A stretch of DNA of 35,096 nucleotides, from NCBI GenBank assembly GCA_029006195.1, contig JAQXGH010000041.1, positions 1 to 35,096 on the forward strand. Direction: 5' to 3'. The translations under genes and the position numbers were made by a program. Under the pieces are notes generated by a model. The model worked only from the letters and a program-made list of their open reading frames with translations, did not search any database and was not told where the DNA came from. Below are positions 1 to 35,096 of the stretch, piece after piece (the first letter of the stretch is position 1; every line of letters starts with the position of its first letter). Source of the DNA: Bacillota bacterium. GTDB taxonomy: Bacteria > Bacillota > Clostridia > Peptostreptococcales > Anaerovoracaceae.

Positions 1-1
1 A

Positions 2-286
2 GAGGCGTTGGTGAAATCAGGATATGGTCTTTATTATTATAAAAAAGATAATTCTACTTTAGAGCAGGACTTTTTCGTGAGAAAAGCAGATGATCTGGTT
101 CCTCTTGAAGTGAAATCAAAAAATGGCAAATCCAAGTCAATGAAAACACTGATAACAGGAGACAAGTATGAAGATATTTCCTATGGAATCAAATTATGTG
201 CCGGAAATATTGGAATGAATGATAACTTATATACATTCCCTTATTATTGTACATTCTTGCTGAAAAGATATTTAAATGAAAAGTAA
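2..286 (+). CDS. DUF4143-type ATP-binding protein, C-terminal fragment
   Basis: The frame is open from base 2, so this is the end of a gene that starts before the window; 94 residues remain. The segment with an EQDFFV motif followed by VPLEVKSKNGK resembles the C-terminal nuclease-like DUF4143 domain of the AAA+ ATP-binding family (established family pattern 'E-x-DFvv ... iEvK'). These proteins are common accessory genes of anaerobes with no firmly known role. The gene is followed at once by a strong rho-independent terminator, so it ends its transcription unit. Family assignment rests on the short motif only. Confidence 0.6.
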   Translation, partial: EALVKSGYGLYYYKKDNSTLEQDFFVRKADDLVPLEVKSKNGKSKSMKTLITGDKYEDISYGIKLCAGNIGMNDNLYTFPYYCTFLLKRYLNEK

Positions 287-309
287 CCACCTTTTTGTAA
301 AAACTACAT

Positions 310-347
310 GACCGAGAGGTTATTAACGGAACTTCCCGGTCTTTTTT
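310..347 (+). terminator. Rho-independent terminator after the DUF4143 gene
   Basis: Bases 310-320 pair with 331-341 (11 positions with one mismatch and one G-T pair, 10-base loop), followed by a six-T run at 342-347. It lies 24 bases after the stop codon of the upstream gene. Confidence 0.8.
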
Positions 348-563
348 ATCAAAACCTACGAATTGAAATAAAAAAATCGGCTTCACCAGAGCGAAAAGCA
401 ATAAAAGCATTTGGTGTGCTTGAAAAAAGTGATAGAGAAGTCGGAGCAGGGGGGATAATCTGTACGGCAGAAACCCCATTTCCAATAGATGAAAATAATA
501 GTCTGATACCGGTAAATGTAATATAGTCTTGTGACAACAACCGGGGCCTAGATGAATAGTGCA
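348..563. other. Intergenic stretch with no convincing gene
   Basis: Short overlapping open frames exist on both strands here, but neither has a good ribosome binding site or a recognisable family motif. It may be decayed coding sequence. No tRNA, array or terminator for the convergent fic gene was recognised. Confidence 0.4.
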
Positions 564-1169
564 TTATAATTCAGATGATTTGAAGGTATTGTAGCCTTCA
601 TAGTAGTAGCTGTGGTCAATGCCTTTCATGAACATTTCTCTGTCATTGATCTTGTCTGTCAGAGCATTGCGAAGTACGTATTTGATTTCAATATCCTTCA
701 GAGGACTTCTTTCCATGGCCATGAAATAGTCATCCTTATTAATCTGGCTCCAGTCAACAACATGACCAATCTCTTTCTTGAGCATCAAATCAAGCCATAT
801 ACGAGCGCTTCTGCCATTTCCTTCTCTGAAAGGATGTGCAACATTCATCTCAACATATTTCTCTACTATCTCATCAAAATTTGATTGAGGCATCTTTTCT
901 ATGCTTTCAAGTGAAGCCTGAAGATACATAACTGGAGCGAATCTGAAGCTTCCTTTGGCAATGTTTTCTGTTCTGACAACGCCTGCAAAGTCGTATATAT
1001 CTTCGAAAAGAATCTTGTGAATCTCTGATAAAGCATGGAATGTCCCAGCTTCCAGCTTGTCGAGTGTGCCGCTTTCAAAAAGCCAGAAGGCCTTCTTCTT
1101 GCTGATTTTTTCCTCTTCTCTAGCCAGTTCGGAGGAATCAGTTATTCCTAATTTGTTTTGTAAAGCCAT
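564..1169 (-). CDS. fic: Fic family protein AMP-transferase, class III (self-inhibited)
   Basis: Predicted 201-residue Fic enzyme, which would transfer AMP from ATP to hydroxyl groups of target proteins. The catalytic Fic motif HPFREGNGR is at residues 112-120, with the essential His112 and the phosphate-binding Asn118/Arg120. A C-terminal SYYYEG at 187-192 matches the (S/T)xxxE(G/N) inhibitory helix; its position at the C terminus defines class III, as in Neisseria meningitidis NmFic (about 190 residues). The start at 1169 is chosen because AAGGAGG lies five bases upstream; the frame could extend 33 codons further but has no ribosome binding site there. No separate antitoxin gene is seen, which fits intramolecular inhibition. 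A divergent HTH regulator begins about 200 bases away. The targets are unknown. Confidence 0.9.
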   Translation of the reverse strand: MALQNKLGITDSSELAREEEKISKKKAFWLFESGTLDKLEAGTFHALSEIHKILFEDIYDFAGVVRTENIAKGSFRFAPVMYLQASLESIEKMPQSNFDEIVEKYVEMNVAHPFREGNGRSARIWLDLMLKKEIGHVVDWSQINKDDYFMAMERSPLKDIEIKYVLRNALTDKINDREMFMKGIDHSYYYEGYNTFKSSEL

Positions 1170-1220
1170 TTGGTCCTCCTTAACTGAAGTAACTTTATAT
1201 ATTGAACATTGTATCATGGG

Positions 1221-1240
1221 AGAATGGAATAATCCATTCT
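1221..1240. promoter_or_regulatory. Palindrome upstream of fic, candidate operator
   Basis: Perfect inverted repeat with 8-bp arms AGAATGGA and TCCATTCT around ATAA, about 50 bp upstream of the fic start codon. It has no T run, so it is not a terminator. It may be a protein-binding site near the fic promoter; the cognate regulator is unknown. Confidence 0.35.
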
Positions 1241-1318
1241 TTACAATGCATCTAGTGGATGTTTTCAAATGAAGAGTGGGTGAAAAGATAAATCCTGTTA
1301 TTTTATGTCAACAGGCCG

Positions 1319-1360
1319 TTGCTATGATGCATAGTCCTGATATGCTAAACTAAGTTTAGC
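1319..1360 (+). promoter_or_regulatory. Promoter with overlapping palindromic operator for the HTH regulator
   Basis: A -35-like TTGCTA (1319-1324) is 16 bp from an extended -10, TGATATGCT (1338-1346). The -10 box overlaps a perfect inverted repeat, GCTAAAC-TAA-GTTTAGC, at 1344-1360, which itself abuts the ribosome binding site. This arrangement suggests that the HTH protein encoded directly downstream represses its own gene. Confidence 0.5.
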
Positions 1361-1374
1361 TGGAGGTGAGTAAA

Positions 1375-2139
1375 ATGGAAACAAAGGATGTTATTTTAGA
1401 ACTTCGCACTAAGAAGTGTTTATCACAAGATGAGTTAGCCAGAAGAGTTCTGGTAACAAGACAGGCTGTATCTCGTTGGGAAACTGGCGAGACAGTTCCT
1501 AATACAGAAACACTGAAGCTTTTATCTAAGGAATTTAATGTTACGATCAATACACTTCTGGGTGCACCGAAACAGCTAATCTGTCAGTGCTGCGGGATGC
1601 CACTGGATGATGAGATCGTGGGCCATGATAGTGAAGGGTTCCTGAACGAAGATTACTGTAAGTGGTGCTATGCAGACGGAACATATACTTATAGCAATAT
1701 GAACGACCTTATTGATGTTTGCGTTAAACATTTGATAAACGAAGGATTTACAGAAGAGCAAGCCCGCGAACATATGAAGACAACGCTTCCAACACTCGAT
1801 TACTGGAAACGATATGAAGAACTAAGTGATGATGGCCAGTTCGAAATGTTTAAGCAAAAGCTGATAGACGAAATCAACAAGCTGCATATTGAAGGAATGC
1901 CTAAGGTCGATAAGTTAAATGCCTTGGTTGGCAGCTATGTTAATTTGGCATACCCATTACCAAGTGGTGAAAGTGTAAAATTCCTGAATGATCACACGAC
2001 TTATCTGGGAAACCAGTTGGAATCCGAATTTGGCGGTGACAGATGTTTTGGCGTTTTGGCAAATATGGATTTTATAATGGTCTGCACATATGAAGAGGAA
2101 GGAGCAAATCCTGAACTTGTTCTTTATAAAAAAAGATAA
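1375..2139 (+). CDS. XRE-family HTH regulator with zinc-ribbon domain
   Basis: 254-residue predicted DNA-binding regulator. Residues 5-60 form an XRE/Cro-type helix-turn-helix (LSQDELARRVLVTRQAVSRWE, recognition helix near 28-36). A putative zinc ribbon follows, with ligands Cys70, Cys72/73, Cys95 and Cys98. The rest has no family I recognise, although the pattern of HTH plus 'putative zinc ribbon' is common in Clostridia regulators. The ATG at 1375 is preferred because GGAGGTG is at a good distance; an in-frame GTG at 1366 lies inside that ribosome binding site. A palindrome directly upstream suggests autoregulation. The gene ends at a clear terminator (2165-2195). What signal it senses is not visible. 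Confidence 0.8.
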   Translation: METKDVILELRTKKCLSQDELARRVLVTRQAVSRWETGETVPNTETLKLLSKEFNVTINTLLGAPKQLICQCCGMPLDDEIVGHDSEGFLNEDYCKWCYADGTYTYSNMNDLIDVCVKHLINEGFTEEQAREHMKTTLPTLDYWKRYEELSDDGQFEMFKQKLIDEINKLHIEGMPKVDKLNALVGSYVNLAYPLPSGESVKFLNDHTTYLGNQLESEFGGDRCFGVLANMDFIMVCTYEEEGANPELVLYKKR

Positions 2140-2164
2140 CAGCAAAAACAGTGATTACACGAAT

Positions 2165-2195
2165 AAGCAGGTACAGATAATGCGCCTGCTTTTTT
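2165..2195 (+). terminator. Rho-independent terminator after the HTH regulator
   Basis: AAGCAGG (2165-2171) pairs with CCTGCTT (2185-2191), followed by a T run to 2195. Its T run merges into the first TTTACT repeat of the next promoter. Confidence 0.8.
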
Positions 2196-2247
2196 ACTTG
2201 CTTTTTACATAGATATGATTATTGTCTTTACCTTTGGCAGGTATAAT
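2193..2247 (+). promoter_or_regulatory. Predicted Pho box promoter of the 78-residue membrane protein
   Basis: TTTACT at 2193, TTTACA at 2204 and TTTACC at 2227 (start-to-start spacings 11 and 23), then a consensus -10 TATAAT at 2242-2247, exactly 15 bases after the start of the last repeat. There is no good -35 hexamer. The 11-bp phasing of TT(T/A)ACA-like repeats just upstream of -10 is the known layout of PhoP-activated promoters in Firmicutes. The same spacing is seen before pstS and the Na/Pi transporter gene. Confidence 0.65.
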
Positions 2248-2273
2248 CCGGTTACAAAAGGAGGGCGAGTGCA

Positions 2274-2510
2274 ATGAGAAAAGTTTGGATGAGTATCGAT
2301 AAACTAGACTGGAAGGTAAGAAATAAGAATACACTTTTCATTTGGATCCTGATATTAATTAGTTCTGTTTGCGGAGGACTGACTTGGGCAGCTCTTGGCA
2401 GATTTGTTTTGCCGGAAACAATATGGATTCTTTGTTTTATGGGATATCCAGCTGTTTTCGTGGGTGTCTTTGGAGGAGTACTTTACCTTTGGCGGCATGA
2501 CTTCTCATAA
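2274..2510 (+). CDS. Small two-helix membrane protein, predicted Pho regulon member
   Basis: 78 residues with a strong ribosome binding site (AAAGGAGGG) before the ATG. Two hydrophobic segments, about residues 20-43 and 49-73, predict an integral membrane protein; the N terminus is basic and the C terminus (WRHDFS) is charged. I recognise no family. Its promoter carries the same TTTAC-repeat arrangement as pstS, and it lies 122 bp upstream of pstS in the same direction, so a role in phosphate starvation (transporter accessory, sensor regulator or envelope adjustment) is a reasonable inference. It is separated from pstS by a hairpin terminator and so is probably a single-gene transcript. Confidence 0.7.
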   Translation: MRKVWMSIDKLDWKVRNKNTLFIWILILISSVCGGLTWAALGRFVLPETIWILCFMGYPAVFVGVFGGVLYLWRHDFS

Positions 2511-2512
2511 GA

Positions 2513-2567
2513 TTTACTAAGGATTTACATTTTGAACTCTATAGACTTTACAAGGTAGGCGTAAACT
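2513..2567 (+). promoter_or_regulatory. Predicted Pho box promoter of the pst operon
   Basis: TTTACT at 2513, TTTACA at 2524 and TTTACA at 2547 (spacings 11 and 23), then a -10-like TAAACT at 2562-2567, again 15 bases after the start of the last repeat. No -35 consensus is present, as expected for an activator-dependent promoter. The first repeat begins three bases after the stop codon of the upstream gene. Confidence 0.7.
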
Positions 2568-2596
2568 TCAGATATAAATGAAGGCGCCTATTTTTA
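2556..2596 (+). terminator. Hairpin terminator overlapping the pst promoter
   Basis: TAGGCG (2556-2561) pairs with CGCCTA (2585-2590), with an inner CTTC/GAAG helix (2566-2569 with 2580-2583), then a T-rich run from 2591. It can stop transcripts coming from the upstream small gene. The predicted pst -10 sits within the left half, so transcripts starting near 2574 would lack the left arm and escape. Confidence 0.6.
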
Positions 2597-2631
2597 TTTG
2601 TTTTGAAGAAAAGAAATGAGGTTATAAAAAA

Positions 2632-3465
2632 ATGAAAAAGAAAATCATATCACTGATAATAGCAGGCTCACTTATGGCACTGTCACTTACAGGATGCGGA
2701 GCAAGCGGAGCTGACACAGCAGAATCAAACAGCGGCAGCCTGGCACTGGCTGGTTCAACATCAATGGAAAAGCTGTGTGAAGCAATGTCAGAAAGCTTCA
2801 TGGCTGAAAACCCAGATATCACAGTAACTGTTGAATACACTGGTTCAGGCGCAGGTCTCGAATCACTGGCTGCAGGTTCAGTAGATATCGGTAATGCATC
2901 AAGAGCAATTAAAGAAGAAGAAAGCTCACAGGGCATCGTTGAAAATATCGTAGCACTTGACGGTATCGCAGTTATTACTGATAAGGAAAACACAGTAGAA
3001 GACCTGACTACAGAAGACCTGGCTAAGGTTTACACTGGTGAAATCACTAACTGGGAAGAACTGGGCGGTGAAGACGAATCAATCGTACCAATCGGTAGAG
3101 AAGCTGGTTCAGGTACAAGAGACGCATTCGAAGAGCTCATCGAAGTTGCTGATAACTGCAGCTACAGCCAGGAACTGGATTCAACAGGCGCAGTATTAGC
3201 TAAGGTTGCTTCAACACCAGGAGCTATCGGTTATGTTTCATTAGACGTTGTTGATGATACTGTTACTGGTCTTAAGTTAAACGGCGTAGAACCTACAGAA
3301 GAAGAAATTCTGGCTGGAAACTATGTACTTCAGAGACCTTTCGTAATGGCTACAATGGGCGAAATCAGCGAACAGAACGAACAGGTTCAGGCATGGTTCG
3401 ATTACATCAACTCAGATGCAGGTAAGGAAGTAATCAAGAAGGTTGGACTCATCATTCCGAACTAA
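2632..3465 (+). CDS. pstS: Phosphate ABC transporter, substrate-binding lipoprotein PstS
   Basis: 277-residue phosphate-binding lipoprotein. The N terminus is a signal peptide with lipobox LTGC (Cys22 is the lipidation site), so it is anchored on the outer face of the membrane. Conserved phosphate-binding segments are present: AGSTSME near residue 41, GSGAGLESLAAGSVDIGNASR near 71-91, and REAGSGTRDAFEE near 159-171. The length is close to that of short Firmicutes PstS proteins. It is the first gene of pstSCAB-phoU, with a ten-base gap to pstC, and is preceded by a predicted Pho box, so it should be induced by phosphate limitation through the PhoP/PhoR-like pair encoded downstream. Confidence 0.97.
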   Translation: MKKKIISLIIAGSLMALSLTGCGASGADTAESNSGSLALAGSTSMEKLCEAMSESFMAENPDITVTVEYTGSGAGLESLAAGSVDIGNASRAIKEEESSQGIVENIVALDGIAVITDKENTVEDLTTEDLAKVYTGEITNWEELGGEDESIVPIGREAGSGTRDAFEELIEVADNCSYSQELDSTGAVLAKVASTPGAIGYVSLDVVDDTVTGLKLNGVEPTEEEILAGNYVLQRPFVMATMGEISEQNEQVQAWFDYINSDAGKEVIKKVGLIIPN

Positions 3466-3474
3466 GAGGTAGAT

Positions 3475-4371
3475 ATGAATAAAGGAACACTGGTAGAAAA
3501 AACAGCCACATGCATATTTACTATATGTGCTGCGGTTGCCATCTTCGCTGTTTGTGCGATAACCTTCTATATGTTCTTCAAAGGCACCCCGGCTTTGGGT
3601 GAAGTCGGGGTAGCAGACCTACTCTTCGGAAGCGTATGGAAACCTACAGCGGAGCAGCCATCTTACGGCATTAGCTTTATCATCTTATCGTCTATTGTTG
3701 GAACGAGTGCTGCAGTTGTGCTCGGCGTGCCGATCGGACTTTTAACAGCTGTATTCCTCTCAGAAATGGCAGATAAGAGAATCGGCGGAATCGTTAGAGG
3801 TGCAGTAGAGCTTCTGGCAGCCATACCATCAGTAATCTATGGGCTTTTAGGTATGATGGTGCTCAATCCGTTAATGTATCAGCTTGAGAAAATTATTTTC
3901 GCAGGTGATGATACACATCAGTTCACTGGAGGCGCTAATATGCTAGCGGCAATTATTGTTCTGGCAGTAATGATTCTGCCGACTGTAATAAGCGTTAGCA
4001 CATCATCACTTCTGGCTGTTTCAGACAGCCTGAGATCAGCTTCACTGGCACTTGGCGCAACAAAGGAACAGACGATTTTCAAGGTTGTAATTCCAGCAGC
4101 TAAATCCGGAATTCTTACCGGAGTTGTACTTGGTATAGGTAGAGCTTTAGGTGAAGCCATGGCAATAAACATGGTAGCAGGTGGTGCAGTAAATCTGCCA
4201 CTTCCATTCAATTCAGTAAGAACCCTGACTACTCAGATCGTTAGTGAAATGGGTTATGCACAGGGTCTGCATAGAGAAGTTTTATTCACTGTAGGACTGG
4301 TACTCTATCTGTTCATTATGATAGTGAACTTCGTACTGCTGAAGGCTAGAAGAAAGGGAGTGACAGAGTGA
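3475..4371 (+). CDS. pstC: Phosphate ABC transporter permease PstC
   Basis: 298-residue inner membrane permease that forms the phosphate channel with PstA. It has about six membrane segments, the first at residues 13-35 and the last at 268-290. The cytoplasmic EAA loop that contacts the ATPase is visible as LRSASLALGATKEQTIFKVV (around 185-205), followed by the family-typical GRALGEAMAINMVAGGA. The C-terminal GTGA sequence overlaps the start of pstA by four bases, indicating translational coupling. It belongs to the pst operon. Confidence 0.96.
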   Translation: MNKGTLVEKTATCIFTICAAVAIFAVCAITFYMFFKGTPALGEVGVADLLFGSVWKPTAEQPSYGISFIILSSIVGTSAAVVLGVPIGLLTAVFLSEMADKRIGGIVRGAVELLAAIPSVIYGLLGMMVLNPLMYQLEKIIFAGDDTHQFTGGANMLAAIIVLAVMILPTVISVSTSSLLAVSDSLRSASLALGATKEQTIFKVVIPAAKSGILTGVVLGIGRALGEAMAINMVAGGAVNLPLPFNSVRTLTTQIVSEMGYAQGLHREVLFTVGLVLYLFIMIVNFVLLKARRKGVTE

Positions 4372-5231
4372 TAAGTAAAAACAGGAAAATTAAAGATTTC
4401 CTTACACGATGCCTGATCTACATATGCACTGTATTCTCAGTACTTCTCCTCTTGGGAATTATAGTGTACGTGTTTGCTAAAGGCATGAGATCTGTAAACT
4501 GGAGCTTCCTAACTTCTGTCACAAGCGTTCTTAACGGAAGGGTTGGTATAGCAGGTAACATTGTAAATACTCTGATCATTATCGTTCTGACAATGATAAT
4601 CGCCACACCTATAGGAATAGGCAGTGCTATTTACTTAAACGAATATGCAAAACCAGGAAGACTGGTAACCATTATAGAATATGCGACAGAAACATTATCA
4701 GGAATACCTTCGATTATCTTCGGCCTTTTCGGGATGATGTTCTTCGGTGAAGGGCTTGGCCTTGGCTACTCCTTATGGACAGGAGCATTGACCCTGATCC
4801 TTATGGTGCTTCCGCTTCTAACACGTAACACACAGGAAGCACTTAAGACAGTACCTGCTTCATATAGGCACGGAGCTATAGGTCTTGGCAGCGGCAAATG
4901 GCATATGATAAGAACAATACTTATCCCAAGTGCTATGCCGGGAATCATTACAGGAGCAATTCTCGCAATAGGACGTATTGTAGGAGAATCAGCAGCACTG
5001 CTGTTTACAGCAGGAAGCGCGAAGCTTTTGCCTGCCGGAATCACAGGGCTTTGGCAAAAGCCAACGCAATCCGGAGGAACCCTTACTATACAAATGTATC
5101 TTTCTGCTACAAGTGAGGGCGATTTTGATACGGCCTTTGGTATTGCTGTAGTGCTGATTGTAATAGTGCTGGGAATCAATCTGGCTACTAAGGCACTCAC
5201 TAAACATTTTGATGTAAACAGAAAGGGTTAA
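4368..5231 (+). CDS. pstA: Phosphate ABC transporter permease PstA
   Basis: 287-residue partner permease of PstC. It starts with GTG at 4368, overlapping the pstC stop codon by four bases. Six membrane segments are expected. The EAA loop is seen around residues 163-190 (HGAIGLGSGKWHMIRTILIP), followed by the family-typical GRIVGESAALLFTAG. The C-terminal part has another hydrophobic helix (VVLIVIVLGINLATKAL). pstB follows after six bases. Confidence 0.96.
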   Translation: MISKNRKIKDFLTRCLIYICTVFSVLLLLGIIVYVFAKGMRSVNWSFLTSVTSVLNGRVGIAGNIVNTLIIIVLTMIIATPIGIGSAIYLNEYAKPGRLVTIIEYATETLSGIPSIIFGLFGMMFFGEGLGLGYSLWTGALTLILMVLPLLTRNTQEALKTVPASYRHGAIGLGSGKWHMIRTILIPSAMPGIITGAILAIGRIVGESAALLFTAGSAKLLPAGITGLWQKPTQSGGTLTIQMYLSATSEGDFDTAFGIAVVLIVIVLGINLATKALTKHFDVNRKG

Positions 5232-5237
5232 TTATAG

Positions 5238-5996
5238 ATGAATAATACGAAGATTAAAGTGAATGATCTCCACTTATATTACGGAGAAAATCACGCACTT
5301 AAGGGTGTAAATATGGAAATTCAGGAGAATGCCATAACAGCACTCATTGGACCATCGGGATGCGGTAAGTCTACATTCCTCAAAACTCTGAACAGAATGA
5401 ATGACATTGTTGAGGGCGTGAGAATTGAAGGCGATATCCTCCTGGATGGAGAAGATATTTACAATAAAAATCTGGAAGTCGCGGCACTCAGAAAACGTGT
5501 GGGAATGGTATTCCAGCAACCGAATCCTTTCCCTATGAGCATTTATGATAATGTAGCGTACGGACCTAGAGTGCATGGAATTAAAGATAAGAGCCGTCTC
5601 GATAAAATCGTTGAAGAAAGCCTTAAGGGTGCAGCGATCTGGGACGAAGTTAAAGATAGACTTAAAACATCTGCATTAGGACTTTCAGGAGGCCAACAGC
5701 AGAGAATTTGCATCGCCAGAGCCCTGGCGGTAGAGCCGGAAGTCCTTCTCATGGATGAACCTACTTCGGCGCTTGACCCGATTTCAACGCTTAAAATCGA
5801 GGAGCTGATGGAAGATCTTAAGAAGAAATACACTGTTATTGTTGTAACTCACAACATGCAGCAGGCGGTTAGAGTTTCGGATTACACAGCATTCTTTCTG
5901 ATTGGTGAAATGGTCGAATTCGGCGAAACACAGCAGATGTTCTCATATCCTAAGGACAAGAGAACAGAGGATTATATAACAGGAAGATTCGGCTAG
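5238..5996 (+). CDS. pstB: Phosphate ABC transporter ATP-binding protein PstB
   Basis: 252-residue ATPase that powers the Pst phosphate importer. The Walker A motif GPSGCGKST is at residues 38-46, the Q-loop near FQQPNPFP (92-99), the ABC signature LSGGQQQR at 149-156 and Walker B plus D-loop [11 protein letters not shown] at 170-180, with the switch histidine in THNMQQ shortly after. [14 protein letters not shown] is characteristic of PstB. The length is typical. It is the fourth gene of the pst operon, 21 bases before phoU. Confidence 0.98.
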
Positions 5997-6017
5997 TAGT
6001 TACGAAAGGAGCATAAT

Positions 6018-6653
6018 GTGAGAAATAAATTTGATGGACAGTTGAAACTGCTTAATGATGAAATGGTGCAGATGTGTAACATGATCCAGGAGGCCATACA
6101 TGATACTGTAGAGGTCTTCTTTGATCAGGACATAGTTAAGGCAGAGCAGATAATGAATGATGATCAGGCTGTTGACCAGAAGCAGAAGACAATTGAAAAT
6201 ATCTGTTTCCAGTTACTGATCCAGCAGCAGCCGGTTGCTAGAGACCTTAGAAATATTACAGCAGCTCTGAAAATGGTTACAGATATGGAAAGAATCGGCG
6301 ATCATGCCGCAGACATTTCTGAAATAACTGTTTCAATGGGAGAGAATGATCAGGTGGCAAAATTTGACCACATTAAGAATATGGCTGCTGAAACAATGCT
6401 GATGCTCAATCACAGCATTGAGGCCTTCGTAGAAAGAGATAAAGAAAAAGCAGATAAGGTAATCGCCCATGACGATATAGTTGACGATCTTTTCGATCAG
6501 GCTAAGAATGATATCATTGATATGATCAGGGAAGAACCAAATGCAGGTGAGTATGCGACTGACCTTCTGATGGTAGCCAAGTACTTCGAAAGAATCGGTG
6601 ACCATGCAACTAATATCGCCGAGTGGGTTCTCTTCTCAATGGGCAAACATTAG
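6018..6653 (+). CDS. phoU: Phosphate transport/signalling regulator PhoU
   Basis: 211-residue cytoplasmic PhoU, which in other bacteria links Pst transporter activity to the PhoR-type sensor kinase and limits phosphate uptake. It has the usual two repeats of a three-helix bundle; each carries the metal-binding signature (MERIGDHAADIS near residues 94-105 and FERIGDHATNIAEW near 191-204). It starts with GTG at 6018 after GAAAGGAG; the ATG overlapping it is followed directly by a stop codon, so it cannot be used. Last gene of the pst operon. No terminator follows; the next Pho-type promoter begins only 12 bases after the stop. Confidence 0.96.
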   Translation: MRNKFDGQLKLLNDEMVQMCNMIQEAIHDTVEVFFDQDIVKAEQIMNDDQAVDQKQKTIENICFQLLIQQQPVARDLRNITAALKMVTDMERIGDHAADISEITVSMGENDQVAKFDHIKNMAAETMLMLNHSIEAFVERDKEKADKVIAHDDIVDDLFDQAKNDIIDMIREEPNAGEYATDLLMVAKYFERIGDHATNIAEWVLFSMGKH

Positions 6654-6664
6654 AATACGCAGAT

Positions 6665-6719
6665 TTTACATAGAATTTACAATAAAGTGTCCGTAGTTTT
6701 TACTTAGCTTTACTATCTT
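6665..6719 (+). promoter_or_regulatory. Predicted Pho box promoter of the Na/Pi transporter gene
   Basis: TTTACA at 6665, TTTACA at 6676 and TTTACT at 6699 (spacings 11 and 23, as in the two other Pho-like promoters), then -10-like TATCTT at 6714-6719, 15 bases after the start of the third repeat. An extra TTTACT lies at 6709. This would allow the transporter and phoPR to be transcribed separately from pst-phoU. Confidence 0.65.
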
Positions 6720-6758
6720 TGATAAATAAGATGGGTAAATAGAAAATGAGGTAAAGAC

Positions 6759-8516
6759 ATGGACATTTTTAGCATTCTGAATATGATAGGCGGTTTGGCG
6801 CTTTTTCTCTACGGTATGAATACAATGGGTAACGGCCTTTCTAAGATGGCCGGCGGTAGACTTGAAGGGGTACTTGAGAGCCTCACTTCAAGAAGAATAT
6901 TTGCCGTACTTTTAGGCGCGGGAGTTACAGCCGTAATACAGTCATCATCAGCTACCACAGTAATGGTGGTAGGTTTTGTAAACTCCGGAATAATGAAATT
7001 ATCCCAGGCGGTAGGCATCATTATGGGTGCCAATGTGGGAACTACAATAACGTCATGGATTTTATCTTTGACAGGTATAGAAGGCGGCTCTCTGCTTATG
7101 AGCCTGCTTAAACCGTCATCGTTCTCACCGGTTCTGGCAGCAATAGGTATAATCCTTGTCATGGCAAGCAAGAGCGAATCAGGAAAGAAAGACGTAGGCG
7201 GAATACTCCTCGGCTTCGCAGTTTTAATGTTCGGCATGGAGACAATGAGCGATTCAGTAGCAGGACTTGCGGATAATCCGTCCTTCACTGGTCTTATGAC
7301 TGCATTCTCGAATCCGATTCTTGGCATGATCGCGGGTGCTGTTCTCACAGCGGTAATACAGTCTTCATCCGCATCTGTTGGTATCCTTCAGGCCCTGTGT
7401 GTAACTGGAGCTGTCCACTACAGCGTGGCAATTCCGATCATTATGGGGCAGAATATCGGAACCTGCGTTACTTCGCTGATTTCATCAATAGGAGCGAGCA
7501 CTAATGCCAGAAGAGCGGCAATGGTGCATCTCTACTTTAACTTGATAGGAACAATACTGTTTATGGCAGTATTCTACGGAATCAATGCCTTTATTGATTT
7601 CGCATTCCTGTCACTTTCTGCAAATGCGGCGGGAATAGCTGTTATACACAGTTTGTTTAACATAGGAGCGACAATAATTCTCTTCCCATGTTCCAATATC
7701 CTGGTAAAACTTGCTGAGTTTACTGTACCGGATAAGGAGCAGCCAGAAGAAACACAGACTGTATCAATTGATGAGCGTTTCCTGGATAGACCGGCTTTCG
7801 CTATGGAACTTTGCAGAGGTAAGGTTCGTGAAATGGCAGTACTGACACGTAACGCAATTAGCCAGGCGCTGGAAGTTCTAGAGAGCTACGATAGTGCAAA
7901 GGCTGCAAACGTTATCAAAATGGAAGCCGAAGGAGACCAGTACGAAGATGTGCTCGGTGATTATCTGGTAAAGCTATCGAGTAAGAACCTATCGGCATCT
8001 GACAGTAAGAGCCTTTCACTCATGCTTCACAGCTTAAGCGATTTCGAGAGAATATCGGACCACGCCATAAATGTTGTGGAATCAGCAGAGGTAATTAATA
8101 ACAAGAAACTGGCATTTTCTGAAGATGCCAAAAGAGAGCTTGCGACACTGTGCAGAGCCATTAATGATATCTGTCAGATAACAGTTGATAGCTTTTGCAA
8201 TGGCGATGTTGAAGCGGCTACGCACGTAGAACCGCTGGAACAGGTAATAGATGCACTTACTAAAAAAATAAAAGAAAATCATATCGGCAGACTGCAAAAG
8301 GGCGAATGCACAATAGAAATGGGTACGATCTTAGAGGATGTGCTGACTGGACTCGAAAGAGTTTCTGACCACTGCTCAAACATAGCCGTTGAGATGATCA
8401 CGATCGATGATAATCACTACAGCATGCACGAATATTTCAGAAGTTTTTCAGGGGAAGAGCAGGCTGCTTTTAATAAGGAATATCAGCGCCAGATAAAGAA
8501 GTATGAAATCAAATAA
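6759..8516 (+). CDS. Na+/phosphate cotransporter with C-terminal PhoU-like domain
   Basis: 585-residue member of the Na/Pi cotransporter II family (NptA/YjbB type), predicted to move phosphate across the membrane with sodium. The membrane half (about residues 1-315) has the family's inverted repeats, each with QSSSA (61-65 and 201-205), and the GANVGT and GQNIGT loops. The cytoplasmic half (about 345-565) has two PhoU-like helical repeats with FERISDHAINV and LERVSDHCSNIA motifs. Having its own Pho-type promoter and lying between phoU and phoPR points to a role in phosphate homeostasis. In some bacteria such proteins export phosphate; direction cannot be read from sequence. Confidence 0.93.
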   Translation: MDIFSILNMIGGLALFLYGMNTMGNGLSKMAGGRLEGVLESLTSRRIFAVLLGAGVTAVIQSSSATTVMVVGFVNSGIMKLSQAVGIIMGANVGTTITSWILSLTGIEGGSLLMSLLKPSSFSPVLAAIGIILVMASKSESGKKDVGGILLGFAVLMFGMETMSDSVAGLADNPSFTGLMTAFSNPILGMIAGAVLTAVIQSSSASVGILQALCVTGAVHYSVAIPIIMGQNIGTCVTSLISSIGASTNARRAAMVHLYFNLIGTILFMAVFYGINAFIDFAFLSLSANAAGIAVIHSLFNIGATIILFPCSNILVKLAEFTVPDKEQPEETQTVSIDERFLDRPAFAMELCRGKVREMAVLTRNAISQALEVLESYDSAKAANVIKMEAEGDQYEDVLGDYLVKLSSKNLSASDSKSLSLMLHSLSDFERISDHAINVVESAEVINNKKLAFSEDAKRELATLCRAINDICQITVDSFCNGDVEAATHVEPLEQVIDALTKKIKENHIGRLQKGECTIEMGTILEDVLTGLERVSDHCSNIAVEMITIDDNHYSMHEYFRSFSGEEQAAFNKEYQRQIKKYEIK

Positions 8517-8548
8517 ACTGGTGTTATTATGTGGATAGAGGTGATTAA

Positions 8549-9217
8549 ATGGCACTAATATATATTATAGAAGATGATGAAAGCATCAGAGAAATAGAAG
8601 AGTTTGCTCTAATGAACGCGGGGCATAAGACCGTGGGTTTTGAATGCGCTAAGGATTTTTATAAAAAACTGGACGAAGTGATACCGGATCTTTGTCTTGT
8701 TGACATATTGCTGCCGGATGAAAACGGTAATGAAATTGTCAGGAAGATAAGAAAGAACCCGGATCTCAGGAAGCTTCCGGTTATTATGGTTACTGCCAAG
8801 ACTACAGATCTTGATCTGGTCAAATCCATAGAGGATGGAGCTGACGACTATATTAAGAAGCCTTTTTCTGTTATGGAACTCATCTCAAGAGTCAAGGCAC
8901 TCCTGAGAAGAACACAGACTGAAGTCATTAAGGAGCTGAGTCTTGATGATCTTGTCATTAATAATGATAAGCATGAAGTGACTATTGCTGGAAATCCAGT
9001 AGAACTCACTTATAAGGAATACGAGCTTCTTTCGCTCTTTGTGATAAACAAGGGCATCGTGCTCAGCAGAGATACGATTATGGACCAGGTATGGGGAACT
9101 GACTACGAAGGAGAGTCCAGAACCATTGATATGCATGTGAAGACTTTGCGTCAAAAGCTCGGTGCGTACGGTAACCGTATTAGAACAGTAAGAAGTGTAG
9201 GATACGTTATAGAATGA
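8549..9217 (+). CDS. phoP: OmpR-family response regulator, PhoP/PhoB-like
   Basis: 222-residue two-component response regulator. The receiver domain (1-115) has the acidic pair Asp9/Asp10, phosphoacceptor Asp52 (CLVDILLPDENG), Thr82 and Lys104 (KKPF). The C-terminal winged-helix DNA-binding domain runs from about 125 to 222 (LTYKEYELLSLFV, SRDTIMDQVWG, IDMHVKTLRQKLG). The stop overlaps the kinase start by four bases (ATGA). Its position after the pst and Na/Pi genes supports a phosphate-regulation role; the name is inferred from context, as OmpR-family sequence alone is not specific. It is the likely binder of the three TTTAC-repeat promoters. Confidence 0.9.
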   Translation: MALIYIIEDDESIREIEEFALMNAGHKTVGFECAKDFYKKLDEVIPDLCLVDILLPDENGNEIVRKIRKNPDLRKLPVIMVTAKTTDLDLVKSIEDGADDYIKKPFSVMELISRVKALLRRTQTEVIKELSLDDLVINNDKHEVTIAGNPVELTYKEYELLSLFVINKGIVLSRDTIMDQVWGTDYEGESRTIDMHVKTLRQKLGAYGNRIRTVRSVGYVIE

Positions 9218-10536
9218 AAAACAAGATAAACATCAGGCTGGTAGGGATAGCAATTCTGGCGATAATTGCAACCGTAGCAGGAATTACAGTTATATATTAC
9301 AACCTTTTTCAGGTGCAGGTTCGAAGCGACCTGGCGGTCAGCGCCAAGCTGCTTAAGGATACGCATTATTTCGAGTCCGTAAATATCGATACGGATAAGA
9401 TCGACCTGTCGACCGATATCAGCGAGCTTAGAGTAACCTGGGTCGATACGGACGGAACTGTTCTATATGATAATGATAATACTGCTGAGAGTCTCAGCAA
9501 TCATATGAACAGACCTGAAATAAGGGATGCCTTCAGAACCGGAACGGGGGAAAGCATAAGAAGGTCTGACACCATGAAGGAGAATACCTTCTACTATGCG
9601 GTGCTTCTTGATAACGGAACTGTGCTTAGAGCCAGCACGGACGCCAAGAGTTTATGGTCGGTATTCATGTCGGCAGCTCCTATCATAGGGCTGATTATCC
9701 TGCTCATTATTGCTGTGTGCGTGGTTATTTCCAATATGCTGACCAAGCAGCTGATAAGACCTATTGAAATGATGGCACAGAACCTGGAGGATACGGACTT
9801 CACATCGCCATACAAGGAGCTGGATCCATTCTCCGATATGATAAGAAGTCAGCATGCGGACATACTATCAGCAGCTAAAGCCAGACAGGACTTCACAGCC
9901 AATGTTTCTCATGAATTAAAAACACCGCTAACTGCAATTTCAGGATACGCAGAGCTTTTAGACAGTGATATGGTTGCGGAGGGTCAGAAGAATCATTTCT
10001 ACAAAGAAATCCGCAAAAACGCTGACAGACTTATCGCGCTAATCAACGACATCATCCGAATGTCAGAGCTTGACAGGAAAGGCGGTGTTCCATTCGAAGA
10101 AATGGACCTTTATGAAGCGGTATCTGAGTGTGCAGAAGGCTTAGCGGTAAATGCCTCCCAGAGAGGAATAGCGCTTTCTCTTGAAGGACAGGCTTGCCCT
10201 CTACGTGGCAACAGAGACATGATTAAGGAACTTGTGGAAAACCTGGCGCAGAACGCCATCCGTTACAATACTGATGGCGGAAATGTATGGATCACAGTCA
10301 AATCACAGGATGGCAGAGCTGTCCTGACGGTCAGAGATAATGGCATTGGCATTCCGGCTTCAGAGCAGCATCGTATTTTCGAGCGTTTCTACCGCGTGGA
10401 TAAGAGTCGTTCAAAGGCTACAGGCGGCACAGGACTCGGCCTTGCCATAGTTAAACACATAGTCGAAATACATGACGCTAACCTCGAGCTTGATAGTGCA
10501 CCTGGCGTAGGTACAACAATAAGTGTATATTTCTAA
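9214..10536 (+). CDS. phoR: Sensor histidine kinase, PhoR-like
   Basis: 440-residue membrane kinase. Membrane segments at about 8-30 and 152-175 bracket an extracytoplasmic sensing region of about 120 residues. The H-box FTANVSHELKTPLT contains the phosphoacceptor His233. The ATPase domain shows the N box (339-352), G1 DNGIGI (375-380), F box FERFYRVD (389-396) and G2 GGTGLGL (404-410). The start ATG overlaps the regulator stop by four bases, so the pair is translationally coupled. It is inferred to phosphorylate the upstream regulator in response to phosphate status relayed by Pst/PhoU. It ends at a perfect terminator. Confidence 0.9.
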   Translation: MKNKINIRLVGIAILAIIATVAGITVIYYNLFQVQVRSDLAVSAKLLKDTHYFESVNIDTDKIDLSTDISELRVTWVDTDGTVLYDNDNTAESLSNHMNRPEIRDAFRTGTGESIRRSDTMKENTFYYAVLLDNGTVLRASTDAKSLWSVFMSAAPIIGLIILLIIAVCVVISNMLTKQLIRPIEMMAQNLEDTDFTSPYKELDPFSDMIRSQHADILSAAKARQDFTANVSHELKTPLTAISGYAELLDSDMVAEGQKNHFYKEIRKNADRLIALINDIIRMSELDRKGGVPFEEMDLYEAVSECAEGLAVNASQRGIALSLEGQACPLRGNRDMIKELVENLAQNAIRYNTDGGNVWITVKSQDGRAVLTVRDNGIGIPASEQHRIFERFYRVDKSRSKATGGTGLGLAIVKHIVEIHDANLELDSAPGVGTTISVYF

Positions 10537-10540
10537 TTTT

Positions 10541-10572
10541 GACTGGAGAAAGTATTTTCTCCAGTCTTGTTT
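10541..10572 (+). terminator. Rho-independent terminator of the phosphate region
   Basis: Perfect 11-bp stem, GACTGGAGAAA (10541-10551) with TTTCTCCAGTC (10556-10566), four-base loop, then a T-rich tail. Confidence 0.9.
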
Positions 10573-10639
10573 TAAATTAATATAGTGGTATATGTGTAGC
10601 GCATTAATGAAGAATGTAGGTAGGAATAATCGGAGATTA

Positions 10640-10648
10640 TGGTATTAT
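10640..10648 (+). promoter_or_regulatory. Extended -10 element before the PRTase-like gene
   Basis: TGGTATTAT (extended -10, TG-n-TATTAT) lies 34 bases before the start codon of the next gene. No clear -35 box was found. Confidence 0.35.
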
Positions 10649-10682
10649 ATAGGGAATAGTTGTTAGAATTTGGAGGAATGCA

Positions 10683-11789
10683 ATGAATATACCTAATTGG
10701 AAAGACGTAACTATAGTTCCTGAATTCTCGGACCAGGGCGTTGAATGCTATCAGATTCAGGGAGGAAATTTCCTGAACGATTACTATATAGTATCAGAAG
10801 CGGAATCAAGAAAACTCATGAACCATCCAGAAGTAGTAGGATATGAGGTTTATAAGAGTCTGGTTCCAGCGACTTCACAGATGATGTATTATCTAAAAGA
10901 AAAGAATAAAATCACAACAGCAAATATTCTTTCCATCCTTCGTGGAGCTCTTAACTTCCCTATAGAAGAGAGCTGTTATCAGGAGCATATCAGGATCCAT
11001 GATATGAGCTTCATGTCATGTGAGAGAGTTTTCGCTGAACCGAATAAAGAGGTAGCAGGCCTTACTGTTAAGTATTGCAAGCTGACGTCTGTTCCTGACA
11101 GTACACTCATGATCGGTGATATCATCGCTTCGGGGGATACTTTCGTGTACTGCCTTAAGGACGTTATCGAAGCTTACAGACGAGATAATGCTCAGCTTCG
11201 TAACATAGTCTTCTTTACTATAGGAGGAACAAGAGGCATAGAAATACTGGAGAAACTTACTGCTGAAATCAGAGAATTCTGGCCTGACTTCGAAGGGTTC
11301 ATCGTTGTATATTATGAAGGCGTTTTCACATGCTATGAAGAAGGTGATAAGGGCGTTTCAGGAATCAATCGTGCATGGATCGACTTTATCTGGAGAAATG
11401 GCCTTGTAGCACCTGAATTCCGCAGACAGACACTGTCAATGAGAGATCCGCTCTTTGAGAAATGCACTATCTACGATGGCGGCGCCAGAAGATATGAAAT
11501 CAAGGAACACATTGATGAAGTTCTTGAATTCTGGGAAGGTATCCTTGAGCGTAAGGATGAAATAGACTTTATGGAGCTTTTGGAAGAAAAACTGGGACAT
11601 CCGCTCAACATTAGCTACGAAGAGTGGGTTAAGGACTGCCACTATCAGGATATCCCTGAAGAGCAGACAAAATGGCTTTATGGTCAGGAAATGGGCTTCA
11701 TTGCAAGTGTTAAGAATTGCACTCTTGAAGAGATAGCTAATACTAGAATCCGTGAATTTTCGGAAGCGCTTGAGAAATACAATATTTAG
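10683..11789 (+). CDS. Phosphoribosyltransferase-fold protein of unknown function
   Basis: 368 residues, with GGAGG ahead of the ATG. The segment TLMIGDIIASGDTF (141-154) matches the PRPP-binding loop of type I phosphoribosyltransferases (two hydrophobics, acidic D, then a small-residue-rich 'ASGDT' loop). ILRGALNFP (85-93) resembles the ILRAG motif of uracil phosphoribosyltransferase. The protein is far longer than normal salvage enzymes (about 180-220 residues); the C-terminal 170 residues are not a domain I recognise. The next gene, 15 bases on, is an NCS1 nucleobase permease, so a nucleobase-related reaction is a plausible inference. Substrate and reaction are unknown, and it may be non-catalytic. 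Confidence 0.65.
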   Translation: MNIPNWKDVTIVPEFSDQGVECYQIQGGNFLNDYYIVSEAESRKLMNHPEVVGYEVYKSLVPATSQMMYYLKEKNKITTANILSILRGALNFPIEESCYQEHIRIHDMSFMSCERVFAEPNKEVAGLTVKYCKLTSVPDSTLMIGDIIASGDTFVYCLKDVIEAYRRDNAQLRNIVFFTIGGTRGIEILEKLTAEIREFWPDFEGFIVVYYEGVFTCYEEGDKGVSGINRAWIDFIWRNGLVAPEFRRQTLSMRDPLFEKCTIYDGGARRYEIKEHIDEVLEFWEGILERKDEIDFMELLEEKLGHPLNISYEEWVKDCHYQDIPEEQTKWLYGQEMGFIASVKNCTLEEIANTRIREFSEALEKYNI

Positions 11790-11804
11790 AAAAAAGGATG
11801 ACAA

Positions 11805-13058
11805 ATGACTACGGACAAAAATAAAATCGATATAGATTACGCGAGTACTAAGGTTCCTGCGTATGCACGCAGAAACATAGTTACAATGTTTATGATTATG
11901 ATGGGATTCACGTTCTTCTCAGCCAGCATGTGGGTCGGTAAGGAACTTGCCGATGGACTGGATTTCACAGGATTTGTTGAATCTCTGATCCTGGGTGGTG
12001 TTATCCTGGGATTATACACAGGCCTTCTGGGATATGTAGGCGCTGATTCAGGAATGAGTCTGGACCTTTTGGCCAGAAAATCATTTGGTAAATACGGATC
12101 CTATCTGCCATCAGCTATGATCGCTTTCACTCAGATAGGATGGTTTGGCGTTGGCGTTGCTATGTTCGCTATACCTGTTGCCAATGAACTTCTGGGAGGA
12201 AGTATTGCTGCAGAGTGGGCGCTGGTTATTGTTGCCGGCATCTGCATGACGGCAACTGCTTATTTCGGAATCAAATCACTTACTGTTGTAAGCTTCATTG
12301 CAGTTCCATGCGTTGCCATTCTGGGAACTGTTGCTATGATTATGGCCGTTAAAAGAGGTGATGGAACTATCGTTGATCAGTTCGCAGCATCATCAGGCGG
12401 ACTTACTGTTATAGGCGGTGCTGGGCTTGTTGTAGGGTCCTTTGTTTCCGGCGGTACATCAACACCAAACTTCACAAGATTTGCTAAAAACGGCAAAATC
12501 GGTATGATAGTAACTATCATCGCATTCCTGATCGGTAATTCACTCATGTTCTTCATGGGTGGTGTCTCATCGGTGTTCGTTGGAGGTAATGATATCTTCG
12601 ATGTAATGGTCAATTTAGGTCTGTTCTATATGGCTATTATCGTACTTGGCCTTAACATTTGGACAACTAATGACAATGCTCTTTATTCAGCAGGTCTGGG
12701 TCTTGCTAATATCTTCGGAGCTAAGAAGAAGACCATGGTTCTTATCTCCGGTATTTTCGGAACTCTTACAGCTACTTGGCTTTACTGGAACTTCTGCGGA
12801 TGGCTGAATATCTTAAACTGCACACTCCCTCCAATCGGTATAATTCTTGTTGTTTCGTACTTTATGAATAAGAATGATTATAAGGATGTTGAAACTACAG
12901 TGAATGTTAACTGGTTTGCAGTGATTGGAGTAGTTGCAGGAGCAATCGCAGCTAATCTGATCCACTGGGGAATTGCATCCGTCAACGGAATGGTTGTTGC
13001 TGTAGTATGCTACCTGGTCGGAGCAGTAGTAAAGAAAAAGCAATTGAATTGGAGATAG
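11805..13058 (+). CDS. NCS1-family permease, cytosine permease (CodB)-like
   Basis: 417-residue polytopic membrane protein with about twelve predicted helices. The N-terminal part (SASMWVGKEL and the following glycine-rich helix) and the central SAMIAFTQIGWFGVGVAMFA segment are typical of NCS1 permeases of the CodB/cytosine-purine type, which import a nucleobase or a related heterocycle with a cation. Length matches CodB (about 420). It sits 15 bases downstream of the phosphoribosyltransferase-like gene and three bases upstream of a NimA-like gene, so the three appear co-transcribed. The exact substrate cannot be told from the sequence. Confidence 0.85.
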   Translation: MTTDKNKIDIDYASTKVPAYARRNIVTMFMIMMGFTFFSASMWVGKELADGLDFTGFVESLILGGVILGLYTGLLGYVGADSGMSLDLLARKSFGKYGSYLPSAMIAFTQIGWFGVGVAMFAIPVANELLGGSIAAEWALVIVAGICMTATAYFGIKSLTVVSFIAVPCVAILGTVAMIMAVKRGDGTIVDQFAASSGGLTVIGGAGLVVGSFVSGGTSTPNFTRFAKNGKIGMIVTIIAFLIGNSLMFFMGGVSSVFVGGNDIFDVMVNLGLFYMAIIVLGLNIWTTNDNALYSAGLGLANIFGAKKKTMVLISGIFGTLTATWLYWNFCGWLNILNCTLPPIGIILVVSYFMNKNDYKDVETTVNVNWFAVIGVVAGAIAANLIHWGIASVNGMVVAVVCYLVGAVVKKKQLNWR

Positions 13059-13061
13059 ATA

Positions 13062-13529
13062 ATGTTCAGAGATGTGAGAAGAAAAGATAGACTGGAATCC
13101 ACAGAAAGAGCTGCAGAGGTTTTGAACGAATGCACTAACGGCATTCTTTCTGTAACCGGAGATGACGGCTGGCCTTACGGCGTACCTGTAAACTATGTAT
13201 ATAAGGACGGTAAGATATACCTTCATTGCGCGCGTTCAGGGCATAAGCTGGATGCCATTGCGAAGGATTCACGCGTATGTTTCACGGTTGTTGGTGCTGA
13301 CAATATTGTGCCTGAGCGCTGCACTACTATGTATGTGAGCGTTATCTGCTTTGGCTATGCCAGGGTGGTTGAAGATCCGGATCTTAAGCACGAGGCCCTT
13401 GTTGCACTGGCTCAGAAGTTCAGCCCTAACCATATGGATTACGGCATGGAACATATACGTAAGGATGGCCATAGATGCACAGTGGTTGAAATAAGCATAG
13501 AGCATATGACTGCTAAAGAAAAGTCATAA
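13062..13529 (+). CDS. NimA-like pyridoxamine 5'-phosphate oxidase-family flavoprotein
   Basis: 155-residue split-barrel flavin-binding protein. The opening FRDVRRKDR, then ILSVTGDDGWPYGVPVNYVY and KIYLHCARSGHKLD (51-64) are hallmarks of the nitroimidazole-resistance (NimA) branch of the PNPOx-like family; His55 and His61 lie in the segment that holds the cofactor and active-site histidine in that group. Many homologues are not resistance genes but general FMN/heme-binding reductases, so a drug phenotype should not be assumed. It starts three bases after the permease stop. Exonuclease III follows after 24 bases. Confidence 0.85.
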   Translation: MFRDVRRKDRLESTERAAEVLNECTNGILSVTGDDGWPYGVPVNYVYKDGKIYLHCARSGHKLDAIAKDSRVCFTVVGADNIVPERCTTMYVSVICFGYARVVEDPDLKHEALVALAQKFSPNHMDYGMEHIRKDGHRCTVVEISIEHMTAKEKS

Positions 13530-13553
13530 CATAGGATTAATGAGGTACTAATA

Positions 13554-14381
13554 ATGAAGATGATATCGTGGAATATAGATTCAATTAATGCAGCTCTGAC
13601 ATCAGATTCTGCCAGGGCGCAGCTTTCCAGGGGAGTGTTACATACACTTTCGGCAGAGGATGCAGATATAATTGCCATTCAGGAAACTAAACTTCCTGTA
13701 ACTGGGCCATCCGGCAAGCATCAGGACATTCTATCCGAGATGTTTCCTGGCTATAAGATCGCATGGGTTAGCTCCCAGCCGCCTGCTAAAAAAGGCTATG
13801 CAGGAACTATGATCCTTTATAAAGAAGGGATTGATGCTGAGGTAATCAAGCCTCAGATCGGTGCTCCCGACACTATGGATATGGAAGGCCGAATGATAGC
13901 GCTGGAATGTGAGAATTTCTACTTCGTAAATGTGTATACGCCAAATGCAGGCGATGGGCTTAAACGCCTTAAGGAACGTCAGGAATGGGATGTTTGTTAT
14001 GCGGATTATCTTGAAAGTCTTGATAAGAACAAGCCGGTAATTGCATGCGGAGATTTTAATGTTGCTCATACTGAGATAGACCTGGCAAATCCAGCAGGAA
14101 ATCATATGAGCGCAGGATTTACTGATGAAGAGCGTGAAGGCTTCACAAATCTTCTGAATAGAGGTTTCGTTGATACATTCCGCCATGTGCACGGAAACGT
14201 AGAAGCAGTTTACTCCTGGTGGGCACAGCGCGTCAGAACTAGTAAAATCAACAATTCTGGCTGGAGAATAGATTACTTCATTGTAAGTGATAGAATAAAA
14301 GAAAAGGTCCATAAATCCGAAATGATAGATTCGGGCGCAAGGCAGGATCACGGACCTATTATGATTGAAATTGATATTTAA
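13554..14381 (+). CDS. xth: Exodeoxyribonuclease III / AP endonuclease
   Basis: 275-residue member of the EEP (exonuclease-endonuclease-phosphatase) family acting in base-excision repair by cutting at abasic sites and removing 3' blocks. Motifs: WNIDSINA (6-13), metal-binding Glu44 in AIQETKL, GDFNVAHTEID with Asp167 and Asn169 (166-176), RIDY (238-241), and the catalytic Asp265-His266 pair near the C terminus. The length matches typical ExoA/Xth. It has its own weak ribosome binding site (ATGAGG) and probably belongs to the preceding operon. Confidence 0.95.
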   Translation: MKMISWNIDSINAALTSDSARAQLSRGVLHTLSAEDADIIAIQETKLPVTGPSGKHQDILSEMFPGYKIAWVSSQPPAKKGYAGTMILYKEGIDAEVIKPQIGAPDTMDMEGRMIALECENFYFVNVYTPNAGDGLKRLKERQEWDVCYADYLESLDKNKPVIACGDFNVAHTEIDLANPAGNHMSAGFTDEEREGFTNLLNRGFVDTFRHVHGNVEAVYSWWAQRVRTSKINNSGWRIDYFIVSDRIKEKVHKSEMIDSGARQDHGPIMIEIDI

Positions 14382-14467
14382 CGATTCATTAATGATTCGT
14401 CCGGATACCAGATCGATTTGAACTTTATTGATATATCCCTTCTGGATGAGCTTTCTAATATTACACT

Positions 14468-14495
14468 ATGACATTTTAATTAACTATAGTAGAAT
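14468..14495 (+). promoter_or_regulatory. Candidate promoter of the AMP-binding/ACP/PlsC gene
   Basis: ATGACA (14468-14473) and TAGAAT (14490-14495) are separated by 16 bp, about 38 bp upstream of the start codon chosen for the next gene. Confidence 0.4.
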
Positions 14496-14533
14496 AAGAT
14501 TGGATAGTGTGTTGCTTAAATGGAGACATGTTA

Positions 14534-17041
14534 ATGAATTTATATGAAGAATTAATTGCTAGAAATCAAGAGAATCTAAGTAAGGCAGCTGCGTGTGTTA
14601 TCAGAAGCAGCGGAAATATGGAAACCCTTACTTATCAGGATATGATCGATGGCATTGATAGATATTATGAAATTTTGCGAGAGTCGGGCGACTATGTTAC
14701 TGGGGACCGCATTGGGATTTGCGGAAAGGCTTCTCCAGACTGGCACCTGGCTTTTTTCGCCATTGCGAAAATGGGCTGCACTGCTGCATGCATAGATCAT
14801 ACGTATTCGACTGAGGAAATGCATAAGATAGTGGCCAAGGCTAAGCTCCGTGGCCTCTATGTAACTGACGATACTATGAAGATATTGGGCGGACCGATAG
14901 ATGGGGTCAACATTTATGATTTATCAGAAGGCTCCATAATCCACCAAAGCAAGCGTAGTGAAGCAGAGCAGGTTATGACCGAGGATGCTGATATTCTGAT
15001 CTTTTCTTCAGGAACTACATCTACAGCTGCGGGGATTTTGCATACCTTTGAAAATGCGGTTGCGTCGATTACAATGATTCTTCACGCCAACTATGTAGAT
15101 AACGATAAGCAGAGGTTCATGGCATTCCTGCCTAACAGCCACATCTATGGCTGCTATGCACAGTGCATTGCACCGATGCTGTTTGGCTGTTCAGTATGTT
15201 ATATGGAAGAACTTAATGCAGAGTCAATACAGAAGGCCTTTGAAGAGTTCTCACCTACCATTTTCTGCGGCGTGCCAAAAGTCTATGAGCTTCTTATGGC
15301 TAGCATTAATAAGAAGATCGAGAGCAGTAAAGCGGCGACTTTCCTATTTGATACGCTTTTCCCGATCTGTTTGAAAATCAGGAAGAATACAGGTATAAAT
15401 CTGGGCAAATACATCTTCGCTTCAGTTAAGAAGGGGCTTGGCGGCGGAGCAGATGTAATGCTGTGTGGGGGTGCACCACTGCTTAGAGAGACAGGCGAAT
15501 TCCTCTACGGCGTTGGCCTCAGACCTATCATTACTTATGGTGCTACTGAAACTTCAATTCCTACACTTGGCAATTATGGCGAAAACATTACGATGGATAC
15601 TTGCGGTAAGGCTTATCCGGTTGTAAAGACCAGATTCTCTGAAGCTGGCGAGCTGCAGCTGATTACGCCTTATCAGATGATAGGATATTTCGATGAGCCA
15701 GAAAGAGATGCGGAAGCCTACACAGAAGACGGCTGGTTTAAGACCGGCGATTTGGCTGCGCTTGATGAAAAGGGCAATGTAGTAATACAGGGAAGACTTA
15801 AGGAAAATATCGTTTTAGCAACTGGTAAGAAGGTTGCTCCAGATGACATAGAAAAAAATTATATAGATATTCCGGGAGTGAAAGACTATGCGGTTTGCGG
15901 AATCCCTGCTGGGGAGGACGGAAGCTACGATGAAGTTCACTGCTTCGCTGTCCTGGAGGCTGGCGCTGAAGCTGATAGTGTAAAGGCTGCACTCCTGGCC
16001 AAAAGCTCTGAATCTCCACTTATAATGAAGCTTCATCAGGTCAATATAGTAAGTGAAATACCTAGAACTGCGCTTGGCAAACCTAAACGGTTCAGGCTTG
16101 CCAAAATGATTGACCAAATAGAAGCTAAGTTAGATCCTGAGCTGGTCAAAGAAGAAGCTAATATAGAGCAGATCGTAATCGAAACAGTTAAGAAAATCAC
16201 TGGAATAGCTGACTTTGACATTTCTGCCAAACTCTTTGACGATTTGGCTTTAGACTCTTTGTCAGCAATTGAACTCTGTGTTGAATTGGAAGCCAAAACA
16301 GGCGTTAAGGTGGAGGAATACTCTAATAAGAATTCAACAGTAGAAGATCTTATTAACCTGTGTACAAACCCACCTGCGCCAAAGAAGGACGGCATGAAGG
16401 ATAAGTATCCGCTGCCTCATAAATGGCTGGATTATCACATCATGAGATTGGCGCAGAAAATCATCAAGCTGCTCTACAAGGTTAGAGTGGTAGGTGAAGA
16501 TAATATACCAGACGACAGCGGTTATATTCTGTGTGCAAACCACGTTACATACTTCGACTATCTCTTTATGACCAGCGGATTCAGTAAAAATAGATACGGC
16601 AAGCTGGGCTGTATGGCTAAGAAAGAACTTTTCACAGGTTCTGTTATCAGCAGGACTTTATGCCGCATTGGAGGTATGTTCCCTGTGGATAGAGGCGGAT
16701 TCGTAGCGGATACCATGAATATGATCATGGAAAAGTTTAATGAGAACTGGGGGCTTATAGCCTTTCCGGAAGGAACCAGAAGCAGCGACGGTAAATTGGC
16801 CGAGCTTAAGCATGGTATCACAATGCTTGCTGTGAACGCAGGAGTTCCGATCGTTCCAGCGTATATTAAGGGAGGATACGACGTCTACTCAAGGCACAGT
16901 AAGCTGCCGAAGCTCTTTAACATCAAGACTTTCCACAGATACCATGTTCAGGTGGAATACGGTAAACCGATTTATCCTGACGGCCGCAGCGTAGAGGAGC
17001 TGACAGCTAAACTCAGAGAAGAAATAGAAATGTTGTCATAA
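14534..17041 (+). CDS. Three-domain acyl-activating enzyme / acyl carrier protein / PlsC acyltransferase fusion
   Basis: 835 residues. Residues 1-530 are an AMP-binding (acyl-CoA/acyl-ACP synthetase) domain: SSGTT (158-162), TYGATE (334-339), TGDLAALDEKG (405-415), GRLKENIV (420-427) and the C-terminal lysine Lys516 in GKPKR. Residues 545-612 are an acyl carrier domain with phosphopantetheine site DSL (Ser575). Residues 625-835 are a PlsC-type acyltransferase with NHVTYFD (His670/Asp675) and FPEGTRSS (744-751). The natural inference is activation of a fatty acid, loading onto the built-in carrier and transfer to a lysophospholipid, as in E. coli Aas but with an internal ACP. Oddity: the nucleotide loop reads SGTTSTAAG and lacks the usual Gly and Lys of SGTTGxPKG. 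The start at 14534 is chosen by spacing from GGAGA. Confidence 0.88.
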   Translation: MNLYEELIARNQENLSKAAACVIRSSGNMETLTYQDMIDGIDRYYEILRESGDYVTGDRIGICGKASPDWHLAFFAIAKMGCTAACIDHTYSTEEMHKIVAKAKLRGLYVTDDTMKILGGPIDGVNIYDLSEGSIIHQSKRSEAEQVMTEDADILIFSSGTTSTAAGILHTFENAVASITMILHANYVDNDKQRFMAFLPNSHIYGCYAQCIAPMLFGCSVCYMEELNAESIQKAFEEFSPTIFCGVPKVYELLMASINKKIESSKAATFLFDTLFPICLKIRKNTGINLGKYIFASVKKGLGGGADVMLCGGAPLLRETGEFLYGVGLRPIITYGATETSIPTLGNYGENITMDTCGKAYPVVKTRFSEAGELQLITPYQMIGYFDEPERDAEAYTEDGWFKTGDLAALDEKGNVVIQGRLKENIVLATGKKVAPDDIEKNYIDIPGVKDYAVCGIPAGEDGSYDEVHCFAVLEAGAEADSVKAALLAKSSESPLIMKLHQVNIVSEIPRTALGKPKRFRLAKMIDQIEAKLDPELVKEEANIEQIVIETVKKITGIADFDISAKLFDDLALDSLSAIELCVELEAKTGVKVEEYSNKNSTVEDLINLCTNPPAPKKDGMKDKYPLPHKWLDYHIMRLAQKIIKLLYKVRVVGEDNIPDDSGYILCANHVTYFDYLFMTSGFSKNRYGKLGCMAKKELFTGSVISRTLCRIGGMFPVDRGGFVADTMNMIMEKFNENWGLIAFPEGTRSSDGKLAELKHGITMLAVNAGVPIVPAYIKGGYDVYSRHSKLPKLFNIKTFHRYHVQVEYGKPIYPDGRSVEELTAKLREEIEMLS

Positions 17042-17083
17042 TTATGTGTTATAATAACACTAACAATAATCAATAAGGATGGC

Positions 17084-17269
17084 ATGAAAATGAAAGAAAA
17101 AGATTTTGAATCACCGGAAATGTACAAGGACTATTTCGAGAAGTTCGAGCAGATAGTTAAGGAAGCTATGAATAGCGGCAATTGGTCAGAGGACTTAAAG
17201 GACAATATGCATCTGTTCGATAAGCTGGACAGTGATATGGGCGACATTTTTAAGGATGACGAAAACTAA
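17084..17269 (+). CDS. Small acidic protein, unknown
   Basis: 61 residues, highly charged and acidic at the C terminus (MGDIFKDDEN), mostly helical in character, with no membrane segment. AAGGA precedes the first ATG; a second in-frame ATG two codons later is also possible. No family is recognised. It lies between the acyltransferase fusion and the ArsC/Spx-like gene in the same direction. The reading frame has codon use like its neighbours and a plausible start, so it is probably real. Confidence 0.6.
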   Translation: MKMKEKDFESPEMYKDYFEKFEQIVKEAMNSGNWSEDLKDNMHLFDKLDSDMGDIFKDDEN

Positions 17270-17318
17270 GTGATAACTAAAGGCGTAGGCAATATTATTT
17301 TATGGGAGGGCATGCATT

Positions 17319-17666
17319 ATGAATTTTATCTGTTATCCTAAGTGCACAACATGTAAGAAAGCCAAGAAATGGCTGGAAGAAAAAGGTTACGAATATACTG
17401 AACGTCACATAGCTGAAGATAATCCTTCATACGAAGAAATCAAGGAATGGCATGCGAAGAGCGGTCTTCCCCTCAAGAGATTCTTCAATACAAGCGGCGT
17501 TCTTTACAAGGAAATGCACCTTAAAGATGAACTTCCAAATATGAGCGAAGAAGAGCAGTATCGTCTTCTCGCAACAAATGGTATGCTGGTTAAGCGTCCG
17601 ATTGTGATCAGCGGTGACAAAGTGCTGGTCGGTTTCAAAGAAGCTGAATGGGAAATGCTGGATTAA
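17319..17666 (+). CDS. ArsC/Spx-family thioredoxin-fold protein
   Basis: 115-residue protein of the arsenate reductase (ArsC/YffB)-Spx family. The N-terminal redox motif CTTC is at residues 9-12, inside YPKCTTCKKAKKWLEEKG, followed by ERHIAEDNPS, LPLKRFFNTSG (51-61) and the late KRPIVISG motif (92-99), all typical. Proteins with this CxxC variant include Spx/MgsR-type transcription regulators and glutaredoxin-like reductases; the sequence alone does not decide between them. GGGAGG precedes the ATG. The stop codon lies in the loop of its own terminator. Confidence 0.88.
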   Translation: MNFICYPKCTTCKKAKKWLEEKGYEYTERHIAEDNPSYEEIKEWHAKSGLPLKRFFNTSGVLYKEMHLKDELPNMSEEEQYRLLATNGMLVKRPIVISGDKVLVGFKEAEWEMLD

Positions 17667-17680
17667 CCAGCATTTTTTTA
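17653..17680 (+). terminator. Rho-independent terminator overlapping the ArsC/Spx-like stop codon
   Basis: Perfect 9-bp stem AAATGCTGG (17653-17661) with CCAGCATTT (17667-17675) around ATTAA, followed by T residues. The TAA stop is in the loop. Confidence 0.9.
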
Positions 17681-17745
17681 TTTCTTTGATATTCTTGATT
17701 CTGTGGTTGCAATCTCTTTATATTAAACAACGAACCAAAAAGATG

Positions 17746-17751
17746 TATAAT
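17746..17751 (+). promoter_or_regulatory. -10 box upstream of the cca gene
   Basis: Consensus TATAAT preceded by ATG, 29 bases before the start codon. No convincing -35. Confidence 0.4.
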
Positions 17752-17779
17752 GAGGAGTGTTGAGTAAGGAGTAAAGACT

Positions 17780-19117
17780 ATGAATGATATGCAGATGGCC
17801 AGAGAAATCGCCGGGCTGGTAAGTCAGGCAGGGGGAAAAACTTATCTGGTCGGAGGAATAGTAAGGGACTCGATTTTAGGGAAAGAGAATAAGGATGTGG
17901 ATGTCGAGATCCACGGAATAGAAGTTAAGAAATTAGAAGAGATTCTACAAACTGTTGGCCAGCCTTTGGAAATGGGGGTAAGTTTTGGCGTGTTTGGGCT
18001 TAAGGGTTACGATATCGACATAGCAATGCCAAGAAAAGAAGAAAAGACGGGCAAAGGCCACAAAGACTTCAAAGTAGACGTTGACCCATATCTTGGAGAG
18101 TACAAGGCAGCCAAAAGACGTGACTTCACGATCAATGCTCTAATGCAGGATGTTATGACTGGAGAAATCGTTGATAATTTTGGCGGCAGAGCAGATCTTG
18201 AAGCAGGCGTTCTGCGTCATGTAAGCGATGAGACTTTCGCAGAAGATCCTCTGAGAGTTCTTCGCGGAGCCCAGTTTGCGGCAAGATTTGAACTCGAAAT
18301 CGCTCCGGAAACACTGGAAATATCAAAGCAAATGGATCTAAGCGATTTGGCATCGGAGAGAGTCTTTGGCGAACTGTCAAAAGCGTTAATTAAGGCCCAG
18401 CGTCCAAGCATTTTCTTTGAGAGACTCCGTCAAATGGGCCAGCTGGATGTTTGGTTTCCACAGCTTAAGGAACTTATAGGTCTAGAGCAGAATCCGGTTT
18501 TCCATCCGGAAGGAGATGTTTGGAACCACACTATGAGGGTAATAGATGAAGCTGCCAAACTTAGAAGCGAGGCAAACTACCCGCTTGGATTTATGGTGGC
18601 TGCACTCTATCACGATGTTGGCAAAATCAAATTTACAGCACTGGATGAAACGGGCCGTATACGTTCCATCGGCCACGAGAAGGATCACGATACTCTTGAG
18701 GAGGCAATCGTTAAAATATCAAATGAGCACCATCTCAAGCACTACGTTCATAATATGATGGAACTGCATATGCGCCCGAATAGCTTGGCTGCTCAGACCC
18801 AAAACAGTAAGGCTTATTTCAAACTCTTTGACCTGGCGGCTAGTCCGGCAGACCTCTTGCTTCTCGCAAAGGCTGACCGCTTAGGCTCAGGAAGCGATGG
18901 AGGCTATGCTCAGGTAGAAGCGCTTTTAAGAGAGCAGCTTAAAGCCTTTGAAATACTAATGGATAAACCTTATGTAACGGGCCGAGATCTGATTGAGGCG
19001 GGTCTTACGCCAGGAAAGGAATTTTCGAAGCTTTTGGAATTTGCGCACAAGCTGAGGCTTTCAGGTGTTGATAAGGACAAGGCGCTGAAGCAGACTTTGG
19101 CGCTTTACAAGGAGTAA
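17780..19117 (+). CDS. cca: CCA tRNA nucleotidyltransferase / poly(A) polymerase-family protein with HD domain
   Basis: 445-residue class II nucleotidyltransferase. The catalytic head shows LVGGIVRDSILG (23-34) and DVDVE with Asp39/Asp41 as metal ligands; RRDFTINAL (113-121) and EDPLRVLRGAQFAARF (155-170) are the conserved nucleotide- and RNA-binding segments. The C-terminal half has an HD phosphohydrolase-type domain (NHTMRV and ALYHDVGK). The family adds or repairs the CCA end of tRNAs, though some members add poly(A). The nearby tRNA-Glu already encodes CCA, so repair is a likely use here. Start ATG follows AAGGAG. Confidence 0.88.
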   Translation: MNDMQMAREIAGLVSQAGGKTYLVGGIVRDSILGKENKDVDVEIHGIEVKKLEEILQTVGQPLEMGVSFGVFGLKGYDIDIAMPRKEEKTGKGHKDFKVDVDPYLGEYKAAKRRDFTINALMQDVMTGEIVDNFGGRADLEAGVLRHVSDETFAEDPLRVLRGAQFAARFELEIAPETLEISKQMDLSDLASERVFGELSKALIKAQRPSIFFERLRQMGQLDVWFPQLKELIGLEQNPVFHPEGDVWNHTMRVIDEAAKLRSEANYPLGFMVAALYHDVGKIKFTALDETGRIRSIGHEKDHDTLEEAIVKISNEHHLKHYVHNMMELHMRPNSLAAQTQNSKAYFKLFDLAASPADLLLLAKADRLGSGSDGGYAQVEALLREQLKAFEILMDKPYVTGRDLIEAGLTPGKEFSKLLEFAHKLRLSGVDKDKALKQTLALYKE

Positions 19118-19130
19118 GAAGGTAGAAATT

Positions 19131-20144
19131 TTGTTTGATAAAGTAATTTCAAGACCCATCTCAATGGACAGCGACGATGTGCTGGTGAAAATGATGGGTT
19201 TGACAAAGGTCTGGCTAGATTCGGATGAAACCGAACCGCCAGCTGAAATATATGGATTCATTATGAACTTCAGGGGTAAACTCGAAGACTATATCTTTGG
19301 TGAGGATAGCCCAAAGTTCATGGAGAAATACTTGCCGCTTTTGGAAAACGAAGCTAACGACCTGATTTCCAAAGGCCTCATGCGTCCCTTCGGAATGCTT
19401 GATATAATTGATAGCTTCCTTGATAGGGCGGTTGAGGAAGAGTGCATCGAGCTCAGGGCATGGCTGATGGATTATAAAGGCCGCAGCTTTGACGATGAAG
19501 TCATTGATGAAGCGGACATGGACAAAATGGATTTGGAATTTGAGATGCGTGAAGCCTTTGCATATGAGAAGTTCCAAGTGGGAAATACAGTAAACTTTGG
19601 CCAGTACGAAGGGGAGCCTTTAAGCTGGCGGGTTTTGGACCTTGCCTGTGGCAGAGCGCTTCTGATTTCAGATAAGGGTATCGAATCCCTTCCATATAAC
19701 GAGGAGTGGGCGATGATCACCTGGGAAGAATGCACCATAAGAAAATGGCTTGGAGAGGGCTTCTTTGACGCCGCATTCACAGATAAGGAGAAGCCTCGCA
19801 TTTTGACGACAAGAGTCCTTAACTGCGACAACGATTACTACCACACTAAGGGCGGCAATGATACAGATGACAAGGTGTTTCTTCTGAGTATCGACGAAGT
19901 CAAAAGGTATTTTGACCGCGATCCGGACAGGCGCACACAGGCTACGGAGCACGTCAAATCTAAGGGAGCATATGTGTCTGGTACAGGCAATTGCTGCTGG
20001 TGGCTGAGATCCAGAGGATATAACGGGGACCAGTATGCAGGTTTTGTATATGATGATGGCGTCGTGTATGTGAGCGGCGATTTGGTATATAACTCCGGTT
20101 TCGTTGTAAGACCAGTAATATGGGTGGAAGTTGGCGGATTTTAA
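19131..20144 (+). CDS. DUF6273-like domain protein
   Basis: 337 residues. The N-terminal half (1-145) is acidic and helical with no family recognised. The C-terminal half (about 148-337) looks like a DUF6273 domain: NFGQYEGEPLSWRVL, RKWLGEGFFDAAF, CCWWLRSRG, then YVSGDLVYNSGFVVRPVIWV, a pattern common in Clostridia proteins of unknown function and reminiscent of surface-display lectin-like folds. No signal peptide is seen. The proposed start is TTG at 19131 after AGAAGG; an ATG 11 codons later is the alternative. It is 13 bases downstream of cca and 53 bases before pyrE, so it may share their transcript. Confidence 0.65.
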   Translation: MFDKVISRPISMDSDDVLVKMMGLTKVWLDSDETEPPAEIYGFIMNFRGKLEDYIFGEDSPKFMEKYLPLLENEANDLISKGLMRPFGMLDIIDSFLDRAVEEECIELRAWLMDYKGRSFDDEVIDEADMDKMDLEFEMREAFAYEKFQVGNTVNFGQYEGEPLSWRVLDLACGRALLISDKGIESLPYNEEWAMITWEECTIRKWLGEGFFDAAFTDKEKPRILTTRVLNCDNDYYHTKGGNDTDDKVFLLSIDEVKRYFDRDPDRRTQATEHVKSKGAYVSGTGNCCWWLRSRGYNGDQYAGFVYDDGVVYVSGDLVYNSGFVVRPVIWVEVGGF

Positions 20145-20197
20145 TGATAAAATCAGAGTGAAGATGTAGCGACAAATTAACCGAAAAGGAGAAATAA

Positions 20198-20878
20198 ATG
20201 GAACAGTATAAGCAGGAATTTATCGAATTCATGGTTGAATCAGATGTACTCAAGTTTGGCGAATTCACACTTAAGAGTGGACGTAAATCACCATTCTTCA
20301 TGAACGCTGGCGCATATGTTACTGGTTCACAGCTCAAGAGACTGGGCGAATATTATGCTAAGGCTATCTATGCTAAGTACGGCACAGATTTTGACGTTCT
20401 GTTCGGACCAGCATATAAGGGCATTCCTCTTAGCGTAGTTACTGCCATCGCTTTCAGCGAACTTTATGGTAAGGAAATCAGATACTGCTCAGACCGTAAG
20501 GAAGCTAAGGACCACGGCGCTGACAAGGGCGGCCTTCTGGGAAGCCCACTTAAGGACGGCGACAGAGTTGTAATGATCGAAGACGTAACAACTTCTGGCA
20601 AGTCAATGGAAGAAACTGTTCCTAAGGTAAGAGGAGCAGCTGATGTTACTATCGTTGGCCTGATGGTTTCACTGGACAGAATGGAAGTTGGTAAGGGCGG
20701 CGTTAAGTGCGCACTGGACGAAGTTCAGGAACTTTACGGTTTCGAAACAAATGCCATCGTATCAATGGCAGAAGTAACTGAATGCCTCTACAACAAGGAA
20801 GTTGGCGGCAGAGTAGTTATCGACGATACTATCAAGGCAGCAATCGACGCATACTACGAACAGTATGGCGCTAAATAA
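20198..20878 (+). CDS. pyrE: Orotate phosphoribosyltransferase
   Basis: 226-residue enzyme of de novo pyrimidine synthesis, converting orotate and PRPP to orotidine monophosphate. Characteristic elements: FTLKSGRKSPFF (23-34), GPAYKGI (70-76), the flexible catalytic loop RKEAKDHG (100-107) and the PRPP motif VVMIEDVTTSGKS (124-136). It is slightly longer than E. coli PyrE (213). AAAAGGAG precedes the ATG. Codon use is strongly biased, as in the other highly expressed genes of the window (pgi, thrC, pstS). A bidirectional terminator follows. It is not next to other pyr genes here. Confidence 0.97.
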   Translation: MEQYKQEFIEFMVESDVLKFGEFTLKSGRKSPFFMNAGAYVTGSQLKRLGEYYAKAIYAKYGTDFDVLFGPAYKGIPLSVVTAIAFSELYGKEIRYCSDRKEAKDHGADKGGLLGSPLKDGDRVVMIEDVTTSGKSMEETVPKVRGAADVTIVGLMVSLDRMEVGKGGVKCALDEVQELYGFETNAIVSMAEVTECLYNKEVGGRVVIDDTIKAAIDAYYEQYGAK

Positions 20879-20888
20879 AAGTAAATCA

Positions 20889-20917
20889 AAATGAGAGGCT
20901 TGGCCTCTCATTTATTT
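20889..20917. terminator. Bidirectional terminator between pyrE and sdaA
   Basis: Perfect 11-bp stem AAATGAGAGGC (20889-20899) with GCCTCTCATTT (20903-20913) and a three-base loop. A- and T-rich flanks on both sides suit the two convergent genes. Confidence 0.85.
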
Positions 20918-22122
20918 TATCCTTTTCTTGAATATGCTTTGGCAAGTCCGCCTTCTGAAGTTTCACGGTATCTTTCGTTGATATCGCGACCAGTCAGATA
21001 CATACTTTTAACAACCATATCGTAGCTGATCCTTCTGGATCCACTTGAGAAATATGCCAGGCTAACAGATTCAAGTGCTCTTAGTGAAGCTACCGCGTTA
21101 CGCTCAATGCACGGAATCTGGACAAGTCCGCAAACCGGGTCGCAGGTAAGACCCAGGTGATGCTCAAGTGACATTTCAGCGGCATATTCTATCTGCGCCG
21201 TGTTATACCCCATAAGGTAAGCTGCTCCGGCGGCTGCCATAGAGCACGCTACGCCTATTTCTGCTTGACACCCACATTCGGCACCTGAGACAGATGCATT
21301 CTGCTTGGCCAAAGCACCAAAAAGTCCGGCGATGCCCAGTGCATGAATTATTTGTTCATCCGAAAATCCATTTGCAGTTTGAAGGTAATAAAACGTCGCT
21401 GGAACAACACCGCATGAACCACATGTTGGAGCTGTAACGATTATGCCATTATCCGCATTTTCCTCAGCTACTGCATATGCATAAGCTGAAATCTGCTGTG
21501 TGAACAAAATTCCAAGTGAATCCTGGGGTACATCCTTGGTGTATATCGATTTAGAGAACCTTCTGAGATTCAGACCGCCCGGCAGCATGCCTTCAGTTTC
21601 AAGGCCGCGTTTTATGGCAGCTTTCATCACATCCCAAACCTTAGCAAGGTATGACCAAATATCTTCGCCTTCATTTATCTCAACATAGTGCACCAGATCG
21701 ATATAGCGTATAGCGCAAAACTCCTTGATCTCCGCCAGCGAATTCTCCATATAAACATCCTGGCTGACTTCGCTCTCTCGCCCTTCGATTTCTATGTCAC
21801 CGCCGCCGATGCTGTAAATGCGCATATGCGCAGTCTCTTCGCCATCTTTAATTGCGATCAGATCCATAGTATTAGGGTGCTTGATTTCTGACTCCTCCAT
21901 ATTCCAAACGATCTCCGTTTCAAAAGGTGCAAAAGCTGCAGCCACCGCCCTGTCAGTCCCGTGGCCTTTGCCTGTCTTACAGAGTGATCCGTAAAGAATA
22001 ACTTTGTATTTATCAGCATCCGGATTTTCTTCCTTAAAAATCTTTGATGCATGTACTGGCCCCATAGTATGTGAACTTGATGGACCTGTTCCTATCTTAT
22101 AAATATCCCTAATAGATTTCAT
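20917..22122 (-). CDS. sdaA: L-serine ammonia-lyase (iron-sulfur), single chain
   Basis: 401-residue L-serine dehydratase that deaminates serine to pyruvate and ammonia, using a [4Fe-4S] cluster instead of PLP. The beta-type domain is N-terminal with GPSSSHTMGP (13-22). The alpha-type domain begins near residue 200 with TAPTCGSCGVVP (230-241), and it carries the cysteine segments ECGCQAEIG (282-290) and LTCDPVCGLVQIPCIERN (325-342) expected to hold the cluster. It is shorter than E. coli SdaA (454). AAGGAGG precedes the ATG. Divergent from pgi, convergent with pyrE. An oxygen-sensitive enzyme of this kind fits an anaerobe using amino acids. Confidence 0.93.
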   Translation of the reverse strand: MKSIRDIYKIGTGPSSSHTMGPVHASKIFKEENPDADKYKVILYGSLCKTGKGHGTDRAVAAAFAPFETEIVWNMEESEIKHPNTMDLIAIKDGEETAHMRIYSIGGGDIEIEGRESEVSQDVYMENSLAEIKEFCAIRYIDLVHYVEINEGEDIWSYLAKVWDVMKAAIKRGLETEGMLPGGLNLRRFSKSIYTKDVPQDSLGILFTQQISAYAYAVAEENADNGIIVTAPTCGSCGVVPATFYYLQTANGFSDEQIIHALGIAGLFGALAKQNASVSGAECGCQAEIGVACSMAAAGAAYLMGYNTAQIEYAAEMSLEHHLGLTCDPVCGLVQIPCIERNAVASLRALESVSLAYFSSGSRRISYDMVVKSMYLTGRDINERYRETSEGGLAKAYSRKG

Positions 22123-22204
22123 TAATTACATCCTCCTTACCTCTAATTGTATAAGTAAATATTTTAAAGGCAATAGTTTAAGTGCATAATAAGAATGTAC
22201 ATTG

Positions 22205-22213
22205 TGGTATAAT
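22205..22213 (+). promoter_or_regulatory. Extended -10 promoter element of pgi
   Basis: TGGTATAAT: TG-n spacer plus consensus TATAAT at 22208-22213, 38 bases before the pgi start. No good -35, as is common for extended -10 promoters. Confidence 0.5.
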
Positions 22214-22251
22214 GTTCACAAAGTTTCAAAAAATAAAAGGAGAAGGATAGT

Positions 22252-23838
22252 ATGGGAATTAATTGGATTAACTCAACTGAACTCAGTTCATTTAATAAGC
22301 TTGTTGGTCTGAAAGACCAGGTAGTCCTTAAGGAAGTAATGTCTGGCGAAAATGGTGCAGAACGTGTCAGAAACTATTCTGCTCCTATGGCAGGCGGCCT
22401 TGCTTATAATTATGCGGCTAAGCAGGTCGACGATGCTGTAATAGATGCTCTTGCAGATTTTGCATCAGAAGCTCAGCTTCTGGAGAAGTACGAAGCTCTG
22501 TATAATGGCGAAATGATCAATACTGGCGAGAAGCGCCTGGTTCTCCATCAGCTGACTAGAGGCCAGCTAGGCGAAGATGTTATCGCTGACGGCGTTAACA
22601 AGAGAGAATTCTACGCAGGTGTTCAGGCTGACGTTGCTGAATTCGCTAAGAAGGTGCACGCTGGCGAAATCACAAACGGCGCAGGCGAGAAGTTTACAAC
22701 AGCTGTTCAGATCGGTATCGGCGGCAGTGACCTGGGTCCTAGAGCTATGTATCTGGCTCTGGAAAACTGGGCAAAGGCAGAGGGACTCTTTAAGATGAGA
22801 GCAGAATTCATCTCAAATGTTGACCCTGACGATGCATCAGCAGTTCTTAATGGCATCGATGTTGAGCATGCTCTCTTTATTCTGGTTTCAAAGTCAGGAA
22901 CAACTCTGGAAACTCTGACTAATGAAGCTTTCGTTAAGAACGCGCTGAAGAGCGCAGGTCTTGATCCATCAAAGCACATGATTGCTGTAACTAGCCAGAC
23001 TTCACCGCTGGCAGCAAGCGACGAATATATGGCAGCATTCTTCATGGACGATTACATCGGCGGCCGTTACTCATCAACATCAGCAGTTGGCGGCGCAGTG
23101 CTGTCACTGGCATTCGGTCCTGAAGTATTCGAAAGATTCCTGGCAGGCGCAGCTGAGGCAGACGCTTTAGCAAAGACCCCAGACATCCGCCAGAATGCAG
23201 CTTTGCTCGACGCACTCATTGGCGTATATGAAAGAAACGCTCTGGGCTATGGTGCAACAGCAGTTCTGCCATATTCACAGGCACTTTCCAGATTCCCAGC
23301 TCACCTCCAGCAGCTGGATATGGAATCAAACGGCAAGTCAGTTAACAGATTCGGCGAACCAATCGACTATGTAACTGGCCCAATCATATTTGGCGAACCA
23401 GGAACTAACGGACAGCACTCATTCTATCAGCTGCTCCACCAGGGAACAGATATTATTCCGCTCCAGTTCGTCGGTTTCTCAGACAGCCAGATCGGAAACG
23501 ATGTTGACATCCAGGGCAGCACAAGCCAGCAGAAGCTGGGCGCTAACGTTGCAGCTCAGATCGTAGCATTCGCATGCGGCAAGGACGACGAAAACCTCAA
23601 CAAGAAGTTCGACGGCGGCCGTCCATCAAGCATCATTATCGGTAAGCAGCTGACTCCAGAAGCACTGGGCTCACTCCTGGCACACTTCGAAAACAAGGTT
23701 ATGTTCCAGGGCTTCGCATGGAATCTGAACAGCTTCGACCAGGAAGGCGTTCAGCTCGGCAAGGTCCTCGCTAAGCGCGTTCTCGCCCACGAAACAGATG
23801 GTGCACTGGCAGTATATAGTGAGCTTTTAGGAATTTAA
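22252..23838 (+). CDS. pgi: Glucose-6-phosphate isomerase
   Basis: 528-residue enzyme interconverting glucose 6-phosphate and fructose 6-phosphate. IGIGGSDLGPRAMYLAL (154-170), LVSKSGTTLETLTNEAF (211-227) and the later GEPGTNGQHSFYQLLHQGTD signature (active-site segment) are all clear, with ESNGKSVNRFG upstream. It belongs to the long (about 550-residue) form rather than the 450-residue Bacillus form. AAGGAGAAGG precedes the ATG. Heavy codon bias indicates high expression. Stands alone with its own promoter, divergent from sdaA. Confidence 0.97.
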   Translation: MGINWINSTELSSFNKLVGLKDQVVLKEVMSGENGAERVRNYSAPMAGGLAYNYAAKQVDDAVIDALADFASEAQLLEKYEALYNGEMINTGEKRLVLHQLTRGQLGEDVIADGVNKREFYAGVQADVAEFAKKVHAGEITNGAGEKFTTAVQIGIGGSDLGPRAMYLALENWAKAEGLFKMRAEFISNVDPDDASAVLNGIDVEHALFILVSKSGTTLETLTNEAFVKNALKSAGLDPSKHMIAVTSQTSPLAASDEYMAAFFMDDYIGGRYSSTSAVGGAVLSLAFGPEVFERFLAGAAEADALAKTPDIRQNAALLDALIGVYERNALGYGATAVLPYSQALSRFPAHLQQLDMESNGKSVNRFGEPIDYVTGPIIFGEPGTNGQHSFYQLLHQGTDIIPLQFVGFSDSQIGNDVDIQGSTSQQKLGANVAAQIVAFACGKDDENLNKKFDGGRPSSIIIGKQLTPEALGSLLAHFENKVMFQGFAWNLNSFDQEGVQLGKVLAKRVLAHETDGALAVYSELLGI

Positions 23839-23855
23839 TTTAGACGATTAAGCAG

Positions 23856-23927
23856 GCGTGGCACATTCCATGTGCTACGCACATACGAGAAAAATAAAAG
23901 CTGTTGCTTAGGCACCAGCCTTTTTTT
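23856..23927 (+). terminator. Structured 3' region / terminator of pgi
   Basis: An 11-bp hairpin (23856-23866 with 23870-23880, one G-T pair) is followed by a weaker GCTG/CAGC helix (23900-23903 with 23916-23919) and a seven-T run at 23921-23927. The second part is the likely termination point. Confidence 0.5.
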
Positions 23928-23942
23928 GTTTTGCGAAATGAC

Positions 23943-23965
23943 AACTTCGCACAATGTGCGAAGTT
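23943..23965. repeat. Perfect inverted repeat, 10-bp arms
   Basis: AACTTCGCAC (23943-23952) and GTGCGAAGTT (23956-23965) around AAT. No T run follows on either strand, so it is not an ordinary terminator; it lies at the convergent junction of pgi and the membrane-protein gene. Confidence 0.5.
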
Positions 23966-23997
23966 AACGTGTGCTCGATTCGCACTTGCTTCGTCCA

Positions 23998-24339
23998 CTA
24001 CTGATACGGCGCGATCGAGTCGTAAATGAACATGGCGGTCCAAAAAATAGAAAGCGCGGCGCACCCTGCAATTTCAACGATCGAAAGGGCAGTGCGCCAC
24101 CCTGTGCGAGCCGCACCGCTTGATTTAGCCTTTCTCGCCGTCACGAGTGCTGCAATTGAAATGCCTAGCATAGGTATCGGCAATATCAATGAAATAACAG
24201 CTGAGAAAAATATAAGTGTCAGGCTCATTTCACCGTCTAACATGTAGCCAACTGTATAAAATGCAACGTAAATTACTGCGGCAGCAATTGGGATCGCCAC
24301 CAGCACTTTGCTTGATGTGTTATGTTTGATTTTTTCCAT
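23998..24339 (-). CDS. Small membrane protein, unknown
   Basis: 113 residues with three predicted membrane segments (about 11-35, 39-62 and 80-106). The start at 24339 is chosen because AAGGAGG is well placed; the frame remains open further upstream but without a ribosome binding site. The loop ARKAKSSGAARTGWRTAL is basic and probably cytoplasmic. No family is recognised with confidence, though the layout resembles DUF4190-type and other small Clostridia membrane proteins. It lies downstream of the repeat-bearing nuclease gene in the same direction. Confidence 0.6.
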   Translation of the reverse strand: MEKIKHNTSSKVLVAIPIAAAVIYVAFYTVGYMLDGEMSLTLIFFSAVISLILPIPMLGISIAALVTARKAKSSGAARTGWRTALSIVEIAGCAALSIFWTAMFIYDSIAPYQ

Positions 24340-24351
24340 GTTAGCCTCCTT

Positions 24352-24366
24352 ACATCCGCAGGATGT
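24352..24366. promoter_or_regulatory. Small palindrome ahead of the membrane-protein gene
   Basis: ACATCC-GCA-GGATGT, a perfect 6-bp inverted repeat just upstream of the ribosome binding site of the minus-strand membrane-protein gene. Possible operator or small leader hairpin; no further support. Confidence 0.25.
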
Positions 24367-24404
24367 GGTTGTTGTGTATATATTAGCATGGATGTATGGA
24401 GAGG

Positions 24405-24444
24405 GTGTGACGGAAATCGTGAAATAGAGACAATCCGTCACACC
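24405..24444. repeat. 40-bp palindromic repeat, copy 1
   Basis: Begins GTGTGACGGA and ends TCCGTCACACC, so its ends form a 10-bp inverted repeat. It is 38/40 identical to the copy at 24478-24517; the centres are 73 bp apart. Confidence 0.8.
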
Positions 24445-24477
24445 TGGCTAGTGTTGAACTCTGCGGGCGCCAGCGAA

Positions 24478-24517
24478 GTGTGACGGAAACCGTGAAATAT
24501 AGACAATCCGTCACACC
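24478..24517. repeat. 40-bp palindromic repeat, copy 2
   Basis: Same ends and orientation as copy 1, with two base differences. It overlaps the last codons (residues GVV) and stop codon of the minus-strand nuclease gene, so part of the repeat is translated. Confidence 0.8.
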
Positions 24518-25473
24518 ACGCCATCATCTTTCAGCCACGGCAGAAGTTTGCTGGTAATAATGCTGTCAATCTCTGCTAGATTGATGTCGTTGTCACAAGA
24601 ATAAGTGAAAATTGCATTGCGCCATGGGTAAAAGCCACACTCGTCGTAAAGGTTTCGCTTGTAGTAATAGTCGCCGCGATATTTTTCGTTGTCCATCATA
24701 CCGAAGTGTTCCCAAATCTTAAGCATGCGTCGATTGCTTTTGAACAAAAAGTCAGGAGACACACGGGTCCCGCCAATGTCAATAACTGGTTCATAGCGGA
24801 AAGGTATATTGTAGCTATATAGTTTTTCGGCGATAAGCAATTCATTCTTCGATCTCATGCGTAAACCACGAGATGTGTAAAGCGATCCTTTGAATTCTCT
24901 GTTGTTTTTTGGATAGTCGGCTTCGGCCCAGCGGAAAGTGTCGAGAGAAATGCCGTTTTCAGCGTAATTTTCGACACCCAGCAAGCCGCCAGCACCCGGC
25001 AAGCCGCCAGCACCCGGCAACCCGCCAGCACCCGGCAACCCGCCAGCACCTGGCAAGCCGCCAGCACCCGGCAACCCGCCAGCACCCGGCAAGCCGCCAG
25101 CACCCGGCAACCCGCCAGCTGGTTTTAGAAAATCCAGCAGAGGAATCTGCGGATACTTTTCTTGAAGAGCTGCCGCAATATCTGCGTTAGTGCTAGGGTC
25201 GAAATCGCCTAGTGCCGATTCTAAAACCGAAAGGTTGTGGTCATAAACAGAGAGGGTTTCTTCGAGAAAGGCTTTGCGAGCTAGGGCGCTTACCATTTCA
25301 GGGTTTGAAGTGATGCGGTGGCATTTGCGTTTACCATTATCCCAAAGTACGCGGTAGTAGCGGTGGAATTGGCCTTTTTCGAAAGCATAAATTAGTTTGC
25401 CGTCAGGACTATTCGCAAGTTCATTGTCAAAAATATTCTTATAGTATTTAATTTCTTCAAGCGTCTTCTTAAT
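24511..25473 (-). CDS. PD-(D/E)XK-like nuclease-fold protein with GGLPGA tandem repeat
   Basis: 320 residues. The N-terminal half (1-112) is charged and helical (KKTLEEIKYYKNIF, RITSNPEMVSALARKAF). Residues 120-163 are seven GGLPGA hexapeptides plus a degenerate GGLLGV, forming a flexible linker. The C-terminal half has RSKNELLIAEKL (Glu211), a PDF motif (Pro240-Asp241) and WEHFG (Glu255), the layout of a PD-(D/E)XK-type nuclease fold seen in uncharacterised Clostridia proteins, although the usual catalytic Lys is not evident. The only ribosome binding site, GGAGG at 25483-25487, implies an ATT start at 25473; an upstream in-frame TTG at 25497 would leave almost no leader after the predicted transcription start. 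Divergent from the CARF nuclease gene. Confidence 0.7.
   Translation of the reverse strand: MKKTLEEIKYYKNIFDNELANSPDGKLIYAFEKGQFHRYYRVLWDNGKRKCHRITSNPEMVSALARKAFLEETLSVYDHNLSVLESALGDFDPSTNADIAAALQEKYPQIPLLDFLKPAGGLPGAGGLPGAGGLPGAGGLPGAGGLPGAGGLPGAGGLPGAGGLLGVENYAENGISLDTFRWAEADYPKNNREFKGSLYTSRGLRMRSKNELLIAEKLYSYNIPFRYEPVIDIGGTRVSPDFLFKSNRRMLKIWEHFGMMDNEKYRGDYYYKRNLYDECGFYPWRNAIFTYSCDNDINLAEIDSIITSKLLPWLKDDGVV
24983..25122. repeat. 18-bp tandem repeat (coding VNTR)
   Basis: Seven full 18-bp units and a partial eighth lie inside the nuclease gene. Units differ at the third base (AAG or AAC start) and one C/T change; the Gly codon changes are synonymous, so the GGLPGA peptide is preserved. Such an in-frame array can change copy number without breaking the frame. 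Confidence 0.95.
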
Positions 25474-25502
25474 ATCAAAACACCTCCAAGTTTCCAATAT
25501 AT

Positions 25503-25548
25503 GGGAATTATATTCCCGTCACCACGCCCCTTCAACATAGTGTATAAT
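25503..25548. promoter_or_regulatory. Overlapping divergent promoters with a palindromic operator
   Basis: Minus-strand promoter: TTGAAG (25530-25535) and perfect TATAAT (25507-25512) with a 17-bp spacer. This -10 lies inside a perfect palindrome GGGAAT-TAT-ATTCCC (25503-25517). Plus-strand promoter: TATAAT at 25543-25548, without a clear -35, directed towards the CARF nuclease gene. The two promoters sit within 46 bp, so binding at the palindrome could affect both. Confidence 0.6.
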
Positions 25549-25579
25549 TAATGTCATAAAACAGTAAGGAGGCCTGGCT

Positions 25580-26761
25580 GTGAAAACACTGATCGAATTA
25601 TATGATGAGAGAACAATAGAGAATGTTATCGGACCGGAAACTTTCAGACCAGAGAAGATAGTATATATGTGCCCTGAGGAAGTGGTTAGAGACAAGGTTA
25701 GGCAGGAAGGGCTTAGGCGGTTTTTCGCACATCGTGGACTGGAGGCGCAGTTGGAATTTGTTGCCTGCAGCAAGTACAAGACTGACAGCATTTACAATCA
25801 GTTTAAGCAGATTGCGACTAATAACGGGGACTGCGCCATGGATGTTACTGGCGGGTCAGATGCGGCTCTTTTTGCAGCTGGACAGTATTGTAATGAGAGT
25901 GGAATGCCGACCTTCACATACTCCAGAAAACGTAACAAGTTTTACAATATAAGCAATGCGGATTTTGCACACGATGTGGAGTGTGCGCTTGAATATAATG
26001 TCGAGGACTTTTTTATGATGGCGGGCGGAACCCTGAGAAAGGGCCGCGTCGACAACAATATCCTGGGCGAATATATGGATAAATATGATGAGTTCTTTGA
26101 CGTTTTTGAGAAGAACAGAAGACATTGGGCGAGAGATATTTCATTTATGCAGAGGATTTCCAGAAGCGACTACGAGGGCAATTATTCACTGGATGTTGAG
26201 GGAAGCTACGAGCAGAAGGGTGAGCACGGCGGCCGCATTAAGGCCAACGAACCGTGGCTGCACGAACTGGAGCGAATCGGTTTCATAAAGAATCTGCATA
26301 TCGAAACTGGACAGAGCGTCAAATTCACATTCGCAGACGATCAGATCAGAAGCTGGCTGCGCGACGTAGGCAGTGTCCTTGAATTATATATGTACAAAAC
26401 CTGCAAAGACACAGGAATTTTCCGTGATGTTATAAGTTCGGCTATCGTCGATTGGGATGGTACAAACACTAAGGATAGCATAAGCAACGAAATCGATGTG
26501 GTTGCAACGCGTGGTGTAGTTCCGCTCTTTATCAGCTGCAAGGCTACAGAGGTGAAAACAGAAGCCATCAATGAGCTGGCGATCCTTCGAGACAGATTTG
26601 GCGGCAAGGGTGCAAAGGCTGCAATCGTCTCCACAGAAAACTGCAACGCAGCAGCTAGACATAGAGCAGCTCAGATGGGAATTGTCGTAATAGATAAAGA
26701 AGAAATCGAGAATGGCACTGTAGGAGAAAGACTTAAAATAATAATGAAAGTAGCAGAATAA
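25580..26761 (+). CDS. CARF-domain DUF1887 nuclease, Card1/Can2-like
   Basis: 393 residues. The N-terminal half resembles the CARF-type domain of DUF1887 proteins, with a ligand-loop-like DVTGGSDAALFAA (88-100). The middle (about 185-255) looks like a winged-helix linker. The C-terminal third is a restriction-endonuclease-like domain: SVLELYMY (Glu268), NEID (303-306, Asp306) and FISCK (317-321, Lys321), the motif order of PD-(D/E)XK nucleases. Card1 and Can2, members of this family, are activated by cyclic oligoadenylates made by type III CRISPR-Cas. No CRISPR array or cas gene is visible here, so it may respond to another signal or act in trans. GTG start seven bases after AAGGAGG. Confidence 0.78.
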   Translation: MKTLIELYDERTIENVIGPETFRPEKIVYMCPEEVVRDKVRQEGLRRFFAHRGLEAQLEFVACSKYKTDSIYNQFKQIATNNGDCAMDVTGGSDAALFAAGQYCNESGMPTFTYSRKRNKFYNISNADFAHDVECALEYNVEDFFMMAGGTLRKGRVDNNILGEYMDKYDEFFDVFEKNRRHWARDISFMQRISRSDYEGNYSLDVEGSYEQKGEHGGRIKANEPWLHELERIGFIKNLHIETGQSVKFTFADDQIRSWLRDVGSVLELYMYKTCKDTGIFRDVISSAIVDWDGTNTKDSISNEIDVVATRGVVPLFISCKATEVKTEAINELAILRDRFGGKGAKAAIVSTENCNAAARHRAAQMGIVVIDKEEIENGTVGERLKIIMKVAE

Positions 26762-26763
26762 AT

Positions 26764-26868
26764 ATGCTTATTTCTACGGCATCTTGCGGTAAAACTCAGG
26801 AGCCTCAGCCGGAGGAAGTGATTTATTATACTGATAGAGCTTTAAAGCTGGAAATGAGACACAGATAA
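26764..26868 (+). pseudogene. Short lipoprotein-like remnant
   Basis: A 34-codon frame reads MLISTASCGKTQEPQPEE and ends shortly after. SxASCGK looks like a lipoprotein lipobox followed by an acidic, proline-rich tether, but the hydrophobic signal peptide is missing and there is no ribosome binding site. It is most likely the leftover of a deleted lipoprotein gene; the similarity rests on a few residues. Confidence 0.35.
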
Positions 26869-26911
26869 TTGTAGAATGTAAAAGATATACTAAAAGCAGA
26901 GGGAGAAGAAA

Positions 26912-28021
26912 ATGGAGTCTATTGATAGACAAAAGGTCATTACAAGAACTGCGATAATCGGTATTATTACAAATCTTGTTATTGCAGCAGTTAAAGTTAT
27001 TATAGGGCTGGTGGTTTCATCGCTTGCCATCATCTCAGAAGGTGTAAATAACGCATCAGATTCAGCGACATCATTCCTGACTCTGATAGGCGCTAAACTG
27101 TCAACAAAGCATCCTGATGAGAAGCATCCGTTTGGCTACGGCAGAATCGAATATCTGACAGCGCTGGTTATCGGAATTATGATTCTTTTCACAGGCGTTA
27201 GCATGCTGAGAGAATCTATCGATGCCATTATTCATCCGGCTAAGATGGCAGTTACAATTTTGGCTATCTGCATCGTTGGGGGAACAGCAATAGTTAAATT
27301 CATCCTAGGCGTTTACACAGAACGCAAAGGCCGCGCAGTTGGCTCAGAATCACTGATTGCAGTAGGTAAGGACAGTAAAAACGATTCCTTCTTCTCACTT
27401 GTTACTATAATTTCATCAATCATATTCCTGGTAAGTGGTATTTCGCTTGACGCTTATGCCAGTGTAGTCTTTTCATTTGTAGTACTTAAGACTGCTTATG
27501 AAACACTGAAGGATACAGCATCAGACCTGATCGGAACAACTGGCAGAGATGATCTTGCCAAGACTTTATATAATGAAATCGCAGCAACTGAAGGTGTTAT
27601 CAGTGTTGCTGATATGATGCTTCACAGCTACGGCTCTGACAGCTACTCAGGTTCAGCCAATGTTGAAATCGACCACAAGAAGACAATTGGTGAGGCTTAT
27701 GAAGTTCTGCATGACCTTCAGCTGAGAATCATGAACGAACATAACGTGGTAATGGTATTTGGTATCTATGCGGTAGATAAAGATTCTCCATATATGAAGG
27801 AGCTGAGAAGCTGCATTTCCGAATTCACTAAAGGGCAGGAACACATTAAGAGTTTCCACGCGCTTTATCTGAGCCCAGCTACTAAAACTATTTACTGTGA
27901 CTTCATAGTGGATTATGATCTTCGCGACTGGGATGGACTTCGCGAGGAGTTCCTGGAATATATGGCAGGAAAATATCCGGATAATCCGGTACAGCTCGTA
28001 ATCGAGACTGAATTTGTTTAA
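26912..28021 (+). CDS. Cation diffusion facilitator (CDF) metal transporter
   Basis: 369-residue CDF family transporter expected to export a divalent metal in exchange for protons. Six membrane segments in residues 12-205, then a long cytoplasmic domain. SEGVNNASDS gives the TM2 site Asn46-xxx-Asp50, and KDSKNDS gives the TM5 site Asp153-xxx-Asp157; HPFGYGRIEYL (72-82) is the family-typical loop. Asp/Asn rather than His in these sites is more typical of Mn/Fe CDFs than Zn CDFs; this is an inference. The C-terminal domain is longer than usual (two ferredoxin-like units may be present). GGGAGAAG precedes the ATG. Confidence 0.92.
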   Translation: MESIDRQKVITRTAIIGIITNLVIAAVKVIIGLVVSSLAIISEGVNNASDSATSFLTLIGAKLSTKHPDEKHPFGYGRIEYLTALVIGIMILFTGVSMLRESIDAIIHPAKMAVTILAICIVGGTAIVKFILGVYTERKGRAVGSESLIAVGKDSKNDSFFSLVTIISSIIFLVSGISLDAYASVVFSFVVLKTAYETLKDTASDLIGTTGRDDLAKTLYNEIAATEGVISVADMMLHSYGSDSYSGSANVEIDHKKTIGEAYEVLHDLQLRIMNEHNVVMVFGIYAVDKDSPYMKELRSCISEFTKGQEHIKSFHALYLSPATKTIYCDFIVDYDLRDWDGLREEFLEYMAGKYPDNPVQLVIETEFV

Positions 28022-28044
28022 TGGATGTTATTAAAGGTGATTAA

Positions 28045-29406
28045 ATGAAAAGAGAACGTTTTAGCAGCAGATTTGGATTCATAATGATAAGTGCCGGGTG
28101 CGCCATAGGTCTCGGTAACGTTTGGAAATTCCCATATATGGTTGGATATAACGGCGGCGGAGCTTTCGTGCTGATGTATCTGATTTTCCTGGCAATTCTG
28201 GGCATTCCTATCTTGACAATCGAATACGCTATAGGCCGAGGCAGCCAGAAGTCACCGACAAAGATGTACAACCAGCTGGAGCCGGAGGGCACTAAGTGGC
28301 ATCTCCACGGTTATGCCTGCCTGGTGGGCATCTACCTTCTGATGATGTTCTATACAACAGTTGCCGGCTGGATGCTCTGCTATTTTGTGAAGATGATCAC
28401 AGGACAGATGGACGGACTCGATGCGGACGGAGTCGGTGCAGCCTTTGGAGGACTGCTCGCTTCACCATCAACAATGATAGTTTACATGGGAATCGTAGTA
28501 GTTGTCGGATTCTTTATTTGTTCTTTCAGCCTCGAGAAGGGTCTCGAAAGAGTTACTAAGTACATAATGGTAGCACTTTTAGTGCTCATATTCATATTAG
28601 CAGCTTATAGCCTTTCCCTTGACGGCGCTAAGGAAGGCATGAATTTCTATCTTAAGCCTGATTTTGGTGTAATGGGTGAAATCGGTTACGGAACGGTTGC
28701 TATCAAGGCAATGTCACACGCGTTCTTCACACTGGGACTTGGTGTTGGCTCAATGGCTATCTTTGGCAGCTATATCAATAAGGATCAGTCACTTCTGGGT
28801 GAATCAGTGAGCGTAACTATCCTTGATACACTGGTAGCTATGGTTTCGGGTATCGTAATATTCCCTGCTTGCTTCACATTCGGAGTAGAAGCAACTTCAG
28901 GACCTGGACTTGTATTCGTAACACTGCCAAACATCTTTAACAGCATGGCTGGCGGCAAAATCTTCGGATGCATGTTCTTCGCATTCATGACTTGCGCAGC
29001 ATTCTCAACTGTATTCGCAGTATTCGAATGTATCATCGCGTGCACAATGGACCTGACAGGCTGGACGAGAAAGAAGACTTGTCTGGTAAGCGGCATCATT
29101 ATGTTCGTGCTTTCACTTCCATGCCTTCTGGGATTCAATGTGCTGGCAGGTTTCCAGCCGCTTGGCGAGGGCAGTACGGTGCTGGATCTGGAAGACTTCC
29201 TGCTCAGCAACATCCTGCTTCCTATCGGTGCAACTATCTTCATTCTCTTCTGCACTACTAAGAAGGGATGGGGATGGGATAATTTCGTACGCGAAGCAAA
29301 CTCAGGCAAAGGCTTCAAAATCCACCCATGGATGCGTGGTTATATTTCATATGTTCTGCCAGCAATCGTTATGGCAGTATTCGTTATCGGACTAATTACA
29401 TATTAA
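28045..29406 (+). CDS. Neurotransmitter:sodium symporter (NSS) family transporter
   Basis: 453-residue Na+-coupled amino-acid transporter of the bacterial NSS (SNF) family, relatives of which include MhsT, LeuT and TnaT. TM1 carries the substrate- and sodium-binding segment GCAIGLGNVWKFPYM (around 16-30) with the following GYNGGGAFVL. About eleven to twelve helices are predicted, close to the bacterial form with eleven. It begins 23 bases after the CDF gene with AAAGGTG upstream. The substrate is likely a hydrophobic or aromatic amino acid by family, but it is not readable here. Ends at a terminator. Confidence 0.93.
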   Translation: MKRERFSSRFGFIMISAGCAIGLGNVWKFPYMVGYNGGGAFVLMYLIFLAILGIPILTIEYAIGRGSQKSPTKMYNQLEPEGTKWHLHGYACLVGIYLLMMFYTTVAGWMLCYFVKMITGQMDGLDADGVGAAFGGLLASPSTMIVYMGIVVVVGFFICSFSLEKGLERVTKYIMVALLVLIFILAAYSLSLDGAKEGMNFYLKPDFGVMGEIGYGTVAIKAMSHAFFTLGLGVGSMAIFGSYINKDQSLLGESVSVTILDTLVAMVSGIVIFPACFTFGVEATSGPGLVFVTLPNIFNSMAGGKIFGCMFFAFMTCAAFSTVFAVFECIIACTMDLTGWTRKKTCLVSGIIMFVLSLPCLLGFNVLAGFQPLGEGSTVLDLEDFLLSNILLPIGATIFILFCTTKKGWGWDNFVREANSGKGFKIHPWMRGYISYVLPAIVMAVFVIGLITY

Positions 29407-29420
29407 TTTGCGGTTTATAC

Positions 29421-29452
29421 GGGCATTTGATTCAACAAATGTCCTATTTTTG
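29421..29452 (+). terminator. Rho-independent terminator after the NSS gene
   Basis: GGGCATTTG (29421-29429) pairs with CAAATGTCC (29436-29444) with one G-T pair, then TATTTTTG. Confidence 0.8.
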
Positions 29453-29498
29453 TGGATTTGTAGTCTTTGTATGGCAAGATAGTCGCGAAAAAAGATAG

Positions 29499-29504
29499 TA
29501 TAAT
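29499..29504 (+). promoter_or_regulatory. -10 box before the second CDF gene
   Basis: TATAAT 38 bases before the start codon of the following gene. No convincing -35. Confidence 0.35.
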
Positions 29505-29541
29505 AGCAATATAAGCTAAGAAATAACCAAAAGGAGGATTT

Positions 29542-30471
29542 ATGTCTGTCACAGACCAACAATTTAAAGAAAGAGAAGAGAAGTTAATACTGAAGATTTC
29601 ATTCGTAGGATGCATCCTGTTCCTGATTGCGGAATTCTCAATGGCGGTCATTACAGATTCGAAGGCTTTGCTTATGGACTGTATTTGGGATGGTTCTGAC
29701 CTTATCATGCTGATTCCGATGATGATTCTGGTTTCGCTTCTGAAGAAGCCGGTTTCAGAGAAGCGCCCATTTGGATTTTCTCAGGTGGAATCGATTATTA
29801 TGGTAATTAAGTGTTCGATGCTGATTGTAATTACCTGTATGCTGATCGTAGATGGTATCGAGTCAATTATCCACGGCGGGAATATGGTTGACGGCGGTAT
29901 GATTGCGATTTATCAGCTGGTTATCAGTGCGATCTGCGGTGTTACCTATATTGTACTTAAGAAGCGTTCTTCTAAGCTGAATGCTCCAACAGTTAAGGCT
30001 GAAATATTCATTTGGAAACTGGATTCACTCAGCACTCTGGGTGTAGGTATTGGTTTCGCATTTCAATATGTTCTTACAAAGACTTCACTCTCCGCAGCTG
30101 CCCCATATGTGGACCCAGCGATTGCAATAATAATGGCTGTGATTCTCCTGCGTGAGCCAGTTAAGCTCGTAGTAGAAAATATTAGAAATCTGGCACTCTT
30201 CGCACCAGAAAAGGAAATTCGAGACGAAGTACATGAGGCTATTAACCATGTGCTGGAGCGTACACAGCTTGAATGCAGTTTTCTTGATGCTGTGCAGACT
30301 GGCAGAAAGCTTTGGCTGTCAGTATACTTCACAAAACCAGACGGTATTGTTCACTTCGATAGACTGAACGAAGTTCGTGAAGAAATTTATAAAGAGCTCG
30401 CTAGATTCGAATATGAAGATGTATATCTTACTTTGACCCCTGATTTGGATGTTCAGAAAAAGGCATTATAA
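29542..30471 (+). CDS. CDF-superfamily cation transporter, divergent
   Basis: 309-residue CDF-type membrane protein with six helices and a cytoplasmic C-terminal domain (from about 205). RPFGFSQVESI (75-85) is the counterpart of the HPFGYGRxEY loop of true CDFs. At the expected metal sites it keeps the acidic residues Asp53 in TM2 and Asp161 in TM5, but the partner positions four residues earlier are Trp49 and Ile157, so the usual binding pairs are incomplete. It may transport a different cation or use a different site. AAAGGAGG precedes the ATG. Confidence 0.82.
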   Translation: MSVTDQQFKEREEKLILKISFVGCILFLIAEFSMAVITDSKALLMDCIWDGSDLIMLIPMMILVSLLKKPVSEKRPFGFSQVESIIMVIKCSMLIVITCMLIVDGIESIIHGGNMVDGGMIAIYQLVISAICGVTYIVLKKRSSKLNAPTVKAEIFIWKLDSLSTLGVGIGFAFQYVLTKTSLSAAAPYVDPAIAIIMAVILLREPVKLVVENIRNLALFAPEKEIRDEVHEAINHVLERTQLECSFLDAVQTGRKLWLSVYFTKPDGIVHFDRLNEVREEIYKELARFEYEDVYLTLTPDLDVQKKAL

Positions 30472-30485
30472 AAGAGGAATATATT

Positions 30486-30776
30486 ATGGATTATAATAAT
30501 AACGGATATAACAATAATGGCTATTATCAGCAGCCTGCTATGCAGCCTGCACACGAGAAGGCTAAGTGGTCAATGATTCTGGGAATCATCGGCCTTTGCT
30601 GCTGTGGTATCTGCAGTGTAATTGCACTCATCATGGCAATTCAGGCAAAGAACGAAGGTAACAATGAAGGCATGAGAACAGCAGGTTTCGTTCTGGGAAT
30701 CATCGGTACTGTTCTTTGGTGCGTGGGTATTATTAGCGGCACGGTATCAGGCTTTATTTCAGGAATTACTGGATAA
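30486..30776 (+). CDS. DUF4190-like small membrane protein
   Basis: 96 residues. An N-terminal stretch rich in Asn, Tyr and Gln (residues 2-18) is followed by two membrane segments (about 29-48 and 66-90) around AIQAKNEGNNEGMRTAGFVLGIIG, the signature arrangement of DUF4190 proteins. Function unknown; such proteins are common in Clostridia next to other small membrane genes. AGAGGA precedes the ATG, and the gene is close to the DUF2752 gene. Confidence 0.8.
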   Translation: MDYNNNGYNNNGYYQQPAMQPAHEKAKWSMILGIIGLCCCGICSVIALIMAIQAKNEGNNEGMRTAGFVLGIIGTVLWCVGIISGTVSGFISGITG

Positions 30777-30784
30777 TACTAATC

Positions 30785-31150
30785 GTGGATCATATTCAGA
30801 AACGTATCATTAAAATATATGCTTGCATACTGGGGCTGGGCGGATTGTACACGCTGGAGCTGTTTACTCTGGGATACGGCATCCCTTGCTATTTCAGAGA
30901 GGTGACCGGCTATATGTGCCCTGGCTGCGGAACGTCAACTCTGATGCTGGCATTTATGCGCCTTGATTTCGCGTCAGCATTTGCTGCGAATCCGGTAGCT
31001 TTTTTCGCTTTTCCTGCGTGGGTTTTAATAAGCGTGCTGGTTTTTATCGGTAGGCCCGCTGTTATTCGCAGAGAAAAGGTTCTGTTGAGGTGCCTTTATG
31101 TGACGATTGCGGCATATATGGTACAGTTTGTTATTAGATTTATATTTTAG
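30785..31150 (+). CDS. DUF2752 family membrane protein
   Basis: 121 residues with three predicted membrane segments. IPCYFREVTGYMCPGCGTSTLMLAFMRLDFASAFAANPVAFF (around 33-74) contains the DUF2752 hallmarks: PC, the CPGCG knuckle and the Asn-Pro pair. Cysteines may bind a metal. Starts with GTG nine bases after the DUF4190 stop; its own ribosome binding site is poor, suggesting translational coupling. Ends before a strong terminator. Function unknown. Confidence 0.82.
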   Translation: MDHIQKRIIKIYACILGLGGLYTLELFTLGYGIPCYFREVTGYMCPGCGTSTLMLAFMRLDFASAFAANPVAFFAFPAWVLISVLVFIGRPAVIRREKVLLRCLYVTIAAYMVQFVIRFIF

Positions 31151-31168
31151 CTAAATAGCTGGATAGGC

Positions 31169-31203
31169 AGCGCTTCACTTTTACTTGTGAAGCGCTATTT
31201 TAT
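31169..31203 (+). terminator. Rho-independent terminator after the DUF2752 gene
   Basis: Perfect 10-bp stem AGCGCTTCAC (31169-31178) with GTGAAGCGCT (31187-31196), then ATTTTATT. Confidence 0.85.
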
Positions 31204-31296
31204 TACACAGACCCATATGATGACTTCTTCAGTTTCCTGGCAAGCGGTATGATGGACAAACTCGGAAACGATGCAGAGGTGGTTTTTGAACAGTAG
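31201..31296 (+). pseudogene. Possible C-terminal gene remnant
   Basis: A frame ending in a stop at 31294-31296 reads DPYDDFFSFLASGMMDKLGN and a few more residues, with good protein-like composition, but it has no start codon and is cut by the terminator upstream. It may be the tail of a deleted gene. No family can be named. Confidence 0.3.
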
Positions 31297-31339
31297 ATGT
31301 GATAAACTACTAAAAAACATAAAAGCGAGGGAACAAAGA

Positions 31340-32317
31340 TTGAAGATTTTGCATATAGGGAAAAAAGGTAATGTAGAGAGATTCAGTAAGGCGCTGCCGG
31401 AGGATTTAGAGCTTGTGGATATGCCGATGAATCTGGATCCGGAGGAGTACGTGGCACAGGCGGCGGATGCGGAGCACATCATTATCGATGCAATCGGTGC
31501 GCTGGACGGGGCTGTGATTCGCAGCATGCCAAATTTGAAGTCGATCCACTCCGAGGGGGTGGCATATAACAAGATCGATTTGGATGCGGCAAGCGAATGC
31601 GGCGTTAAGGTTTGCCACAGTGTTGGAATGAATGCGACAGCGGTTGCTGAGCAGGCGGTGCTTCTCATGTCGGGTGTGCTTAAGGACGTGATCGCGGGCG
31701 ACCGTGCGGTTCGCGAGGGGCGTCAAATCGTTAAGAAAGAAAAGTATATGATCGAAGGCAATCTTCTGGAGCTGGCAGATTGCGCTGTGGGTCTTGTTGG
31801 TTTTGGCAATATCGCGAGTGCAACAGCCGTGCTTTTGAGAGCGTATGGCGTTTCGGATATTTATTATTATAAGAGGTCAAAGCTTTCGGTTGAGGAGGAA
31901 GAAGCTTTAGGCGTTCAGTATATGCCGCTGGACGAGCTGCTTGCGTCATCAGACATTGTGAGCATGCATCTTCCGGTAACAGATGCGACTATGGGCATCG
32001 CAAATGCTGACTTCTTTAGCAAGATGAAGCCGGGCGCTTATTTTATCAATACGGCCCGCGGCGAACTGGTCGATGATATCGCGCTGGCGGATGCGCTGGC
32101 TAGCGGCAAGCTCGCGATGGCCGGACTTGATACGCTGAGTCACGAGCCGGTTCAGCCAGATCACTATCTTCTGAACCGTGAAGACATCGCAGACAAGCTG
32201 GTGCTTTCACCGCACATCGGCGGCATTACGACGTCAAGTTTCCGCAGAAGTTATGCGATGATTTGGGAAGATATTTTAACAGTGCGCGAAGGCGGAGTGC
32301 CGGAGCGAGTGGTGTAG
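31340..32317 (+). CDS. D-isomer-specific 2-hydroxyacid dehydrogenase family protein
   Basis: 325-residue NAD(P)-dependent dehydrogenase. The nucleotide-binding fold shows GLVGFGNIASA (151-161). The catalytic triad expected for the family is Arg240 (INTARGELVDD), Glu269 (DTLSHEP) and His292 (LSPHIGG). The start is taken as TTG at 31340, giving the typical MKILHIG opening, with GAGGGA upstream; the open frame extends 23 codons further but that part looks unrelated. Substrate is unknown (lactate, phosphoglycerate, phosphonate and others occur in the family). It stands alone. Confidence 0.88.
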   Translation: MKILHIGKKGNVERFSKALPEDLELVDMPMNLDPEEYVAQAADAEHIIIDAIGALDGAVIRSMPNLKSIHSEGVAYNKIDLDAASECGVKVCHSVGMNATAVAEQAVLLMSGVLKDVIAGDRAVREGRQIVKKEKYMIEGNLLELADCAVGLVGFGNIASATAVLLRAYGVSDIYYYKRSKLSVEEEEALGVQYMPLDELLASSDIVSMHLPVTDATMGIANADFFSKMKPGAYFINTARGELVDDIALADALASGKLAMAGLDTLSHEPVQPDHYLLNREDIADKLVLSPHIGGITTSSFRRSYAMIWEDILTVREGGVPERVV

Positions 32318-32500
32318 AAATTATTAATTATCGAGCTCTTAGCCGAAGTAGTTCAAAATCTTCATACGGCAATTCAAAAGTCTACTTTGCGCTGATTCTG
32401 ACTATGTGATGCCGAGCGGGTAGATTAAAACGCTCGGTAATATGCCATATTAGTCTACTGGCCCCTTTTCGCAAAGGCTACACAACTCGTATTTGTTGCA
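32318..32500. other. Non-coding stretch with repeated GTCTACT / GTAGATTA motifs
   Basis: No gene is seen. A 7-bp hairpin, CCGAGCG (32412-32418) with CGCTCGG (32431-32437), could end the dehydrogenase transcript, although no T run follows. Short motifs AGTCTACT (32379), GTAGATTA (32421), TAGTCTACT (32451) and, further on, TGTAGATTA (32502) and GATCTACA (32534) recur in alternating orientation. Confidence 0.4.
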
Positions 32501-32712
32501 ATGTAGATTATTGGGCGGCATAGGCGAGCTTTTGATCTACATCGGCTCCGGACCAATCGAATCGGAGGTCCCACGGGGAGTTCGCAGATTTGCTCTTGCA
32601 AATCTGCCGTCCTGCGGCGGAGCCTGCCAGCGCCGCCTTGGACCCGTCGCTGCTCTACAGTCCACCGGACTGTCTCGCGACGCTCCGGCCCTTGCGGGTT
32701 CGACTCCCCGTG
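32501..32712. other. GC-rich, strongly folded non-coding element with tRNA T-arm copies
   Basis: The segment is much more GC-rich than its flanks and holds nested inverted repeats: ATGTAGAT/ATCTACAT (32501-32508, 32535-32542); an outer pair CACGGGGAGT/ACTCCCCGTG (32572-32581, 32703-32712); and inside it three hairpins, 32584-32593/32598-32607 (10 bp perfect), 32609-32619/32631-32643, and 32645-32663/32667-32682. GTCCCACGGGGAGT (32568-32581) is a direct copy of 14 bases in the adjacent tRNA-Glu; 32696-32712 is an inverted 17-base copy of the same T-arm. It could be a structured RNA or a remnant of a tRNA-targeting mobile element. Confidence 0.5.
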
Positions 32713-32723
32713 TACGTTACAAT

Positions 32724-32763
32724 ATAGCAAAAACGGATGGGTGATACCCATCCGTTTTGCTAT
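32724..32763. terminator. Bidirectional terminator of tRNA-Glu and the folded element
   Basis: Long hairpin with core CGGATGGGT (32734-32742) and ACCCATCCG (32746-32754), extended by A/T-rich arms and ATAGC/GCTAT ends. Read on the minus strand it directly follows the tRNA and has a T run; read on the plus strand it follows the folded element. Confidence 0.85.
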
Positions 32764-32839
32764 TGGTAGTCCCACGGGGAGTCGAACCCCGGATTCCAGC
32801 GTGAGAGGCTAGCGTCTTGACCGCTTGACCATGAGACCA
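32764..32839 (-). tRNA. tRNA-Glu (anticodon CTC)
   Basis: The minus strand folds as a complete 76-base tRNA: acceptor TGGTCTC with GGGACTA, a D-arm, anticodon stem CTAGC/GCTGG around loop CTCTCAC (anticodon CTC, reading GAG), T-arm GGGGTTCGACTCCCC and encoded CCA. The body matches glutamate tRNAs. The acceptor stem contains two G-T pairs. Terminator follows immediately. Confidence 0.93.
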
Positions 32840-32970
32840 CATATTCAGCTGATTTACACGAAACAGTATACCACAAGTTGGAGTGATTGTGTTATACTAT
32901 TACGTGATATTTTTCAATAAGAGTTTAGGGCTCTAAATATAAATAAATTAGGAGAAAGTTGGTTTTAGAC

Positions 32971-34449
32971 ATGATTAAGTATGAAAGCACAAGAGGAAGC
33001 CAGAACATCAAGACAGCAGCACAGGCTGTAATTCAGGGCATTGCAGAAGACAAGGGACTGTATGTTCCACAGCGTGTTCCAGCACTTCCACTTACAGTAG
33101 AAGAAATGAAGGGAATGCCTTACAAGCAGGTTGCTAAGGAAATTATTAAGGCTTTCTTTACTGACTATACAGATGAAGAAATGACATACTGCACAGATGG
33201 TGCATATGACAGCAAGTTCGAAGAAGAAGAAATCGTTCCAGTTAAGGAAGCTGGCGGCGCTTACTTCATAGAACTTTACCACGGTAAGACTGCAGCATTT
33301 AAGGACATGGCACTGAGCATTCTGCCTTACCTCCTTACAACTGCTGTTAAGAAAGAAAACGAAGATAAGAAGATTTGCATCCTCACAGCTACATCAGGAG
33401 ATACCGGTAAGGCAGCGCTTGAAGGTTTTGCAGATGTTCCTGGAACTGAAATCGTTGTATTCTTCCCTAACCAGGGTGTCAGCGAAGTTCAGGAAAGACA
33501 GATGATCACTCAGGAAGGCGACAACACTCACGTTTACGCTATCGAAGGTAACTTTGACGATGCACAGACTGGCGTTAAGAAGATTTTCAATGACAGCGAA
33601 TTCGCAGAAAAGCTGGCTGGCATGGGAGTTAAGCTTTCATCAGCTAACTCAATCAACATCGGTCGTTTGATCCCACAGGTTGCTTACTACGTTTGGGGTT
33701 ATGTGAAACTCGTTGAACAGGGCGTTATCGCTGATGGAGACAAGGTTAACATTTGCGTTCCAACTGGTAACTTTGGTAACATTCTGGCTGGTTACTATGC
33801 TAGCAAGATGGGTATTCCAGTTAACAAGTTCATCTGCGCTTCAAACAAGAACAGAGTTCTGACAGACTTCTTCAACACTGGCGTTTATGACATCAAGAGA
33901 GACTTCTATCTGACAAACTCACCGTCAATGGATATCCTGATTTCATCAAACCTGGAAAGACTTCTCTACATCCTGAGCGGCAACGATGGTGCTGAAATCA
34001 CTAAGCTCATGAAGGCTCTGGAAACAGAAAAGTCATACGAAGTTAACGATAAAATCAAGGCTGGAATGGCTGACTTCCACGGCGGTACTTGTTCAGTAGA
34101 AGAAACAAACGCAGCAATCGGCGAAATGTACGCTCAGCACGGATACCTCATGGACACTCATACTGCAGTTGGCTACAAGGTATACAAAGACTACGTAGCT
34201 GAAACAGGCGACACTACTCCAACACTCATCGCTTCAACAGCAAGTGCATATAAGTTCGCTGAAAGCGTAGCAGAGTCACTGGGTCTGCCTAAGTCAGAAA
34301 ACGGTTTCAGAGCAGTTGAAGCAGTAAATGCTAAGACTGGCGTTAGAATCCCTAGAGGACTCAAGGACCTGGACAAGAAGGAAGTTCGCCACACAGGCGT
34401 TATTGAAATTGCTGATATGATCAAGGTTGTAGAAGACAGCGTTAAGTAG
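32971..34449 (+). CDS. thrC: Threonine synthase
   Basis: 492-residue PLP enzyme forming threonine from O-phosphohomoserine. The N terminus IKYESTRGS, ELYHGKTAAFKDMALS (with the PLP lysine in AAFKD) and LTATSGDTGKAALEG, followed later by VPTGNFGNILAGYYA, are diagnostic of the long (yeast/E. coli-like) threonine synthases. The ATG at 32971 gives the usual family N terminus, but the ribosome binding site GGAG (32951-32954) is far from it; an in-frame TTG at 32959 is the alternative start. The codon bias indicates high expression. A small lipoprotein gene follows after five bases. Confidence 0.96.
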   Translation: MIKYESTRGSQNIKTAAQAVIQGIAEDKGLYVPQRVPALPLTVEEMKGMPYKQVAKEIIKAFFTDYTDEEMTYCTDGAYDSKFEEEEIVPVKEAGGAYFIELYHGKTAAFKDMALSILPYLLTTAVKKENEDKKICILTATSGDTGKAALEGFADVPGTEIVVFFPNQGVSEVQERQMITQEGDNTHVYAIEGNFDDAQTGVKKIFNDSEFAEKLAGMGVKLSSANSINIGRLIPQVAYYVWGYVKLVEQGVIADGDKVNICVPTGNFGNILAGYYASKMGIPVNKFICASNKNRVLTDFFNTGVYDIKRDFYLTNSPSMDILISSNLERLLYILSGNDGAEITKLMKALETEKSYEVNDKIKAGMADFHGGTCSVEETNAAIGEMYAQHGYLMDTHTAVGYKVYKDYVAETGDTTPTLIASTASAYKFAESVAESLGLPKSENGFRAVEAVNAKTGVRIPRGLKDLDKKEVRHTGVIEIADMIKVVEDSVK

Positions 34450-34454
34450 AATAT

Positions 34455-34883
34455 ATGAAGAATAGTTTTGTACGCAAAGGCCTCACGCTCCTGATTGCAA
34501 TTGCTATGCTTGTAGCTTTTGCATCATGCGGCGAACAGGAGACGCAGACAATTGAATCATTTATGGTAGCTAATCCGGAAGTTGCCGCAGACATCGACGC
34601 GAAGCTGGGCGAGCTCCCGTACAAGGGAATGACCGTTTCGATCGAGTATAAGGACGACAACTGCACTCTTACATATAAGTTCGACGAGACATATGACAAG
34701 AATAAGGTGAAGCAGCGCGCGAAGGCTTTTGACGATAATGCGAATCTGATCGATAAGCAGAGCATCGACCTTCTCGATACCATTATTAAGGGCACAGATT
34801 TCAAAAATCCATCAATGACTGTCAGATTTCTGAACGGCGATGACACTGAAATCTGGAGTAAGGAGTACAAGACGTCAAAATAG
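34455..34883 (+). CDS. DUF4854-like lipoprotein
   Basis: 142 residues. A signal peptide (basic start, hydrophobic 9-22) ends in the lipobox FASC with Cys25 as lipidation site, so it is anchored to the outer face of the membrane. The mature part resembles DUF4854 proteins of Firmicutes (IESFMVANPEV near the start, then EYKDDNCTLTYKF and MTVRFLNGDD). Function unknown. The gene lies only five bases after thrC, probably on the same transcript, and ends before a strong terminator. Confidence 0.75.
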   Translation: MKNSFVRKGLTLLIAIAMLVAFASCGEQETQTIESFMVANPEVAADIDAKLGELPYKGMTVSIEYKDDNCTLTYKFDETYDKNKVKQRAKAFDDNANLIDKQSIDLLDTIIKGTDFKNPSMTVRFLNGDDTEIWSKEYKTSK

Positions 34884-34893
34884 CAAAATAATT

Positions 34894-34926
34894 AACAGGA
34901 AACGTTAGTAATGTTTCCTGTTTTTT
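34894..34926 (+). terminator. Rho-independent terminator after the lipoprotein gene
   Basis: Perfect 10-bp stem AACAGGAAAC (34894-34903) with GTTTCCTGTT (34913-34922), then a six-T run at 34921-34926. Confidence 0.9.
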
Positions 34927-34930
34927 ACAT

Positions 34931-35096
34931 GTGTGCCAGGCATGGCACAATTCTAACGGGTGAAAGTCCCGTCACGGGTATTTACCGCCAAGTGTAGCGA
35001 ACCACAAGCCGAAAACAGCAATGTCTAGGGGGAGGAAGTGGTGTAGCAAAGTCGACGAGCCTACGAACAGAAACCAGATATGAGGCTAAATGACGG
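34931..35096 (+). mobile_element. Group II intron, 5' end (truncated by the window)
   Basis: Bases from 34931 begin GTGTGCC and continue with the domain I features seen in bacterial group II introns: GGGTGAAAGTCCCGTCACGGG (34959-34978 area) and GAACCACAAGCC. The 5' splice site is taken as the bond before GTGTG. The intron starts only five bases after a terminator T run. Domains II-VI and any reverse transcriptase gene lie beyond the window, so its completeness and class cannot be judged. Confidence 0.85.

What the first reader, a model, noticed from the sequence alone, without database searches (positions are those of the whole stretch)
24511..26761. Divergent pair of nuclease-like genes under overlapping promoters: candidate CRISPR-independent defence or stress module
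A Card1/Can2-like CARF-nuclease gene and a PD-(D/E)XK-like gene are transcribed away from each other from promoters within 46 bp. Known members of the CARF family are turned on by cyclic oligonucleotides from type III CRISPR systems, but no array or cas gene is present in this window. The partner protein with a GGLPGA linker is uncharacterised. Flanking repeats and a lipoprotein remnant mark the area as accessory.
Basis: partly seen in the sequence, partly recalled or inferred. Interest (0 to 1): 0.75.

Follow-up and report, generated by a model that had tools for sequence, protein, structure and literature searches.

The report
Orphan CARF nuclease beside unrelated gene
A gut bacterium carries a nuclease built like a CRISPR alarm-triggered enzyme, but no CRISPR alarm system was found in its genome and the usual signal-binding residues are replaced, so this branch probably answers to a different, unknown signal; the neighbouring gene looks like a chance neighbour.

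The parts
25580..26761 (+). Gene A: 393-aa orphan CARF + PD-(D/E)XK nuclease (Card1/Can2/VC1899 fold; CARF4)
25580..25960 (+). CARF (Rossmann-like) domain, about residues 1-127; pocket positions D9, P32, D94, T113
   Evidence: alignment to Can2 7bdv, strands in model, conservation
26369..26713 (+). PD-(D/E)XK nuclease domain (PF09002 match, residues 264-378; E304, D306, K321, and probably D283)
   Evidence: E304, D306, K321 in 82 of 82, D283 in 80 of 82
25566..25572 (+). AAGGAGG ribosome-binding site, 7 nt before the GTG start of gene A; TATAAT at 25543-25548
   Evidence: read from sequence
24511..25497 (-). Gene B: member of a multicopy PD-(D/E)XK-like family; incidental neighbour, not part of the mechanism; true start may be ATT at 25473
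24975..25119 (-). 18-bp minisatellite, 8.1 copies, coding the GGLPGA linker of gene B; not seen in 14 relatives
   Evidence: pLDDT under 50 for residues 128-175
25507..25535 (-). sigma-70-like promoter match of gene B (10 of 12)
   Evidence: number of sites in the region not above the shuffle expectation

Best explanation
Gene A encodes a stand-alone CARF-nuclease of the Card1/Can2 fold. Inferred: it acts as a homodimer whose two CARF domains form a ligand pocket and whose PD-(D/E)XK domains cut nucleic acid, as in Can2. Shown: nuclease residues E304, D306, K321 are invariant in 82 sequences, but in gene A the four residues that hold cyclic tetra-adenylate in both Can2 and Can1 are replaced, and the hallmark basic residue after strand 4 is Asp/Glu in 82 of 82. 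Shown: no partner gene recurs beside it outside its own genus-level settings, no phage, plasmid or viral copy was found, and most genomes that carry it have no detectable Cas10. Inferred: the nuclease is gated by a signal other than cyclic oligoadenylate (possibly an RNA end, another nucleotide or a cation-coordinated ligand), giving a stress-response or self-limiting role. Gene B is a chance neighbour from a multicopy family.
Against: No ligand, dimer or activity was tested. Acidic residues could coordinate a metal that still permits a cyclic nucleotide. The model was built on 17 related sequences and holds no ligand. Genomes are metagenome assemblies (own 85.18% complete), so Cas10 absence is statistical; two relatives' genomes have a strong Cas10 and three a marginal match over cut-off. 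Position 32 keeps T in 3 of 82. The equivalences rest on a sequence-profile alignment at about 17% identity. Only 80 of 163 confirmed relatives were kept. Among more distant PF09002 loci aligned the position is not always acidic (N in L159, A in L172), so the switch may be less sharp further out.
Confidence: 0.6

Rival explanations
1. The CARF domain no longer senses anything: it is a dimerisation scaffold, and the protein is a constitutive or otherwise regulated housekeeping nuclease of RNA or DNA metabolism.
For: The neighbour families shown are largely metabolic or housekeeping (first 25 of 58 and of 81 families listed); stable synteny in the genus beside a U32 peptidase (4 of 6 subgroup-1 loci) or an MBL-fold hydrolase (10 of 10 subgroup-2 loci); VC1899, the nearest solved fold, shows only weak RNase activity not regulated by cA4 (PMC7969007, passages).
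Against: Pocket positions D9, D94, T113, S115 are near-invariant, which a dead pocket would not need; the gene is patchy (17 of 49 genus genomes; 6 of 18 of the more complete ones), unlike a core housekeeping enzyme.
Confidence: 0.25
2. A type III CRISPR effector: Cas10 lies in the missing part of the genome and makes cyclic oligoadenylate for gene A.
For: Same family as Card1/Can2; about 15% of the genome is missing; 2 of 80 relatives' genomes have a strong Cas10.
Against: No Cas10 over cut-off in 49 genus genomes, no Cas1 in own genome and in 1 of 17 carriers; cA4-contact residues replaced.
Confidence: 0.05
3. Genes A and B are a two-gene, CRISPR-independent defence module.
For: Divergent, 82 bp apart; gene B's nuclease domain resembles the C-terminus of the candidate defence family PDC-S68 (2.2e-22).
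Against: No gene B relative near gene A in 17 loci or in 80 loci, 1,015,364 bases; gene B family has 9 matched stretches in this genome.
Confidence: 0.04
4. Gene A binds a non-canonical cyclic nucleotide from a CD-NTase or a minimal CRISPR polymerase.
For: The CARF fold and the largely conserved R11 (69 of 82), R116 (76 of 82) and K/R117 (79 of 82) could still hold phosphates.
Against: SMODS synthase in 1 of 49 genus genomes, and that one is not a gene A carrier; no Cas10-like palm over cut-off in the genus. Minimal polymerases were not searched with a model of their own.
Confidence: 0.06

Closest known systems
VC1899 (PDB 1xmx), orphan DUF1887/PF09002 CARF nuclease of Vibrio cholerae
   Different: VC1899 has a basic Arg96 at the Can2 Lys99 position; here it is Asp/Glu in 82 of 82. 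17% identity.
Can2 / Card1 (7bdv, 8bao, 6wxw, 6xl1, 8q3z), CRISPR ancillary nucleases
   Different: cA4-contact residues S19, T42, K99, Y118 all replaced in gene A; mostly not with Cas10.
RtcR CARF regulators
   Same: A CARF domain outside CRISPR that mostly lacks the basic residue after strand 4 and was suggested to bind another ligand (PMC4012209, passages); oligoadenylates are not its signal (PMC9650030, passages).
   Different: RtcR is a transcription activator, not a nuclease, and controls an RNA repair operon.

Membership tests
Card1/Can2 (CARF4, PF09002) by fold and domains | N-terminal CARF plus C-terminal PD-(D/E)XK domain | tested here: met
Card1/Can2 (CARF4, PF09002) by fold and domains | Nuclease residues ExD...K | tested here: met
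   E304, D306, K321 in 82 of 82
Card1/Can2 as cA4-activated type III effector | cA4-contact residues Ser19, Thr42, Lys99, Tyr118 (PMC7969007) | tested here: not met
   D9, P32, D94, T113; changes conserved across 82 sequences, except T at position 32 in 3
Card1/Can2 as cA4-activated type III effector | Occurs with a type III Cas10 | tested here: not met
   none in own genome (85% complete); strong Cas10 in 2 of 80 relatives' genomes
Card1/Can2 as cA4-activated type III effector | Activation by cA4 and metal-dependent cutting | not testable with these tools
   needs purified protein
CARF superfamily | S/T at end of strand 1 and K/R after strand 4, often [DN]X[ST]XXX[RK] (PMC4012209) | tested here: not met
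   D at strand 1; [DN]X[ST]XXX[DE] in 65 of 82, no K/R in 82
CARF superfamily | CARF (Rossmann-like) fold | tested here: met
   model residues 1-125 match CARF domains of Csm6, Cam1, Csa3 and others, besides the whole-chain matches
VC1899-like orphan CARF nucleases | Same fold, nuclease residues, no linked type III system, cA4 site not conserved | tested here: met
PD-(D/E)XK superfamily (gene B) | Restriction-endonuclease-like core | tested here: inconclusive
Two-gene A+B module | The two families are neighbours in other genomes | tested here: not met
   0 of 17 loci; 0 of 80 loci

The most novel reading that the evidence does not exclude
A widespread branch of Card1-fold nucleases in gut Clostridia has swapped the basic anchor of the CARF pocket for an invariant acidic one, creating a CRISPR-free alarm nuclease that answers to a new class of signal (for example an RNA end or a cationic or metal-bound metabolite).
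Probability: 0.4. Interest if true: 0.72.

Novelty: new variant of a known kind. Interest (0 to 1): 0.45.

Why it matters
CARF effectors are understood mainly as receivers of cyclic oligoadenylate from type III CRISPR. A large family that keeps the nuclease and the fold, lives mostly apart from Cas10, and has a uniformly rebuilt pocket would be a second use of the same machine, and it gives a concrete, testable question: what is the ligand? It bears on what orphan CARF proteins such as VC1899 do, which was still uncharacterised when its structure was compared with Can2 (PMC7969007, passages).

Tried and rejected
Two-gene module: rejected by neighbourhood. Dispersed mobile repeat: the 40-bp element has only 2 matches in the genome. 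Empty-site comparison through the downstream cation-efflux gene: best other genus match is 36% identical, so no orthologous site was found; inconclusive. Defence-island context: of 151 nearest neighbours of 80 relatives, PADLOC families at 1e-10 each matched at most 2 proteins; no control set of more distant genes was scanned. Mobile-element origin: no match in phages, plasmids or viral contigs. PF09002 scan of the order: 28 of 393 genomes, but it missed this genome although the protein scores 32.8 bits, so it undercounts; 27 of its 29 loci matched my profile and many of those aligned lack the GGT motif. Of the 24 other PF09002-positive genomes sent to, 9 had a Cas10-palm match over cut-off, 1 of them strong (G322, 120 bits, on another contig than its PF09002 match). 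Tree: 13 genus rows fall in two separate clades, the window with subgroup 1; the bootstrap had not settled. CRISPR arrays were not scanned genome-wide. Papers: PMC7969007, PMC4012209, PMC9650030 and PMC11229360 were seen as passages only; in PMC12669027 the terms asked for gave no passage. That this acidic branch is not described in print was not established; no title listed (listings capped at 8 to 15) names it. Rostol 2021 (Card1) is recalled and was seen only as a reference. The DUF6273 label is recalled.

Full report
Observation. The two divergent ORFs exist as described. Gene A (25580-26761 +, 393 aa) matches Card1_endonuc PF09002 (5.8e-8, 32.8 bits against a cut-off of 26.4) and PADLOC CARF4--CARF_PDDEXK over nearly its full length (1.3e-48, residues 1-386). 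Gene B (24511-25497 -, 328 aa) has no Pfam family over its cut-off; its C-terminal part resembles the end of PADLOC candidate PDC-S68 (2.2e-22). Its GGLPGA units come from an 18-bp minisatellite of 8.1 copies.

The organism. The window is one contig of a 1.69-Mb metagenome-assembled genome, 85.18% complete. One genus-mate contig (3,704 bases) has the same length as a record of Candidatus Colimonas fimequi, Anaerovoracaceae, so the genus is probably that one (inference).

Context of gene A. In the genus it sits in two recurring settings: subgroup 1 (66-69% identical) follows a U32 peptidase gene in 4 of 6 loci; subgroup 2 (about 45%) is convergent with an MBL-fold hydrolase in 10 of 10. The window's own setting is neither. 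A scan of GTDB genomes found 163 stretches that encode relatives, 80 kept, labelled by their records as Oscillospiraceae, Lachnospiraceae, Christensenella and other Clostridia, largely ruminant and other gut metagenome assemblies. Twelve of these contigs have the same length as contigs already found in the genus, so the two sets overlap. Leaving aside gene A and an ORF antisense to it (17 loci), no gene cluster recurs in more than 8 of the 80 loci, and 7 of those 8 are subgroup 2 of the genus. The 151 nearest neighbours match many unrelated families, those shown largely metabolic or housekeeping (first 25 of 58 and of 81 families); PADLOC matches at 1e-10 were few, no family in more than 2 proteins. 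No homologue was found in phage, plasmid or viral collections.

No type III system. The Cas10 palm model found nothing in this genome and nothing over its cut-off in 49 genus genomes; 7 genus genomes have weak matches below it, 2 of them gene A carriers (G008, G043). In the genomes of the 80 loci, 5 had a match over cut-off: 2 strong (G433, G469, about 110 bits) and 3 marginal (28.8, 27.7 and 27.2 bits), too weak to tell from GGDEF proteins (inference). For comparison, 6 of 120 relatives of all kinds have a match over 100 bits and 21 of 120 one over the cut-off. Cas1 was absent here and present in 8 of 49 genus genomes, 1 of them a carrier. SMODS synthase: 1 of 49, not a carrier. The genome is incomplete, so the single-genome absence is not proof; the family-wide pattern is the argument.

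The pocket. In SthCan2 and Can1 four cA4 contacts are shared: Ser19, Thr42, Lys99, Tyr118 (Can2 numbering); in the orphan VC1899 they are Asp9, Asp34, Arg96, Val115, and VC1899 is not activated by cA4 (PMC7969007, passages). By the profile alignment to 7bdv gene A has D9, P32, D94, T113. In 82 sequences (window, L018 and the 80 loci) position 9 is D in 80 (1 G, 1 gap), 32 is P in 67 (5 S, 3 T), 94 is D in 77 and E in 5, 113 is T in 81; N303, E304, D306, S319, C320, K321 are invariant. CARF domains as a superfamily carry a highly conserved basic residue after strand 4, and families that mostly lack it (RtcR, RV2818) were suggested to bind other ligands (PMC4012209, passages); oligoadenylates do not activate RtcR (PMC9650030, passages). 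In the model residue 94 begins the helix after strand 85-88 and residue 9 follows strand 3-7, as the CARF motif requires. Such uniform replacement looks like a rebuilt pocket, not decay (inference). More distant PF09002 loci of the same family (GTDB) also carry acidic residues there in most rows (D in L158, L161, L168; E in L165) but not in all (N in L159, A in L172), on an unsure alignment.

Evolution. In a tree of 86 proteins a branch of 81 is separated from five more distant relatives of the same family (GTDB) by a long, supported branch, and the 13 genus rows included fall in two separate clades, the window with subgroup 1. This fits old duplication or transfer between Clostridia (inference).

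Judgement. Gene A is a stand-alone CARF-nuclease of known fold with an altered sensor, most likely gated by an unknown signal that is not cyclic oligoadenylate; gene B is a neighbour by chance. Orphan CARF proteins outside CRISPR were already reported (PMC4012209; PMC7969007), so the kind is known; the invariant acidic switch and its breadth are the part that I did not find described.

Noticed in passing
24975-25119: 18-bp minisatellite coding the GGLPGA array in the linker of gene B; not seen in 14 relatives, so a probable recent, length-variable expansion.
   Followed up: partly
25471-25497 (-): Gene B has no in-frame ATG/GTG/TTG just after its SD-like GGAGGTG; the in-frame codon 7 nt after it is ATT (25473). 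Either a rare ATT start or a damaged start.
   Followed up: partly
24405-24444 and 24478-24517: Two near-identical 40-bp palindromic elements (95%), the second overlapping the end of gene B; only these two matches in the genome.
   Followed up: yes
window; G000 C44, C12, C19, C53: Gene B's family is multicopy (9 matched stretches here) and present in 45 of 49 genus genomes, with no Pfam family over cut-off and a link to PADLOC candidate PDC-S68; what so many copies do is open.
   Followed up: partly
L033-L042: Subgroup 2 of gene A is convergent with an MBL-fold hydrolase in 10 of 10 loci.
   Followed up: no
19131-20144 (+): C-terminal stretch with a WWLRS motif resembles DUF6273-type domains (recalled, not searched).
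   Followed up: no
L148, L149, L151-L153 and other PF09002 loci: Other PF09002 nucleases in the same order seem to lack the GGT motif, and their genomes show no strong Cas10: further orphan types may exist.
   Followed up: partly
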